Assembly (NCBI GenBank): GCA_021324015.1
Contig: JAJPJX010000174.1
Coordinates: 1-64,000 of the forward strand
DNA length: 64,000 bases
Direction: 5' to 3'
From: Solibacteraceae bacterium
GTDB taxonomy: Bacteria; Acidobacteriota; Terriglobia; Bryobacterales; Bryobacteraceae
Made by a program: the position numbers and the translations under genes. The notes below the pieces were generated by a model. That model ran no database searches and was not told the DNA's origin. It worked only from the letters and a program-made list of their open reading frames with translations. The stretch's first letter is position 1. Each line of letters starts with the position of its first letter. Shown here piece by piece: positions 1 through 64,000 of the stretch.

Positions 1-1
1 C

Positions 2-73
2 GAGGAGGCCCAACGCTCTTTCGACGCCACCTGCCGCAAACTCCACCGCTTTCTAACGCAAGCCCCCCGCTGA
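2..73 (+). CDS. C-terminal fragment of an unidentified protein
   Basis: An open frame enters from the left edge and stops at TGA 71-73, giving 23 residues that end in RFLTQAPR. It is rich in charged residues and could be the tail of a soluble protein, but there is too little to identify a family. It could also be a chance frame. Confidence 0.3.
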   Translation, partial: EEAQRSFDATCRKLHRFLTQAPR

Positions 74-120
74 CCCGCCAGTTACCCACAAATTCTCCGG
101 ACGAGGCTAATAGTGGAAGC

Positions 121-333
121 GTGAACGCAGATTGCAGCAAGAGCTGCCCGACCTGCAAGTAGTGGGACTTACACGGTAAATGCGGATTGTAGCGGCACCG
201 TCAGGGTAACATCCGCGAGCGGAGAGAGTCACAATGTCACGTTCGTGGTGACACGGGCGCCGGGCGTGCCGGCGGCGATTCAAGTGGCATTAAGCGATAG
301 CGGCACCACGGGCGTCGGCGCCGCAGCCCGGGG
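121..333 (+). pseudogene. decayed fragment of an exported repeat protein
   Basis: The frame beginning at 161 reads GTYTVNADCSGTVRVTSASG and continues FVVTR, without a start codon; a stop lies at 122-124. A second, more degraded copy of the VNADCS motif sits at 121-138 (VNADCSKSC, then stop). The two copies are about 55 bases apart and diverged at the DNA level. GTYTVNADC-type segments are, to my knowledge, common in secreted repeat proteins of acidobacteria. I read this as the relic of such a gene, cut off by nuoB. There is no sign of expression. Confidence 0.45.
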
Positions 334-888
334 CTACGCCAGGTTGAGGACCTGCTTGACCGTGCCGGACTGGTCCTGAATCTTGGTCTGCAGCAGCATC
401 AACGCGTGAATCAACTGCTCCGGCCGCGGTGGGCAGCCCGGAACATACACGTCGATGGGAATCACCTGGTTCACCGGGATCAGGGCGTAGTTGTTGAACA
501 CGCCGGTCGAGGTGGCGCAAGCGCCCATGGAGATGGCCCATTTCGGCTCCGGCATCTGCTGATAGAGGTGCCGGATCACCGGGGCCATCTTCTGGCTGAC
601 GCGCCCGGCGATGATCATCAGATCGGATTGCCGGGGCGAGCCGCGAAACACCTCCGCGCCAAAACGCGCGATGTCGAAGCGCGAAGCGCTCATGGACATC
701 ATCTCGATGGCGCAGCAGGCCAGTCCGAAAGACATCGGCCAGATGGAATTCTTGCGAGCCCAGTTGACGGCCTTGTCTAGCGTCGTGAGCACCAGGCCCT
801 CGGAAGCCGCCGCGGCGAGGTTGTCGGTCCATTCGTTGTCGATGCGGGCGAACAGATCCGCCGGACCGCTAGCCATGGGTGCATTCAT
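334..888 (-). CDS. nuoB: NADH-quinone oxidoreductase subunit B
   Basis: 184-residue NuoB, the complex I subunit that carries the N2 iron-sulfur cluster next to the quinone site on the membrane arm. The four expected ligands are visible: the tandem pair Cys58-Cys59 in LACCAIEMM, Cys124 in MGACATS and Cys152 in PGCPPRPEQ. The start at 888 (MNAPMASG) was chosen because the 19 residues upstream in frame do not resemble NuoB. No nuoA, nuoC or nuoD flanks it: downstream is a decayed fragment and upstream is the divergent malQ. Either the complex I genes are dispersed, or this is an extra copy of a subunit encoded elsewhere. Confidence 0.93.
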
Positions 889-943
889 ACCCTGATTTTC
901 GCATGAATGCGGGGCCTCCTGTAAAATCAAAGTAATACCCCGC

Positions 944-3187
944 ATGACAGATCAGGATCACGATCAGGATACCCTTGCGCGCGCGGCGCAACTCTGGAGT
1001 GTCGACTCCGAATACTGGGACATCTGGGGACGCCGCCACGCAACGGCGCCGGCGACCGCGCAGGCCGTGCTGCGGTGCATGGGAGTGGTGGTGGACTCCG
1101 CCGCTGCGGCCGAGCGGGCCATTGCGGAGCGGCAACGCAGCGAGTGGCAGCGCCTGCTCGAGCCCTGCCTGGTGGTCAGCGAGAACCAGCGCCCCCACCG
1201 CGTGCCGATGCGCGTGCCCGTGGAACTGGCGGAGGAGCGCGCGCGGCTGGAGATCCTGCGGGAGGACGGGGAGCGGTTGGAATGCGGGCTGGATCTGGGG
1301 GTGGTGGCGGTCAGCGAAAGCCAGGAGGTAGACGGGCGCCTGCACGTGTGCAAAGACGTCTCCCTCCCGGTGGAACTGCCGCAGGGCTATCACGAACTGC
1401 GCGCGAGCGTGGGCAGCCTGCACAGCTCGATGCGCCTGATCGTTACGCCGGACCGGGCCTACGAACATCCCGCACTGCGCGCGGGGGCCCGTGCCGCCGG
1501 AGTCGCGGTGGCCCTTTACGGGCTGCGTTCCGCGCGCAACTGGGGGTGCGGCGACTTGCGGGATCTGCGCGAACTGGTCGACTGGGCCGCTGCGGAGGCG
1601 GGCGCCGGATTCATCGCGCTCAATCCCCTGCACGCCATTCACAACCGCCGGCCGTTCAACACCAGCCCGTATCTCCCCAATTCGGTCTTTTACCGGAATT
1701 TCATTTATCTCGACGTGGAGTCCATCGAGGATTTTTCCCGCTCGCGGCGCGCGCAGCGGCTGTGGGGCCGGCCAGAGACCCGGGCAGAGTTGGAATCCCT
1801 CCGCGCCGCGCCCGTTGTGGAATACGAGCGCGTCGCCGCGCTCAAGCGGCGCTTCCTGAAACTCTTGTTTACCGCATTTCTGCGGGAGTATCGCGCCGGC
1901 TCGCCGCGGGTGGAAGAGTTCCGCCGCTTCCGCGCCCGGGAAGGCGAGCTGCTGGAGCGCTTCGCGCTGTACTGCGCGCTGGACGAATTTTTGCACGCGC
2001 GCCATCCGGACCTGTGGATCTGGCCGGACTGGCCGGAGGCGTTCCGCGATCCGGACTCCGCGGAGACGCAGGCCTTCCGCCGGAAGCACTGGCGCGCGGT
2101 GCTGTTCCACGAGTACGTGCAATGGCAGCTTGATCTGCAACTCGCCGCCGCGCAGGAATACGCGCTCAGGCGCGGGCTGGCCATCGGTCTGTACCACGAC
2201 CTGGCGCTGGCCACTGACCGCTGCGGCTCGGACCTGTGGGCCCACCGGCGCTTTTTCATCAGCGGGTGCCGCGTGGGCTCGCCTCCGGACGATTTTTCAC
2301 CCAAGGGGCAGGACTGGGGATTTCCCCCCCCCGACTCCGCGCACCACCGCGAGACCGGCTACCGGCTGTTCGCCGAGTCCATCCGCCAGAACTCGCGGCA
2401 TGGCGGCGCGCTGCGCATCGATCACGTGATGCGATTTTTCCGGCTTTTCTGGATCCCGGACGGCCAGGAACCATCTCAGGGCGCCTATGTGCGGGAGCGA
2501 TATGAGGACCTCGTGCGCATTCTGGCGCTCGAGAGCGTGCGCCGCCGGGTCATCCTGGTGGGTGAGGATCTGGGCACGGTGGAGCCGTTCGTGCGGGAGA
2601 CGCTGGCGTGTTTCGGGATTTTGGGTTACCGCCTGTTGTTCTTCGAGAAGGACGAACAGGGCGCCTTCCGGCGTCCGGCGGAGTACGCGCGCCAGACGCT
2701 GGTCTCCTCAAGCACGCACGACCTGCCCACGCTGGCCGGATTCTGGATCGGCCGGGACATCGAGGCGCGCCGCAGTGCCGGCGTGCTCGACGAGGCCGCC
2801 TACCGGGCCGCGCTGGCCGGGCGTGCGCGGGAGAAGCAGAACATGCTGGAGGCTCTGTTCCGTGAAGGGCTGTTCCCCGCCGGCTTTCCGCGCTCCGCGG
2901 CCCAGGTACCGGAGTTCACCGGGGAATTGCACAATGCCATCTTCGGGTTTCTGGCGTTGACCCCCTCCCAGTTGCTGGTGGTCAACCAGGAGGACCTCTT
3001 TAAGGAGACCGAGCAGCAGAATCTTCCAGGCACCACTTGGCAATACCCCAACTGGAGCCGGAAGATGAGATTCAGCCTGGAAGAGCTGCGCACGGACAGG
3101 CTGGCGCGCAGCTACACGGCCATGTTCCGCAATTGGCTCGAGCGCAGCGGAAGGCTCAATACGCGGGTCCCCACAGAGGTTGTGTGA
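944..3187 (+). CDS. malQ: 4-alpha-glucanotransferase (amylomaltase, GH77)
   Basis: 747 residues, cytosolic disproportionating enzyme that moves glucan segments between alpha-1,4-glucans in maltodextrin and glycogen metabolism. The GH77 barrel starts near residue 190 ([18 protein letters not shown]). The catalytic set is visible: nucleophile Asp493 in GALRIDHVM, acid/base Glu541 in LVGEDLGTV and Asp593 in [10 protein letters not shown]. The region [19 protein letters not shown] (about residues 440-458) is the usual donor-loop signature. About 180 N-terminal residues precede the barrel, as in the long bacterial MalQ type. No other maltose or glycogen gene is adjacent, so the gene is probably monocistronic. 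Confidence 0.95.
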
Positions 3188-3199
3188 CGAAAAGGCCGT

Positions 3200-5884
3200 T
3201 CAGGGCCGGCGGTGCTGCTCGCGCACCACGCTGGGATCGTCCATCTTTGGGGAGGGCTGCGGGTTAGCCGGCTCCCGGGCCTCGGCGGGCACGAACAGAC
3301 GCTTGTCCACGGGTTCGAGCGTGTAGACGCCGAAATCGGGGGCGTCGGTGAAGCAGTCGCTCAAGTCGCTGGCGGCCGCGTCGAACAGGTTCAGGGGCGG
3401 CAGGCCCAGCAGTCGGAAGATCGTCTTCAGCATGCCAGGGAAACCGGTGTTGACGTGCGAAACGTAGTTGCGCTTGAAGTACGGCCCGGCGCCGATGAAA
3501 ACGGTGCGGTGCGCATCGATGTGGTCCCGCCCCCCCTGGGCATCGTCTTCGGTGATGAAGACAGCCATCTGGCGCCACCAGCGCGTGCGCGAGAGAAATT
3601 CCAGGATGCGGCCCAGGGCATAATCGTTGTCGGCCACGTAGGACGCCGGGTAGGTATATCCGTCCTCCGGGCGGGGGCCGGCCATGTGGTCGTTGGGCAG
3701 GTGAATGTAGATGAAGCGCGGGAACGGCTCGCCGCCCTTCACATACTTGCGCTCAATTTCGTGGATGAACTGCGCGGCGCGAAACTGGTCCGGGACGTTC
3801 ATGTTGAAGACCGGATAATCGCGCGAGGTATTGGCGTACAGCGGCTCGGGCATGGGCACGTTGGTGAGGAAGCGCGCTCCGGTGGGCCCCAGGCGCGGCC
3901 CTTCATTCACCCCCGCAAGCTCGAAACCTTCGCCGTAATTGCGGAAAGGAACGCCATGGCGCGCCAGGTGGTGCCAGAGCGTGCCGGCTTCGGGCTGTTC
4001 TTCCGGGTGTACGGAGGAATTGCTTTCGGCGAACAGCAGGCGGCCCGGCGCCGTGGTGGGCAGGCGGAAGTCTTTCTGGCCCCCGTAGGCGGCACGCAAC
4101 GAACTCTCCGTCCAGGCATTGGGATAGGCGCCGACCAGCCAGTGGTGCCCGTCCACGCTGACCTCCGAATCGGCGTAGAAGTTGTCGCTGAAGCACCATT
4201 GGAGGGCGATCGCGTGGTGGTTGGGGGTGACATTGATGCGCTGGAGGCTGAAGCGGGAGTGGCCGCCGTCCACCCACCCGGCGCGGCCGAAGCGCGCGGC
4301 GAAGGGCAGGGAGACCACCGGCCCGTTGGAGACGCGCTCGATATCGCCCAGCACCTCGTCGAAGGTGCGGTTTTCCTTGACGATCAGCACTACATACCGG
4401 ATGCCGGCGGGCAGCGGCGCGGGCGGTTCGGGACGCGGGCGGAAGCCGTTGGCCTCCATCACCAGGGCGGTGTCGCGTGCAAGTTCTCCGGGGGGCGGCA
4501 GGGAGAAAACCGAGACCGTGCCGCGGCGCATCGTGCCCATGAACGTTTCTGCATCCGGTAAAGCACTCGGGTCCAGGTTGGGTCCCACGCCGTTGCCCTT
4601 CGTATTGGCCACGTAGACTGTGCCGCGATCCACCGCGAGGCGCGCCGGAAACCAGCCCGCGGGCAGGTGGCCGAGCACGCGGCCCTGTTGCGGATCGATC
4701 ACGCCCACGGCATTGATGCCGGCTTCGGCCACCAGCAGCCAACCGCTTTGGGGATCCAGGGCCAACCCGATGGGCAGCACGCCGCGCAGGCCCTCCAGCC
4801 CGGGAATGCGCAGGGGGATGGACGCCCGGACAGCATGGGTGCGCGCATCTATGACGGTGATGGAGTCGTTGTGGCCGTTGGTCACGAAGACCCGGTCCGC
4901 GCCGGCCACCACCCCGGAAGGGCTGCTGCCGCCCTCGGCGCCTCCGCCGAACGGCACGCCGGTGCGCACGAAGGCCTCCACTTTGGGTTGCTCCGGGTCG
5001 CGCACGTCCAGGATACACAGAGAATTGGATTCGCGCACGTTGGGATCACCCAGGCCGGGAACCCGCACCGGGCCGCGCAGGGTCTGGCGGAGTCCGCCGG
5101 CCGCGGACTCCGCGGACGGGAATCCGAAGGCCGGGAAGGGCAACCCGGTTTCGCGGGGGTCGCGCGGGTCAGCGCCCGGCAGGGCCCGGTATTCGAACAT
5201 CCCGATGTTGGTGACGTAGGCCGTGCGCTTATCCGGAGACAGCGCGATGGCGAACGGCAGGCGGCCCAGGCGCACCGAGGAGGCAATGAGGCCTTTGCGC
5301 ACATCGAGGATGGCGAGGCGGAAATTGGCCTGGTCCACCACGTAGAGCAGGCCGCGTTCGTCGTCCAGGGCCAGGTCGCCGGTATAGCTGTCCGCCAAGC
5401 CGCTCTGGTTGAGGTCATAGACCTTCCTGGTGGCCCCGCTGGCGAGGTCCACCAGGCGCACGCGGCCGGAGTTTCCTTCCGAGGCGTATACGGCGCGGTT
5501 GCCGGAGAAGGCCAGGCCCATGAAGACGCTGTGCCACTCGTCATCCTCGCGCTCGCCGCGGTCCTTGTCGTCTTCGCGGAGCCGGCGCGGGGCCACCAGG
5601 TGGCGGACCTGCCATTGCCCGGATCTGTCGGCTTCGAGCAGCGTAAGCGAGTAACGGTCCGGGCCGCTGTCGGCGGTGACCACGGTGCGCCCGTTCGGAC
5701 TCACCGCCAGGCCGAACGGCCCGGGCCCGGTGCGTAGCTGCCGTCCTAGCGGCGCGATGATCCGCCCGCCCGGTAGAATGCTGGCAGCGCCGGGCCGCCG
5801 CACCGCCGGACGAATTCCGGCTGGAGCCGAATAACTGGCCGCCCAGAGGGGCAGGAGCGGCAGAATGGCGAAGAGAAGGCGCAT
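3200..5884 (-). CDS. exported beta-propeller / phosphoesterase fusion protein
   Basis: 894 residues with an N-terminal signal peptide (MRLLFAILPLLPLWAAS). Residues about 40-480 form a YVTN/lactonase-like beta-propeller with repeated blades such as GLAVSPNGRTVV, FAIALSPDKRTAYVTN and VVAGADRVFVTN. Residues about 490-870 form a phosphoesterase/alkaline-phosphatase-superfamily domain, recognised from VVLIVKENRTFDEVLG and AQGGRDHIDAHRTVFIG. The family includes phospholipase C-like and acid-phosphatase-like enzymes; the substrate cannot be told from sequence. The start was placed at the signal peptide; the frame is open much further upstream but there only antisense to the next gene. It converges on malQ with a 12-base gap. 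Confidence 0.85.
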   Translation of the reverse strand: MRLLFAILPLLPLWAASYSAPAGIRPAVRRPGAASILPGGRIIAPLGRQLRTGPGPFGLAVSPNGRTVVTADSGPDRYSLTLLEADRSGQWQVRHLVAPRRLREDDKDRGEREDDEWHSVFMGLAFSGNRAVYASEGNSGRVRLVDLASGATRKVYDLNQSGLADSYTGDLALDDERGLLYVVDQANFRLAILDVRKGLIASSVRLGRLPFAIALSPDKRTAYVTNIGMFEYRALPGADPRDPRETGLPFPAFGFPSAESAAGGLRQTLRGPVRVPGLGDPNVRESNSLCILDVRDPEQPKVEAFVRTGVPFGGGAEGGSSPSGVVAGADRVFVTNGHNDSITVIDARTHAVRASIPLRIPGLEGLRGVLPIGLALDPQSGWLLVAEAGINAVGVIDPQQGRVLGHLPAGWFPARLAVDRGTVYVANTKGNGVGPNLDPSALPDAETFMGTMRRGTVSVFSLPPPGELARDTALVMEANGFRPRPEPPAPLPAGIRYVVLIVKENRTFDEVLGDIERVSNGPVVSLPFAARFGRAGWVDGGHSRFSLQRINVTPNHHAIALQWCFSDNFYADSEVSVDGHHWLVGAYPNAWTESSLRAAYGGQKDFRLPTTAPGRLLFAESNSSVHPEEQPEAGTLWHHLARHGVPFRNYGEGFELAGVNEGPRLGPTGARFLTNVPMPEPLYANTSRDYPVFNMNVPDQFRAAQFIHEIERKYVKGGEPFPRFIYIHLPNDHMAGPRPEDGYTYPASYVADNDYALGRILEFLSRTRWWRQMAVFITEDDAQGGRDHIDAHRTVFIGAGPYFKRNYVSHVNTGFPGMLKTIFRLLGLPPLNLFDAAASDLSDCFTDAPDFGVYTLEPVDKRLFVPAEAREPANPQPSPKMDDPSVVREQHRRP

Positions 5885-5907
5885 CTGGTTGGGCCGGTAT
5901 CTTCCAT

Positions 5908-5936
5908 GATATAAGTTGTGTCTGGTTTTCTTGCAA
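5908..5936 (-). promoter_or_regulatory. sigma-70-type promoter for the propeller/phosphoesterase gene
   Basis: On the minus strand TTGCAA (5931-5936) and TATATC (5908-5913) are separated by exactly 17 bases. The predicted transcript would start near 5901, about 17 bases upstream of the start codon at 5884. It lies in the 78-base divergent spacer shared with the NIPSNAP gene. Confidence 0.5.
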
Positions 5937-5962
5937 ACCAAAGAAGTGTGCCGTTTTTGCCG

Positions 5963-6736
5963 ATGAAGCGCAGAACTTTCATACAGGGTGTGGGAGGCAT
6001 GAGCATGATGGCGCCGGGCGCGTACGCGGAGGGCTCCGGTAAGACCCGTTACTACCTGCTGGACACCTACTACTTGCGGAACAGCACGCAACTGCCCCGC
6101 TTGCACGAGTACATGAGCCGGGGGTTCCTGCCGGCCGCTTCCAAGTTGCATGACGGCCCCAAGATCTTCCTGGAGGGCCTGGTGGCGGCGCATTTGCCGC
6201 AGTATGCCACGGTGCTGGGGTTCGGCTCTCTGGAAGAGATGGCTTCCCTGCGGGAGCATTTACACCAGGACGAAGGCTTTCGCAAGGCCTTCGCCGCCTG
6301 GGAGGACGGCCCCGAACCACCTTACGAGTACTCCTCGCGGGCACTGCTCAAGGCTGCGGAATACTCGCCCGAGGTGGGGGCGGCTCCCGCCAAAGGCAAA
6401 CCCCGGATCTTCGAACTGCGCGTCTATCACTCGCCGACGTGGAAGCAACTCGCGGCGCTGCACCAGCGCTTTGCGGGTCCCGAAGTGCGCATTTTCCACC
6501 GGGTGGGAGTACATCCGATTCTGTACACCGAAACAGCCATAGGGCCGAACATGCCCAACTTGACCTATCTGATACCGTTTGACAGCCTGGCGGCGCGAGA
6601 GAAGGCCTGGGACACGTTCGGCGCCGACCCGGAGTGGATCCGGGTGCGGAAAGAGTCCATCGAACAGCACGGACAGATCTCCAGCGTCATCCAGATGACA
6701 CTGTTCCGGGCCGCCCCTTATTCGCCCGTCGCCTGA
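5963..6736 (+). CDS. exported NIPSNAP family protein
   Basis: 257 residues. It starts with a Tat-like leader (MKRRTFIQGVGGMSMMAP, cleavage probably after AYA). Two ferredoxin-like NIPSNAP units follow: YYLLDTYYLRNSTQLPRLHE near residue 30 and IFELRVYHSPTWKQLAALHQ near residue 145. NIPSNAP proteins are dimeric alpha/beta-barrel-type folds without a fixed biochemical role; exported versions are frequent in acidobacteria and planctomycetes. The internal ATG at 5963 was preferred over an upstream GTG at 5918 because it gives the twin-arginine leader. It is divergent from the phosphoesterase gene. Confidence 0.82.
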   Translation: MKRRTFIQGVGGMSMMAPGAYAEGSGKTRYYLLDTYYLRNSTQLPRLHEYMSRGFLPAASKLHDGPKIFLEGLVAAHLPQYATVLGFGSLEEMASLREHLHQDEGFRKAFAAWEDGPEPPYEYSSRALLKAAEYSPEVGAAPAKGKPRIFELRVYHSPTWKQLAALHQRFAGPEVRIFHRVGVHPILYTETAIGPNMPNLTYLIPFDSLAAREKAWDTFGADPEWIRVRKESIEQHGQISSVIQMTLFRAAPYSPVA

Positions 6737-7173
6737 ACCGGCGGGGCGGCAGCCTGCCTCCATAGAGAATTTACCTGTTACCCAGCGGTAGTTCTGGAAC
6801 GCCTCTTTGTGGACGGTGCCGGAGAGCCCACAATGGAGCGGGTCACCGCCTGCGCGTCCGAGGCAGCGCACGTTTGTTTTCCAAAGTTTACGAGAGCTTG
6901 CGGCCCGAGCGGCGCTCCGGCCGGCCGGGGCAATCGCGTATACTTGGAAAAGAGGCGTGCTCTTTGGCACGGCAAGTGCAGTTTGTGGATCCGTTTCAGG
7001 TGTTGGCGTCCATCTCGTGCGAGGGAATACCCTTGGGCGGGCTCCATTCTCCCGGATAGACGGGATTGAGGGGACGGCAGGAGACCTGGAAAATAGCAAT
7101 AGTGGCGGTGCCTCATCCGGAGGGGCACACGTAAATCTGAGGATTAGCGAAAGTGCAGTTTGGAGGAATCCAC
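6737..7173 (+). other. intergenic region carrying the Crp/Fnr gene leader
   Basis: 437 bases without a convincing gene. It holds a sigma-54-like promoter (6965-6980) and a 12-base perfect direct repeat, AAGTGCAGTTTG, at 6974-6985 and 7151-7162; the second copy ends just before the Shine-Dalgarno of the regulator gene. Open frames on both strands here have no recognisable protein character. From 6737 to about 6940 I see nothing specific. Confidence 0.6.
6965..6980 (+). promoter_or_regulatory. sigma-54-like (-24/-12) promoter
   Basis: TGGCACGGCAAGTGCA matches the sigma-54 consensus TGGCACG-N4-TTGCA at every fixed base except one T, with the required 10-base separation between the GG and GC dinucleotides. 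It points toward the Crp/Fnr gene; the start would be near 6992, leaving a leader of about 180 bases. No enhancer-binding protein gene is nearby, so the activator would have to be encoded elsewhere. Confidence 0.55.
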
Positions 7174-7851
7174 ATGGCAGCAACTAGTCCGACCGCGATT
7201 GCACCGCAGAAGCCGCTGGAAGATCCATTAGCGCATTTGCCCTGCTCCACCATCGTGGAGTACAGACGGGGCCAGATGATCTACAACCAGGACCAACCCT
7301 CCACCAGCATCTACTTGGTCATCGACGGCAAGGTGAAGGTTTCCCGGCTGGCCGACGACGGCCATCAGGTAGTGGTGGACATCTACCAGCCAGACGAATT
7401 TTTTGGGGAATCGGCGTTCCTCAATCTCGCGCACCGCTCCGAGCAGGCGGTAGCGCTGGAGAACACCAAGCTCATGACCTGGACGACGCAGGAGATCGAA
7501 GAGATCATCATGCGGCGTCCCAAGTTGGCGGTTGCCCTGCTGCAGATCCTGGTGCAGCGAACCATTGAGTTCGGGCACCGGATCGAGAGTTTCTCGGTGG
7601 ACAACATCGCCCGCCGGCTGGCACGCTCACTGATCCGTTTCTCTGAGCGGCTGGGGATGCCAGAAGACGACGGTTCGGTACACATGGTTCCCTTCACGCA
7701 CGAACTGCTGTCACAATACGTGGGGACTTCCCGCGAAATCGTGACGCACTACATGAACCAGTTCCGCCGGGAGGGGTACCTGAAGTATTCGCGCAAGGGC
7801 ATCGTGCTGTATAGGGACGCACTGCGCGATTGGCTGGCCGCACAAGCGTAA
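7174..7851 (+). CDS. Crp/Fnr family transcriptional regulator
   Basis: 225 residues. An N-terminal cyclic-nucleotide-binding-type jelly roll (about residues 25-135, with GQMIYNQDQPSTSIYLVIDG and DEFFGESAFLNL) is followed by the dimer helix and a C-terminal winged helix (FTHELLSQYVGTSREIVTHY, about residues 165-190). There are no clustered Fnr-type N-terminal cysteines for a 4Fe-4S cluster, so oxygen sensing by that route is unlikely; the ligand is unknown. The start ATG at 7174 is set by GGAGGAATCCAC immediately upstream, in preference to an earlier in-frame ATG at 7153. A sigma-54-like promoter lies 200 bases upstream. Confidence 0.9.
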   Translation: MAATSPTAIAPQKPLEDPLAHLPCSTIVEYRRGQMIYNQDQPSTSIYLVIDGKVKVSRLADDGHQVVVDIYQPDEFFGESAFLNLAHRSEQAVALENTKLMTWTTQEIEEIIMRRPKLAVALLQILVQRTIEFGHRIESFSVDNIARRLARSLIRFSERLGMPEDDGSVHMVPFTHELLSQYVGTSREIVTHYMNQFRREGYLKYSRKGIVLYRDALRDWLAAQA

Positions 7852-7915
7852 TCCGCCGCTCCCCGGTTTATACTCGAGTTCTGCACCTAATCACAGCGGA
7901 ATGCGAGGATGAACC

Positions 7916-8680
7916 GTGGAGCAGGAACAGAGGGGTAAAACGGCGCTCGTCACCGGAGCGTCGCGCGGGATTGGGGCGGCGACGGCGATAGCCTTGGCAC
8001 AAAGCGGCGCGAGGCGCATCCTGATCCATTACAATTCGCATCGTTCCGGCGCCGAAGAGGTCGCCGTGGCGGTGCGTCGCGCCGGCGCCGAAGCCGAGAT
8101 CATCCAAGCCGACTTGGGCAACCTGGAGGGAATCCATGGGCTGGTGGATCATCTTCGGAGCTCCCGTTACCCCATCGACATCCTGGTGAATAACGCAGGC
8201 TCCCTGGTCGAGCGCGCCCGCCTGCTGGAGATGAGCGAAGACCTCTATGACCGGGTGATGAACCTGAACGTCAAGAGCGCCTGGCTGATCACGCAGGCGG
8301 TGATCCCGCAGATGGTGGAGCGCGGCGGCGGGTTTGTGATCTTCGTGAGTTCCATCGCTGCGCGCAACGGCGGCGGCCCGGGAGCCACGGTGTACGCGGC
8401 GGCCAAAGCCGCCGTTTCAAGCTTCACCAAGGGCCTCGCCAAGGAATTCGCGCCCCGCGGCGTGCGTGTCAACGCGGTGTCTCCGGGCACGGTGGACAAT
8501 TACTTCCACCAGCAGTTTTCAACGCGGCAGATGCTGGACAGCGTGGTGGCGGCTACCCCGGCGGGCCGGTTGGGCACTAACGAAGAGGTGGCCGATACCA
8601 TCGTGTTTCTGTGCTCTCACGCCGCGCGCTTCATCTACGGCCAGACCATCGAGATCAACGGCGGCATGTTCATGATTTGA
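7916..8680 (+). CDS. SDR family oxidoreductase (FabG-like)
   Basis: 254 residues, cytosolic NAD(P)-dependent short-chain dehydrogenase. The Rossmann cofactor motif TGASRGIG is at residues 13-20, the NNAG motif near residue 90, and the catalytic Tyr160-x3-Lys164 pair in VYAAAKAA with a preceding serine in VSSIAA. The C-terminal segment (GQTIEINGGMFMI) is typical of the classical FabG-like subfamily. The GTG start at 7916 leaves the usual short N-terminus. The substrate is unknown; the gene is not next to fatty-acid biosynthesis genes, so it need not be FabG itself. It ends 3 bases from the convergent exported-protein gene. Confidence 0.9.
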   Translation: MEQEQRGKTALVTGASRGIGAATAIALAQSGARRILIHYNSHRSGAEEVAVAVRRAGAEAEIIQADLGNLEGIHGLVDHLRSSRYPIDILVNNAGSLVERARLLEMSEDLYDRVMNLNVKSAWLITQAVIPQMVERGGGFVIFVSSIAARNGGGPGATVYAAAKAAVSSFTKGLAKEFAPRGVRVNAVSPGTVDNYFHQQFSTRQMLDSVVAATPAGRLGTNEEVADTIVFLCSHAARFIYGQTIEINGGMFMI

Positions 8681-8683
8681 GCG

Positions 8684-10042
8684 CTAAAAGGTGATCCGTT
8701 CGCTGCGCGTGGTTCCCGCGGAATTGGTGATCTCCAACTCGGCTGCGGCGATCTGGTCGGCAGCGCCGCTCACGGGGAAGACGGCGTGCAGTTCGAACAG
8801 GCCCCCGGCGTTCGCCGCAGCGAAATAGCGGCGAAAGTCGGCGGAGATGTCCACCGGAATGGCGCCGGGAGGCACGGGGTTGCCGGCGCGGTCGTAAAAG
8901 GTGAAGCGCAGCGGGCCGGCGGAGCGGGTGTTATCGAAGCCGTCAGCGCGCAGGTCGAGGCCGGCACTGCTGCGCGCCCCACGGAGCGCGTCCAGGTGCA
9001 CGGACGCGGGTGCTACGGTGACGCTGGCCTGCACCGTGTGACCGCCCAGTTGCAGCGTGAACAGCAGGGTGCCGGCGGTGGTCCCGGTCTGAAACTCGAG
9101 CGCCGCCTGTCCGCCAAAGCTGGCCGCAGCGTCCCCCGCGGCCACGTTCACCGAAGCCACGCGGTTCCCGGTAGCGGGAAAGAGCACCGCAGGATCGTCC
9201 AGCGCGCCACTGGCGGCTGGCCGGAAATCCACCGTGAGTTTGCCACTACCGCTGCCCTGCGAGGCGGACGCCAGCGGTACGCGCAGCAGGCCCTGCTGGG
9301 CGCTGGCGGGATTGGGAAGGTCCAGCAGGATCTCCGGATGCGGCAGCGGAGGCTCGACGCCCATAGCCTTCAGCAGCACCTGGCGCTGGGCGATCTGCAG
9401 GTTGCCTGCCAGGGCGCCGGCGGCCGCTGGTTCGCAGACCACCGCCAGCACCGCGGAATCGCCGGGCGCGAGGCCCGCCGGGGGTGCTCCATCCAGGCGG
9501 AAGCCCGGGCCGCTGAGAGTGGCTCCCACGGCCAGAACCTGTGTGGTTTGATTCTCCAGGAAGAACCTCCGGGCCGCGCTCGCGCCGCGCTCCACGCTGC
9601 CGAAATCCACGGTGGCGCCGGAGGTCAACGTCCGGCGCGCGGAGCCTTCCTCGACTGAGATGCTCACCGCCGGTACGGCTTTCGCCTGCAGGATCAGGGA
9701 GAGGCGATCGGCCTTCAAACTGGCGCTGTAAGCTCCGGGGTCCGAAGCCTGAAACGAGACCGTGAAATCCAACGATTTCCCGGCGGAGATCGTCTGCGGA
9801 AGAGCCGGCACGCTCTTCAGCACAAAGCCTTCGCCGGCCACCGAAAGCAGGGAGAGGGCGGCGTCCGTCGTGCCGAGATTCTTCAGCCGGAGACGCTGCG
9901 TCAGCGAGTCGCCGGCGGCGGCTGTTCCGAGGGAGTACTGCGCGTCCAGAGACTGCTCACTGGCGCCGTTCACGGCGAAGAAATGGAGTTGAGCGAACAG
10001 CGGCGCGGCACAGCACCAGGCCAGCAGCCAGCGGGCACTCAT
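8684..10042 (-). CDS. exported protein with Ig-like (choice-of-anchor/ASH-type) domains
   Basis: 452 residues with a signal peptide (MSARWLLAWCCAAPLFAQ). Two consecutive Ig-like units are visible, each with a Leu-rich strand and a G-D-S turn: SLTQRLRLKNLGTTDAALSL near residue 45 and ASAARRFFLENQTTQVLAVG near residue 150. This is the pattern of choice-of-anchor D/ASH domains. The C-terminal 200 residues are beta-rich and unrecognised. It is the last gene of a minus-strand run; its ATG overlaps the stop of the preceding gene (ATGA), so translation is probably coupled. The function is unknown; extracellular adhesion or cell-surface organisation is only a guess. Confidence 0.7.
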   Translation of the reverse strand: MSARWLLAWCCAAPLFAQLHFFAVNGASEQSLDAQYSLGTAAAGDSLTQRLRLKNLGTTDAALSLLSVAGEGFVLKSVPALPQTISAGKSLDFTVSFQASDPGAYSASLKADRLSLILQAKAVPAVSISVEEGSARRTLTSGATVDFGSVERGASAARRFFLENQTTQVLAVGATLSGPGFRLDGAPPAGLAPGDSAVLAVVCEPAAAGALAGNLQIAQRQVLLKAMGVEPPLPHPEILLDLPNPASAQQGLLRVPLASASQGSGSGKLTVDFRPAASGALDDPAVLFPATGNRVASVNVAAGDAAASFGGQAALEFQTGTTAGTLLFTLQLGGHTVQASVTVAPASVHLDALRGARSSAGLDLRADGFDNTRSAGPLRFTFYDRAGNPVPPGAIPVDISADFRRYFAAANAGGLFELHAVFPVSGAADQIAAAELEITNSAGTTRSERITF

Positions 10043-10818
10043 GGCTGCACCTCCTGGGCTGCGGCGGGCAGGCGGTACAGGCGCGGGCCGTCCTCGGCCA
10101 AGCGCAGGGCCAGCGGAGCAGCGCCGCCAGGCTGGCCGATGCGGATCCATCCGCGGCCCAACAGTTCGAGGTCCTGGGCGGGCGCGGGGAGCGGCAGGCG
10201 GAGGCCGCCGGTCGCGTCCTGGTAGACGATCAAGTCGGATCCGTCGGCGGCGAGCACAGCGCCCCGGCCGGCGAGAAGGGCCGGGCCCGCGGCGGGCAGG
10301 CCGGGCAGGAGTTCCTCGGAGAGCACCTCGCCGCTGGCCGAGACGTTTACCCGCCACAGGCCGCCCTGCCGGGCCACGAGCAGGCGGACGCGCGGACCCA
10401 CCTCGCCCAGCGCCAGAACCTCGCCTTCCAGGCCGCTGAGATCGGCGGCGGCATCCGGGCCGCCCAGCGGGCGCAGCTCCCGCGTGCTTGCCAGGTACAC
10501 CCACGCGGGGCGCCCCGCACCGTCGAAGCCGAACAGGGCCGGACCCGCGGGCGCCGCGAGCCGCGCGACCGGCTCGCCGGAAGCATCCAGGAGGATGACG
10601 AAGCTATCGGTCTTGAGGGCTCCCGCCGCTCCGGAGAAGGCGGCCGACAGCACCCCTTCGGAGCACGGCGCGCCGCGGAAAAAAGCTCCGGCCACGCCAT
10701 AGATAGGAACTGCATGCCGGCTGTCGCGGAGCAGCCCCACCAGCGGCGGGGCCAGCGGTTCCTCGGCGCGGGATACCTGCGCGGCGAAGAACAGCAGCAA
10801 CCAGGTACACCGGCGCAT
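10039..10818 (-). CDS. exported protein of unknown function, propeller-like
   Basis: 259 residues with a signal peptide (MRRCTWLLLFFAAQVSRA). The mature part has repeated short beta units with Gly-Asp/Gly-Ala turns (SFVILLDASGEPVARL, WRVNVSASGEVLSEE, GAVLAADGSDLIVYQ), suggesting a small beta-propeller, but no catalytic motif is evident. It sits one base after the stop of the upstream gene and overlaps the downstream gene by 4 bases, so it is firmly within an operon. No family name can be given. Confidence 0.65.
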   Translation of the reverse strand: MRRCTWLLLFFAAQVSRAEEPLAPPLVGLLRDSRHAVPIYGVAGAFFRGAPCSEGVLSAAFSGAAGALKTDSFVILLDASGEPVARLAAPAGPALFGFDGAGRPAWVYLASTRELRPLGGPDAAADLSGLEGEVLALGEVGPRVRLLVARQGGLWRVNVSASGEVLSEELLPGLPAAGPALLAGRGAVLAADGSDLIVYQDATGGLRLPLPAPAQDLELLGRGWIRIGQPGGAAPLALRLAEDGPRLYRLPAAAQEVQP

Positions 10819-10819
10819 G

Positions 10820-11452
10820 TCAGGGTCTCCCCAGCGAGATGGTCGGCTGCCCCACCGAAACAGCGGGCGCGGTGACCGCAGCCGGTGCGGTCGTAGACCC
10901 TTTGCCGGCCGCCGGCCCGGCATAAAATCCCACGGCGGCCGCAGCCGCGGCGGCCACCGCTACCAGCACCCACTTGCGCTTGCCGCTTTTCGCGCGCGCC
11001 GGAACGCTGGCGGACGTTTTGGCCGTAGCGGACGGCGCGCTCTCCACCGCGTTCCGGCCTTCGCCGATCGATTGCAGTGAAACCACCCCGGCCCGCACCT
11101 GGTCCTTCACCGCAGTGATGCGAATACGGAATGGTCCTTGGATCCGGTTGACCTGCAAACTGCGCAAGGTAGCCCGGCCGTAGGCGTCAGTCAGCACCAG
11201 GTCGGTACGCAGACCGTTGGCGAACATGCCGCTGGGGCCTTCTTCGGGGAGATGAAACGTAACCGCCACGCCGGCCTGCGGGCGGCCGTTTTCATCGGTG
11301 ACCAGCACACTCAGCGGGCGCGCGCCGCGGGAGCCGGGGAGGTGTACGGCACCCTCCCCTTCGATGACCTGGATGTGCAGCAGGGCGATCTGAGCCATTG
11401 CCCCGCAGGAGAGCGCAGACGCCAGCCCCCACGCGAGGAGCGCTTTTTTCAT
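10820..11452 (-). CDS. exported protein with Ig-like domain and C-terminal membrane anchor
   Basis: 210 residues: signal peptide (MKKALLAWGLASALSCGAMA), an Ig-like/bacterial invasin-type domain at about 25-120 (LSVLVTDENGRPQAGVAVTF, then LTDAYGRATLRSLQVN, as in big-1 and carboxypeptidase-regulatory folds), a low-complexity Ala/Ser linker, a basic stretch (AKSGKRKW) and one hydrophobic helix at about 162-182, then an Ala/Pro-rich tail. It lies 10 bases downstream of the PP2C gene and one base upstream of the next exported gene. The anchor would hold the Ig-like domain on the outer face of the inner membrane. The function is unknown. Confidence 0.65.
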   Translation of the reverse strand: MKKALLAWGLASALSCGAMAQIALLHIQVIEGEGAVHLPGSRGARPLSVLVTDENGRPQAGVAVTFHLPEEGPSGMFANGLRTDLVLTDAYGRATLRSLQVNRIQGPFRIRITAVKDQVRAGVVSLQSIGEGRNAVESAPSATAKTSASVPARAKSGKRKWVLVAVAAAAAAAVGFYAGPAAGKGSTTAPAAVTAPAVSVGQPTISLGRP

Positions 11453-11462
11453 CTGGAAAGAA

Positions 11463-12197
11463 TTAGTAGCCGGCGGCGCCGGGTGCTCTCAGTAGTATTA
11501 CGGTGATATTATCCGGGCCCCCGGCGTTGCGCGCAGCGGCCACCAGGTGCCGGCACTTGGCCTCCAAACCCTCGCCGGCGCCGTTGCCGCGCAGGATGTT
11601 CTCCAGGAAGGCCTGCTCCACCACGCCATGCAAGCCATCGCTCGAAATAAGCACCATGGCCCGCGGTTCCAGGGGCACGGCGTAGTAGTTGATCGCCAGC
11701 GGCTGGGCTGCGCCAATGGCCATGGTCAGCACATGCCGCATGGGGTGGTTGCGCAAGCTGGTTTCGTCCAGGCCCAGGGGGACGCCCACGTCGTGGACCC
11801 AGGTCTGGTCCTCGGTGATGACGCGGAATCCGCCGCCGTCCAGCAGGTAGGCCCGGCTGTCGCCCACGCTGGCGACGTAGAGCTCGTCTTCGTGCTCCAG
11901 GGCGGCCACCAGGGTAGTGCCCATACCCTCCAGCGCGGGGTCCTGGCGGGCGGCTTCCAGCACGCGCCGGTTGGCCTCTTCGACGGCTTCGAGCAGCACT
12001 TGGGAATCCCGGCGACCGCTGGACCAAACAACTTCCGCGACGGTTTCCACAGCTAGGCGGGAAGCCTCCTCCCCGGCGCGGGCTCCACCCATGCCGTCCG
12101 CCAGCAGATAGAGGCCCAAGTCCGGGCGAATGAGGCAATAGTCCTCGTTATTCGCTCTCACGCAACCCTGGTCGGACAGGGCATAGGCTTCCAACAT
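11463..12197 (-). CDS. PP2C-family serine/threonine protein phosphatase
   Basis: 244 residues, the size of the bacterial Stp/PrpC-type Mn-dependent phosphatase that reverses Hanks-type kinase phosphorylation. The metal and phosphate motifs are present in order: SDQGCVRANNEDY (about 8-20), LLADGMGG (about 31-38), ASVGDSRAYLL (about 110-120) and GGPDNITVILL at the C-terminus. The start at 12197 follows a GGAG motif. It heads the minus-strand run with three exported proteins (gap of 10 bases to the next gene). A partner kinase is not in the window. Regulation of the exported proteins by phosphorylation is conjecture. Confidence 0.9.
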   Translation of the reverse strand: MLEAYALSDQGCVRANNEDYCLIRPDLGLYLLADGMGGARAGEEASRLAVETVAEVVWSSGRRDSQVLLEAVEEANRRVLEAARQDPALEGMGTTLVAALEHEDELYVASVGDSRAYLLDGGGFRVITEDQTWVHDVGVPLGLDETSLRNHPMRHVLTMAIGAAQPLAINYYAVPLEPRAMVLISSDGLHGVVEQAFLENILRGNGAGEGLEAKCRHLVAAARNAGGPDNITVILLRAPGAAGY

Positions 12198-12364
12198 GAT
12201 GCTCCGGGTGCGATTGTAGCATTGACTCCCCCGGCGGATGCTCGGCCGGAAGAGGACGCATCCACCCTGGGCTGGCCTGGTACTCTCAAGCCTGCGGTAT
12301 TTCAGTGGGTCTCTCAGCGTCCATGCTTTTTCTCGAAGTTCTGTGATACGATCTCCACCAACCG

Positions 12365-13000
12365 GTGATAGGGCTTAGAATTTGTGCCTTGATGCTATAC
12401 GGGTTGGGCCTGTTCGCCCAATTCCAAGCGGACGAGAATGTTCCAGGCTATTCGCGAGACGAACGTCTCCGTAATTACTTGTACCGCACGTACAGTTGGC
12501 AGCGCATGGCCACGCTGGGCGCTGACTCCGCGATTGACCATCTACTGTTCGACCCTCGGGGATGGAACCGAGGTCCGGACGGCTTCGCCTGCCGGTACGC
12601 CTCTTCGTTTGGCAGCCGAATCGTGCGCAACTCCATCGAATTAGGATCCGGAATCCTGCTGCGCGAGGACACGCGCTTCCACACGTCGCACGAGCGATCC
12701 TTCCTCACCCGCCTGCGCTTTGCGACTACTGGCGCCGTGCTGGTGCAAGGTCCGGGGGGCAATCGCCGGTTCGCCTTCTCGCGGCTGGCCGCCACCGTAG
12801 GCGGCGTCGTGGTCTGCTCCACCTGGCGGCCACGCGGCCACCTCTACGAGAATTTTGCCGCGAATATTGCGGACAGTTACTTCAGTCACTGGCAGAACAG
12901 CATGCTGACGGAGTTCACCCCGGACCTGATCCGCTTCGGCAAAAGGGTCCGCGCGAGGCTTGTGGAAAGAAAGCCGGTGACATCGCCAGCCCGCCCATAG
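12365..13000 (+). CDS. conserved exported protein, acidobacterial type
   Basis: 211 residues starting at GTG 12365 (an ATG at 12392 is the alternative). The N-terminus (MIGLRICALMLYGLGLFAQF) looks like a signal peptide. The core, with WNRGPDGFACRYASSFGSRI, LLREDTRF and FAFSRLAATVGG, resembles a family of unknown function that I associate with acidobacterial genomes, where similar Trp/Gly/Phe-rich segments suggest a membrane-embedded or outer-membrane protein. No catalytic residues are evident. It is divergent from the PP2C gene with a 167-base spacer and converges on glnD. Confidence 0.6.
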   Translation: MIGLRICALMLYGLGLFAQFQADENVPGYSRDERLRNYLYRTYSWQRMATLGADSAIDHLLFDPRGWNRGPDGFACRYASSFGSRIVRNSIELGSGILLREDTRFHTSHERSFLTRLRFATTGAVLVQGPGGNRRFAFSRLAATVGGVVVCSTWRPRGHLYENFAANIADSYFSHWQNSMLTEFTPDLIRFGKRVRARLVERKPVTSPARP

Positions 13001-13054
13001 CCTCGTTCCCAGGGTGCCTTGGTCTAAACGCCTTGCGGGGCTCCTAAGGTTTTG

Positions 13055-15541
13055 CTACGCGGGGTTTCGGCAGGCTTCGCGGAGGGACTGGGCCAGTTTT
13101 TCCTCGGCTTCCGGCTCGAGTTTCCTCCCGCCGGACGTGACGTAGAACACGTCGATGGCTTTGTGCGCCTCGGTGTCGATGAGCACGACTTCGATGTTGC
13201 AGCCGCGGGCGGAAATGGCCGAGGCCAGGTCATAGAGCAAGCCGGGCCGATCCTGTGCCACGATCTGGATCAGGGTGGCGGTGCGGGAAGCCTCGGAATC
13301 GAAGGAGACCGTAGCCGCCACGCGGGCTTTGCGGCTAGGCGGGACGGCTTTGGGCCGGTCGCGCAGAAGCTGCTTCACGTCGCGCTTCCCCAGAATGACC
13401 AGCTCGAGGGTCGTGCGGAGCCGGTCGATCTCGCTGGGATTCAACTCCAAGGTGCGGGCAGGGTCCGCGAACGTGAAGGTGTCGAGCACCGTGCCGCGGC
13501 GGTTGGCGAAGGCCTCCGCCTTGAGAATGTTCATGCCGAAGCTGGAGAGCGTGCCCGCCGCGGAGGCGAACAGGCCGGGGCGGTCCCCGGTAACGAGCGT
13601 GAGCACCCAGGCCGAATCGTTGTGCTTCAGGTCCACCGCCACGCCGCGGGTCCGGCTGGCGCTCTCCAGGCCCAGGTGCGCCTCCATATCCGCCCCCGAG
13701 TGGGTGCGCAGGTAGCGCGTGGGGAAGCCCTCCAGAAACGGTGATAGTTCCGCCGATTCGACCACTGCGGCGCCGATGCGCTCGGTTTCCAGTTCGCGGG
13801 TCAGTTCGTTGTAGGTCAGCAGGTAGAGCTGCCACAACTGCTCGGCGCGCCAGGGAGTCATGGCCCCTGGATACACGGCGCTGATATCGGCGTAGGTGAC
13901 CAGGGTGAGGGCCTTGAGGCGCTCGACGGTGCCCACGCGTCCGGCCAGGTATTGCGCCGTGGCCGGATCGTAAGGATCCCGCGCGTGCATGGTGGCCGAG
14001 AGTTCGAGGTGGTGCCGGATCAGGAAGCGGACGGTCTCGCGGTCCGCCTGCGGCATCTGGATTCGGTCCATGGCCTGGGCGGCCAGCCGCAGGGAGCCCT
14101 CCACGTGGCTGTGCCCGGGGTCGCCTTTCCCGGCGTCGTGAAACAGCAGAGCGAAGCGCAGCAGAGCGGGACGCTCCAGTTCCAAGAGGAGCTCGGCGTA
14201 CCGCCGGCGCGCCGGGTCTGCGGGGCGCGCCAGCTCCGCCAGCGCTTGGATGGCCACCAAAGTGTGTTCGTCAACGGTGTAGCGGTGATAGAAGTCGCGG
14301 ATGACCAGGCAGTCGATGCTCTCGAGTTCGGGCCACACCGCGAGCAGCGCGCCGCTTTCGTGCATAGCCCGCAGCGCCAGGGGGGCGTAGGGCAGCGAGA
14401 GGATTTCCTCGAAGGCGGGCCAGACGGGCCGTGATTGCGCGAAATACGCCGCCAGGCGCGGAAGGCGCGTGGCAATGCGCTCCTCGGCTTCGAGAGAGAT
14501 TCGAACGCCGTGGCGCGCCACGAAGGTGAACAGGCGCAGGAGCAGTTCGGGATCCGCGTCGAGCTGCTGCGGAGCGCGGAAATGCACGCGCTCCCGGGAG
14601 ACCGTAAAGTCGGTGTTCGAGAGACGGGAGCGCCAGTCGCGGAACTGCGAAAACAGGGAGCTGGTTTGCGCCTCGCTGGTTTCGAGGGCGCGCACCGCGA
14701 CGCGATAGATGCCACTGGTGTGACGGAAGTATTCACGCATCCAGCCGGCGGTGTCGCGGCTGCCCCACACTTCCGCCAGGGCGTCCTGGGCGTCGAAAGT
14801 CAGGCGGTTGTCGTCCCGCCCGGCCAGATAGTGCAGGTGGCAGCGCACACGGGCCAGGAACTGCCAGGCCGGGTCGAGCCGTGCGGAGGCCTCCCTCCCG
14901 GCGCCGCCCTGTTTCAGTTGTTCCAGCCAACGAAGGAGTTGGTAATCCCGCAAGCCGCCGGGGCTCTCCTTCAGGTTGGGCTCCAGGTGGTAGAAGGTGT
15001 CCTGATACTTTTCGTGGCGCTCCCGCGCCAGCCGCGCCAGGTTGCGCGCGAGGGCCTCCCGCTGGGCCTGCAGGAAGCGCGGCAGGCGTTGCGCCAGTTC
15101 CGCGTACAGCACGCGGTCACCTCCCAGGAAGCGTTGGTCCAGGAGGCTGACGTTGAGCTCAATATCGTGGTCGTGCAGTTCCGCGCATTCCGCCGGGGTG
15201 CGCACCGAGTGGCTCATGCGCAGGCCCGCGTCCCAAAGGCTTTGCAGAAAGGCCGAGATCGCCTCGCGGGAGGCGTGCGCCAGCTTCTCGCTTTCAACCA
15301 GCAGCAGGAGATCGATATCGGAATAGGGGAACAGGTGGCGGCGGCCGTAGCCGCCCACGGCCAGCAGCGCCAGACCGTCGGGCACCGCGGGGAGCAGCCG
15401 CATGGCCGCGGATTCCAGGATCTGCCGGTCCACCAGCGCGGTGCGTTCCGCCAGAGCGCGCACGGCGTCGCCGGTGCTCAGGAATTCCTGCCGGATGCGC
15501 TCCGGCAACGCGCTAGAGAGCCGATTCCCCGCGATCGTCAT
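13055..15541 (-). CDS. glnD: bifunctional uridylyltransferase/uridylyl-removing enzyme (PII modifier)
   Basis: 828 residues. GlnD senses glutamine and uridylylates or deuridylylates PII. The nucleotidyltransferase site is GGYGRRHLFPYSDIDLLLL (about residues 65-83); the HD hydrolase site is FHDAGKGDPGHSHVEGS (about 460-476); two ACT domains follow at the C-terminus (AWVLTLVTGDRPGLFASAAG and LIQIVAQDRPGLLYDLAS). Both activities should be intact. I chose ATG 15541, downstream of a GGAGG; ATG 15568 is possible. Either start overlaps the end of glnB, so translation is coupled. Third gene of amtB-glnB-glnD. Confidence 0.93.
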   Translation of the reverse strand: MTIAGNRLSSALPERIRQEFLSTGDAVRALAERTALVDRQILESAAMRLLPAVPDGLALLAVGGYGRRHLFPYSDIDLLLLVESEKLAHASREAISAFLQSLWDAGLRMSHSVRTPAECAELHDHDIELNVSLLDQRFLGGDRVLYAELAQRLPRFLQAQREALARNLARLARERHEKYQDTFYHLEPNLKESPGGLRDYQLLRWLEQLKQGGAGREASARLDPAWQFLARVRCHLHYLAGRDDNRLTFDAQDALAEVWGSRDTAGWMREYFRHTSGIYRVAVRALETSEAQTSSLFSQFRDWRSRLSNTDFTVSRERVHFRAPQQLDADPELLLRLFTFVARHGVRISLEAEERIATRLPRLAAYFAQSRPVWPAFEEILSLPYAPLALRAMHESGALLAVWPELESIDCLVIRDFYHRYTVDEHTLVAIQALAELARPADPARRRYAELLLELERPALLRFALLFHDAGKGDPGHSHVEGSLRLAAQAMDRIQMPQADRETVRFLIRHHLELSATMHARDPYDPATAQYLAGRVGTVERLKALTLVTYADISAVYPGAMTPWRAEQLWQLYLLTYNELTRELETERIGAAVVESAELSPFLEGFPTRYLRTHSGADMEAHLGLESASRTRGVAVDLKHNDSAWVLTLVTGDRPGLFASAAGTLSSFGMNILKAEAFANRRGTVLDTFTFADPARTLELNPSEIDRLRTTLELVILGKRDVKQLLRDRPKAVPPSRKARVAATVSFDSEASRTATLIQIVAQDRPGLLYDLASAISARGCNIEVVLIDTEAHKAIDVFYVTSGGRKLEPEAEEKLAQSLREACRNPA

Positions 15542-15851
15542 TGCGGATTCGGATGGCCTCCGCCACATCGTACACGAAGACCTTGCCGTCTCCGATCTTG
15601 CCCGTGCGCGCCGCGGAAACCAGCGTGCGGATGATCTCTTCGGCGCGCCCGGTGGGGACCACCAGTTCGAGTTTTACCTTGGGCAGCAGATCCACGTTGT
15701 ATTCCGCGCCGCGGTACACCTCCTTGTGGCCTTTCTGGCGCCCGTGGCCGCGCACCTCGGTGATGGTCATGCCATCCACGCCGATAGCTTTGAGGGCCTC
15801 TTTGACCTCGTCGAGCTTGAAGGGTTGAATGATGGCTTCGATCTTTTTCAT
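15513..15851 (-). CDS. glnB: nitrogen regulatory protein PII
   Basis: 112 residues, the normal PII length. The T-loop is complete (GHGRQKGHKEVYRGAEYNVD) with Tyr51 in RGAEY, the residue uridylylated by GlnD. The B-loop is present as SAARTGKIGDGKVFV, and the start MKKIEAIIQPFKLDEVKEAL is canonical. Downstream of amtB by 15 bases and overlapping glnD by 29 bases. Being encoded next to amtB it may act as a GlnK-type protein that blocks the ammonium channel; GlnB and GlnK cannot be separated reliably from sequence alone. Confidence 0.96.
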   Translation of the reverse strand: MKKIEAIIQPFKLDEVKEALKAIGVDGMTITEVRGHGRQKGHKEVYRGAEYNVDLLPKVKLELVVPTGRAEEIIRTLVSAARTGKIGDGKVFVYDVAEAIRIRNDDRGESAL

Positions 15852-15866
15852 GGCCGTGCCGCTCCG

Positions 15867-17240
15867 TTACGATTCGAGGATATACCCTTCTTCGCCGTGG
15901 AGACTGACATCCAGACCCTGGATCTCATGCTCCTTTTCCACGCGCAGGCCCACCACCACGTCGCAGATTTTGAGCAGGATGAGGCTGCCGGCGATGGCGA
16001 TGACCCAGGAGATCAGGCAGGCGATAAGCTGGTTGCCGACCTGCCCCGCATTGCCGTCCACCAGGCCCAGGGGCAGGGGTCGGCCGGAGGGGCCTTTGAG
16101 TGCGTCGTTGACCTCGCTGGTGGCGAACACGCCGGTGAGAATGGCGCCCAGGGTGCCGCCGATGCCGTGCACGCCGAAAGCGTCCAGCGCGTCGTCGTAG
16201 CCGAAGACGTGCTTCACCTTTACGACCATCAGGTAGCAGATCACGCCCGCGCAGGCGCCGATCAGCAGCGCGGGGAAGGGCTTGACAAAGCCGGACGCGG
16301 GAGTGATGGCCACCAGTCCGGCCACGGCGCCCGAGATGCCGCCCAGCACGCTGGGTTTGCCGTTGTGGAGCCACTCGGCCGCCACCCAGGCCAAGGCCGC
16401 GGCCGCCGCGCCGAAATGCGTGGCCACGAAGGCGCTGGTGGCGAGGCCGGAGGCCGCCAGGGCGCTCCCGGCGTTGAAGCCGAACCATCCCACCCAGAGC
16501 AGGCAGGCGCCGATGAAACTGAGCACCAGGCTGTGCGGCTTGATGGGTTCGTGGGGATACCCGATGCGCTTACCGAGAACCAGCGCACACACCAGGGCCG
16601 ACACTCCGGAGGTGATATGCACCACCGTTCCGCCGGCGAAATCCAGGCACGGCACCTTGCCGCCCAGGAAAGCGTTCAGCAGCCCGCCCTTGCCCCACAC
16701 CATATGGGCCATGGGGATATAGACGAACAGCGACCACAGAGTCGTAAACAGCACCATGGCGCTGAACTTCATGCGTTCCGCGAAGGCTCCGCAGATCAAC
16801 CCCGGGGTTATGATGGCGAACATCAACTGGTACACCATATAGGTCTGCTGCGGAATGGTGCCGGCGTAGTCCGCGTTGGGGGCGCTGCCCACGCCGTTCA
16901 GAAACACGTAGCGCAAGTCGCCGATGACCGGCGTCCCCTCGCCGAACGCCAGGCTGTAGCCCACCACCGCCCATAAGACTGTGACCACCGCCATCAGGAT
17001 GAAGCTCTGCATCATGGTGCCGAGGACATTCTTGCGCCGGACCAGGCCGCCGTAGAACAGCGCCAGCCCCGGCCCGGTCATCATCAGGACCAGCGCGGCG
17101 CTGACCAGCATCCAGGCGTTGTCGCCCGCTGATTGAGCGGATTTCGCGGCGGCCTCCACCGCGGTTAGCCGGGCCTGGATGTCGGGGGGCGCTTGTGCAA
17201 ACAAGGCGAGAGGCACGAAGGCCAGTGAACACAATTTCAC
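15867..17240 (-). CDS. amtB: ammonium transporter
   Basis: 457 residues, Amt/Mep channel with an N-terminal signal-like helix (KLCSLAFVPLALFAQA) and eleven membrane segments. Signatures: MMTGPGLALFYGGLVRRKNV, the first pore histidine in VVHITSGVSALV and the second in DAFGVHGIGGTLGAILTG. The GTG start at 17240 is supported by GGAGGAG ten bases upstream; a longer in-frame extension upstream has no transporter character. It leads the amtB-glnB-glnD operon, so channel, blocker and sensor enzyme are made together. I could not find a clear sigma-54 promoter in the 400 bases upstream. Confidence 0.94.
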   Translation of the reverse strand: MKLCSLAFVPLALFAQAPPDIQARLTAVEAAAKSAQSAGDNAWMLVSAALVLMMTGPGLALFYGGLVRRKNVLGTMMQSFILMAVVTVLWAVVGYSLAFGEGTPVIGDLRYVFLNGVGSAPNADYAGTIPQQTYMVYQLMFAIITPGLICGAFAERMKFSAMVLFTTLWSLFVYIPMAHMVWGKGGLLNAFLGGKVPCLDFAGGTVVHITSGVSALVCALVLGKRIGYPHEPIKPHSLVLSFIGACLLWVGWFGFNAGSALAASGLATSAFVATHFGAAAAALAWVAAEWLHNGKPSVLGGISGAVAGLVAITPASGFVKPFPALLIGACAGVICYLMVVKVKHVFGYDDALDAFGVHGIGGTLGAILTGVFATSEVNDALKGPSGRPLPLGLVDGNAGQVGNQLIACLISWVIAIAGSLILLKICDVVVGLRVEKEHEIQGLDVSLHGEEGYILES

Positions 17241-17649
17241 CGTTGGTTTTCTCCTCCTGGGACGGATTGCTACTATGGCGATTCTCCCTTCATTCTCCAA
17301 CGGCCTCCAGCCCGGCCCAAACGGAACGTTTCTATGGGAGCCATTGAAATTTTCTATTGGTTCATGGGCGGAGCCGGGGATCCGGGAGCAGGCGGTGAAA
17401 GTGCGGTGCGGGGCGCGTTAAGGAGATTTCCAGGTTTGCAAATCTGTAATTCCGAGGTACAATCGAACCTTCCGAAAGGTTTCGCCGGCGGCGAGCGAGG
17501 CGCTTGGAGCCCCGCGCCGCTCCCCGAGCCGAGCGCACCCACCACGGCGCTCGCGGAGCGAAGGCAGGCCGCCGAAGAGGCCGGCTGGGAGGGCAACCCA
17601 GCCGGCCTGCCATTACTCCACTCGGCGCGCACGTAAGTATACTGCTGGA
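17241..17649. other. divergent intergenic region between amtB and a Tat amidohydrolase gene
   Basis: 409 bases with no convincing gene. A 100-codon plus-strand frame (17334-17636) has no Shine-Dalgarno and no protein-like composition. The right half (17480-17610) is rich in inverted repeats, the strongest listed separately. I see no clear promoter for either flanking gene. Confidence 0.6.
17578..17608. repeat. perfect 12-bp inverted repeat with 7-base loop
   Basis: AGGCCGGCTGGG (17578-17589) and CCCAGCCGGCCT (17597-17608) are exact inverted complements around AGGGCAA. A competing 9-bp pair, GGCAGGCCG (from 17564) with CGGCCTGCC, overlaps it, so two mutually exclusive hairpins are possible. 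There is no T tract on either side, so a simple intrinsic terminator is unlikely; a REP-like element or a leader structure for amtB on the minus strand are alternatives. Confidence 0.55.
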
Positions 17650-18546
17650 ATGAGTCTGACCCGCAGACAGGTCCTGGCCGGGCTGGCCGGAGTCCCCTCC
17701 CTGGCCGGCAAACCCGCCGGCTACCGCATCATCGATTCCCACGTGCACGTGTGGAAAAAAGACCCGCGCTATCCGTGGGCCGAGGGGGCCAAGCCCCCGG
17801 CCAAGGACGCCACCCCGGAGATGCTGCTGGATCTCATGCGCGCTAACGGCGTCGCCAAGACGGTGATTATCCAGGTGATCTATTATCGCTGGGACAACAG
17901 CTACCTGCGGGACGTGCTGAAGCAATACCCACAGTACTTTCAGGGTGTAGCGCGAGTGGATCCGGAGAGCCCCGCCGCGCCGGACGATCTCTCACGCCTG
18001 GTCCGGGAAGAGGGCTTCCGGGGGGTGCGGATCAGCCCGGCAGGGGACGCTAAGGGGGACTGGATCCGCGGTCCGCTGATGCCGCCGCTGTGGAAGCGCT
18101 GCGACGAGTTGAAGGTCCCCATGACGGTGCTGGCCCCGGTGACCCGCATGCCCGACGTGGCGCGGCTGGCCGAGAAATTTCCGGACCTCACGGTGGTCAT
18201 CGATCATATGGCCGACAGTCCGGTGGAGCACCCTGAAATGCTCGATAAGCTCATCGCTCTGAAGCGCTATCCCAAGCTGTTCGTGAAGGTTTCGCACACC
18301 TGGACGGTTTCTAAGCAGCCCTATCCGTATCGCGACGCCCAGGCGCAGGTGAAGCGCCTCTACGACGCTTTCGGCCCGCGGCGCCTGATGTGGGGCACGG
18401 ACTGGCCCCTGGTAGAAAACTATTGCGGTTATGCCAAGGCGCTGGCTATGGTGCGCGACGAGATGAGCTTCCTCAACGCCGAGGACAAGAGTTGGATGCT
18501 CAGCAAGACCGTCGAGCGCGTGTGGCCGTTTCCCCGCCTCGGGTAA
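17650..18546 (+). CDS. Tat-exported amidohydrolase family protein (lactonase-like)
   Basis: 298 residues. The N-terminus MSLTRRQVLAGLAGVPSLAG is a twin-arginine leader. The rest is an amidohydrolase-2 TIM barrel: metal motif DSHVHVW (about 29-35), TVVIDHMADSP (about 185), VSHTW and the strand-8 aspartate in LMWGTDWPLV. Members of this group (COG3618) hydrolyse sugar 1,5-lactones or related ring compounds; substrate unknown. It lies 10 bases upstream of a sorbosone-type sugar dehydrogenase, and a lactonase acting on the lactone made by such a dehydrogenase is an attractive but untested pairing. Confidence 0.85.
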   Translation: MSLTRRQVLAGLAGVPSLAGKPAGYRIIDSHVHVWKKDPRYPWAEGAKPPAKDATPEMLLDLMRANGVAKTVIIQVIYYRWDNSYLRDVLKQYPQYFQGVARVDPESPAAPDDLSRLVREEGFRGVRISPAGDAKGDWIRGPLMPPLWKRCDELKVPMTVLAPVTRMPDVARLAEKFPDLTVVIDHMADSPVEHPEMLDKLIALKRYPKLFVKVSHTWTVSKQPYPYRDAQAQVKRLYDAFGPRRLMWGTDWPLVENYCGYAKALAMVRDEMSFLNAEDKSWMLSKTVERVWPFPRLG

Positions 18547-18556
18547 AATACCGGAT

Positions 18557-19750
18557 ATGCGACTCAGAGCGTGGATCCTGGCCGGGGCGTCCTTGGCCGT
18601 CACTGCCGCTGCCTATTTCGCCGCCGAAATCAAGCTGCCTCCGCCCTATGCGACGCCATCGGCCAACAACCGGCCGCGCGTCATCGACCGGCCCGTGGGC
18701 GCGGAACTGCATCTTCCGCCGGGCTTCCAGGCGGAAGTTTTCGCCGAGGGCTTCGAAAAGCCGCGCTTCATGATCCAGGGTCCCGGCGGGGAGTTGTTGG
18801 TCAGCGACAGCGCCTCCGGCACCGACGGCTGCGTGTGGATCTACCCGGATGGCACGCGCAACCTGCATCCCACCCAGCGCCGCAAGCTGATCTCCGGGCT
18901 CGACCGGCCCTACGGCCTGGCCTTCTGGAAGGACTACCTGTACGTCGGCGAGCCGCAATCGGTCAAGCGCTATAAGTACGACGCCGGGGCCATGACGGCG
19001 GGCCCCGGCGCGGAGGTCATCTCGCTGCGCGGATTCTCGATGGGCCACTGGACCCGCAGCCTGCTGTTTGATGCCAAGGGGGAGAAGCTCTACGTGGGCG
19101 TGGGCTCCGGATCCAACGTCAACACCGGCGAGGATCCCCGCCGGGCGGCCATCAACCGCTACAACCCGGACGGATCCGGGCATGAGATCTTCGCCTCCGG
19201 CACCCGCAATCCCATCGGCCTGCACTGGTACCCGGGCAGCGAGACACTTTGGGCGGCGGTGCAAGAGCGGGACGCCTTGGGGGACGACCTGGTGCCCGAC
19301 TATTTCACGCATATCCGCCAGGGCGCCTTCTACGGATGGCCGTATGCCTATACCGGCCCGCATGAAGATCCCCGCAACGCCGGCCAGCGGCCGGACCTGG
19401 TCAAGCAGGCCATCGCGGGCGACGTGCAACTCGGCTCGCACGTGGCGGTGCTGGATTTTGTGTTCTACACCGGTAAGCAGTTTCCGGCGGAATACCGTGG
19501 CGGCGCGTTTCTGGCCTTTCACGGTTCCTGGAACCGCTCCAAGCGGGTGGGACAGTCGATCGCATTTATACCCTTCCGGAACGGCAAGCCTTCCGGGCCG
19601 ATGCGCGAGTTCCTGACCGGCTGGATGATTTCTCCGGATTCGCGGGACGTATGGGGCCGCCCCGTGGCCTTGATGCAACTCCCGGATGGCAGCCTGCTGA
19701 TCTCCGAGGACGGCGGCAACAAGATCTGGCGCGTCAGCTACCGAGGCTAG
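18557..19750 (+). CDS. exported sorbosone/glucose dehydrogenase-type propeller protein
   Basis: 397 residues with an N-terminal signal or anchor (MRLRAWILAGASLAVTAAAY). The six-bladed PQQ-dependent sugar dehydrogenase fold is recognised from LPPGFQAEVFAEGFEKPRFM (about 52-71), RPYGLAFWKDYLYVGE, FASGTRNPIGLHWYPGSETL, DEDL-like and YGWPYAYTGPHEDPRN segments, and AFHGSWNRSKRVG near residue 320. These enzymes oxidise sugars or aldehydes in the periplasm and pass electrons to cytochromes or quinone. Its stop is directly followed by the start of a seven-heme cytochrome, the likely electron acceptor. Confidence 0.85.
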   Translation: MRLRAWILAGASLAVTAAAYFAAEIKLPPPYATPSANNRPRVIDRPVGAELHLPPGFQAEVFAEGFEKPRFMIQGPGGELLVSDSASGTDGCVWIYPDGTRNLHPTQRRKLISGLDRPYGLAFWKDYLYVGEPQSVKRYKYDAGAMTAGPGAEVISLRGFSMGHWTRSLLFDAKGEKLYVGVGSGSNVNTGEDPRRAAINRYNPDGSGHEIFASGTRNPIGLHWYPGSETLWAAVQERDALGDDLVPDYFTHIRQGAFYGWPYAYTGPHEDPRNAGQRPDLVKQAIAGDVQLGSHVAVLDFVFYTGKQFPAEYRGGAFLAFHGSWNRSKRVGQSIAFIPFRNGKPSGPMREFLTGWMISPDSRDVWGRPVALMQLPDGSLLISEDGGNKIWRVSYRG

Positions 19751-20371
19751 TTGCGATTTCTGATTTTGTTTCTGGCTTGGATGGGAGTGGCCGCGGCCCA
19801 GGCTCCGCGGCCTTTTTCTCATCGCCTGCACCTGCTTTTGAAGCTGGAATGCTCGACCTGCCACGGAGCAGCGGCTACCAGCACGCGTCTGGAGGACAAT
19901 CTGCTTCCGGCGAAGGAGGTCTGCCTGCGGTGTCACCGGGAGGCTGCCATCGGTAGTCCGCCTGCCACCCGGCTTGCCCAGTTCAACCACCAGTTGCACC
20001 TCAAGCTGGGCAATATTGCCCCGGTTCTGGCGGCGGCTATCGATGCAAAGACTTATCTGAGTCCGCCGGCGCCCGGCTTACGCCAAAGCCTGAACACGCG
20101 AAATGCCTGCGAAGCCTGCCATCGCGGTATGGAGGAATCCGACCGGGTGGGTCCCGCCAACATGCCCCAAATGGCGGATTGCCTGGTCTGTCACAACAAG
20201 ATCGACAACCCGTTCAGTTGCGAGTTCTGCCACGCGAAGAACGCGAACCTGAAGCCGGCCAACCACAGTGCAGATTTTCTCGACACCCACACTGCCGGGA
20301 AGCTCAAGCTTGACAAAACCACCTGCGCAGTGTGCCACGGACGCAAGTTTACCTGCCTGGGCTGCCACTGA
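19751..20371 (+). CDS. exported seven-heme c-type cytochrome
   Basis: 206 residues from a TTG codon that directly follows the dehydrogenase stop (zero spacing). Signal peptide MRFLILFLAWMGVAAAQA. Seven CXXCH heme sites can be counted: CSTCH (from Cys34), CLRCH, CEACH, CLVCH, CEFCH, CAVCH and CLGCH, the last ending the protein. Extra histidines in FSHRLHL, FNHQLHL and ANHSADFLDTH could be distal ligands, so bis-His, low-potential hemes as in class III/c7-type cytochromes are likely. Translational coupling to the propeller dehydrogenase suggests it takes its electrons. It could also be a general periplasmic wire. Confidence 0.88.
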   Translation: MRFLILFLAWMGVAAAQAPRPFSHRLHLLLKLECSTCHGAAATSTRLEDNLLPAKEVCLRCHREAAIGSPPATRLAQFNHQLHLKLGNIAPVLAAAIDAKTYLSPPAPGLRQSLNTRNACEACHRGMEESDRVGPANMPQMADCLVCHNKIDNPFSCEFCHAKNANLKPANHSADFLDTHTAGKLKLDKTTCAVCHGRKFTCLGCH

Positions 20372-20391
20372 GCCTGCCTCCCTATGACCTT

Positions 20392-20421
20392 TTGGCTACA
20401 TGCCCGTCATATACCTATAAT
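20392..20421 (+). promoter_or_regulatory. sigma-70-type promoter for the small membrane protein
   Basis: TTGGCT (20392-20397) and a perfect TATAAT (20416-20421) are separated by 18 bases. The transcript would start near 20428 and leave a leader of about 165 bases before the ATG at 20592, in which I see no recognised riboswitch. Confidence 0.5.
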
Positions 20422-20591
20422 CGGTGGCAACCTGCCGCACCCAAACCTTCCCGGATGTGCAAGATCTGCCCTTCTGTGGCGGCTCGTCACAGGCTGGGTC
20501 CCGCCATCCGATTGAAACTGAAGAACGTAAATATTGGTAAAGCGATTGCAACTTTGAACTCGAACACGGGCTCTAAAGGAGGTACGGAAAG

Positions 20592-20816
20592 ATGGCGATT
20601 GCAAAAATCACGAAACAGGGCTTAGCAGTAATCGCAAGTCTGGTCGTGCTCCTTTGGGGCTGCGTGGTCGGTGAGCAACTGCTTGTTCGCCGGGCGAACG
20701 AAGAAGCGTACCGGACCCGCCGGGACTTGCAGTTAATGCGTATGCGGCTGAAGCCGCAGCCGGCTTCGACCCCGGCGCCTCGGGTTATGCACCGGCCGCG
20801 CCCCGTTTTGGGTTGA
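20592..20816 (+). CDS. small single-pass membrane protein
   Basis: 74 residues: a short basic N-terminus (MAIAKITKQG), one hydrophobic helix (about 11-29, LAVIASLVVLLWGCVVGEQL), then a charged, Arg-rich region and a Pro-rich tail. A strong AAAGGAGG lies 11 bases before the ATG, and a sigma-70-type promoter is upstream. The topology is probably N-in with the basic tail outside, or reversed by the positive-inside rule because the tail is very basic. I do not recognise a family. Confidence 0.65.
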   Translation: MAIAKITKQGLAVIASLVVLLWGCVVGEQLLVRRANEEAYRTRRDLQLMRMRLKPQPASTPAPRVMHRPRPVLG

Positions 20817-20852
20817 TTCCAGCCTCCGCCGGGCATCGGGTAAAATTCAGGC

Positions 20853-22646
20853 ATGCTAAGAACAGGAGCGGTCCTGTTGTGCTTGGCCAGCCTGTGGCTC
20901 GCGGTCGCCTGCGGCCGCCGGCAAAGCCCCATACCTGCACTGGAGCGGGAGTTTGTCTACACCACGCTGGCCTTTTCGCCCGTTGCAGCCACGGCCTCCG
21001 GTCTGCACAAATACCAGGGACAGGATCTGGACCGGCAACTGGACGACATGAGTCCCCAGAGCGTAGAGCGGCAGCGCCGGTTTTATGAGGATTTCCGCAA
21101 GCGCCTGGCCGGCGTATCCCCCGACGCCCTTTCGACCGAGGACCGCGCCGATTACGAGATCCTCCGCAACCAGACCGCGCTAGGCCTGCTGGAGTTCGAG
21201 CGGATCCAGAGCTACCTGCACAACCCCACGTCGTACGTGGAATTGGTGGGCAACGCCATTTTCAACCCTTGGGTGCTGGAGTATGCGCCGCTCCCACAAC
21301 GCGTGGGGAGCATCATCGCGCGTCTCCAGGTGATACCGCTTTTTCTCGATCAGGCCCGCAACAACCTGGTCTCCTCGCCCGGCATCTGGACCCAGGTCGC
21401 CCAGCAGGAAAACGCGGGCAACATCGAACTGATCGACAAGGACATTCGCGGGAAAGTGCCCGCCGAACTGCGGGGGGCTTACGATCAGGCGGCCACGGGG
21501 GCGCTCAAGGCCCTGAACGCCTTTCAGGACTACCTGCGCACGAGCCTGGCGGCGCGGGATTCCTGGGATTGGCGCTTGGGCGCGGAGCTGTATGCCCAGA
21601 AATTTCAAGCGGTGCTGGCGATCCGCGACCGCCCTGCGGATTTGCTGGCCAAGGCCGAACTCGAGATCCCCCAGGTGCGCTCGCGGATGCTGGAACTGGC
21701 CCTGCCGCTGCACCGCCAGTTCTTCGCGGCGCACAAAGAGCATTCGGAACTGGCGGGTGATGAGCGCCTCAACCGCATTGTTTCGGAGGCGCTGGAACGC
21801 ATCTCCGGCCGCCACTCGACGCGTGAGAGCTACGTGGCGGACGCGCGGCAGGACCTGGAGGAAGCCCGCCGGTTTATTGCCGAGCGGCATCTGCTGACCC
21901 TGCCCTCGCGCGCCAACCTCCAGGTCATCGAAACCCCGGAGTTCATGCGCGGGGTGTACGCGGTAGGCGGATTCGCGCCGGCTCCGCCGCTGGAACCCAA
22001 ACTCGGGGCGTTTTACTGGATCACCCCGATTCCCGCGGACTGGCCCCCCGCCCGGGTGGAATCCAAGCTACGCGAATACAACTTCTACAAACTCAAGCTG
22101 CTGACCATCCACGAAGCCATGCCGGGGCATTACGTGCAATTCGAGTACGCCAACGACGTTGAGCCCGAGCCCCGGCGGCTGCTGCGCTCCCTGTACGGCA
22201 ACGGGCCGTATATCGAAGGATGGGGCCAGTACGCCGAACAGCTTTTGCTGGACGCGGGCTTCCTGGACCACTCACCTGAGCTGCAACTCACCTTCCTTAA
22301 GGAGAAACTGCGGGTGTTGGCAAACGCGGTGATGGACATACGGCTCCAGGCGCAGGGCATGACCGACCAGGAGGCCCTGGACCTGATGCAAAAGCAAACC
22401 TTCCAGGAGAGCGAGGAGGCCACCGCCAAACTGCAGCGCGCCAAGCTGACCTCGGCGCAGTTGCCCACCTATTTCGCGGGCTGGAACGCGTGGCTCGAGG
22501 TGCGCGAGCGCGTCAAGCAAGCTCAAGGTTCCGCCTTCCAGTTGGCTGCGTTCAACGACGGGGCTCTGCGCGAAGGCGCCGTCTCGCTCGCGTCCCTGGA
22601 AGGTCTGCTCACGGGCGGAGCGCCAGGCGGAACACGGTCCAAATGA
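20853..22646 (+). CDS. DUF885 family lipoprotein (putative metallopeptidase-like)
   Basis: 597 residues. The N-terminus ends in a lipobox (LAVACG, Cys about residue 20), so it should be a membrane lipoprotein. The body is a DUF885 protein, an all-helical family distantly like M32/M3-type metallopeptidases: the diagnostic segment LTIHEAMPGHYVQFE (about residues 415-429) supplies HE and a second His; ERQRRFYEDFRKRL and GWGQYAEQLLLDAGF are further family landmarks. Peptidase activity is inferred, not established. Its 3' end overlaps the convergent glycosyltransferase gene by 38 bases. Confidence 0.88.
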   Translation: MLRTGAVLLCLASLWLAVACGRRQSPIPALEREFVYTTLAFSPVAATASGLHKYQGQDLDRQLDDMSPQSVERQRRFYEDFRKRLAGVSPDALSTEDRADYEILRNQTALGLLEFERIQSYLHNPTSYVELVGNAIFNPWVLEYAPLPQRVGSIIARLQVIPLFLDQARNNLVSSPGIWTQVAQQENAGNIELIDKDIRGKVPAELRGAYDQAATGALKALNAFQDYLRTSLAARDSWDWRLGAELYAQKFQAVLAIRDRPADLLAKAELEIPQVRSRMLELALPLHRQFFAAHKEHSELAGDERLNRIVSEALERISGRHSTRESYVADARQDLEEARRFIAERHLLTLPSRANLQVIETPEFMRGVYAVGGFAPAPPLEPKLGAFYWITPIPADWPPARVESKLREYNFYKLKLLTIHEAMPGHYVQFEYANDVEPEPRRLLRSLYGNGPYIEGWGQYAEQLLLDAGFLDHSPELQLTFLKEKLRVLANAVMDIRLQAQGMTDQEALDLMQKQTFQESEEATAKLQRAKLTSAQLPTYFAGWNAWLEVRERVKQAQGSAFQLAAFNDGALREGAVSLASLEGLLTGGAPGGTRSK

Positions 22647-23313
22647 TCTTGGCTCCTGCCAGCAGGCTGGCCGGCAGGTTGCCCGAAACTTTGCTTGCTC
22701 CGCCGGCGCGCCGCCGGTAGGAGACGGGCACCTCGAGCACGCGAAGCCCGCGGCGCAGGGCCTTGATCTGCATCTCGACGGTCCAGCCGTAGTTGCGGTC
22801 GCGCATGCCGAGTTGCGCCAGCGCGCTGACGCGAATCGCCCGAAAGGGCCCCAGATCCGTATACGGGTGGCCGTAGAGCAGGCGGATCAGGAAGGCGGCC
22901 AGGTGGTTGCCGAGGGCCTGGTGAGGCTGGAGGGCGCCTGGTTCGGCGCGGCCCAGCGTACGGGAACCCAGCACCAGGTCGGCGCGTCCTTGGAATATGG
23001 GATCGAGCAGCAGGGTGGCTTCGGCCGGGTCGTCGCTGGCGTCGGCATCCATGAAGACAACGGCTTCGGTTTCGGCGGGCAGGTGACCGAGAGCCTTTAG
23101 ACAGGCGGCGCCGTAGCCGCGCCGCGGTTCGGAGACCACGGTAGCGCCCCGGGCGCGGGCAATCGCTGCGGTGCGGTCGCAAGATCCGTTGTCGGCCACG
23201 ATCACCGCCCGGTACAGATGCCGAGGCACGCGATCCAGCGTCAGGCCGATGGCGCTTTCTTCATTGAGGGCCGGGATGATCAGGACGGCGCGCGGCGGGG
23301 CAGAATCGGGCAT
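22609..23313 (-). CDS. family 2 glycosyltransferase (DPM1-like)
   Basis: 234 residues, GT-A fold. VLIIPALNEESAIGLTLDRV (about 10-29) is the nucleotide-binding start, VADNGSCDRTAAIARARGA the second strand, and VFMDADASDDP (about 87-97) the metal-binding DxD. NYGWTVEMQIKALRRGLRV and VPVSYRRRAGGASKVSG close the domain. There is no C-terminal transmembrane pair, so it is soluble or peripheral and resembles dolichol/undecaprenol-phosphate mannosyltransferase-type enzymes; donor and acceptor are unknown. Divergent from lepB with only 35 bases between starts. Confidence 0.88.
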   Translation of the reverse strand: MPDSAPPRAVLIIPALNEESAIGLTLDRVPRHLYRAVIVADNGSCDRTAAIARARGATVVSEPRRGYGAACLKALGHLPAETEAVVFMDADASDDPAEATLLLDPIFQGRADLVLGSRTLGRAEPGALQPHQALGNHLAAFLIRLLYGHPYTDLGPFRAIRVSALAQLGMRDRNYGWTVEMQIKALRRGLRVLEVPVSYRRRAGGASKVSGNLPASLLAGAKIIWTVFRLALRP

Positions 23314-23317
23314 GGTT

Positions 23318-23323
23318 TATAAT
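23318..23323 (+). promoter_or_regulatory. -10 element upstream of lepB
   Basis: A perfect TATAAT lies in the 35-base spacer between the divergent glycosyltransferase and lepB starts. No -35 match is seen at 16-18 bases. The transcript would start near 23330, about 19 bases before the lepB ATG. Confidence 0.4.
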
Positions 23324-23348
23324 GGCTGTGCAGAGGAGTGTGTGCGGG

Positions 23349-23933
23349 ATGCCGGATGAACAGGTTCACAGCGGGCCAGGACCCACTCCCCAGCATACCC
23401 CCGAAGCCAGGGCCGGACTGCTACACACCGTGGCGTGGGTGCGGGACCTGGCGCTTTCGGTGGTGCTGGCGGTCGTTCTGATCGTGTTCATCTACCAGCC
23501 GGTAAAAGTGGAAGGCACCAGCATGATGCCCTCCCTCACCGACCAGGAACGCATCTTCATCAACAAGTTTGCTTACCGCTGGGGCCTGGAGAGCATCCAG
23601 CGGGGCGACATGGTGGTGTTCTGGTTTCCACGGGATACCAGCAAATCCTACATCAAGCGGGTGGTCGGCCTTCCCGGGGACACGGTGGAAATCCGCGACG
23701 GGGATGTGTACGTGAACGGCAAGGTCCTCGAGGAGGACTACGTGCCGTCGCAGTACCGGGATCACCAGACGCTGGCGCCGGTCACGGTCCCGGCCAATGC
23801 CTTCTACGTGCTGGGGGACCACCGCAGTTCCTCCAACGACAGCCGCGCCTGGGGCACGGTCGAGCGCAAATACATTTACGGGAAGGCAGTGTTCGTTTAC
23901 TGGCCGCTGGACAAGCTGGGGCGGGTCCGGTAA
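23349..23933 (+). CDS. lepB: signal peptidase I
   Basis: 194 residues, type I (S26) leader peptidase that cleaves Sec and Tat signal peptides at the outer face of the inner membrane. One N-terminal membrane helix (about 33-50), then catalytic Ser58 in VEGTSMMPSL and general-base Lys103 in SYIKRVVGLPGD; box E is GDHRSSSNDSR near the C-terminus. The ATG at 23349 follows GAGGAG and is preferred to an upstream in-frame ATG at 23322. The many exported proteins in this window would all need such an enzyme; nothing suggests it is specialised. Confidence 0.94.
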   Translation: MPDEQVHSGPGPTPQHTPEARAGLLHTVAWVRDLALSVVLAVVLIVFIYQPVKVEGTSMMPSLTDQERIFINKFAYRWGLESIQRGDMVVFWFPRDTSKSYIKRVVGLPGDTVEIRDGDVYVNGKVLEEDYVPSQYRDHQTLAPVTVPANAFYVLGDHRSSSNDSRAWGTVERKYIYGKAVFVYWPLDKLGRVR

Positions 23934-23951
23934 GGCTCCCCGGCGGGCCGG

Positions 23952-23957
23952 TATAAT
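23952..23957 (+). promoter_or_regulatory. -10 element directly upstream of the TonB receptor start
   Basis: TATAAT ends 6 bases before the TTG at 23964, so a transcript from it would begin almost exactly at the start codon. No convincing -35 element is present. Confidence 0.35.
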
Positions 23958-23963
23958 CGGAAG

Positions 23964-25739
23964 TTGCGCCCTCTCGCGATCTGCTTCAGCCTTTCCCTGA
24001 CTCTCGCACTGGCCCAGGCCCCGCTGCATGAGACGGTGGTAGTAACCGGCACCGCCGAGCCCTTGGCGCTGGACGAGATAGACCGCGCGGTGATGGTGCT
24101 GCCGGTGCGCGACCAGGCGCTGGTGGCCAACACGCTGGTGGACTTTCTGCGCCTGGACCCCTCGCTCGACCTGGAGGAACGCGCCCCCAACGGAGTGCAG
24201 AGCGATCTTTCCATCCGCGGCGCCGATTTCGGACAGACGCTGGTGCTGCTCAACGGCATGCGCCTGAACGACGCGCAATCCGGCCACCACAACATGGACA
24301 TCCCAGTGCCGCTCGAGGCCATCTCGCGGGTGGAAGTACTGCGCGGCTCCGGCTCCACGCTGTACGGCTCGGATGCCGTAGGCGGCGTGATCAACGTCAT
24401 CACCCAGCCGCCCGAAGCGCAGGAAGTGCGGTTGCGGACGGCGGCGGGGAATTTCGGCGTCAATCAGGAGCGCGGCTCGATCGGCGAGGTGTTCGGCAAG
24501 CTCAGCGAGCAGCTCACCTTCTCGCGCGATTTTTCCTCCGGCTTCCGCCCGGATCGAGACTACCGCAACCTGTCGCTGGCCTCGGTGACCCACCTGGATT
24601 CTGGCTGGGGGCCTTCCGACATGATCCTGGCCTACGCGGACAAGCCGTTTGGCGCCGACCAGTTTTACGGAAACTTCAACTCCTGGGAAAACACCAAGAC
24701 CTGGTTCGCGTCCCTGCAGCAAGCGTTGGGGCCCGACACCTCAGCGAGCTTCTCGTTCCGCCGCCACAGCGATCTGTTCGTGCTTTACCGTGACAACCCG
24801 GACTACTTCACCAACCATCACTCGGACGAGACCTGGCAGCTCTCTCTACGCCGCAGCGACGCGTTGTTCCGCGGGGGCAGCCTGCACTACGGAGTGGAGG
24901 GTTACCACGATTCCATCCTCAGCACCAACCTGGGGGATCACAACCGCTACCGGGGAGCGGGCTATGTCTCGCTGGATTTCCGCGCCCTGCACCGGTTTTC
25001 GCTCTCCATTGGAGCGCGCGAGGAAGTGTACCGGTCGGTCGCGGGGGCCTTCAGCCCCACGGTGGCGGGGGGCGTCTGGCTCTCCTCGCGCCTGAAACTG
25101 CGGGCTTCGGCGAGCCGCGCCTTCCGCGTGCCCAGCTACACGGATCTCTACTATCACGACCCCGCCAACCTGGGCAGCCCCAATCTGCGGCCGGAAAGCG
25201 CCTGGAACTATGAAGGCGGCCTGGAATGGAACCCCGCGGGGCGGGTGCGCGCCGATCTCACAGTGTTCCACCGCCGGGTGAAGGACGGCATCGACTACAT
25301 CCGCTACAGCCCCACGGACATCTGGCGGGCCACCAACATCGCCAACCTGCATTTCACGGGCGCCGAAGCGGGTCTCTCGTTCCTGCCGCGCCGCGGTCAG
25401 CAGATCGAGCTGCGCTATACCGGCCTGCATGGCACGCAGGATGCGGTGCCGGGCATCTACTCGAAGTACGTATTCAACTACCCGACGCACGCGGCGGTAG
25501 CTTCCTGGATGGCCGGACTCCCGGCGGGAATGCTTTTGCGCACGCGCCTGGGGGTGCTGGACCGGCGCGCCCGCGACCCTTACGCGCTTTGGGATCTCTA
25601 CCTGGCGGAAACGCGCGGGCGGATCCACCCCTTTCTGCAGCTCACCAACCTGGCCAACGTTTCCTACCAGGAGATTCTGGGAGTGCCGATGCCGGGCCGC
25701 GCCGTGGTAGGAGGCTTCGAACTGGTGGTCCTCAAGTAG
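23964..25739 (+). CDS. TonB-dependent outer-membrane receptor (BtuB-like)
   Basis: 591 residues. Signal peptide from TTG 23964 (MRPLAICFSLSLTLALAQA), a TonB-box-like HETVVVTGTAEPL, the plug domain at about 35-145 (SIRGADFGQTLVLLNGMRL and RVEVLRGSGSTLYGSDAVGG), then a 22-strand-type barrel with alternating aromatic strands to the C-terminus. The length and compact plug resemble BtuB/cobalamin and small-siderophore receptors; the ligand is not determined. A BtuF-like gene lies 16 kb away, not in the same operon. The start is uncertain: the Shine-Dalgarno is poor. Confidence 0.85.
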   Translation: MRPLAICFSLSLTLALAQAPLHETVVVTGTAEPLALDEIDRAVMVLPVRDQALVANTLVDFLRLDPSLDLEERAPNGVQSDLSIRGADFGQTLVLLNGMRLNDAQSGHHNMDIPVPLEAISRVEVLRGSGSTLYGSDAVGGVINVITQPPEAQEVRLRTAAGNFGVNQERGSIGEVFGKLSEQLTFSRDFSSGFRPDRDYRNLSLASVTHLDSGWGPSDMILAYADKPFGADQFYGNFNSWENTKTWFASLQQALGPDTSASFSFRRHSDLFVLYRDNPDYFTNHHSDETWQLSLRRSDALFRGGSLHYGVEGYHDSILSTNLGDHNRYRGAGYVSLDFRALHRFSLSIGAREEVYRSVAGAFSPTVAGGVWLSSRLKLRASASRAFRVPSYTDLYYHDPANLGSPNLRPESAWNYEGGLEWNPAGRVRADLTVFHRRVKDGIDYIRYSPTDIWRATNIANLHFTGAEAGLSFLPRRGQQIELRYTGLHGTQDAVPGIYSKYVFNYPTHAAVASWMAGLPAGMLLRTRLGVLDRRARDPYALWDLYLAETRGRIHPFLQLTNLANVSYQEILGVPMPGRAVVGGFELVVLK

Positions 25740-26901
25740 CGGTTGCCGCGAGGTGCTTGGCCAGGAAGGGAAGGCCTTTTATGCCCCAGAAGCTGTGCGG
25801 GCCGTCGAAGGTCTCCTGCTGGACAACATCGGCGGCGCCAAAGACCTCGTAGACCTTCTTCACGCGCGCGAAGCTGGCCAGGCTGGCCTGGATGGGAAAG
25901 ATCTCATCTTTCTCGCCGGACTCTACAAACAGCGGGCGCGGAGCGATCAGGCCGGCCACGTCGTACATCTCCGCCCAGTTCAGGATGCCCGGAACGTAAT
26001 TGTCGATACAGTGGGACAGGCTCAGGATGCTGTCGCGGAAGGTATTCAGGTAGCCGCTGACCATGGCCACGCGGATGCGCGGTTCGAGCGCCGCGGAAAA
26101 GGTGGTGCAGGTGCCGCCTCCGGAAATGCCCATGCAGCCGACGCGCCGGGGGTCCAGTTCCTTGCGGGTTTCGATCCAGTCGATAGTGCGCATCACATCG
26201 TAGACCCGCCAGCCGATCATGGTCTGGCCCAGCAGCAGGGCGGCGCCGGCGGAGGGCTGGCAGGCGGAGGCGCCCAGGCCATGCTTACGCGTGCGCGGAT
26301 CGCGGCGGCAGCCGAAGGCCATGGGCTCTATGGCGACCGCTGCCAGGCCGTGCTCCACCGCCTGGATGGCGAAGTCGTGCTGGTAGCCCGCCTTGTCGGC
26401 GCGGTCGCGGCCTTTGTCGTCGATACCCACGATGTCGTCCACGCCGCGGCCGTGGCCGGGCACGCACACCATCGTAGGGTGGGGCGCCAGGGTCCGGGGC
26501 GTCAGCAGATAGCCCAGCACGTACAGCCCCGGCTTGCTCTGGAAGACGAACTTCTCGCGGCGGTAGGCCGGAAACTCGCGTACTTCCAGGGTTTCGGACT
26601 TCAGTTCCACGCGTGTGGACGGGAAGCCGCCTACCAGTTCGGCGATCTTAGCGCGCAGGCGCTTCTGCCAGGCTTCGGCCTGGTGGCGGTCGCGGGCGTT
26701 GAAGGTAAGGCGCAGGGGCGCCGATTCGTAGAGTCTCCGGGTATAAAGGACCGGGTCGAAAGCGGCGGTATCCACTCGGTTCTCGAATCCCTCCAGGGCG
26801 CCGGTATAGGCGGCGGGCGCCTGCGCGCCGGGGGCGGCGGCTTGAGGCAGAAGGGCCGCCCCACCCGCGGCCGCCAGTTTGCCAAGTTGTCTGCGTGTCA
26901 T
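25732..26901 (-). CDS. Tat-exported alpha/beta hydrolase (acetyl-xylan-esterase-like)
   Basis: 389 residues. Twin-arginine leader MTRRQLGKLAAAGGAALLPQ. The alpha/beta-hydrolase core shows the nucleophile elbow GCMGISGGGTCT (Ser at about residue 245) and a late catalytic His in DGPHSFWG; a preceding acid is likely in the LFVESGEKDEIFP segment. N-terminal HPTMVCVPGHGRGVDDIVGI is the oxyanion strand. This is the abhydrolase-7/acetyl-xylan-esterase-like group. Its ATG overlaps the cpaF stop (TGATG), so it is co-translated with cpaF, an odd pairing. It converges on the TonB receptor with an 8-base overlap. Confidence 0.82.
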   Translation of the reverse strand: MTRRQLGKLAAAGGAALLPQAAAPGAQAPAAYTGALEGFENRVDTAAFDPVLYTRRLYESAPLRLTFNARDRHQAEAWQKRLRAKIAELVGGFPSTRVELKSETLEVREFPAYRREKFVFQSKPGLYVLGYLLTPRTLAPHPTMVCVPGHGRGVDDIVGIDDKGRDRADKAGYQHDFAIQAVEHGLAAVAIEPMAFGCRRDPRTRKHGLGASACQPSAGAALLLGQTMIGWRVYDVMRTIDWIETRKELDPRRVGCMGISGGGTCTTFSAALEPRIRVAMVSGYLNTFRDSILSLSHCIDNYVPGILNWAEMYDVAGLIAPRPLFVESGEKDEIFPIQASLASFARVKKVYEVFGAADVVQQETFDGPHSFWGIKGLPFLAKHLAATAT

Positions 26902-28244
26902 CAGAGATTCACGTCCAGGGTTTCCTGGAAAATGGAGGGAGGCAGTTGGATGCCGCTGACGCGCAGGCGCTCCAGGATGCGGGGCGTGACGCCGGTGCCG
27001 CGGAAGCGGCCCTGCACCTTGCCCGCGTCCGTGACGCCCAGGCGTTCGAAGGTAAAGATGTCCTGCATCTCGATATGGTCTCCGTCCACGCCCATCACTT
27101 CGGCGATGCTCAGGATCTTGCGGGTGCCGTCCTGCAGGCGCGACAACTGCACCACCAACCGGATGGCGGAGGCCAACTGCTGGAGGATGACCCGGCTGGG
27201 GATCTCCAGGTCGGCCATCATGACCATTGTTTCCAGTCGCGAGAAGGCGTCCCGCGGACTGTTGGCGTGCACCGTGCTCATGGAGCCTTCCACACCGGTG
27301 TTCATGGCCTGCAGCATGTCCAGGGCTTCGGCGCCGCGGCACTCACCCACGATGATGCGGTCGGGGCGCATGCGCAGAGCGGTGCGCAGAAGCTGCCGCT
27401 GGTTGATGCCGCCCTCCTTGTTCAGGTTGGGCGGACGGGTTTCGAACTTGACCACGTGCCGCTGCTGCAACTGCAACTCGGCCGTGTCTTCGATGGTCAC
27501 GATGCGCTCTTCCTCGGGGATGAAGCGGGAGAGCGCGTTCAACATCGTGGTCTTGCCCGAGCCGGTTCCGCCCGAAATAAGGATGGTGCACTTGGCTTGC
27601 ACGCAGGCGGCCAGGAACCTGAGCATGCCGGGCATGATGGTCTTGAATTGGACCATCTCCTCCTGCGTGATCACGTGGCGTCCGAAGCGGCGTATGCTCA
27701 GGCAGGGCCCGTCCAGCGCCAGTGGCGGGATGATGGCGTTCACGCGCGAACCGTCGGCCAGGCGCGCGTCCACGATGGGCTGGGCTTCGTCGATGCGCCG
27801 GCCCACCTGCGAGACGATCTTCTCGATGATGTGCAACAGGTGCGCGTCGTCCTTGAACCGGGCCTGCGTCTCGGCCAGTTTGCCGTTCCGCTCGATGTAG
27901 ATCTTGTTGTAGCGGTTGACCAGGATATCGGAGATGGAAGGTTCTTTGAGGAGCGGCTCGAGCGGGCCCAGGCCGAGGACTTCGTCCAAAACTTCTTCGA
28001 CGATCCGGGTCTGCTCGGCGGCGGTCATGGGGACGCGCTCATCCTCCAGCAGCCGTTCCACCACGCGCCCGATCTCCGCCCGGATGCGGTCTTTGGGGAT
28101 GGAGGAAACCCGGTCGAGGTTTAGGACCTCGATCAGCTTCTTGTGAATCTGGGACTTGAGCTCAAAGTAACGGTCGGCACTGCGCTGCGCCAAAGGCGCG
28201 GTATGGTTGCCACGAAACGGCTGGGGTCTGAAGTTCGATCCCAC
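26901..28244 (-). CDS. cpaF: CpaF/TadA-type secretion ATPase
   Basis: 447 residues, hexameric ATPase of the type II/IV secretion superfamily that drives Tad pilus assembly or related export. Walker A is SGGTGSGKTTML (about 223-234), the Asp-box/Walker B region is RPDRIIVGECRGAEALDMLQ, and the His box is STVHANSPRDAFSRLE. The N-terminal domain (ERLLEDERVPMTAAEQTRIV) is CpaF-like rather than GspE-like, and there is no zinc tetra-cysteine motif. GTG 28244 was chosen from AGGAG seven bases upstream. No other tad/cpa gene is adjacent. Confidence 0.9.
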   Translation of the reverse strand: MGSNFRPQPFRGNHTAPLAQRSADRYFELKSQIHKKLIEVLNLDRVSSIPKDRIRAEIGRVVERLLEDERVPMTAAEQTRIVEEVLDEVLGLGPLEPLLKEPSISDILVNRYNKIYIERNGKLAETQARFKDDAHLLHIIEKIVSQVGRRIDEAQPIVDARLADGSRVNAIIPPLALDGPCLSIRRFGRHVITQEEMVQFKTIMPGMLRFLAACVQAKCTILISGGTGSGKTTMLNALSRFIPEEERIVTIEDTAELQLQQRHVVKFETRPPNLNKEGGINQRQLLRTALRMRPDRIIVGECRGAEALDMLQAMNTGVEGSMSTVHANSPRDAFSRLETMVMMADLEIPSRVILQQLASAIRLVVQLSRLQDGTRKILSIAEVMGVDGDHIEMQDIFTFERLGVTDAGKVQGRFRGTGVTPRILERLRVSGIQLPPSIFQETLDVNL

Positions 28245-28313
28245 AAAGGTTCTCCTGTCACCGGTTGCCCTGGGGAGTAGGATTGCGATAACAATTATAT
28301 CCCGGAGGGGTTC

Positions 28314-28841
28314 ATGAGAAAGCTGATTTTCCTGACGGCCTGCCTGGCAGCCGCGTTTCCGCTTTTCGCCCAAAGCCTGAAAGACACCTTTGCCAAGCAC
28401 TGGCAAACCAGCCAGGACTTCACCGTGGCCGTAGCCGAGGCAATGCCTGCCGGGGACTATAATTTCAAACCCAATCCGGAGGAGATGTGTTTCGGCAAAC
28501 TGATGGCGCACATCGCCATGGCCAACAACGCCAACTTTGCCATGGTCAGCGGGCTGAAAGCCCCGGCCGTGCCCGATGCCATCTCGGCGGCGTACAAGGC
28601 GAACGCCAACTTTGACAAGGCCGCCACCATCCAGTTCCTCAAGGAATCCTTCGACTTTTGCACCCGGGCGCTGAATGAGGTCACCGAGGAGAAGATGCAC
28701 GCCATGACCGGTCCGGCAGGGCGGCAGTTGACCGGCTTCGAGCGCCTGTGGTCCTACTTCACGCATACGGCGCACCACCGCGGGCAGGCCGAAGTGTATA
28801 TGCGGGTGAAGGATATCAAGCCGCCGGCGTACAAGTTCTAG
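28314..28841 (+). CDS. exported DinB family protein
   Basis: 175 residues with a signal peptide (MRKLIFLTACLAAAFPLFAQ). The mature part is a DinB/YfiT-like four-helix bundle: WQTSQDFTVAVAEAMPAGDY at the start, KLMAHIAMANN with the first metal-ligand histidine, and TAHHRGQAEVYMRVKDIKPP with the other two. A strong CGGAGGGG precedes the ATG. Exported DinB proteins are numerous in acidobacteria; function unknown, probably metal-dependent. The 69-base divergent spacer to cpaF contains an AT-rich stretch that may carry a promoter. Confidence 0.88.
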   Translation: MRKLIFLTACLAAAFPLFAQSLKDTFAKHWQTSQDFTVAVAEAMPAGDYNFKPNPEEMCFGKLMAHIAMANNANFAMVSGLKAPAVPDAISAAYKANANFDKAATIQFLKESFDFCTRALNEVTEEKMHAMTGPAGRQLTGFERLWSYFTHTAHHRGQAEVYMRVKDIKPPAYKF

Positions 28842-29611
28842 GGCCGGCGTGCCCGAAGATAGGCCGCCAAGTCGTCGATCTCGGATGGGGTGTACGGCGC
28901 GAGGTAGGCGTCGTGGCGCCAGGCGGCGTCGTCGCTCACAGACAGAACCTCTGCCTGCGAGACTGTCCGCAGCACCGGCGGCGGAGTGGTCAAGTCGTAG
29001 AATTTGACCAGGCTGCCCTGCTTGGAGACCCGCAATCCGGGAAAGGTTTCGCCGCCCCGGAGCCGCACCGTCACCACGTGGCGCGCGCGAGGGGAGCGCA
29101 GCACTGCGGCGATCTCGCCCTCCGGCTTCCCGGCCAGGTTTCCCAAGTCAGGGCCGATGGCGATGCCGCGTCCTCCCGAGACATGGCAGACGCCGCAGCG
29201 GGTCTCCCGGGTGGCATCGAAAAACAGCCGGAAGCCGCGCTCGGCCTCGGCTGTGCCGCGAAACTCGGGCGCGGGCGCCGGACCGGCGGGCGCGCTGCCC
29301 GCCGTAGTTGGCGGCGGATCGTTCGAGACCGTCGCCAGGCTGGCAACGTAATCGATCACGGCGGCGATGTCCTGATCTGTGAGCCGGCCCTTCCAGCCGG
29401 GCATGGCCGAATTCGGGATGCCGTCGCGGATTACCCGCTCCAGGTAGCTGCGCGCGAAGGTCCTGCCCCGCAGGCGCGGACCGCGGCTGGCCGCTCCCGC
29501 TTTGCCGTGACAATAGCCCACCGAGCAGCTTTGCGCAAAAACCTGCTCGCCTCGGGCCGCGCTGCCCGTCTCGGCCGCGCTGTGCGCCAGCAGAAGCGCT
29601 ACCCAGATCAT
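28838..29611 (-). CDS. exported diheme c-type cytochrome with CX4CH first heme site
   Basis: 257 residues. A short hydrophobic leader (MIWVALLLAHSAA) precedes two cytochrome c domains. The first heme-binding site reads CSVGYCHG, with Cys29, Cys34 and His35, i.e. CX4CH rather than CXXCH; the second, near residue 138, is CGVCH. Both have downstream methionines (SAMPGW; SKQG region less clear). The start overlaps the PQQ dehydrogenase stop by 4 bases, so this is the third gene of the DJ-1/PQQ/cytochrome operon and the likely acceptor of the dehydrogenase. It ends 4 bases inside the convergent DinB gene. Confidence 0.85.
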   Translation of the reverse strand: MIWVALLLAHSAAETGSAARGEQVFAQSCSVGYCHGKAGAASRGPRLRGRTFARSYLERVIRDGIPNSAMPGWKGRLTDQDIAAVIDYVASLATVSNDPPPTTAGSAPAGPAPAPEFRGTAEAERGFRLFFDATRETRCGVCHVSGGRGIAIGPDLGNLAGKPEGEIAAVLRSPRARHVVTVRLRGGETFPGLRVSKQGSLVKFYDLTTPPPVLRTVSQAEVLSVSDDAAWRHDAYLAPYTPSEIDDLAAYLRARRP

Positions 29612-31248
29612 CGGCCTTCCTCCGGCAGCGTAAACGCGAAGATCGCCGATCCCGGCCGGAAATCCTCCGTTTCTGGCCAGAGCTGCGACAGCAATCCTGC
29701 CACCGCCGAACCCCAGCCCGAAGGCGTAGCCACGAACTGCCGCCCGCCGGCGGAATACGCCACCGGCGAGCCGCGGTGCCCGGAGCCGGTCTGGAAGCTC
29801 CACAGCTTCTCGCCGGTTTTGGCGTCCAGCGCAAAGAAATTGCCCTCCGGGTCTCCGCTGAACAGCAAGTCGCCGGCGGTGGCCAGCGCCGAGGCCAGCA
29901 GCGGATACTTCGATTCGTAGGACCAAAACTTCCGGCCAGTCACGGGGTCATACGCTGCCAGGTGCCCGCCGGCCTTGCCCTTGAGCGGCGGCCGGAGCTG
30001 GAAGACCCCTCCAAAGAAGTTCTGCCCTTCCTTGGGCTCTTCTTTTTGCGCGGTCACCTCCTGGCACCACTCGATGCCCGTGGAATAGAACCAGCCCGTG
30101 CGGGGCGAAAAGGCCGCGTGGTTCCAGCTCCGCCCCCCGCCGATGCTGGGGCAGAGCAGCCTCGTCTGGCCCGGCACGGGCTCGCTGCGGCCCACCAGCT
30201 CTCCCTTCTGGTCGACGCCCTGGATCCAAGTGATGTTCTCGGCCACCGGCCACGCGGAGACGAATTCCCCGTTGGTGCGATCCACGACGAAGGCGTACCC
30301 GCCCTTATTGACGTTGACCAGGAGCTTGCGCATGCGGCCGTTCACCGGCAGATCCACCAGCACGCACTCGTAGGCCGCGTCGAAGTCCCACACGTCGTGC
30401 GGGACCTCCTGGTAATACCACTTCAGCTTGCCGGTAGCGGCGTCCAGAGCCACGATGCTGTCGGTGTAAAGATTTCTGCCGCGCCGCGCGTCGCCGTAGA
30501 AATCGGCCGCAGCGTTGCCCACGCCCCAGTAGACCAGGTTCAGCTCCGGATCGTAGGAGCCGGTCATCCAGGTGGAGCCGCCCCCGCTTTTCCAGCTATC
30601 GCCGGCCCAGGTTTCGTGCCCCGGCTCGCCCGGTCCGGGGATGGTCCAGAAGCGCCAGGCCTTGCGGCCGGTTTTGACGTCGAAGGCGGTGAGGTAGCCG
30701 CGGTGCGCCGAATCGCCGCCGGTCACGCCCACGATCACCTTGCCGCCGGCCACCAGCGGGGCGGCCGTGATATTGCAGCCGCACTGCTGCATATCCTCCA
30801 CGTTGACGAGCCAGAGCTCGCGCCCGGTTTTCTGATCGAGCGCCACGACGTGGTTGTCGATTGTGCCCATGAAGACGCGTCCGTCCGCCACGGCCACGCC
30901 CCGGTTCCACGGCCCGTAGATCAGCCCGAACTCGCGCGGCACGGGGTAGAAGTAGTGCCAGAGTTCCCGGCCGGTGGCCGCGTCGATGGCGAACACGCGA
31001 TTCTTCGCCGTGGAGACATACATGACCCCATCCACGACGATCGGCGTGGATTGCAGGCCGCCGAGGACATCACCCGTCTGGAAGACCCACGCGGGCGCCA
31101 GGCGCCGGATGTTGGAACGGTTCACCTGGCTGAGCGCGCTGTAACGCCACGCGCTCGGCCCCCCGCCGTATGCTGGCCAGTTCTCGTGTGCCGCATCCTG
31201 CGCGCCGCAGGCCAGCGCGCAGGCCAGCACCCCCAGAACCGGCCTCAT
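29608..31248 (-). CDS. PQQ-dependent alcohol-dehydrogenase-type quinoprotein
   Basis: 546 residues with a signal peptide (MRPVLGVLACALACGAQDA). Eight-bladed quinoprotein propeller with repeated tryptophan-docking blades: DAATGRELWHYFYPVPREFG, DQKTGRELWLVNV, DVKTGRKAWRFWTIPGPGEP and DAKTGEKLWSFQTGSGHRGS. The probable catalytic aspartate is in HDVWDFDAAYE. Instead of the adjacent Cys-Cys disulfide of classical methanol dehydrogenase it has QQCGCNITAAPL, cysteines separated by a glycine. Substrate unknown. Its ATG overlaps the DJ-1 gene stop (ATGA), and its stop overlaps the cytochrome start. Confidence 0.88.
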   Translation of the reverse strand: MRPVLGVLACALACGAQDAAHENWPAYGGGPSAWRYSALSQVNRSNIRRLAPAWVFQTGDVLGGLQSTPIVVDGVMYVSTAKNRVFAIDAATGRELWHYFYPVPREFGLIYGPWNRGVAVADGRVFMGTIDNHVVALDQKTGRELWLVNVEDMQQCGCNITAAPLVAGGKVIVGVTGGDSAHRGYLTAFDVKTGRKAWRFWTIPGPGEPGHETWAGDSWKSGGGSTWMTGSYDPELNLVYWGVGNAAADFYGDARRGRNLYTDSIVALDAATGKLKWYYQEVPHDVWDFDAAYECVLVDLPVNGRMRKLLVNVNKGGYAFVVDRTNGEFVSAWPVAENITWIQGVDQKGELVGRSEPVPGQTRLLCPSIGGGRSWNHAAFSPRTGWFYSTGIEWCQEVTAQKEEPKEGQNFFGGVFQLRPPLKGKAGGHLAAYDPVTGRKFWSYESKYPLLASALATAGDLLFSGDPEGNFFALDAKTGEKLWSFQTGSGHRGSPVAYSAGGRQFVATPSGWGSAVAGLLSQLWPETEDFRPGSAIFAFTLPEEGR

Positions 31249-31784
31249 CGGGCCAGGGCCGGAACCGCCGTAAGCACCCGGATGGAGGCCTGGCAGAACG
31301 CCGGCAGGTCGTCCGGCTTGCGCGAAGTGACCAGATTGCCATCCACTACGACTTCGGCGTCTTCCCAATGAGCGCCCGCATGGATCACGTCGTCTTTGAT
31401 GGCGAAGAAAGAAGTGGCCCTGCGGCCTTTCAGGACTCCCGCCGAGCAGAGCACCCACGGCGCGTGACAGATGGCCGCCACCAGCTTGCCTTGGGCATCC
31501 AGATCCTTGACGAGCTTCAGGGCTTTGTCGTGCCGGCGGATGTGGTCCGGAGCGTAGCCGCCGGGGACCAACACGCCGTCGAAGTCCCGGGCGTGGGCCG
31601 CCTCGTAGGAGAGGTCCGCCTTGATGGGATAGCCCAGCTTGCTGGTATAGGTTTCGCCCGCCTTGGCGCCTACCGTCACCACCTCGGCGCCGGCTTCCTT
31701 GAAGCGGTAATACGGATACCAGGCTTCCATCTCCTGGTACAGGTTGTCCACCAGGATGGCGATTCGTTTTCCCTTGAGTTCCAT
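31245..31784 (-). CDS. DJ-1/PfpI family protein
   Basis: 179 residues of the PfpI/YhbO-like class I glutamine amidotransferase fold. The nucleophile elbow is AAICHAPWVL (Cys about residue 106) with the adjacent His, and VLVPGGYAPDHIR is the upstream strand; YQEMEAWYPYYRF carries the conserved Glu (about residue 18). Members act as stress proteins with deglycase, glyoxalase or peptidase activity attributed to them; the real substrate is unknown. It is the first gene of the operon with the PQQ dehydrogenase, perhaps protecting against aldehydes produced there. Confidence 0.9.
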   Translation of the reverse strand: MELKGKRIAILVDNLYQEMEAWYPYYRFKEAGAEVVTVGAKAGETYTSKLGYPIKADLSYEAAHARDFDGVLVPGGYAPDHIRRHDKALKLVKDLDAQGKLVAAICHAPWVLCSAGVLKGRRATSFFAIKDDVIHAGAHWEDAEVVVDGNLVTSRKPDDLPAFCQASIRVLTAVPALAR

Positions 31785-31792
31785 AGCGATCT

Positions 31793-32671
31793 TTATCTTA
31801 ATCGGTTCCCGTAGCGGTTGGAGGCCGCCAGCTTTTCGAAATAGGCGAACACCAGGCGCATGACCTCCGGCACGGGCGTGCGGCGGTCGTCGATGAAGGC
31901 GGACATGACGCTGAGCGCGAACGGGCGGCCCGGCAGGTAGACGACGCCCGTCTGGCAGCGGGCCCCGGGCAGTTCGCCGGTCTTAGAGGCTGCCTCAACA
32001 TCCAGCGGCAGGCCGGCCTGAAAATCTCCCTGTACCGTTTTCATGATCTCGAGGATTTCCCGGCTGGCGCGCTCGTCTACCGCCTTGCCGCGATAGATCT
32101 GCTCCACCAGGCGCGCCATTTCGACCGGCGTGGAAACGTTCTCGTCGCCTCGCTGCGCGGCGGCCGAATCCATCATCTTGCGGCGCAGGCGCGTTTGCGG
32201 AAACCCCATACGGTCCAGCATCTGGTTTACGCCGTCCATGCCCACCATGTCGATGCACTTGTTGGTGGCCGTGTTATCGCTGTGCTCGATCATGGCGGCA
32301 ATCAACTCCCGGACGGTAAGGGTTACCGGGCCGTTCTTGAGCTGAAACTGCAGCCGCCCGCTGCCGCCTACCGCCTCCCGGGGGTTGAGCGTGATCCGGT
32401 CGGTGAAGTGGAAGCGCCCGGCGCGTTCCTCCTGGAACATGCGCACCAGGATGGGGATTTTGATCATGCTGGCGGTGGGAAACGCCGTGTCGCCGTGCCA
32501 GGCGAAGGCGCGTCCCGACGTCAGGTCGATGGCCGCCATACCCAGCGCGCCGTCAAAGCCGCGGTCGAACTGACGGATCTCCTCCAGGACTTTGGCTTCC
32601 AGCAGTTCGGAAGCCGTGGGTTGCGCCGTTAGCGGAAGCGCCGCCAGGACTCCTAAGACCACCCGCCACAT
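31793..32671 (-). CDS. exported class A beta-lactamase-like serine hydrolase lacking Glu166
   Basis: 292 residues with a signal peptide (MWRVVLGVLAALPLTAQ). Class A landmarks: Ser68-x2-Lys71 in TASMIKI, SDN in EHSDNTATN and KTG in ASKTGELPG. The omega loop reads TRLRRKMMDSAAAQRGDE, so the positions of Glu166 and Asn170 (TRLxRxExxxN in TEM) are Met and Ala. Without the deacylating glutamate, real beta-lactamase turnover is doubtful; a DD-peptidase-like or esterase role is as likely. The start may be an upstream ATG at 32683. Divergent from another serine hydrolase with 27 bases between. Confidence 0.82.
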   Translation of the reverse strand: MWRVVLGVLAALPLTAQPTASELLEAKVLEEIRQFDRGFDGALGMAAIDLTSGRAFAWHGDTAFPTASMIKIPILVRMFQEERAGRFHFTDRITLNPREAVGGSGRLQFQLKNGPVTLTVRELIAAMIEHSDNTATNKCIDMVGMDGVNQMLDRMGFPQTRLRRKMMDSAAAQRGDENVSTPVEMARLVEQIYRGKAVDERASREILEIMKTVQGDFQAGLPLDVEAASKTGELPGARCQTGVVYLPGRPFALSVMSAFIDDRRTPVPEVMRLVFAYFEKLAASNRYGNRLR

Positions 32672-32698
32672 GTGCCGCACCATAGTATCATTGCACCC

Positions 32699-33745
32699 AT
32701 GCGGCGGCGCGAATTCCTGCTGGGCGGGCTGGCTGCGGCCCTTCAGCGGCAAGAACTGGACGAAGCGGTTTCCCTGATCTCGCGGCAGACGGCGAATGGC
32801 GGCGTTTCCGCGGCGGCGCTCACTGTGCGGCAGGGCAGCTTCGTCTTCTCTCGCAGCTTCGGCCAGGTCAAGAGCCCGGACACGGACTTTCTGCTGGCCT
32901 CCATCACCAAGCCTATGACCGTCACGGCGGTGATGGTGTTGAGCGACCGGCAGAAGCTTTCGCTCTCTGACCCGGTGCGCAAGTACATTCCGGAGTTCCA
33001 CGGCGGCGACCGGGACCTGATCACCATCCAACACCTGGTGACCCATACCTCCGGCCTGCCGGACATGTTGCCCGAGAACGAAGCGCTGCGCAAGCGCCAC
33101 GCGCCGCTTTCGGAATTTGTGGCCGCCACCTGCAAAACGCCGCTGCTCTTTAAGCCCGGAACGCAACTGCGATACCAGAGCATGGGGATCCTGCTGGCCG
33201 CCGAAATCGTGCAGCGCATTACGCGCACGCCGCTACGCGCCTTCCTGCGCCAGGAGGTCTTCGAGCCGCTGGGCATGCGCCGCACCTTCCTGGGCCTGGG
33301 TCCTCTCAAGATCCCGGAGACCGCGCAGTGCCAGGTCACCGGCAACGACGACTGGAACTGGAACAGCCCGTACTGGCGGGATCTGGGCGCACCCTGGGGC
33401 GGCGCGCACTCGACCGCGCCGGATGTCACGCGCTTTCTGGAATCCTTCCTGCACCCCGACGGCCGCGTTCTGAAGAAGGAAACGGCCGCCTCCATGATCG
33501 TGAATCATACCCAGCCGCTGAAAAACCCCTGGGGCCTGGGCTGGATGGTGAAGCCGGGGACCTTTGGCAAAGCCTGCTCGCCGCGCACCTTTGGACACTA
33601 CGGCGCGACGGGCACGGTGGCCTGGGCGGATCCGGCCACGAATCTCACCTGCGTGCTGCTGACCACCAAGCCGGCAGAGCAATCCCGCGACCACCTGCTT
33701 GGTCCGGTCTCCGACGTGGTCTCGGCATCGAGTGCGCCGGTCTGA
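32699..33745 (+). CDS. Tat-exported class C beta-lactamase-family serine hydrolase
   Basis: 348 residues beginning with a twin-arginine-like leader (MRRREFLLGGLAAAL; start chosen for this, upstream in-frame ATG at 32672). The fold is class C/DD-peptidase-like: Ser68-x2-Lys71 in LASITKPM, the Tyr motif RYQSMG (about 159-164, YxS rather than YxN), and HYGATG (about 300) in place of KTG. VTHTSGLPDM is the usual family segment. Such proteins include esterases, D-aminopeptidases and beta-lactamases; the target is not predictable. Confidence 0.85.
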   Translation: MRRREFLLGGLAAALQRQELDEAVSLISRQTANGGVSAAALTVRQGSFVFSRSFGQVKSPDTDFLLASITKPMTVTAVMVLSDRQKLSLSDPVRKYIPEFHGGDRDLITIQHLVTHTSGLPDMLPENEALRKRHAPLSEFVAATCKTPLLFKPGTQLRYQSMGILLAAEIVQRITRTPLRAFLRQEVFEPLGMRRTFLGLGPLKIPETAQCQVTGNDDWNWNSPYWRDLGAPWGGAHSTAPDVTRFLESFLHPDGRVLKKETAASMIVNHTQPLKNPWGLGWMVKPGTFGKACSPRTFGHYGATGTVAWADPATNLTCVLLTTKPAEQSRDHLLGPVSDVVSASSAPV

Positions 33746-33752
33746 GCAGCCC

Positions 33753-34406
33753 TCAGTCCCGCCGCCAGCCGCGCAGGAGTTCCGCGACTTGGGCGTGCCC
33801 GCCCGCTTCGGCGAGATCCAGGGCAGTCTTCTGATCTTTGGTCTTCCTCTCCGGATCAGCGCCTGCCTCGATCAGCACGCGGGCGATATCCGCGCGCCCC
33901 GACATCGCCGCGGAGTGCAGCGGAGTGGCCCCCAGGAACTCCACCGGATCTGCCTCCGCTCCCCGCGCGATCAGCATCCGCACGGCTTCCAGGTCGCCCG
34001 CCGCGACCGCCGAATGGAGCGGCGCCACGCGCAGCGCGTTCCGGGAGGGAGTGCGGGGATTGGCCCCGGCATCCAGCAGCAGCCGCGCCGCTTCCCGGTG
34101 GCCGAAGAAGATCGCCAGGCCCAGCGGCGTGAAGCCGTCCGCGGAGTAGCTGTTGGCCGCGTGCGGGTCGGCCGCCAGGGCCTCCCGGATGCGCTCCAGG
34201 CCTCCGGTGGCGCAGGCTTCGTATAGATCCAGCACGCGGCCGCCGCTGACCAGGGGCACGAGCTCGGGATGCCGCACGTACACGGCCCACAGCACTCCCG
34301 TGGCGCCTTCGGGGTTTCGCGCCTCCGCCAGGCCGGGATCCGCCGCCAGCAAAGCCGCCACGCGTTCGGGATCCCCCTGCCGGATCGCGGCAAAAAACTC
34401 CTCCAT
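33753..34406 (-). CDS. ankyrin repeat protein
   Basis: 217 residues, no signal peptide, made almost entirely of ankyrin repeats. Consensus pieces are visible in order: DGFTPLGLAIFFGHREAARL (about 92-111), VAPLHSAVAAGDLEAVRMLI, GATPLHSAAMSGRADIARVL and KTALDLAEAGGHAQVAELL. Probably a cytosolic protein-binding scaffold with no enzyme domain. It follows the 983-residue propeller/HEAT/cytochrome lipoprotein gene by 22 bases on the same strand and may be co-transcribed with it. Confidence 0.9.
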   Translation of the reverse strand: MEEFFAAIRQGDPERVAALLAADPGLAEARNPEGATGVLWAVYVRHPELVPLVSGGRVLDLYEACATGGLERIREALAADPHAANSYSADGFTPLGLAIFFGHREAARLLLDAGANPRTPSRNALRVAPLHSAVAAGDLEAVRMLIARGAEADPVEFLGATPLHSAAMSGRADIARVLIEAGADPERKTKDQKTALDLAEAGGHAQVAELLRGWRRD

Positions 34407-34428
34407 GCGTCCTTCTCCGAGCCGGCGC

Positions 34429-37380
34429 CTACTGCACCATCTTCAAGTATTCGAGCAAGTCCGTCATTTGCGCCACGCTCACCTGCTTTTCCAGGTCGCC
34501 CGGCATGGCGGAAAGATTGGTAATGTACATGGTCTTGATATCCTTGCGCTGGATGACGTCTTCCTTGCCGTCTTCGTGCTTCAGTGTGATGGTGGTGGGC
34601 GTCTGCTGGCCGATCACACCGTCGATGGTGCCGCCACCCGCGGTTTCGATCACGTAAGCTTCATAGCCCTGGGCGATCGATTCGCTGGGAATCAGGATGT
34701 CGCGCAACAGCGATTGTTTGGGCTGGTTGTGCACGGTCAGCAGGTTGGGCCCTACCTCGGCGCCATAGCCTTCCAGCCGGTGGCACTTGGCGCACACGGA
34801 GCGGAACACCTGCCGCCCGTGGGCCGAATCGCCCCGCTGGTCCGCGGCGCTCTGATAGCGGCTGACCACCGCCTCGCGCTCCGCCGGGCTCTGCTCGAGC
34901 AGGGGCCGGGCCGCGCCGCGGATTTCCGGGTCGTCCGCCATAATCAGCCGGTGCCGGTGGCGGAAATCCAGGGTCCAGGGCTGCACGGCGCCATCCTGCA
35001 TGGCCTTCACCAGGATCTGCTCACGGTCCTTTTCCAGGAACATGGCATCGGCCGCCGCGGAGCGCACCGCGGGGGTCATTTCGCGCCAGTTCTTCAGCAG
35101 GAACACGGCCGGCTGGGTTCCCGAAATCCGGCCATAGGCGCGTACGGCCGCCGTCTCCACCTGCTCGGGCTGGTGGGGATCGATCAGCTTTTCGAGCAAT
35201 GCCGCCTGTGGGCGGGGGTCGGCCAGGGCCAGCAGGGTGAGTGCATCCGCACGCACCTCGGCGTCGGCCTGCGGATCGGCAGCCGCGGCTGCTGCGTGCG
35301 CCAGGGCCGTCTGCGCCGCCGCGCCTTTCGGCAGGCCGGTGATCTGGAGCAGGCGCAGGGCCGCACGGCGCACCGGTACGTCCGTGCCGGTGGTTAACTT
35401 CAGGAGCGTCTCCTGGCCCGCCGGCGTCACCCCGCCGTGATGCACGCGCATGCCCAACCCCAGGCCTTCGAGGCTGGCCGTGCGCCACCACTGGGCATCC
35501 GCGGACTGGACGGAGGCCACCTTTTGGAGCACACCCTGCACCTCGGCGGGCTTCTGCCGCGTGCCGATCACGGCACAAATGCTGTGCAGCAGGCTCTCGC
35601 GGCCCGGCGAGGCCTGCCCGCCCGCCAGGCCGGCGAACGTGCGCGCCGCCTCGTCCGAGCCGGCGCTCAACGCGGCCACCTGGAACCACTTGTCCTCCAG
35701 GTCGCGCGCCAGCAGTTTCCCCCGCGCGGCGGCGGCCGCCGGGGTGTGCAGGTATCCCAGCGTGGCGAGCAATTGCAGGCGTACTTTGGCATCCGGATCA
35801 TCGGTCATGGCCAGAAGCTTTCCAGCCAGCGCCGGCTGCGCCGCCAGGTGCGCCTCCGCCAGGATAATGGCGTTCTCGCGCACGCCGGCCTCGGGATCCG
35901 CGAGGGCCTTCTCGATCAGCGGCGTTTCCAGCCTGCCCAGCCCCTCCAAGGTCCACAGGGCGTGGAGCCGCCCCACCGCCGAAGGTCCCTGCGCCAGCCG
36001 CTCCAGGTCCGGCGCGGCGTCCACGGCTTTGCGGTCCATCAACAGCCGCTGCGCCGTGCGCCGCCACCAGATATTCGGGTTGGCCAGTTCCTTCACCAAT
36101 TCCTGGTTCGAGGCGCTGCCCAGGTGCAGGTTCTTCACGCGATCCAGGCCCCCATCGGGCACGATGCGGTAGATACGCCCCCGATCGATGCCTTTGGTCA
36201 GGTCCGGGGACTTCTGCGCCTGGGTGGACATCCACTCCGGGTGCTCGATCATCAGCCGGTAGAAGTCCAGCAGATAGAGCGCACCGTCCGGGCCCACGTA
36301 GAAGCCCACGGGCCGGAACCAGGCATCCGTGGAAGCCAGGAACTCGGCGTTGGGGCGATCCCGCCGGGCGGTGAAGGTCGAGCCCTGGCCGGATACCAGG
36401 TCGCGGTGCACCAGGTTGTGCGCCGGCTCGGCTTCGAACAACGCACCGCGATACCAGGTGATGCTGCACGCCGAGGTGAACTGGCCCACGTCGGTGAGCA
36501 GTTCGAAGCGGGGATGCAGCGTGATGGGGAAAACCTTGGCGGCCGCGCCGTGATCCGAAATGTTCTGCATAGCCGCCGCCAGCGGCAGATCCGGATTCCG
36601 CTGCAGGTATCGCGCCGCAATCACTTCCTCGCGCGCGTGGTTGGAGTTGTTGATCGTGAAGTGGTGCCCCCAGTCGTCGAAAGTGTGCCCGAATTGCGAG
36701 CTGCCCGCCAGGGCCTCCAGTTGCCCCGTGTCCGGGCGGAAGCGTACGTTGCGGGCGTGCTCTTTGAGCGGCGGCGTTTCCGGATGTTCGGGCATGCTGA
36801 TGTCCGTGCCGCGGTCCCCGAATTTGTCTTTGTAGATGATGGCGGTGGCGGCATTTTCGTGCGCCAGGTAGATCCAGTTGTCCAGCCCGTAGACCGGCCC
36901 GTTCACGGTGTGCTGCGGATTGGTCACCGCGAAGCCGGTGAGCACCACCCGCCGGAAGTCCGCCTTGCCGTCGCCATTGGTGTCCTCGAAATAGATCACA
37001 TCGGGCGCGTCGGTCACCAGGATGCCCTTTTTCCAGCGCATCACCCCGGTGGGCATCACCAGGTGGTCGGCAAATACGGTGCTGCGGTCCGGGATGCCGT
37101 CACCGTTGGTGTCCTCGAGCATCACCACCTGCCCGATCTTACCCTCGGTATTCAGCGGGTAGGCGCGGTCCTCCACCACGTAGATGCGCCCGTCTTCGTC
37201 CCACTCCATGGCCGCCGGGGAAAGCACGTCCGGCTCGGCGGCGAAAGGCTCGATGCGGTAACCCGGCTCGATCTGAAACGTACCCAGCGCCTGAGTGACT
37301 GGGTATGGGGGTCCGGACTTGCGGCATCCCGACATACCCCAGACAAGCATCAGCATGGCTGCCCAACGCGTGAATCGCAT
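34429..37380 (-). CDS. PVC-type lipoprotein: sugar-dehydrogenase propeller, HEAT repeats, cytochrome c
   Basis: 983 residues. Lipoprotein signal with lipobox WGMSGC (Cys about residue 18). Residues about 30-420 form a glucose/sorbosone-dehydrogenase-like propeller (LSPAAMEWDEDGRIYVVED, LEDTNGDGIPDRSTVFAD, the calcium-binding-like DTNGDGKADF). Residues about 450-830 are HEAT/PBS-type helical repeats (ADPEAGVRENAIILAEAHLA). A C-terminal cytochrome c domain has CAKCH near residue 865 and GAEVGPNLLTV. This architecture is the PVC-type membrane-bound dehydrogenase common in planctomycetes, verrucomicrobia and acidobacteria. It probably oxidises a carbohydrate at the membrane surface. Divergent from the enolase-like gene with 28 bases between. 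Confidence 0.9.
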   Translation of the reverse strand: MRFTRWAAMLMLVWGMSGCRKSGPPYPVTQALGTFQIEPGYRIEPFAAEPDVLSPAAMEWDEDGRIYVVEDRAYPLNTEGKIGQVVMLEDTNGDGIPDRSTVFADHLVMPTGVMRWKKGILVTDAPDVIYFEDTNGDGKADFRRVVLTGFAVTNPQHTVNGPVYGLDNWIYLAHENAATAIIYKDKFGDRGTDISMPEHPETPPLKEHARNVRFRPDTGQLEALAGSSQFGHTFDDWGHHFTINNSNHAREEVIAARYLQRNPDLPLAAAMQNISDHGAAAKVFPITLHPRFELLTDVGQFTSACSITWYRGALFEAEPAHNLVHRDLVSGQGSTFTARRDRPNAEFLASTDAWFRPVGFYVGPDGALYLLDFYRLMIEHPEWMSTQAQKSPDLTKGIDRGRIYRIVPDGGLDRVKNLHLGSASNQELVKELANPNIWWRRTAQRLLMDRKAVDAAPDLERLAQGPSAVGRLHALWTLEGLGRLETPLIEKALADPEAGVRENAIILAEAHLAAQPALAGKLLAMTDDPDAKVRLQLLATLGYLHTPAAAAARGKLLARDLEDKWFQVAALSAGSDEAARTFAGLAGGQASPGRESLLHSICAVIGTRQKPAEVQGVLQKVASVQSADAQWWRTASLEGLGLGMRVHHGGVTPAGQETLLKLTTGTDVPVRRAALRLLQITGLPKGAAAQTALAHAAAAAADPQADAEVRADALTLLALADPRPQAALLEKLIDPHQPEQVETAAVRAYGRISGTQPAVFLLKNWREMTPAVRSAAADAMFLEKDREQILVKAMQDGAVQPWTLDFRHRHRLIMADDPEIRGAARPLLEQSPAEREAVVSRYQSAADQRGDSAHGRQVFRSVCAKCHRLEGYGAEVGPNLLTVHNQPKQSLLRDILIPSESIAQGYEAYVIETAGGGTIDGVIGQQTPTTITLKHEDGKEDVIQRKDIKTMYITNLSAMPGDLEKQVSVAQMTDLLEYLKMVQ

Positions 37381-37408
37381 GGCTGTAGTACCCTCAATAT
37401 TACATCGC

Positions 37409-38833
37409 ATGGGACGTTTCACCCGCCGCGGTTTTGTGGGCGCTCTGGCCATGGGTTCTCCTCTCCGGCTTCGCTCGGCGCAATCCACGGATATCCGCAT
37501 CGAAGACATCCGTTTCGAGTATCAGGATTATCTCTACCGCGCGCCGTACATGTTCGGCGGCCACAGCGTGGATCGCGTCACCCTGCTCAACGTGCACAGC
37601 GTGGTGCGTAACGCCGCCGGCCGCAGCGCCAAAGGCTTCGGGTCCATGACCATGGGGAACGTCTGGGCCTTCCCCTCGAAGACCATGTCCTACGACCGCA
37701 CGCTGGGGGCCATGAAAGCTCTGGCCGGGCGCATTGGCTCCCTCACCGCCACGTGCCGGGACTACGGGCATCCCATCGACCTCAATGTGGCCCTGTTTCC
37801 CGAGTATAGGAAAGCCGCCGCGGAGGTTTCGCGCGAGCTGGGTCTGGATCAGCCCATCCCCAAGCTGTGCACTATGGTGACCGCTGCGCCGTTCGATGCG
37901 GCCATCCACGACGCCTACGGCAAGCTGCACGGCCTGAGCTGCTACCAGACTTACGGGCCGGACTTCGTGCACTACGACCTGGCGCACTACCTGAACGCCG
38001 ATTTCAAGGGCGAAAACCTGGAGCAGTACATCAGCCGCCGGCCGCGCGCGCGCACGTTCCTGTACCACTCGGTGGGGGCTTCGGATCCGATATTCCCCTC
38101 CGACGTGCGCAAGCCCATCGGCGACGGCCTTCCCGAAGACCTGCCCGGCTGGATCCGCTACAACGGGATCACGCGCCTGAAGATCAAGCTGAACGGGAAC
38201 AACCTGGAGGCCGACCTGGAGCGGGTGGTGCGCATCGACCGCGCCGCCACCGAGGCACAGCAGCAGCGCGGCGTGCGGCAGTGGCTCTACTCGCTGGATT
38301 TCAATGAGCAGTGCCCCAACGTGGAGTACCTGCTGGAATTTCTGCGCCGGCTGAAGGAGCAGACAGCGGCCGGGTTTGAGCGCATCCAGTACGTGGAGCA
38401 GCCCACCGCGCGCGATCTCAAGGCCAACCGCTCGAATACTATGCACAAGGCCGCGCGGCTGCGCCCGGTGGTGATCGATGAGTCGCTCACGGACCTGGAT
38501 GCTCTGATGCTGGCGCGAGAGATGGGGTACACCGGGGTGGCGCTCAAAGCCTGCAAGCAGCAGAGCCAGGAAATGCTGATGGCCGCGGCCGCCAGGAAGT
38601 ACAAGATGTTCCTCTGCGTCCAGGACCTCACCTGCCCGGGCGCCTCCTTCATTCAGTCCGCCGGCCTCGCCTCGCACGTACCCGGCGTAGTGGCCATGGA
38701 AGGCAACGCCCGCGAGTATGTTCCAGCGGCCAACAAGCCCTGGGAAGGCCGCTTTCCGGGCCTGTTCCACATCACCGGCGGCACGCTGGACACCAGCGTC
38801 CTGACCGGGCCCGGGCTGGGCGTGGTTCCGTGA
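37409..38833 (+). CDS. Tat-exported enolase-superfamily (mandelate racemase-like) protein
   Basis: 474 residues. The twin-arginine leader MGRFTRRGFVGALAMGSPLR fixes the start at ATG 37409. An enolase-superfamily barrel follows, with LKIKLNGNN (a catalytic-lysine-type strand, about 257-265), YVEQPTARDL (acidic metal ligand region) and VVIDESLTDLDAL (about 355). Members abstract an alpha-proton from a carboxylate using Mg2+; acid-sugar dehydratase or racemase activity is likely but unspecified. An exported member is unusual, since most are cytosolic. Divergent from the lipoprotein dehydrogenase and perhaps acting on its products. Confidence 0.78.
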   Translation: MGRFTRRGFVGALAMGSPLRLRSAQSTDIRIEDIRFEYQDYLYRAPYMFGGHSVDRVTLLNVHSVVRNAAGRSAKGFGSMTMGNVWAFPSKTMSYDRTLGAMKALAGRIGSLTATCRDYGHPIDLNVALFPEYRKAAAEVSRELGLDQPIPKLCTMVTAAPFDAAIHDAYGKLHGLSCYQTYGPDFVHYDLAHYLNADFKGENLEQYISRRPRARTFLYHSVGASDPIFPSDVRKPIGDGLPEDLPGWIRYNGITRLKIKLNGNNLEADLERVVRIDRAATEAQQQRGVRQWLYSLDFNEQCPNVEYLLEFLRRLKEQTAAGFERIQYVEQPTARDLKANRSNTMHKAARLRPVVIDESLTDLDALMLAREMGYTGVALKACKQQSQEMLMAAAARKYKMFLCVQDLTCPGASFIQSAGLASHVPGVVAMEGNAREYVPAANKPWEGRFPGLFHITGGTLDTSVLTGPGLGVVP

Positions 38834-38935
38834 CGGGGAAAGCCGGCCTGGTACGGTACCCACCCGGAACCGTACTCTTCCTGCCACGATTTCTCTCCGA
38901 AACGCACTAAAATCCGAAGCACTACAGGAGGAACC

Positions 38936-39901
38936 ATGGCCAGCATGCCCCAACCACGACCCCAGTCTGAGTCGGTTGTCGACGCGGCTTCCGATACGAT
39001 TGTCCTGGCATTCGACCTGGTGGGAAGCCAGATCGCGAACATGCCCGACGAGTTGACCAAGAGCTTGCAGAGCGCGTCCGTGCAAGCGGCCATCAAGTCC
39101 ACGCTGATGACCTTCGCGCTTAACAAGCAGAAGAGCGGCACCACCACCATTTCCGACCAGGAGGCCACGCAACTCGCCAACGCGCTTTTCAGCAATGTCG
39201 GCGGCAAGGTCGCCGACAGCGTTTTGGAACAGCTTAAGAAGACCCCCGAATACCAAAAGCTGGAACAGAGCCTGAAGAACTTCGAGCAGGCCCTCAAGAC
39301 CTCCCCTCTGGGAGTCTGGGTGGACCGCAACCAGGGAATTCTCTATGTGGTGGGTGCCGGCCTGGTGATTGGCGGCGCCGCGGCCCTCTACGTGACCAAG
39401 ACCGGCGGGATGGTGGTGAATCTGCCAGTCAGCCAGCTCACCGGCAAGCCGGTGAAGATTTTCAAGGTCGGCCGTTTTACCCTGAGCGGCCAGTTGCTGA
39501 ACTTCCAGCCGGATACCCAAACGGTTGGCGGCGCATTGACCGGCGCGGAGAAGTGGGATCGCCTCCAGATCAGCGTGCAGTTGGGCGTGGTGGCCACCGG
39601 CAGCGACGTCAAGCAGGTGAACGGCCAGGTCATGTTCAAAACGCAGGATTTCAACCTTTCCCTCAGCGGCTCTGGCCAGCCCGCGCAGCGCACGGTGAAT
39701 TTAGGCCTGAGCGTGGGCATCAGCGGGAACGGTCTGCCGGGTCCGCTGACGATCGGGATTGGCACGGTCATCAAGGATGGCAAGGCCGACCAGGGTCAAC
39801 TGAATGCTAGCCTGAAGACTGGCGTGGGCACGTTCGGGCTGAGCGGTTCCGCCGGCAAGGGGGAAGTCAAGAGCCTGCTGACCTGGTCGGCCTCGTTCTA
39901 A
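38936..39901 (+). CDS. protein of unknown function with a central membrane helix
   Basis: 321 residues, preceded by a strong AGGAGGAACC. The first 115 residues are helical and polar (DELTKSLQSASVQAAIKSTL, then a coiled-coil-like KLEQSLKNFEQALK). One hydrophobic helix at about 130-150 (ILYVVGAGLVIGGAAALYV) follows. The C-terminal 170 residues are beta-rich with alternating hydrophobic strands and many Gly/Gln/Ser (LSLSGSGQPAQRTVNLGLSV, TFGLSGSAGKG), resembling outer-membrane or autotransporter-like beta structure. No signal peptide. I recognise no family. It appears to be transcribed alone. Confidence 0.7.
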   Translation: MASMPQPRPQSESVVDAASDTIVLAFDLVGSQIANMPDELTKSLQSASVQAAIKSTLMTFALNKQKSGTTTISDQEATQLANALFSNVGGKVADSVLEQLKKTPEYQKLEQSLKNFEQALKTSPLGVWVDRNQGILYVVGAGLVIGGAAALYVTKTGGMVVNLPVSQLTGKPVKIFKVGRFTLSGQLLNFQPDTQTVGGALTGAEKWDRLQISVQLGVVATGSDVKQVNGQVMFKTQDFNLSLSGSGQPAQRTVNLGLSVGISGNGLPGPLTIGIGTVIKDGKADQGQLNASLKTGVGTFGLSGSAGKGEVKSLLTWSASF

Positions 39902-39955
39902 CCAGCCGGCCGGAAGGCGCTTCGCATGGTAGAATCGCGTCCGGGGGCTGATGCT

Positions 39956-40474
39956 GTGAACAAGCGAATCACGGCTGCTTTGATTGGGCTAGGAGCGTGC
40001 GCGCGGCTGGCGCCGCACCCTTGGAATTTCACTCCACTGATGGCCATCGGGCTATACGCCGGCGCCAAATCCACCAAGCTGCGGTTCGGCATTCTGGCCA
40101 CCCTGCTCGCGCTTTTCGCCAGTGACGCGGTACTGGGCTTTTACCGCGGTATGTGGTACGTGTACGGGGCGTCCTGCATCCCGGTGCTGCTGGGCAGCCT
40201 GGGCAGCCGGCGGGGCGGACGCGCTTGGTTGTGGGGCGCAGCTGCCGTTTCCAGCATCTCTTTCTTCGTGCTCACCAATGCGGCGGTCTGGGCAACCGGT
40301 CACCTTTATCCGCACACTATGGGCGGCGTGGCGGCGTGTTTCGCCGCGGCCGTTCCGTTCTATCAGAATCAGATCGCCGGCGATATCTTCTACACGGCCG
40401 CGCTGTTCGGCGCCGACGCGCTGCTGCGATCCCTGGCGCAGCGCGAGCCGCAGATGGCCCAGCCTTGCGCGTAG
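39956..40474 (+). CDS. DUF6580-like integral membrane protein
   Basis: 172 residues from GTG 39956 (an ATG at 39926 is the alternative). Hydrophobic segments: about 5-20 (ITAALIGLGACARL), 25-40, 45-65 (FGILATLLALFASDAVLGFY), 75-90, 95-120 and 130-160. The signature APHPWNFTPLMAIGLYAG matches the DUF6580 group, which often lies near cobalamin-related genes; its role is unproven, with small-molecule transport suggested. It overlaps the BtuF-like gene by 10 bases. Confidence 0.78.
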   Translation: MNKRITAALIGLGACARLAPHPWNFTPLMAIGLYAGAKSTKLRFGILATLLALFASDAVLGFYRGMWYVYGASCIPVLLGSLGSRRGGRAWLWGAAAVSSISFFVLTNAAVWATGHLYPHTMGGVAACFAAAVPFYQNQIAGDIFYTAALFGADALLRSLAQREPQMAQPCA

Positions 40475-41400
40475 TTTCGTTACTGGCTGCCGCTACCGAG
40501 ATCGTTTGTGCGCTGGACGCCGGCGAGATGCTGGTGGGGCGGTCGCACGAATGCGACCAACCGGAGTGGGTGCAGTCGCTGCCAGCTTTGAGCGAGCCGG
40601 CCTTCGACATCAGCGTTTCCAGCCGCGAAATCGACTGCGAGGTGAACCGCCGCATCCGCTCTGGCCAGCCGATCTATCGCATTCACACGGACCGTATCCT
40701 GGCTCTTAAGCCGGACCTGATTATCGCGCAGTCGCACTGCGAGGTTTGCGCGGTAACCCCCGGGGACGTGGCGCGCAGCGGAGGTCCGATACCGGGCGCG
40801 CGGGTGCTTCCGGTGGCGGCAAGCTCGGTGGCCGGCGTCTGGGAAACCATCCGGGAGATCGCTCGGGCCCTCGGCCTGGAAGAGCGGGGAGCGGAGTTGG
40901 CCGCCCGCGAACAGGCCCGCCTGGACCACCTGCGCGCGAGAACCGCAGGTCTGCGGCGGCCCACGCTGGTGGTGCTGGAGTGGACCGACCCGATCTTTCC
41001 GATGGGAAACTGGGGGCCGGAACTGGTGGAGATCGCGGGCGGAGAACTGGTAGCGGGCAACCCGGGTCGGCACTCGTCGGCCATTCCGGCCGAGCAGTTG
41101 GCAGCAGCAGGCCCCGAGTACCTGGTCGTATCGCCGTGCGGTTTTACGCTGGAGCGCGCATCGCGAGAGCTTGCAGTGCTGGAGCGATATTCTTGGTGGA
41201 GCCGGCTGGAGGCCGTCCGCAGTGGCCGGGTGGCCTTCTGCGACGGCAATCTCTTCTTCAACCGGTCGGGCATGACGATCGCGCGAACGGCGGAGATTCT
41301 CGCTGAGATCCTTCACGGCCTGGTATCGGGCGAGCCAACCGAAGCCCGGCACTGGCGGTGGATGCGGGACGTCGCCGCAGCGGGAGGCCGGCCGGTGTGA
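40465..41400 (+). CDS. cobalamin-binding protein-like (BtuF superfamily), no signal peptide
   Basis: 311 residues from TTG 40465 (GTG 40471 is the alternative). A periplasmic-binding-type helical backbone fold: RVVSLLAAATEIVCALDAGE at the start, LKPDLIIAQSHCEVCAVTP near residue 90, and a C-terminal lobe (LAAAGPEYLVVSPCGFTLER). This matches the cobalamin/hemin-binding BtuF-like family, but there is no export signal, so the protein should be cytosolic. Flanked by DUF6580 (10-base overlap) and a PP-loop ATPase (4-base overlap), forming a tight three-gene unit. Confidence 0.82.
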   Translation: MRVVSLLAAATEIVCALDAGEMLVGRSHECDQPEWVQSLPALSEPAFDISVSSREIDCEVNRRIRSGQPIYRIHTDRILALKPDLIIAQSHCEVCAVTPGDVARSGGPIPGARVLPVAASSVAGVWETIREIARALGLEERGAELAAREQARLDHLRARTAGLRRPTLVVLEWTDPIFPMGNWGPELVEIAGGELVAGNPGRHSSAIPAEQLAAAGPEYLVVSPCGFTLERASRELAVLERYSWWSRLEAVRSGRVAFCDGNLFFNRSGMTIARTAEILAEILHGLVSGEPTEARHWRWMRDVAAAGGRPV

Positions 41401-42059
41401 AACGCGTCGCGATGTCGTGGAGCAGCGGCAAGGACAGCGCCTGGGCGCTCGGTCTGTTAAAAAGGACTCCCGGCGTGGAGGTGGCCGCCCTCATCACCAC
41501 CTTCAACACCACGGCCGGGCGGGTGGCCATGCACGCCGTGCGGAGGCGCCTGGTGGAATTACAGGCCGAACGCGCCGGGCTGCCGCTGTGGCCGGTGGAA
41601 CTGCCCTGGCCGTGCGCGAACAGCGTGTACGAAGAGCGCATGGCGGAGGTCTGCCGCCGCGCCGGAGGCGAGGGCCTCAGCGCCATCGCTTTCGGGGACC
41701 TGTTCCTGCGCGATGTCCGCGAGTACCGGGAGCGGCAGCTTCAGGGCACCGGTCTCGAACCTCTGTTCCCGCTGTGGGAGATTCCCACCGCCCGGCTGGC
41801 GGCGGACATGATCCGCGGCGGCCTGAACGCCAAGGTGACCTGCGTCGATCCAAAGAAACTGGATCGCGCGTATGCCGGGCGCGATTTCGATTCCGCCTTC
41901 GTGGCGGAACTGCCGCCCACCGTGGATCCCTGCGGCGAGAACGGCGAATTTCACACCTTTGTCTACGACGCACCCGTGTTTTCCGGGGCCATCGGCGTCG
42001 AAACGGGCGAGATCGTGGAGCGCGACGGCTTCGTCTTTGCCGACGTGTTGGAAGCTTAG
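41397..42059 (+). CDS. PP-loop ATPase, Dph6-like (COG2102)
   Basis: 220 residues, start at GTG 41397, which overlaps the previous stop (GTGA). The PP-loop SWSSGKDSAWALGLL (about 6-20) binds ATP for adenylation. GDLFLRDVREYRERQLQG and PLWEIPTARLAADMIRGGL are hallmarks of the Dph6/diphthine-ammonia-ligase-like ATP-binding family; GENGEFHTFVYDAPVF is the C-terminal signature. Bacteria have no diphthamide, so the substrate is different; the link to cobalamin here is by gene order only. Confidence 0.85.
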   Translation: MKRVAMSWSSGKDSAWALGLLKRTPGVEVAALITTFNTTAGRVAMHAVRRRLVELQAERAGLPLWPVELPWPCANSVYEERMAEVCRRAGGEGLSAIAFGDLFLRDVREYRERQLQGTGLEPLFPLWEIPTARLAADMIRGGLNAKVTCVDPKKLDRAYAGRDFDSAFVAELPPTVDPCGENGEFHTFVYDAPVFSGAIGVETGEIVERDGFVFADVLEA

Positions 42060-42084
42060 CAGGCCGGTCATCCCGGAACTCATC

Positions 42085-42112
42085 TTGCGGTCCGCAACGG
42101 CGTTGTTATAAT
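42085..42112 (+). promoter_or_regulatory. promoter of the ATP synthase operon (extended -10)
   Basis: TTGCGG (42085-42090), a 16-base spacer and TATAAT (42107-42112) preceded by TGT, i.e. an extended -10 (TGTTATAAT). The transcript would start near 42119, leaving a leader of about 220 bases before atpF. Confidence 0.6.
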
Positions 42113-42339
42113 GGCACGGAGATAGAATGCGGAGCGTGTGAGGGCCAGGAAATCAGCTCCGCCCACTGAGGTGCCGTTCTGACGGTGCGCGCCATTCGGG
42201 GTACGAGAGTAGCCCGCGTGGGTCATTCGCCGGCCGTGCATAAAGTGTGCCGGTGTGTGCACTTGCATACGCTTCGGCGTGGGTGCTAAGCTGTTTGGTT
42301 CTTAACGACTAGCTCTCGTAATCTCTCCAGTTGAACCCA
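42113..42339 (+). other. long leader of the ATP synthase operon
   Basis: About 220 bases with no open frame of note. It contains a UUCG-tetraloop hairpin at 42265-42286 (GCA-ACGC-TTCG-GCGT-TGC with small bulges) and a GTGC/GTGTGC-rich run at 42235-42262. The start region has no strong Shine-Dalgarno. A regulatory role, for example setting atpF translation, is possible, but no known RNA family is recognised. Confidence 0.4.
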
Positions 42340-42789
42340 ATGGAAAAGACTCTGCATGATTTAGGCGGACTTCTTCTGCGAGCCCTGCCTACTTTATTCC
42401 TGGTAGCGCTGTTGCATTTCTATTTGAAGTACGTCTTTTTCGGGCCTCTGGAGAAGGTGCTGCACCAGCGCTACGAGGCTACCGATGGGGCGCGGCAGCG
42501 CGCTGACGAGAGCCTGGAGAAAGCCGCTGCTAAGGCCGCGGAGTATGAAGCCGCCATGCGTGCGGCGCGGGCCGAAGTCTACCAGGCCCAGGAGCAACTC
42601 CACAAGAAATTGCAGCGAGAGCGGGACGCGGAGGTGGCGGCGGCGCGGGGGCGGATGGAGGCGGGAGTGCGGGAGGCACGCGCCCGGCTGGAGGCCGATG
42701 TGGCCGAGGCCAAGGCCGCCCTGGCCCAGGAGAGCGACCTGCTGGCAGCACGCATCGCCGACGCGATTGTGAACCGGAGCGTGGCGTGA
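42340..42789 (+). CDS. atpF: ATP synthase F0 subunit b (b'-type)
   Basis: 149 residues. One N-terminal membrane helix (LRALPTLFLVALLHFYLKYVF, about 14-34) and a long amphipathic, Ala/Glu/Arg-rich coiled coil, the peripheral stalk of F1F0 ATP synthase. The ATG at 42340 was preferred to TTG 42331. It precedes a second b-type gene with a GTGA overlap, so the organism uses a b/b' heterodimer. atpB and atpE, normally upstream, are absent. Confidence 0.85.
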   Translation: MEKTLHDLGGLLLRALPTLFLVALLHFYLKYVFFGPLEKVLHQRYEATDGARQRADESLEKAAAKAAEYEAAMRAARAEVYQAQEQLHKKLQRERDAEVAAARGRMEAGVREARARLEADVAEAKAALAQESDLLAARIADAIVNRSVA

Positions 42790-43400
42790 GGCGAGTGGCG
42801 GGCTGGATAGTGGCGGCGTGGCTGGCTGCGGCTGTGCCCGCGTTGACGGCGCAGGAAGGCGCTCCCGCTCGCCGCCCGGCGGAAAGCGAAGGCGAAGCTC
42901 CCGAGGGGGGTGGCATCGCAATCTGGAAGTGGGTCAATTTCGCCCTGCTGGCCGGAGGCCTGGGGTACGTTATCGCCAAGAATGCCGGGCCGTTCTTCGC
43001 CAACCGGTCGCTCGAGATCCGCAAAGGCATGATCGAGGCCGATGAGGCGCGCGCCGAAGCGGACGCGCGGATGGCCGCAGTAGAAGCCAAGCTGGCCAAC
43101 CTGCAGGCGGAGATCGAGGCGCTGCGCCGGGAAGCACACGCCGAGGGCACGGAAGAAACCGAGCGCCTGCGCCGGGAGACCGCCGCGGAACTGGCCAAAA
43201 TTGAGGAGCACGCCGCGCAGGAGATCGCCTCTCTGGGCAAAGCCGCGCGCCTGGAGCTGAAGCGCTACGGCGCGCAGGTGGCAATCGCTCTGGCCGAGCA
43301 GAAGATTCAGGCCCGCATGAACCGCGAGAGCCAGGAGTTGCTGGTGCGCCGCTTCCTCGGCGACCTGCCGGGGCCGGCCTCCTCCGCGCAGTCCTCATAA
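42786..43400 (+). CDS. atpF: ATP synthase F0 subunit b with signal-like N-terminus
   Basis: 204 residues from GTG 42786. Two hydrophobic stretches: residues about 4-22 (VAGWIVAAWLAAAVPALTA, with a cleavage-like ALTAQE) and about 46-64 (IWKWVNFALLAGGLGYVI), separated by a Glu/Pro-rich linker. A long coiled coil follows (ANLQAEIEALRREAHAEGTE, ending VRRFLGDL), typical of the b subunit. The first stretch looks like a signal peptide, which would place the linker outside; this is unusual for subunit b. It is the second of two b genes. Confidence 0.83.
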   Translation: MRRVAGWIVAAWLAAAVPALTAQEGAPARRPAESEGEAPEGGGIAIWKWVNFALLAGGLGYVIAKNAGPFFANRSLEIRKGMIEADEARAEADARMAAVEAKLANLQAEIEALRREAHAEGTEETERLRRETAAELAKIEEHAAQEIASLGKAARLELKRYGAQVAIALAEQKIQARMNRESQELLVRRFLGDLPGPASSAQSS

Positions 43401-43409
43401 CCCACGCCG

Positions 43410-43961
43410 ATGACTTCTTCCGCAATCGCTCACCGATACGCCGGCGCCCTGGTGGATGTGGTTACCGGACCTACCACCGGCCTGGATCCCCAACAGGTAG
43501 CGCGCGAACTGCGCGATTTCCAAAGCGTTTTGGCCGAGTCCGTGGAACTGCGCCTGGCGCTGGTTTCGCCTTCGGTGCCGGGCTCTCGCAAGAAATCCGT
43601 GGTGGCGCGGTTGGCCGAGCGTCTGGCGCTGTCGCGCGTCACCCGGAATTTCCTTTATATTTTGATCGATCACCGCCGCATTCCCGCGCTCACCGAGATC
43701 ACCGAGGCCTTTGAAATGGAACTGGACGAGCGCCTCGGATTCGCGCGCGCGGAGGTGGCCGCCGCTCACGATCTGGAACAACGGCAGCGCGAGGCGCTGG
43801 CGCGCAGCCTGGAGCAGCTCACCGGGAAGCGCGTGCGGCTCAAGTTTTCGGTTGACCCGGCCCTGATCGGCGGTGTGGTGGCGCGGATCGGCTCCACCGT
43901 GTATGACGGCTCCGTGCGGGGCCAGTTGCGCGCCATGGGCCGCCGCCTGGCCGCGGAGTAG
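43410..43961 (+). CDS. atpH: ATP synthase F1 subunit delta
   Basis: 183 residues, normal delta/OSCP length. N-terminal six-helix domain (SAIAHRYAGALVDVV, then VELRLALVSPSVPGSRKKSV) and a C-terminal segment KVRLKFSVDPALIGGVVARIG-type (here KRVRLKFSVDPALIGG), the hallmark of the b-subunit-binding end. It joins the catalytic head to the peripheral stalk. Located between atpF and atpA in the usual order. Confidence 0.92.
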   Translation: MTSSAIAHRYAGALVDVVTGPTTGLDPQQVARELRDFQSVLAESVELRLALVSPSVPGSRKKSVVARLAERLALSRVTRNFLYILIDHRRIPALTEITEAFEMELDERLGFARAEVAAAHDLEQRQREALARSLEQLTGKRVRLKFSVDPALIGGVVARIGSTVYDGSVRGQLRAMGRRLAAE

Positions 43962-44033
43962 GTTCATAGAATGGCCTGGAACGCATGTGCCGGTTCGGCG
44001 GCGCGCGTGCGTTCCCGGTGCGATTGAGGTTTT

Positions 44034-48785
<4,752 letters not shown>

Positions 48786-48825
48786 GCGCTCACTTTAGCG
48801 CACAGGAGGAGTAGACTCTCAGAAT

Positions 48826-50121
48826 ATGGGCGAATCCAACCATAGCGAACTGGGCCGGCGTGCCTTCGTGGGCGCCGCTGCGGCCGCGAACCTGATGATC
48901 CTGAAGCCGGAACTGGTACGTGGCTACGCGGCCAATTCCGCCGTCCGGCTAGGGCTGCTGGGGTGCGGCGGACGCGGCACCGGCGTGGCCACGTCATTCG
49001 TGGAAAATGCCGGCGCGCGCCTGACCGCGCTGGGCGACTTGTTTTCGGACCAACTGGAGCGCGGCAAGGCGCACTTCGACCGCGTGGCCGCCAAGCTGGG
49101 CCAGACGCCCGTGGCCAACTCCCAGTTGTTCCACGGTCCGAATGCCTACCAGGAGTTGTTCGGCTCCAAAGAGGTCGACGCGGTCTACATCGCCACACCC
49201 GTGTATTTCCATCCGATGCACCTGGAGGCGGCGGTGGCGGAGGGCAAGCACGTCTATGTGGAAAAGCCGCTGGGCGTGGATGTGCCGGCGGTGCGCCGCT
49301 CGCTCCGCGCGGCCGAGAAAGCCCGCGGACGGCTGAGCGTCACCGTGGGCCTGCAACTGCGGCATGCCACTCCGTACGTGGAGCAGGTGAAGCGCGTGCA
49401 TTCGGGTGCGCTGGGCGAAATCGTGAGCGGACTGGTGCATTATTACGCCGGACCCATCGAGCGGCCGGCCTGGCCCGACGCTTCGCCGGCGGAGCGGCGC
49501 CTGCGCAACTGGGTCTGGGACATCGCGCTCTCCGGCGACATCATCGTAGAACAGAACGTGCACGTGATCGATTTCACCAACTGGCTGCTGGCCGCCCATC
49601 CGCTCAAGGCTTCGGGCGGCGTGCGCGGGCGCAAGGGCCGCACGGATACGGGCGATTGCAGCAGCCACTACGAGTGCACGTTCACCTATCCAAACGACGT
49701 GCACATCAGCTTTGCTTCCACGCAGTTCATCAAGGGCGCCTGGGACGTGGCCATGCGCTTCTTCGGAAGCCAGGGCACCTCGGAGGCCCACTATGACGCG
49801 CCGGTGCGCATCCTGGGCGATCACCCCTGGGAGTTCCCGGGCCTGGGCGCGCCGGGCCAGGTGGTTGACGGCAAAGCCGCGGTGGCCGGGAAGTTCCACG
49901 GCGCGCTCGACGATGCCGACGCCAACAAGCAGAAGGCCTTCATCGCCAGCATCACCAGCGGCAACTATCTCAACGAGGTGATGCCCGCGGCGGAAGCCAC
50001 CATGAGCGCCATCATGGGGCGCATGGCCGCCGAGACGGGCTCGGACGTGCGCTGGGACGACGTGGTGCGCTCCGAGCAGATGCTGGACGCCCGGCTGGAC
50101 CTGGGCGCCATCGCCAGATAG
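48826..50121 (+). CDS. Tat-exported Gfo/Idh/MocA family oxidoreductase
   Basis: 431 residues. The N-terminus has a twin-arginine-like leader (ELGRRAFVGAAAAANLMIL). The Rossmann motif GLLGCGGRGTGVA (about 43-55) binds NAD(P), and the active-site signature is HVYVEKPLGVDV (about 140). The C-terminal domain is a dimerising beta sheet with WDIALSGDIIVEQNVHVIDF. Exported members of this family are frequent in acidobacteria and planctomycetes and may carry their cofactor through the Tat system. Substrate unknown; the next gene is a Tat-exported aldo/keto reductase. Confidence 0.9.
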   Translation: MGESNHSELGRRAFVGAAAAANLMILKPELVRGYAANSAVRLGLLGCGGRGTGVATSFVENAGARLTALGDLFSDQLERGKAHFDRVAAKLGQTPVANSQLFHGPNAYQELFGSKEVDAVYIATPVYFHPMHLEAAVAEGKHVYVEKPLGVDVPAVRRSLRAAEKARGRLSVTVGLQLRHATPYVEQVKRVHSGALGEIVSGLVHYYAGPIERPAWPDASPAERRLRNWVWDIALSGDIIVEQNVHVIDFTNWLLAAHPLKASGGVRGRKGRTDTGDCSSHYECTFTYPNDVHISFASTQFIKGAWDVAMRFFGSQGTSEAHYDAPVRILGDHPWEFPGLGAPGQVVDGKAAVAGKFHGALDDADANKQKAFIASITSGNYLNEVMPAAEATMSAIMGRMAAETGSDVRWDDVVRSEQMLDARLDLGAIAR

Positions 50122-50174
50122 CCGCCGGCCCCACGTGGTACGATGCGAGGCAAGAGCCTCGGAGGTGATCTGCT

Positions 50175-51182
50175 GTGCAACAACCGACAAATCCAAAACG
50201 CCGCGACGTGTTGGGCGCCCTGGCGACCGCCCCTTTGGCGGCGGCCCTGCCGGCGGGCCTGGATGCGGACACCCGCTCGGGAGACATGATCTATCGCACG
50301 CTGGGAAGGACCGGAGAGAAAGTCTCCGCGATCGGCTTGGGGGGGTACCATATCGCCGTCCCAACCGACGAGCAGGAAGGCATCCGGCTGGTCCGGACGG
50401 CGGTGGACCGCGGCATCAACTTTCTGGATAACTGCTGGGACTACCACGACGGCAAAAGCGAAGTCTGGATGGGCAAAGCGCTGCGCGACGGCTACCGGCA
50501 CAAGGTCTTCCTGATGACCAAGTTCGATGGGCGCACCAAGGCCTCCACAGCGCGCCAGATCGACGAATCGCTGGCGCGGCTCCAGACCGACCATGTGGAC
50601 CTGATGCAATACCACGAGAATATCCGCATGGAGGATCCGGACCGCTTCTTCGCGCCGGACGGGCCGCTCGAAGCCCTGCTGGAAGCCAGGAAAGCGGGCA
50701 AGATCCGCTACATCGGGTTCACCGGCCACAAGGACCCCGCGGTGCACCTGCGCATGCTCGAGGTGGCGGCCCAGCACAACTTCCACTTCGACGCGGCGCA
50801 GATGCCCCTCAACCTGCTGGACGCGCATTTCCGCAGCTTTGCGCGGCTGGTGGTGCCCAAGCTGGTGGCGCAGGGGATCGGTGTTCTGGGGATGAAACCC
50901 ATGGCCTTCGGAAACCTACCTAAAGACGGCCTGGCCAGCGGCATCGAGTGCCTGCACTACGCGCTGAACCTGCCCACTTCGGTGGTGATCACCGGCTGCG
51001 ACAGCATGGACCGGCTGCACCAGGCGCTGGAGGCGGCGCGCACCTTCAAGCCTCTGAGCGAGACGGAACTTTCGGCCTTGCTGGCAAAGACGCGCCAGGC
51101 CGCGCTGAGCGGCCGGCTGGAGCCGTTCAAAACCACATCCCAGTTCGACGGGACGGCGCAGCACCTGGAGTGGATGGGATAG
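50175..51182 (+). CDS. Tat-exported aldo/keto reductase
   Basis: 335 residues from a GTG with CGGAGGTG upstream. The leader NPKRRDVLGALATAPLAAAL is twin-arginine. The TIM barrel follows: MIYRTLGRTGEKVSAIGLGG (about 38-57), INFLDNCWDYHDGKSEVWMG with the catalytic Asp and Tyr, VFLMTKFDGRT (Lys) and DLMQYHENIRM (His). NADPH would have to be loaded before export. It follows the Gfo/Idh/MocA gene by 53 bases and may act on the same substrate. Confidence 0.9.
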   Translation: MQQPTNPKRRDVLGALATAPLAAALPAGLDADTRSGDMIYRTLGRTGEKVSAIGLGGYHIAVPTDEQEGIRLVRTAVDRGINFLDNCWDYHDGKSEVWMGKALRDGYRHKVFLMTKFDGRTKASTARQIDESLARLQTDHVDLMQYHENIRMEDPDRFFAPDGPLEALLEARKAGKIRYIGFTGHKDPAVHLRMLEVAAQHNFHFDAAQMPLNLLDAHFRSFARLVVPKLVAQGIGVLGMKPMAFGNLPKDGLASGIECLHYALNLPTSVVITGCDSMDRLHQALEAARTFKPLSETELSALLAKTRQAALSGRLEPFKTTSQFDGTAQHLEWMG

Positions 51183-51219
51183 CGGGCGGCGGGCAACCAG
51201 CGGTGGAAATTGGCTTCAA

Positions 51220-51236
51220 CCGGTCAAGTTGACCGG
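51220..51236. repeat. palindrome CCGGTCAA-g-TTGACCGG
   Basis: A perfect 8-bp inverted repeat with one central base in the 142-base convergent spacer between the aldo/keto reductase and the AhpD-like gene. It shares its arms (CCGGTCA) with the second palindrome at 51280-51304. Confidence 0.6.
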
Positions 51237-51279
51237 AAACGGCACGAGCAGTCCTTTAGTATCAGCCACTTGGGGGAAC

Positions 51280-51304
51280 ACAACCGGTCAACGTGACCGG
51301 TTGT
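51280..51304. repeat. palindrome ACAACCGGTCA-acg-TGACCGGTTGT
   Basis: A perfect 11-bp inverted repeat with a 3-base loop. Centre-to-centre distance to the first palindrome is 64 bases, close to six helical turns. No T tract, so a typical intrinsic terminator is not evident; a bidirectional terminator hairpin or paired operator sites are possible. Confidence 0.6.
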
Positions 51305-51324
51305 GGGATCTGTGCAACGGGTTG

Positions 51325-51948
51325 CTAGCTGCGCATGTAGCCGTGCGCGGCGGTCCGTTTCCCGCCCTCGCGGTGGGCTTCGTCCGATAGAGCGTGCACA
51401 CCGCTGGCGTCAATCCAGCGGTTGTAGAAGTTGAACAGGGCGCACACCGTGATGGCAAAGTAGATGGCTTCGTCGTCCCAGCCAACCTGGTAGAGGGGCT
51501 GCATGTCTGCCGCCGTGATGCGCGGCGAGTCGTGGTTCACTTTGTCCACAAAGCGGAACAGGGCCTTATGCTTCGCGTCGAGCGCGGAGGTCTTGATGTC
51601 CCGTAACACACCCTTCACGAGCTCTTCGCTGCCCAGCAATTCCGCCGCAACTGCGGCGTGGGACTTCAGTCAAAACGGGCACTGATTCCGCCCCGAGGTA
51701 TAGGCGGCGATCAGCTCGCGCAAGCCCGGGCTGAGCGGCGCGGGCCCGCGCAGAATCTCCTGCGTAAATCGCGCCAGGTGCTCAGTGGCTTTGGGCAGGT
51801 AGGCGAACAGGTGCCAGATCTGAGGATATTCGCTGCCGCTCTCCTGCATCGCGCGCAACAGGTTGAAATAGGGTCCCGGCTTGGGGTTTTGCTCCACGGC
51901 GGGAAGAAACATCGGCTTCATCTTGGGGTTCTGAGGGTGAGACGGCAT
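51325..51948 (-). CDS. AhpD-like peroxidase-related protein, probable selenoprotein (in-frame TGA)
   Basis: A single 207-codon frame if the TGA at 51670-51672 is read as selenocysteine (residue 93). Upstream of it: LSPGLRELIAAYTSGRNQCPF; downstream: LKSHAAVAAELLGSEELVKG. Together this is the AhpD/carboxymuconolactone decarboxylase active site NxCxxC-x(3)-H, with the second cysteine replaced by the TGA: CPF-U-LKSH. Both halves keep frame and family similarity, with no deletion. ATG 51948 was chosen (TTG 51972 also possible). The role would be a thiol/selenol-based peroxidase. If selenocysteine is not inserted, only a 92-residue fragment results. Confidence 0.8.
51643..51658 (-). promoter_or_regulatory. 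candidate bacterial SECIS hairpin
   Basis: Reading the minus strand after the TGA, 11 bases are followed by CGCCGC-AGTT-GCGGCG: a perfect 6-bp stem with a 4-base loop whose second base is G. The loop starts 17 bases after the TGA. The described bacterial SECIS consensus asks for a loop 16-37 bases after UGA, a stem of at least 4 bp, and a G among the first two loop bases; all three are met. Confidence 0.65.
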
Positions 51949-52012
51949 CCGTTCCAGTGAGCATACCGGCAAACCGGGATCGGCTACAATAATGAAAAGG
52001 CACTAGTCCGTA

Positions 52013-54304
52013 TCAGGGCAGGCCGAAGCACAGAATATTCGGCCCCGCGGCGACAGCCACGTATTGCTTGCCGCCGGCCAGAAAGGTCATGGGGGAGGCG
52101 CGCCAACTGTGCCCATCGCCCAGTTCGGTGGAGGCGTTGGTTTGGATGTGCCACAGATCCTGGCCGGACCGGGCATCCGCGGCCGCGAAAGCGCCGCTGT
52201 CCTCCCCGAACCAGACGACGCCCCCGCCGGTGGAGAGCACGCCGCCCCAGCTATCCGCCGGGCCGATCTGCGGGAGTTCCCAGACGCGCTTGCCGGTTTC
52301 GATATCCAGGGCGCGCAGAACTTTTTGTCCGGGCTCTACGGCGATCGACCGCGGGTTCCAGGCTCCGGGCGGCTTCACGTAGACCATGCAAGCCTCCAGC
52401 GCCATGACGTAGAACAGGCCGGTAGAGGGATTGAACGACACCGAAGGCCAGTTGGCGGCGCCCAGCACCGAAGGGCAGGCGACCGCGCCTTCGCGCGTCG
52501 GCTCGGCTCCCGGCAGCAGGATGGGCCGGCCATCGGGGCCGATGCCGCTCGCCCAGTTCAGCCGGTCCACGAATTTCTCCGCCAGGAGCAGGCGGCCGTT
52601 GGTGCGGTCCAAGACGTAGAAGAACCCGTTGCGATTGGCCTGCAACAGCAGTTTGCGTTCCTGACCGCGGTAGCGCCGGTCCACCACCATCGGAGTCTGG
52701 CCGCCGTCCCAGTCGTGGGTGTCGTGCGGGCTGAACTGGTAATACCACTTCAACGCACCGGAGTCCGCGTCGAGGGCTAACACCGACGCCGTGTACAGGT
52801 TGTCTCCCCGGCGCTCGTCTCCGTTCAGGGCAGGATAGGGGTTGCCGACGCCCCAGAAGAGGGTGTTGGTCTCCGGGTCGTAGGTTCCAGTCATCCAGGT
52901 AGCCCCGCCCCCGCCATACCGTGCCAGGGCGGTGCCCTTCCAGGTGTCCGCCAAAGGCTCGCCGGGTTGGGGAGTGGTCCAGAAGCGCCAGACGCGCTGG
53001 CCGGTATCCGCCCGGTACGCCGCGAGGAAGCCGCGAATCCCCTGGTCGCCGCCGGCCACCCCGGCGATCACCAGGTCCTTGACCGCCAGCGGGGCCGAGG
53101 TGCCACCGTAGTTATTGTTCTTGGGTCCTTCCGGCATGACCGTATCCCACAGCAACTGTCCCGTCACGCGGTGGAGCGCGATCAGGTGCGCGTCGTCGGT
53201 GACCAGGAAGACGCGATCGCCGAGGACGGCTACGCCGCGGTTGGTGCCTTTGGCGGGGTCCCCGGTCACTTCTTTGGAACGTTCGCGCCCGTAGTGCCAG
53301 ATCGTGCGGCCGGCCCGGGCGTCCAGGGCGAACACCTGGTTGGGCCCAGTCACATACATGACGCCATCCACCACCACGGGCGTGACCTCCAGCACGAAGT
53401 GGTTGATGGGGAAGACCCATTTCAGCATCAGGTTCCTGACGTTGGAGGTATTGATCTGGTCCAGCACGCTATAGCGATTGCCGCCGATCTGGCCGTGATA
53501 GGTAGGCCAGTCGCCCGGCGCGGGGTGCGCGATCCGGTCGAATGCTGAACCCCCGGCAGACTGCATGGGCGCGGGCCTGCCTCCGCCCTCGACGCCGGTC
53601 AGGGAACTTACGTACGCCAGCAGGTCGCGGCAACCCTCCCGGGCGCAGCCCGGCACCGGCATCAGAGACGTGGGCTCGCGGGTCAGCTCCGCGATCTCGG
53701 CCTGTTCGAGCAGATGAAATCTCCCGGCCAGGTCCTGCAACTGGAGGTTATAGCGGCTACGGTTGCGCGCGAACCCACGCAGAGAGCTTCCGTCGCGCAG
53801 ACGCACGCGCACCACTTCGTAGCCCGGCTTGATCTTCTCCGAAGGCTGGAGCACGGCAGCCCGGATCTCGTCGAACGTCATTTCCCGGCCCGCGGAGGAG
53901 AGATCCGGACCGACCGCGCGGCCGCGGCCGAGGACCATGTGGCATCCGGCGCAGCCGCCCTCCGTGAAAAAGTAGCGCTCCCCGGCCCGGCGGTCGCCGG
54001 GCGCTCCGGCCTCCGCGGCGGGCGCGCTCAGAGAGCGCACGAAGGCCGCGACCGCCTGCAATTCCGCCGCGGGCAGCGGGAAGGCCGGCATCCCCGCGTC
54101 CGGGATGCCGCTGCGAATGACGGTGCGCAGCGCCTCGAGCGAGAGCGTGCGCACGCGCCGGTTGTTGGCCAGGTTGGGTCCGCGCTCGGTCCCGTGGGCA
54201 TCAGTCCCGTGGCACACTGAACAGCGCGCGGCGAACACCTGCCGGCCCTCCTGCGCCAGAGCCGCACCAGCCATCACCAGAACGTACCACGCGGTTCGCC
54301 GCAT
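52013..54304 (-). CDS. PQQ-dependent dehydrogenase with N-terminal diheme cytochrome c
   Basis: 763 residues. Signal peptide MRRTAWYVLVMAGAALAQ. Two cytochrome c sites come first: CSVCH (Cys28) and CAGCH (about 118), each with a downstream Met/Pro loop. Then a linker and an eight-bladed quinoprotein propeller from about residue 255 (WPTYHGQIGGNRYSVLDQIN; DARAGRTIWHYGRERSK; DADSGALKWYYQFSPHDTHD with a probable catalytic Asp in HDWDGG; DIETGKRVWELPQIG). In typical quinohemoproteins the heme is C-terminal; here both hemes are N-terminal. Substrate unknown. Divergent from the heme/copper gene, 87-base spacer. Confidence 0.88.
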   Translation of the reverse strand: MRRTAWYVLVMAGAALAQEGRQVFAARCSVCHGTDAHGTERGPNLANNRRVRTLSLEALRTVIRSGIPDAGMPAFPLPAAELQAVAAFVRSLSAPAAEAGAPGDRRAGERYFFTEGGCAGCHMVLGRGRAVGPDLSSAGREMTFDEIRAAVLQPSEKIKPGYEVVRVRLRDGSSLRGFARNRSRYNLQLQDLAGRFHLLEQAEIAELTREPTSLMPVPGCAREGCRDLLAYVSSLTGVEGGGRPAPMQSAGGSAFDRIAHPAPGDWPTYHGQIGGNRYSVLDQINTSNVRNLMLKWVFPINHFVLEVTPVVVDGVMYVTGPNQVFALDARAGRTIWHYGRERSKEVTGDPAKGTNRGVAVLGDRVFLVTDDAHLIALHRVTGQLLWDTVMPEGPKNNNYGGTSAPLAVKDLVIAGVAGGDQGIRGFLAAYRADTGQRVWRFWTTPQPGEPLADTWKGTALARYGGGGATWMTGTYDPETNTLFWGVGNPYPALNGDERRGDNLYTASVLALDADSGALKWYYQFSPHDTHDWDGGQTPMVVDRRYRGQERKLLLQANRNGFFYVLDRTNGRLLLAEKFVDRLNWASGIGPDGRPILLPGAEPTREGAVACPSVLGAANWPSVSFNPSTGLFYVMALEACMVYVKPPGAWNPRSIAVEPGQKVLRALDIETGKRVWELPQIGPADSWGGVLSTGGGVVWFGEDSGAFAAADARSGQDLWHIQTNASTELGDGHSWRASPMTFLAGGKQYVAVAAGPNILCFGLP

Positions 54305-54391
54305 ATTTCAGTGAGTCTATACCAGCGGGCCGGAAGGCGGGAGACAGCCGAGGCGCCACATTTTTGGTATGCTCCCTCCAAGGACTCGGAG

Positions 54392-55726
54392 ATGACCAGA
54401 ACCTGCGCACTCGGGCTCCTGCTCTCTTCGTGGGCGGCCGCGGCCCCCACTTTCAGCAAGGATGTGGCTCCCATCCTCTATCAGCACTGCGCCGCCTGCC
54501 ACCGGCCGAACGACATCGCGCCCATGTCTTTGCTGGATTACAAATCGGCGCGGCCGTGGGCCAAGGCGATCCGCGAGGCCGTGCTGACGCGCAAGATGCC
54601 GCCCTGGTTCGCGGACCCGCACTATGGCAAATTCTCAAACGATGCGCGGCTGAGCGACCGCGAGGTGGAGACCGTGCGGGCCTGGGTGGATGGCGGCTCG
54701 CCGGAGGGCGACTCGCGAGACCTGCCCAAACCACCGTCCTTCGTCGAAGGCTGGAGGCTAGGCAAGCCGGATATCGTCATCGATATCGGGGAAGACTATC
54801 ATGTGCGCCCCGGCCTGGACAGCTACGAGCACTTCACCGTGCCCACGAATTTCAGCCAGGGCAAGTGGATCCGCGCCGCGGAAATCCGGCCGGGCAACCG
54901 CCGGGTGGTGCACCACGTGCACGTCAACCTGGTGCGCGACGCGAGCCAGGCCGGCCCGACCTCGATCGAAGCCATGGTTTCGCTGAACCAGTTCCTGCTG
55001 CACGACGGCAAGCTCACGCGCGTGCGGGCCGATGCGCCGGTGGTGAACGATGCCTGCGCGGCGGACGCGCCGGACCTCCCCTATCTGCGCGGATTCCAGG
55101 AAGGCGCCCTGGCCTCCTTCCTGCCGGGACGGCCGCCGGATGTCTTCCCGGACGGTTCGGCCAAGTGGGTTCCCCCCGGATCAAAGCTCGAGTTCGTGGT
55201 GCACTACGCGCGGACCTCGCGCCAGTCGGAAACGGACCGCACCAGCGTGGGCTTTTACCTGGCGCCGGCGCCGCCAGCGCGGGTGCTGCGGCGCATGGAT
55301 CTGCGCAATTTCTTCTTCCGCATTCCCGCGGGCGCCCCCAACCACGAGGTGCGGCGCTGCTACACCTTCGAGAAGGACAAGCTGCTGCTCTCCATCACGC
55401 CGCACATGCATTACCGCGGCAAGGACGTGCGCTACGACCTGACACGGCCCGACGGGCGGAGGGAAACGCTGCTCTACGTGCCGCACTATAACTTCGGCTG
55501 GCAACTGGTCTACCGCTTCCAGGACCCGATTCGCGTGGAAAAGGGCAGCGTGCTGACGGTGACCACGCACTACGACAACAGTCCCAACAACCCGGCCAAC
55601 CCCGATCCCACAGCCGCCATCCGCTGGGGCGACAAGAGCGAGGAAGAGATGATGACGAGCTGGATCGAGTACTTCGACGCCCAGCCCGCCCCGCATCGCG
55701 CCGCCGAGTCAGCCGAATTGCGCTGA
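54392..55726 (+). CDS. exported cytochrome c / copper monooxygenase-like fusion
   Basis: 444 residues with a signal peptide (MTRTCALGLLLSSWAAAA). A cytochrome c domain comes first: CAACH at Cys33-His37 and MPPWFADPHYG supplying ligands. From about residue 140 the fold is that of the copper type II ascorbate-dependent monooxygenases (PHM-like): RVVHHVHVNLV near 172 (three His for one copper) and ITPHMHYRGKDVRYD near 338. Both halves are exported, so a heme may feed electrons to the copper site instead of ascorbate. Substrate unknown. ATG 54392 was chosen for the signal peptide. Confidence 0.82.
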   Translation: MTRTCALGLLLSSWAAAAPTFSKDVAPILYQHCAACHRPNDIAPMSLLDYKSARPWAKAIREAVLTRKMPPWFADPHYGKFSNDARLSDREVETVRAWVDGGSPEGDSRDLPKPPSFVEGWRLGKPDIVIDIGEDYHVRPGLDSYEHFTVPTNFSQGKWIRAAEIRPGNRRVVHHVHVNLVRDASQAGPTSIEAMVSLNQFLLHDGKLTRVRADAPVVNDACAADAPDLPYLRGFQEGALASFLPGRPPDVFPDGSAKWVPPGSKLEFVVHYARTSRQSETDRTSVGFYLAPAPPARVLRRMDLRNFFFRIPAGAPNHEVRRCYTFEKDKLLLSITPHMHYRGKDVRYDLTRPDGRRETLLYVPHYNFGWQLVYRFQDPIRVEKGSVLTVTTHYDNSPNNPANPDPTAAIRWGDKSEEEMMTSWIEYFDAQPAPHRAAESAELR

Positions 55727-55765
55727 ACGGTCGGCGGCGAGAGTTTTGCTTGGGCTGCAGCCGCC

Positions 55766-57868
55766 CTACTGCTTGGTCTTCAGTTTTTCGCGCTGCTCGC
55801 GCAGCACGGCTTTGCGGCTGAGCTTGATCTTGTTGCCTTCGATGGCCAGTACTTTCACCAGGATCTGGTCGCCTTCCTTCAGTTCGTCGCGCACTTCGCG
55901 GACACGGTTTTCGGCGATTTCGCTGATATGCAGCAGGCCGTCGGTGCCGGGGAAGATCTCCACGAAGGCTCCGAAGTCCACCAGGCGCACCACCTTGCCC
56001 AGGTAGGTTTTCCCCACCTCGGCCACGGCGGTGAGATCCGCGATGATGCGCAGGGCTTTGTTGGCCGAAGCTTCGTCCGCGGAAGCTACGTGGATGGTGC
56101 CGTCGTCTTCCACGTCGATCTTCACCCCGGTCTGCTCGATGATCCCGCGGATCACCTTGCCTCCCGGCCCGATGACGTCCCGGATTTTGTCCTGCGGAAT
56201 CGTCATGGTATAGATACGCGGGGCGTACTGGGACATGCTGGCACTCGGCTGCGCGATGGCCTGGTACATCTTGTCCAGGATGAACATGCGGCCGCGGCGG
56301 GCCTGTTCCAGGGCCTGCTGCATGATGGCCGTGGTGACGTTGGGCACTTTGATGTCCATCTGCAGAGCGGTGACGCCCTTGCGGGTGCCCGCGACTTTGA
56401 AGTCCATGTCGCCGTAATGGTCCTCAGCGCCGGCGATATCGGTGAGGACGGCGTATTCGTCGCCTTCCTTGACCAGCCCCATGGCGATACCGCCCACATG
56501 AGCCGGAAGCGGCACGCCCGCGTCCATGAGGGCCAGGGAGGCGCCGCACACGGTGGCCATAGAACTGGAGCCGTTGGACTCCAGGATGTCGCTCACCACG
56601 CGCAGGGTGTAAGGGAAAGCAGCCTCATCGGGGATCAGCGCGCTAAGGGACCGTTCGGCCAGAGCGCCGTGCCCGATCTCGCGGCGGCCCGGACCGCGCA
56701 TGAAGCCCACCTCGCCCACGCTAAAGGGCGGGAAGTTGTAATGCAGCATGAAGCGCTTGGAGGCCTCGCCGGGCTCCAGCAGTTCGATGCGCTGCTCGTC
56801 TTCCTTGGTTCCCAGGGTCAGCGTCACCAGCGCCTGGGTCTCGCCGCGAGTAAACAGCGCCGAGCCGTGGGTGCGCGGCAGCACGCCGGTCTCGATGCTG
56901 ATGGGGCGGATCTCGTCGAAGGCGCGGCCGTCCGGACGCCGGTGGTTCTTGAGCATCTCGTCGCGGAAGATGCGCTCCTTCAGGGCGTCATAGCACTTCT
57001 TGGCTTCCTCGCGCTGCTCTTCGGGAAGCGCCGTGACCACACGCTGCTTGATTTCGGCCACCTTGGCGTAGCTTTCCAGCTTGGGGTGCTTCTGGGTGTT
57101 CAGGGCGTCGGTGAGATCCGCTCGAACCTCGCCGGCGATCTTTTCGTAGAGTTCCTGGTCGAGCGCCGGCGGCGTGAAGACGCGCTTGGGCTTACCCACC
57201 TCCGCCACCATCTGGCGAATAGCCGCCACAATCTTGCGGCAACAGCCGTGCCCGAACTCGATGGCCCCCAGCACCTCTTGCTCGGAGACCTCCTGCGCGC
57301 CGGCTTCCACCATCACGATGCCCTCGTCGGTGCCCGCCACCACGATGTTCAGCGAGGATTCGCGCGACTCCGAGTAGGTGGGATTGGCGATGTATTGCCC
57401 GTTCAGCATGCCGACGCGCACGCCGCCCAGGATATGCGGGAAAGGAATGTCCGAGATGGCCAGGGCCGCCGCAGCCCCCACGATCGCCAGGGAGTTGGGA
57501 TCCTGCTCCGGATCCGCCGAAAGCACCATGGCGATGATCTGGGTCTCGTTCAGAAAGCCCTCGGGAAACAAGGGCCGCACGGGCCGGTCAATCAGCCGGC
57601 TGGTGAGAATTTCTTTTTCCGAGGGACGTCCCTCGCGCTTGATGAAGCCGCCCGGGATCTTGCCGGCGGCGTAGGTATACTCGCGGTAATCAACCGTCAG
57701 CGGGAAGAAGCCCGCGCCGGGTTTGGGTTCTTCCGCCATGCAGGCAGTAACCAGAACCACCGAATCCCCGGAGCGCACCACGACTGCGCCATTGGCCTGC
57801 TTGGCCATCCGGCCTGTTTCGAGCGTGATCTTGCGCCCGCCCAGGTCCACTTCGACTGTTTGCAACAT
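55766..57868 (-). CDS. pnp: polyribonucleotide nucleotidyltransferase (PNPase)
   Basis: 700 residues, full length. Two RNase PH-type domains ([20 protein letters not shown] near the start; the second with [20 protein letters not shown], about 325), a KH domain ([20 protein letters not shown]) and a C-terminal S1 domain ([20 protein letters not shown]). It degrades RNA 3' to 5' using phosphate. It follows rpsO by 209 bases on the same strand, the usual arrangement. Confidence 0.98.
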
Positions 57869-57919
57869 TTACGTATCTCCAACCTCGGCCGGGAAGTTGA
57901 GTCCCGGCCTGGAATCTCC

Positions 57920-57938
57920 GGCCGGCTTGGAACCGGCC
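57920..57938 (-). terminator. hairpin in the rpsO-pnp spacer
   Basis: GGCCGG-cttggaa-CCGGCC on the plus strand forms a 6-bp stem on the minus-strand transcript, 50 bases upstream of the pnp start. No T tract. It may be a partial terminator or a processing site. Confidence 0.4.
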
Positions 57939-57987
57939 ATTTGAGACTGGAGTTGACAGGAATGACCCCGGAATGGGGAAAACCTAG

Positions 57988-58004
57988 CGGCTCCACGGGA
58001 GCCG
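57988..58004 (-). terminator. hairpin in the rpsO-pnp spacer
   Basis: CGGCTCC-acg-GGAGCCG, a perfect 7-bp stem with a 3-base loop, 73 bases after the rpsO stop on the minus strand. No T tract follows. In other bacteria pnp is controlled by processing of such a leader; here that is only an analogy. Confidence 0.45.
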
Positions 58005-58077
58005 GCCCGGCACTGGGGAATGGAGGGTTTGGATGGCCCACGACGGACGCCTTGCGCTCCATCCTGCTCAGGGAACT

Positions 58078-58347
58078 CTAGCGGCGAATTCCAAGCTTCT
58101 GCAACACCGCCTTGTAACGTTCCGGGCCGGTGTCTCGCAAGTATGTCAGAAGCCGCCGCCGTTTGGCCACCATCATCAGAAGCCCACGGCGGGACGCATG
58201 GTCTTTCTTATGCGTCTTGAAATGCTCCGTTAGCTGCGCAATGCGTTCGCTCAACAGAGCAATCTGCACTTCTGGCGATCCAGTATCCGTCCGATGACGT
58301 TGATTCCTCGTCAGAATCTGCCGCTTCGCCTCTGTCGCCAGTGCCAT
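58078..58347 (-). CDS. rpsO: 30S ribosomal protein S15
   Basis: 89 residues, the exact usual length. [20 protein letters not shown] (about 22-41) and [20 protein letters not shown] (about 46-65) are the 16S-binding helices. ATG 58347 was chosen because the S15 family starts here; the frame is open 20 codons further. The next gene downstream is pnp. Confidence 0.97.
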
Positions 58348-58452
58348 TCTAGAGTGATTGCTCCTTGTCTTCTCTATCTCGTTTCGGTACGTGCAACATG
58401 ATAGCACAGATGGAATGCGTCTTGCTCGGAAGACCAGAGGTGGTGGGCAGCG

Positions 58453-59475
58453 CTACTTGTCTTTCGGCTGCTTCGCCAGCAACTTGGCGAGGACCCGCTC
58501 GCGGTCGCTCCGGCTCCAGGCATCCTGAATTTCCGGCTCGGGCAGACCCGCCATGCGCCCGGCCAGCAGAAAGGCCGGCAGGGCGTAGCGCAAGTTCTTC
58601 CAGCGGGCCATCTCCACCACCGAACTCAGGGCCCGGTCCCGGATCTGGGTCAACGTTTCCGCGCCGTCTTGTTCGGTCAGACCGGCCAGGATGCCGGCCG
58701 CGCGCAGACGGTCGCTGAGCACGATGGAGTTCAACATCTCGACGAACCAGGTGGGGGAGATGCGGATGGCGCGTCCCGGATCGAGGCGCGCCAGCACGGC
58801 GATCGCGCCCAGCGCGCGCGCAGCGTTGGAACGTACGGCTTCGTCCGGATCCTGGATGGCATACTCCAGGTCGTTGACTACGGCCTTCTTGTCGGGAGCA
58901 TAGCCGATGATGGTAGCGGCCATGGCCCGCTGCTCGTCATCGGCGGAAGTGCGGAGCACCTGCCGGAGCAGGGCGAGGTGGTCCCGGGCATAAGAGGCGA
59001 ATTGTTCCTGTAAGTCACGCGAGTCCGGATCGGCCATCAGCGAATGCCCCTGGGTCAGATCTTCCGCGGTGCTGCCGCGCCGCGCGGCAGTCTCGGCGGC
59101 AGCCAGGAAGCGGCGGTAGGTGTCCACGATCCCCGGGGGAAGGTGGGCGTCGCCCTCCGGCGGCGAACGGAGGGCAAAATGCGGGGTGCCACGTTCCTCC
59201 ACTCCAATGAACAGGGAGGCGAAGTCCCCTTCGCAACACACCGCCTCCACGCGCGCCTGAACGATCCCGGAAACCCGCTCCAGGCGATCCTCGAGGTCCC
59301 CTTTGGAGGGCGGGATAGGATCGCCTTTCTTCAGCTTCAATACCTTGAGGAGTCTTTCCGCGGAGACCTTGTGCAGGCCATAGAACTCAATGTCTCCCGT
59401 CCGAGGCGCCTGGCCATAGGCCAGCAGCCCGAGGAAGACACCCAATCCGATGTGCTTCAAGACCTTCTGACGCAT
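58453..59475 (-). CDS. exported POTRA-like / HEAT-repeat protein
   Basis: 340 residues with a signal peptide (MRQKVLKHIGLGVFLGLLAYG). Residues about 25-95 look like one POTRA domain (DIEFYGLHKVSAERLLKVLK, then LEDRLERVSGIVQARVEAV and SLFIGVEERG). A helical region with HEAT-like repeats follows (MAATIIGYAPDKKAVVNDLE, AIQDPDEAVRSNAARALGAI). POTRA domains bind outer-membrane proteins or chaperones; its attachment to HEAT repeats is uncommon. It may be co-transcribed with two small membrane protein genes upstream. Confidence 0.7.
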   Translation of the reverse strand: MRQKVLKHIGLGVFLGLLAYGQAPRTGDIEFYGLHKVSAERLLKVLKLKKGDPIPPSKGDLEDRLERVSGIVQARVEAVCCEGDFASLFIGVEERGTPHFALRSPPEGDAHLPPGIVDTYRRFLAAAETAARRGSTAEDLTQGHSLMADPDSRDLQEQFASYARDHLALLRQVLRTSADDEQRAMAATIIGYAPDKKAVVNDLEYAIQDPDEAVRSNAARALGAIAVLARLDPGRAIRISPTWFVEMLNSIVLSDRLRAAGILAGLTEQDGAETLTQIRDRALSSVVEMARWKNLRYALPAFLLAGRMAGLPEPEIQDAWSRSDRERVLAKLLAKQPKDK

Positions 59476-59520
59476 GCCTGTCCGAATGCGGGTACCGGGA
59501 AAAGCGCCTTTTCTTCTCCC

Positions 59521-59952
59521 CTAGCCCGCCTGCCGCGCGGCCCAGAGTCCGATCAGCGGCAAGACCACCTTTCTGCCCTGGTAGGTGCTGGAGATCAGGT
59601 ACAGCCACAGGGCCAGAAAGCCCAACGCCAGCAGCGGGACCAGGAAAAAGCCCAACCCGGGCAGCAGGATCACGGCCGCGAGCCAGACGACAAACCACGC
59701 GGCACTCAGGAAAACCGACTGAAAGGCGTGGAACCGGATGAGCCGGTTGCTGCGGTACGGTTCCACCACCAGGAACAAAACCCCCGTGATCAGGCCCAGC
59801 AGATAGCACAACGCCGCGGCGATGTGTTCCGGCATGCCTGCCGCTGGAGGCCTGCCCGCGCCGGGACCAGAGCCCGCAGGCGGCAGGCCGCACCGCGTGC
59901 AAAACCGGTCCGCCGGCTGGAGGGCCGCGCCGCAGCGGGCACAAAAGGGCAT
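59521..59952 (-). CDS. zinc-ribbon membrane protein (DUF4870-like)
   Basis: 143 residues. N-terminal zinc ribbon with CARCG and CTRCG (about 4-22), a Gly/Pro linker, then three hydrophobic segments: IAAALCYLLGLITGVLFLVV, VFLSAAWFVVWLAAVILLPG and FFLVPLLALGFLALWLYLIS. The pattern matches DUF4870-type proteins. Function unknown. It starts directly after the stop of the 52-residue gene (TAG then ATG). Confidence 0.75.
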   Translation of the reverse strand: MPFCARCGAALQPADRFCTRCGLPPAGSGPGAGRPPAAGMPEHIAAALCYLLGLITGVLFLVVEPYRSNRLIRFHAFQSVFLSAAWFVVWLAAVILLPGLGFFLVPLLALGFLALWLYLISSTYQGRKVVLPLIGLWAARQAG

Positions 59953-60111
59953 CTAGGTCCGCACCTTCCCGGGGCCGATGAAAAAAATGACACCCCCCAG
60001 GAGGCCGCACCAGACAATGGCCTGATTGCCTGCCCCGACAAAGGACACCCCCAGGCCGACCAGCCCGCCCATGGCCATGCCTACAATGGCGCCCAAAAGC
60101 CGCTTGCCCAT
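59953..60111 (-). CDS. small glycine-rich membrane protein
   Basis: 52 residues. Two hydrophobic helices (LLGAIVGMAMGGLVGLGVSF and AIVWCGLLGGVIFFIG) joined by GAGNQ. GGGAGACAT precedes the ATG. Directly coupled to the zinc-ribbon protein. Its start codon abuts that of the divergent methyltransferase gene (CATATG shared). Confidence 0.6.
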   Translation of the reverse strand: MGKRLLGAIVGMAMGGLVGLGVSFVGAGNQAIVWCGLLGGVIFFIGPGKVRT

Positions 60112-60894
60112 ATGTCTCCCACGATACAATACGAAGCATCCGTGGAGCATTCCCGTCTGAGCAACCCTCGCACGAACCTCCGCGTCGTGCTGGTGGCCAC
60201 CCGCAATCCCCTCAACATCGGAGCGGCTGCCCGCGCGCTTGCCAATTTCGGGATCCCCTGCCTGCGGCTGGTGGGCCCCTACGACGTGGCCTTCCGGGAA
60301 GCGCGCTCGGCCGTGGGGGGCGCCGCGCTGCTGGCGCGGGCGGAGGAATTCGCCAGCGTGGCCGACGCCGTGGCCGACTGCGCCCTGGTGGTCGGCACCA
60401 CGGCGGCGCAGCACCGCGAAGTGCAGCATCCCCTGCGGCGGCTGGAATACGGCGCGCGCCTCATCCGCCGGGAACTCAGCAGCGCTCCGGTGGCGCTGCT
60501 GTTCGGCTCGGAGAAATACGGGCTCTCTAACGAAGACCTCAGCTATTGCCACTGGCTGCTGCGCATCCCCACGGCGCCCGAGACGCCGTCCATGAATCTG
60601 GGTCAGGCGGTGGCGGTCTGCCTTTACGAACTGGTCCGCGAGCCGCGAGCCGCGCGGGCGCGGCCCGAAGGGCTGAAACCCGCCACGAGCGCCGACCAGG
60701 AGCAGGCGACACGCCTGCTGCTGGAGGCCCTGGAACGCAGCGGCTACATCCAGCCGCGCACCGCGCGATCCACAACGGAGAAGACCCGCCGGTTGATGCG
60801 CCGACTGAACCTGACCGCGCGGGACGCCCCGGTGGTGCTGGGAATGCTGCGCCAGATTCTCTGGAAAATCGGATCTACTGAAAGTACAAAGTGA
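60112..60894 (+). CDS. SpoU-family RNA methyltransferase, TrmJ-like
   Basis: 260 residues, SPOUT fold that methylates ribose 2'-OH with S-adenosylmethionine. Motif 1 is NIGAAARALANFG (about 35-47), motif 2 LLFGSEKYGLSNEDL (about 130-144), motif 3 IPTAPETPSMNLGQAVAVCLYEL with the SAM-binding trefoil knot. The extra C-terminal helical domain (about 195-260) is characteristic of TrmJ, which acts on tRNA position 32. The start is uncertain: ATG 60112 or GTG 60142, the latter downstream of a TACAAT. It overlaps the POTRA gene by 20 bases at the 3' end. Confidence 0.9.
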   Translation: MSPTIQYEASVEHSRLSNPRTNLRVVLVATRNPLNIGAAARALANFGIPCLRLVGPYDVAFREARSAVGGAALLARAEEFASVADAVADCALVVGTTAAQHREVQHPLRRLEYGARLIRRELSSAPVALLFGSEKYGLSNEDLSYCHWLLRIPTAPETPSMNLGQAVAVCLYELVREPRAARARPEGLKPATSADQEQATRLLLEALERSGYIQPRTARSTTEKTRRLMRRLNLTARDAPVVLGMLRQILWKIGSTESTK

Positions 60895-62182
60895 CGTTCA
60901 CGGTGCGAGTCTGCTCGTTCACGTCGGCCTGCGAGTGGGCTTTTTTCAGATTCTCGAAGACGCCTTCTTCGCGCAGGCGGCTCAGGAAGGCATCCGGATA
61001 GTCGGCGTCGAAAGGCTTGCCGTTGGGCAGGCCCCAGGCCTTGCGGATGGCCGGTTCGTCATAGATGGTGAGTCCCTCGATCTTGAGATCACCCATCAGG
61101 AATTGGGCACCCTGTTCTACGTGCAGCACCAGGTTGACGATCTTCTTAGCATCGTCCAGCGAGCGTTCCGGACGGATCTCCACGCGCATGTAACCCTGGC
61201 GCCGGAGGCGCTTCCTGATCCGCTCGATGCCGGCTCCGATCTCGTCGAAATTGGCCGGTTCGCCGATTTTGAAAGCGCCGGTCTTCATCAGTTCTTCAGG
61301 CCTGGCGGCCAGGAGGCCGTCCAGCCTCAAGCCGCCCAGCTTGTAGAGCGGGCCCTCGTCCACGGTGACCTTCACATCCACGCCGCGCACGTCCTTGGCG
61401 GGCTCGGCTTCGATCTTCGGGAAAGAAACTCGCAACCGTCCCTGGCGCTCGTACAGCGGCCGGATGGCGTGGTCCAAATATTGCCGGAACTGGTCTTCGC
61501 CGAAGGCTGAGCCGACGGCCACCTCGGAAATGGCGTTTTGCAGGGCCGTGGAAGGCACCAGTTGGTTGCCTGTGAAACTCACCTGGGCCACCGCGGGGGC
61601 GCGGCGGCTCGGCCGGAATACGACCGTGAACTCTTCCGCTCCGGCGGGCGCCATGACACTCACCACGGTCTCGGTGACATGGCGGCCCGCCAGGAATTCC
61701 TGAATCAGCCTGGCGTAGCGGTCCAGCACTGCCCGGCTGACGGCGATTTTAGATCCGAACAGCGGGTCGCGGGACGCCAGCCAGGCGCGCAGATCCCGGT
61801 CCGGCACACCCAGATCCTCGAACTTGACCGGGTAGGCGGGCCCCGCTTCGGTCACCTGGAAAGACGCGGCATAGCTGGTTCCGTCAGGCCCTGGCCCAAA
61901 ACGGTAGCTCACCGTTTCAAACGCCCCCGTGGCCGTCAGGCGGTCGCGGGCGGCATCGAACTCGGCCTTGCCGGCTACCTGCCCGATCTTCAGGCCCGCC
62001 ACGGCCAGCACCTGCTCCGGCGTATAGTTGTGCAGCCCTTCCACGGCCAGAGAATGGATCGGCCAGCGGTTCGCGGCGGGCGCCGGAGCCTCGGTCTTTG
62101 CGGCGGGCGCTTTCTTTGCCGTCCGCCTCTGCGCCTCCGCGCCGCCCGGCCAGAGCAGCAGAATCGCGAGCAGCCAGATCAT
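60875..62182 (-). CDS. POTRA-repeat protein, BamA-like without barrel
   Basis: 435 residues with a signal peptide (MIWLLAILLLWPGGAEAQ). Several POTRA-type units are visible: IHSLAVEGLHNYTPEQVLAV (about 42), VAQVSFTGNQLVPSTALQNA (about 203), KLGGLRLDGLLAARPEELMK (about 285) and MGDLKIEGLTIYDEPAIRKA (about 370). No outer-membrane beta-barrel follows, so it is not a complete BamA; it ends where the barrel would begin. A periplasmic partner of a barrel, or a truncated BamA paralogue, are both possible. Confidence 0.78.
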   Translation of the reverse strand: MIWLLAILLLWPGGAEAQRRTAKKAPAAKTEAPAPAANRWPIHSLAVEGLHNYTPEQVLAVAGLKIGQVAGKAEFDAARDRLTATGAFETVSYRFGPGPDGTSYAASFQVTEAGPAYPVKFEDLGVPDRDLRAWLASRDPLFGSKIAVSRAVLDRYARLIQEFLAGRHVTETVVSVMAPAGAEEFTVVFRPSRRAPAVAQVSFTGNQLVPSTALQNAISEVAVGSAFGEDQFRQYLDHAIRPLYERQGRLRVSFPKIEAEPAKDVRGVDVKVTVDEGPLYKLGGLRLDGLLAARPEELMKTGAFKIGEPANFDEIGAGIERIRKRLRRQGYMRVEIRPERSLDDAKKIVNLVLHVEQGAQFLMGDLKIEGLTIYDEPAIRKAWGLPNGKPFDADYPDAFLSRLREEGVFENLKKAHSQADVNEQTRTVNVTLYFQ

Positions 62183-62207
62183 AGTCTAAGTGTAGTGACG
62201 ATGTAGA

Positions 62208-63611
62208 ATGAAAAAAGTGTCCTACGATCTGATTGTCATTGGAAGCGGCCCTGGCGGCTATTCTGCGGCGGTGCGCGCGGGGCAATACGGTCTGAAAACC
62301 GCCCTCATCGAGAAACAGCCCAGGCTGGGAGGCACCTGCCTCCTGGTAGGATGCATCCCGACCAAATCCTTGCTGCATTCGGCGGAAGTCTGGCAGCACT
62401 TTCTGCACGCGGAGGAAAACGGGATCGCCTGCCAGAATCCGGTTCTGAATTACCCCAAGATCATCGAGCGCAAGAATCAGATCGTAGGCAGGCACTCCAA
62501 GGGCGTGGAGGGCCTGCTGCGGAAAAACAAGGTCGAATGGATCAAGGGCTACGCCACGCTGCGGGGCGGGGGGCAGATCGAGGTCCGCGGGGAAAGCGGC
62601 GTCCGCACGGTGGAGGCCCGCAACATCATCCTGGCCACCGGGTCGGAGGCGCGCATGCTGCCCGGCCTCGAACCCGACCCGGATGTGATTCTGACCAACA
62701 TCGAGATCCTCAACCTCACGGCGGTTCCCAAGTCGCTCGCCATCATCGGCGCGGGCGCGGTGGGCGTGGAATTTGCCTCCATGTTCAACCGCTTCGGCAC
62801 CCAGGTCACCCTGCTCGAAATGCTGCCGCGCATCGTGCCGGTGGAGGACGAGGAGGTTTCCAAGGAATTGGAGCGTGTGTTCCGCAAGGCCGGTATCCGC
62901 GTGGAAACCGGCGCCAGGGTGGAAAACATCCGCAGGACCGACGGCGGCGCGCAGTTGGCCCTGACGACCTCGAACGGCAAGCAAGAGGAGATTCAGGCGG
63001 AAAAACTGCTGGTGGCGGTGGGCCGCAAGCCCAACACGGAAAACATCGGACTCGAGAACACGCGTGTGGAGCTGGACCGCGGCTTCGTCAAGGTGAACCC
63101 CTACCAGCAGACCGCCGAGCCAGGGGTAGACGCCATCGGCGACATCGTGGCGGGCACGCCGCAACTGGCGCACGTCGCCACCATGGAAGGCATGGTCGCG
63201 GTGGCACACGCAGCGGGTAAGCCGGCCACGCCCATCAATCGCAACCGCATCCCCGGCTGCACCTACACCGAGCCGGGCATCGGCAGCGTGGGGCTCACCG
63301 AAGCGCAGGCCAGGGCCAAGGGATACCAGGTGAAGGTGGGTAAGTTTCCCTTTGGCGGCAACAGCCGCGCGAGTATCCTGGGCAGCCACGGCGGATTTGT
63401 GAAGGTCGTAGCCGACGAAACCTTCAATGAGATCCTGGGCGTGCACATCATCGGGCCGGAGGGCTTCGAGCTGATCGCGGAGGCGGTGGCGGCCATGGAA
63501 GCCGAAGCCACGCTGGATACCCTGACGAGCACCATTCACGCCCATCCCACGCTGTACGAGGCGGTCGGAGAAGGATTCAACGCGGTTCGCGGTCTGGCCA
63601 TCAATGCGTAA
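62208..63611 (+). CDS. lpdA: dihydrolipoyl dehydrogenase
   Basis: 467 residues, FAD enzyme that reoxidises lipoamide in 2-oxoacid dehydrogenase or glycine cleavage complexes. FAD motif LIVIGSGPGGYSAAVRAGQY (about 8-27), redox-active disulfide GGTCLLVGCIPTK (about 43-55), NAD motif IIGAGAVGVEFASMFNRFG (about 179-197), and C-terminal His-Glu couple in TIHAHPTLYEAVGEG. Overlaps lipB by 8 bases. Confidence 0.96.
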   Translation: MKKVSYDLIVIGSGPGGYSAAVRAGQYGLKTALIEKQPRLGGTCLLVGCIPTKSLLHSAEVWQHFLHAEENGIACQNPVLNYPKIIERKNQIVGRHSKGVEGLLRKNKVEWIKGYATLRGGGQIEVRGESGVRTVEARNIILATGSEARMLPGLEPDPDVILTNIEILNLTAVPKSLAIIGAGAVGVEFASMFNRFGTQVTLLEMLPRIVPVEDEEVSKELERVFRKAGIRVETGARVENIRRTDGGAQLALTTSNGKQEEIQAEKLLVAVGRKPNTENIGLENTRVELDRGFVKVNPYQQTAEPGVDAIGDIVAGTPQLAHVATMEGMVAVAHAAGKPATPINRNRIPGCTYTEPGIGSVGLTEAQARAKGYQVKVGKFPFGGNSRASILGSHGGFVKVVADETFNEILGVHIIGPEGFELIAEAVAAMEAEATLDTLTSTIHAHPTLYEAVGEGFNAVRGLAINA

Positions 63612-64000
63612 GTGCGAGTTGCGGCTGCTGGGGCGCATCGGATACCGGGAGGCGTTCGAGCTGCAGCAACAGCTCGTGGCCGGGCGCAAGGAGGGCTCGC
63701 TACCGGACCAGCTTCTGCTGCTGGAGCACCCGCACACCATCACGCTGGGCCGCAACGGGCATCTGGAGAACCTGCTGGCCGGCGAGGAGGGATTGCGCCG
63801 CGCGGGCGTCGCCTTCCACACCACGGACCGCGGCGGCGACATCACGTATCACGGCCCGGGGCAACTGGTGGGTTATCCGATCGTGGATCTGCGAGAGTGG
63901 AAGCGCGACGTGGGGGCCTATGTCCGCGGCATTGAACAGGTGCTGATCGACGCCCTGGCGGATTTCGGCATCCGCGCCGGGCGCATCCCGAAGCTCACCG
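63604..64000 (+). CDS. lipB: octanoyltransferase, partial (runs off the right edge)
   Basis: 132 codons in the window, open to the edge, from ATG 63604, which overlaps the lpdA stop. LLLLEHPHTITLGRNGHLEN (about 38-57) and TTDRGGDITYHGPGQLVGYP (about 80-99) are LipB signatures; the catalytic Cys/Lys lie beyond or at the edge (KLT). It transfers octanoyl from acyl carrier protein to lipoyl domains, in line with lpdA next to it. Confidence 0.93.
   Translation, partial: MRKCELRLLGRIGYREAFELQQQLVAGRKEGSLPDQLLLLEHPHTITLGRNGHLENLLAGEEGLRRAGVAFHTTDRGGDITYHGPGQLVGYPIVDLREWKRDVGAYVRGIEQVLIDALADFGIRAGRIPKLT

Follow-up and report, generated by a model that had tools for sequence, protein, structure and literature searches.

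AhpD-like proteins with selenocysteine (Sec), the rarely used 21st amino acid, in a CxxU motif were described in 2005 for the Sargasso Sea (PMC1088965) and in 2008 for the GOS survey (PMC2398784), and the passages of a 2026 review considered here list TIGR01926 as a CxxU selenoprotein family, citing PMC1088965 (PMC13188914). For the Acidobacteria, the corresponding passages give 4 selenoproteins in 3 families in a 2006 survey (PMC1794560) and 3 known selenoprotein genes in one Acidobacteriota genome in 2025 (PMC12013277). In the titles and abstract openings of the open-licence PMC literature on selenoproteins of Acidobacteriota, Bryobacter or Solibacter, no report of the gene treated below was found for the phylum.

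Two described systems serve as reference. In Mycobacterium tuberculosis AhpD, the relay consists of Glu118, Cys130, His132, Cys133 and His137, according to the part of PMC3141380 considered. For the bacterial SECIS element (bSECIS), section 5 of the 2026 review gives a loop of 3-9 nt, a stem of 4-16 bp and an MFE <= -7.5, with a G in the first two loop positions, mostly N1-N2 pairing and a distance of 16-37 nt from the UGA (PMC13188914).

The locus analysed here lies in a window of 64,000 nucleotides, meaning the whole stretch of DNA that was analysed. Its product has the family, the CxxU motif, the Sec position within the motif and the bSECIS hairpin in common with the TIGR01926 CxxU selenoproteins as listed in the review; the listed example is MCB9421940.1, whereas the window protein is from Acidobacteriota, and Sec is common to 72 of the best 80 of its 197 relatives. 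The gene is thus an Acidobacteriota member of the known AhpD-like selenoprotein family, and the family itself is not new. The first-pass annotation had already called the family known, which agrees with the TIGR01926 cut-off being passed and with the CxxU listing in PMC13188914.

The AhpD-like gene and its product

The features of the locus are as follows.

51325 to 51948, minus strand: predicted AhpD-like (TIGR01926 / PF02627) selenoprotein gene, 207 residues, ATG start, Sec at residue 93
51670 to 51672, minus strand: in-frame TGA, predicted to be read as selenocysteine, second position of the CxxC motif
51643 to 51658, minus strand: putative SECIS hairpin CGCCGC-AGUU-GCGGCG, an A-U pair closing the GU loop
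52013 to 54304, minus strand: cytochrome c / PQQ beta-propeller dehydrogenase-like gene, upstream neighbour of the selenoprotein gene
50175 to 51182, convergent with the selenoprotein gene: aldo/keto reductase gene, downstream neighbour

The first-pass annotation, which names no strand, had taken two short frames for one continuous AhpD-like gene, and the minus-strand translation bears this out: the frame opens with the ATG at 51948, closes with a stop whose last base is 51325 and holds 207 residues with a single interruption, the TGA at 51672-51670. This codon is residue 93, in the context RELIAAYTSGRNQCPF-U-LKSH (RNQCPF-U-LKSH), and aligns with the position at which Cys homologues have the second Cys of CxxC, so that the annotated placement at the second catalytic cysteine (CPF-U-LKSH) holds. 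The gene does break under the standard reading, as had been expected; table 11 translation yields the two ORFs 51972-51670 and 51639-51325.

The cytochrome c/PQQ-propeller gene lies 64 bp before the selenoprotein start and is, by proximity and shared strand, a possible transcriptional neighbour. Two near-identical palindromes, CAACCGGTCAAGTTGACCGG (51217-51236) and CAACCGGTCAACGTGACCGG (51279-51305), 64 bp apart, lie in the gap where the aldo/keto reductase and selenoprotein genes converge. With up to 3 mismatches allowed, the pattern occurs at these two sites only within the window, and the pair may represent paired terminators or protein-binding sites.

The product scored 90.6 bits against the peroxidase-related (AhpD-like) model TIGR01926 (curated cut-off 81.8) and 34.1 bits against the Pfam CMD model PF02627 (cut-off 23); all 15 sequences of the query alignment (11 Sec and 4 Cys) match TIGR01926 at E<=0.01. 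Two distantly related families of AhpD-type CxxU (seleno)proteins are NF041238 (AhpD_rel_CFYUT) and NF041047 (GSU3128). The window protein is not a member of the former, its 36.9 bits being far under the 175-bit cut-off, and NF041047 gave no match at E 0.01.

An AlphaFold2 model calculated from 40 aligned sequences reached a mean pLDDT of 95 and shows the helical AhpD/CMD fold. Its best matches among solved structures were the AhpD-like peroxidase-related proteins 3c1l, 6k40, 2oyo and 2pfx (24-26% identical), and a profile search was in agreement. Together with 2prr, they are the closest to the window protein by sequence profile and fold, at 21-26% identity in fold alignments; they are "peroxidase-related" by structure title, the function of most not being established there. 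M. tuberculosis AhpD (1gu9, 1knc) has the helical fold in common with the model, its chains being weak matches (Foldseek E 0.1 to 0.45).

E78, C90, C/U93 and H97 are invariant across the 40 aligned rows, with Sec counted as Cys; the nearest aligned relative is 82% identical to the window protein. Compared with the M. tuberculosis relay as given in the part of PMC3141380 considered, these residues correspond, with the same spacing, to Glu118, Cys130, Cys133 and His137, Cys133 being replaced by Sec. His132 is Phe92 here (CPFU), so that four of five positions are kept and the full relay is not conserved.

Cys/Sec exchange, SECIS hairpin and decoding machinery

Searching 396 genomes of the phylum, 30 were found to match the protein at E<=1e-20, 11 of them with TGA as the U codon of CxxU. 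A scan of a GTDB-based collection found 197 relatives; among the best 80 of these, the site is TGA in 72 and a Cys codon in 8, a ratio that leans to Sec given the 11 Sec and 4 Cys rows of the query alignment and the restriction to the best 80. The Cys/Sec alternation at residue 93 that the first-pass annotation had proposed to look for is thereby present. By their titles, the best 80 of 197 comprise one Cyanobacteria entry (L096), one Gemmatimonas entry (L129) and otherwise Acidobacteriota taxa, and at least two assemblies among them have two loci each. In isolate JOPF155, a Sec locus (L130, JASHTO010000084.1) and a Cys locus (L150, JASHTO010000275.1) lie on different contigs.

The hairpin at 51658-51643 (CGCCGC-AGUU-GCGGCG) has six G-C pairs and a 4-nt loop that starts 17 nt downstream of the UGA. 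With its loop AGUU, 6 bp, a distance of 17 nt and a centroid energy of -12.4 kcal/mol, it lies within the bSECIS constraints as section 5 of PMC13188914 gives them. The fold of the 48-nt stretch alone is unremarkable for G+C-rich DNA (z -0.49; 54 of 200 shuffles fold as well or better), and the window had no Rfam match at gathering thresholds; the significance of the hairpin therefore depends on comparison with relatives.

For this comparison, 122 distinct rows (80 Sec, 42 Cys) were retained from 125 found. All six stem pairs are present in 71 of the 80 Sec rows; drawing synonymous codons at random gives 15%, and among the 12 close Cys rows 2 have the full set. Eight of the nine remaining Sec rows have five pairs and one has four. 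The pair closing the GU loop is formed in all Sec rows except one (79/80) versus 3 of the 12 close Cys rows. For the SECIS pairing, Fisher p was 1.5e-20, which overstates independence since the rows are related. Among the 71 Sec rows with GTN (Val) in the loop, the closing pair is G-C in 42, A-U in 29 and mismatched in none, its bases being third positions of Ala and Val codons and hence synonymous sites. Taking all Sec rows with either pair, at least 14 switches between G-C and A-U are needed on a quick tree with weak support for 42 of its 117 inner branches. Since the bSECIS model of PMC13188914 already includes the N1-N2 pair, this covariation is a confirmation and not a discovery. The stem-loop placed at SECIS distance in the first-pass annotation is thus recovered within the published constraints, with its pairing kept in Sec rows and weaker in close Cys homologues.

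The genome, an 8.23 Mb assembly of 214 contigs, is 98.8% complete with 4.2% estimated contamination. It contains selA (489.4 bits, cut-off 267.9), selD (368.9 bits, cut-off 125) and selB (381.6 bits, cut-off 242.25, a model exceeding its cut-off in 2 of 14 control genomes). AIRS_C, with seven matches in the genome, was insufficient to single out SelD, and the selD model settled its identity. A tRNA-Sec scored 69 bits in RF01852 (gathering 47) and was called tRNA-SeC with anticodon tca by ARAGORN; two further RF01852 matches (48 and 47 bits) were rejected, as ARAGORN calls them tRNA-Ser. ARAGORN found no tRNA in the window.

That the organism would decode selenocysteine, as the first-pass annotation had supposed, is supported by this set of four genes. 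Each of the four genes lies on a contig other than that of the window, so they could in principle be contaminants; this origin is less likely given that selB was over its cut-off in all 11 TGA-form genomes of the phylum search. These belong to the 20 of 30 matching genomes examined for selB. Among the remaining nine, selB was absent in three close Cys-form genomes (G217, G359, G370) and present in the fourth (G086); among five genomes with distant Cys forms only, it was present in G368 and G334 and absent in G171, G273 and G094.

Further genes of the genome carry an in-frame TGA. SelD itself (L069, G000:C212:21951-22874) is a selenoprotein candidate, with TGA in KAAG-U-ASKLS. Internal TGA codons occur in 3 of 18 AhpC/TSA-domain matches. 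Two of the three have it at a redox position, a peroxiredoxin (L156, G000:C191; FTGG-U-TKE) and a redoxin (L158, G000:C72; ADW-U-PYC, UxxC). The third, a deiodinase-like gene (L170, G000:C101:67300-70000, match 68546-68788; PF00837, 104.2 bits vs 27), has TGA in SYT-U-PPF, the Sec position of deiodinases, and is a second strong selenoprotein candidate of the genome. By eye, on the single sequences, SelD, L156, L158 and L170 each allow a candidate hairpin downstream of the TGA whose apical loop contains a G. The eight Molybdopterin-domain (formate dehydrogenase-type) matches are all free of stops over the matched region.

By its gene content, this Acidobacteriota genome shows selenocysteine decoding with at least five candidate selenoprotein genes, a floor for the families covered (AhpD-like, SelD, AhpC/TSA and formate dehydrogenase-type). 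Separately, a gene resembling arsenosugar biosynthesis-associated peroxidases (L026, G000:C192, match 67288-67524) is interrupted by an in-frame TAG that lies away from the CxxC motif, possibly reflecting a pseudogene, an error or another cause; it scores 186 bits against TIGR04169 when the stop is read as X.

Evolutionary history and gene neighbourhood in relatives

The distribution of Sec and Cys needs three changes on the quick tree of 120 rows and two on a careful tree of 98 rows, which was built without L053, L054 and L064 (two with Cys, one with Sec) and without 19 of the 27 outgroup rows. On the careful tree, the 12 close Cys rows stand among Sec rows under branches with support 100/99 and 97/98; support is weak for the branches closest to them and 71/86 for the Cys clade itself. 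The Sec rows formed one clade in 0 of 200 bootstrap trees. Constraining them to one clade cost 27.6 log units, but the AU test gave p 0.105, so that a single clade is not rejected.

With the distant Cys rows as outgroup, the simplest reading of the tree would be one Sec gain followed by one Sec-to-Cys change. This direction is helped by the weaker SECIS pairing in the 12 Cys rows and by selB being absent from three of the four genomes. Sec-to-Cys substitutions are described as rare, with FdhA and SelD as the main documented cases, in the passages considered of the 2026 review (PMC13188914). The fuller scenario, in which the Acidobacteriota AhpD-like subfamily was ancestrally Sec-containing and one lineage went from CPFU to a CEFC-type motif with decay of the SECIS element, selB being absent in three of four genomes and the gene being coupled to an MFS transporter in part of the family, is one we put forward tentatively, at slightly short of an even chance. 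As JOPF155 has both forms, its Cys form may be a paralogue, a transferred copy or the result of a mixed bin rather than of a plain reversion.

Of the 77 loci whose sequence extends 900 bp or more downstream, 27 have a same-strand MFS gene (PF07690) after the AhpD-like gene; 26 of these abut, overlap or start within about 150 nt, and one (L122) lies about 1 kb away. L082, L091, L110 and L121 are among the loci where it follows directly. The coupling in part of the family may hint at a substrate beyond simple peroxides. The MFS gene of the relatives is not in the window, and a genome search at E<=1e-20, which had no positive control, found none; as a clue to the function of the window gene, the conserved neighbour therefore fails. 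A recurrent antisense ORF cluster (38 members at 36 loci) was discarded as spurious, 12 of 14 listed members overlapping the gene itself.

Proposed mechanism and rival readings

We are highly confident that the two ORFs are one AhpD-like selenoprotein gene whose UGA is read as Sec and whose product is most likely a thiol/selenol peroxidase or adaptor. What the sequences themselves show is the gene with its fold family, the alternation of Sec and Cys, the covarying SECIS element and the presence of the decoding genes. That Sec is really inserted, which residues act in catalysis and what the substrate is are what we infer in the following scheme.

The hairpin just past the UGA would recruit SelB carrying selenocysteyl-tRNA-Sec, made by SelA with selenophosphate from SelD, and the UGA would then be decoded as Sec by ordinary bacterial insertion, as the genes present suggest. 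The product is predicted to fold as an all-helical AhpD/CMD protein with Cys90 and Sec93 as redox pair, Glu78 and His97 occupying the proton-relay positions Glu118 and His137 of M. tuberculosis AhpD, as far as the part of PMC3141380 considered describes them. Sec93 would attack a peroxide or disulfide and form a selenenylsulfide with Cys90, from which a thiol reductant would regenerate it.

A nonsense-mutated or mis-sequenced Cys-type AhpD-like gene, i.e., a pseudogene, would also present an in-frame stop; the codon is one base from a Cys codon, Cys homologues exist, and another CMD-family gene of the genome has an in-frame TAG. Sequencing error is implausible given TGA at the same codon in 72 of the best 80 of 197 relatives, and the otherwise intact frame, 82% identical to its nearest aligned relative, the SECIS element covarying across relatives and the Sec machinery in the genome further speak against this explanation, which we regard as extremely improbable. 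Equally negligible is the prospect that the UGA is reassigned to Trp or Cys or simply read through: nothing was found in its favour, with ARAGORN covering the window and six short loci for UGA-reading tRNAs, and against such a reading stand the tRNA-Sec (anticodon tca) with selA, selB and selD, the 71 of 80 TGA rows keeping all six SECIS-like stem pairs, and selB in 11 of 11 TGA-form genomes of the phylum search.

An alternative that leaves the selenoprotein assignment intact concerns the reaction. The protein could instead work as a thiol-disulfide oxidoreductase, or as a dehalogenase-like enzyme whose organic substrates are transported by the MFS protein of some relatives, in line with the downstream MFS gene in 27 of 77 loci and with the debrominase Bmp8 (6ohi/6ohj) being a weaker structural relative; yet 50 of the 77 loci are without that gene, it is missing from the window and from the genome at the threshold given above, and both the closest solved structures and the name of TIGR01926 point to peroxidase-related proteins. 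We consider this alternative unlikely, though worth keeping in mind, and a thiol/selenol peroxidase or peroxidase adaptor remains the most likely predicted function.

The AhpD-like Sec gene, which the table 11 reading splits into two short ORFs in the window, recurs in many collected genomes of Acidobacteriota. With their compensating loop pair, the 80 aligned Sec rows offer clean natural material for studying the rules of bacterial SECIS elements. A Sec-to-Cys reversion becomes testable through the nested Cys clade; if true, this reversion would be an AhpD-like addition to the rare cases of Sec-to-Cys change.
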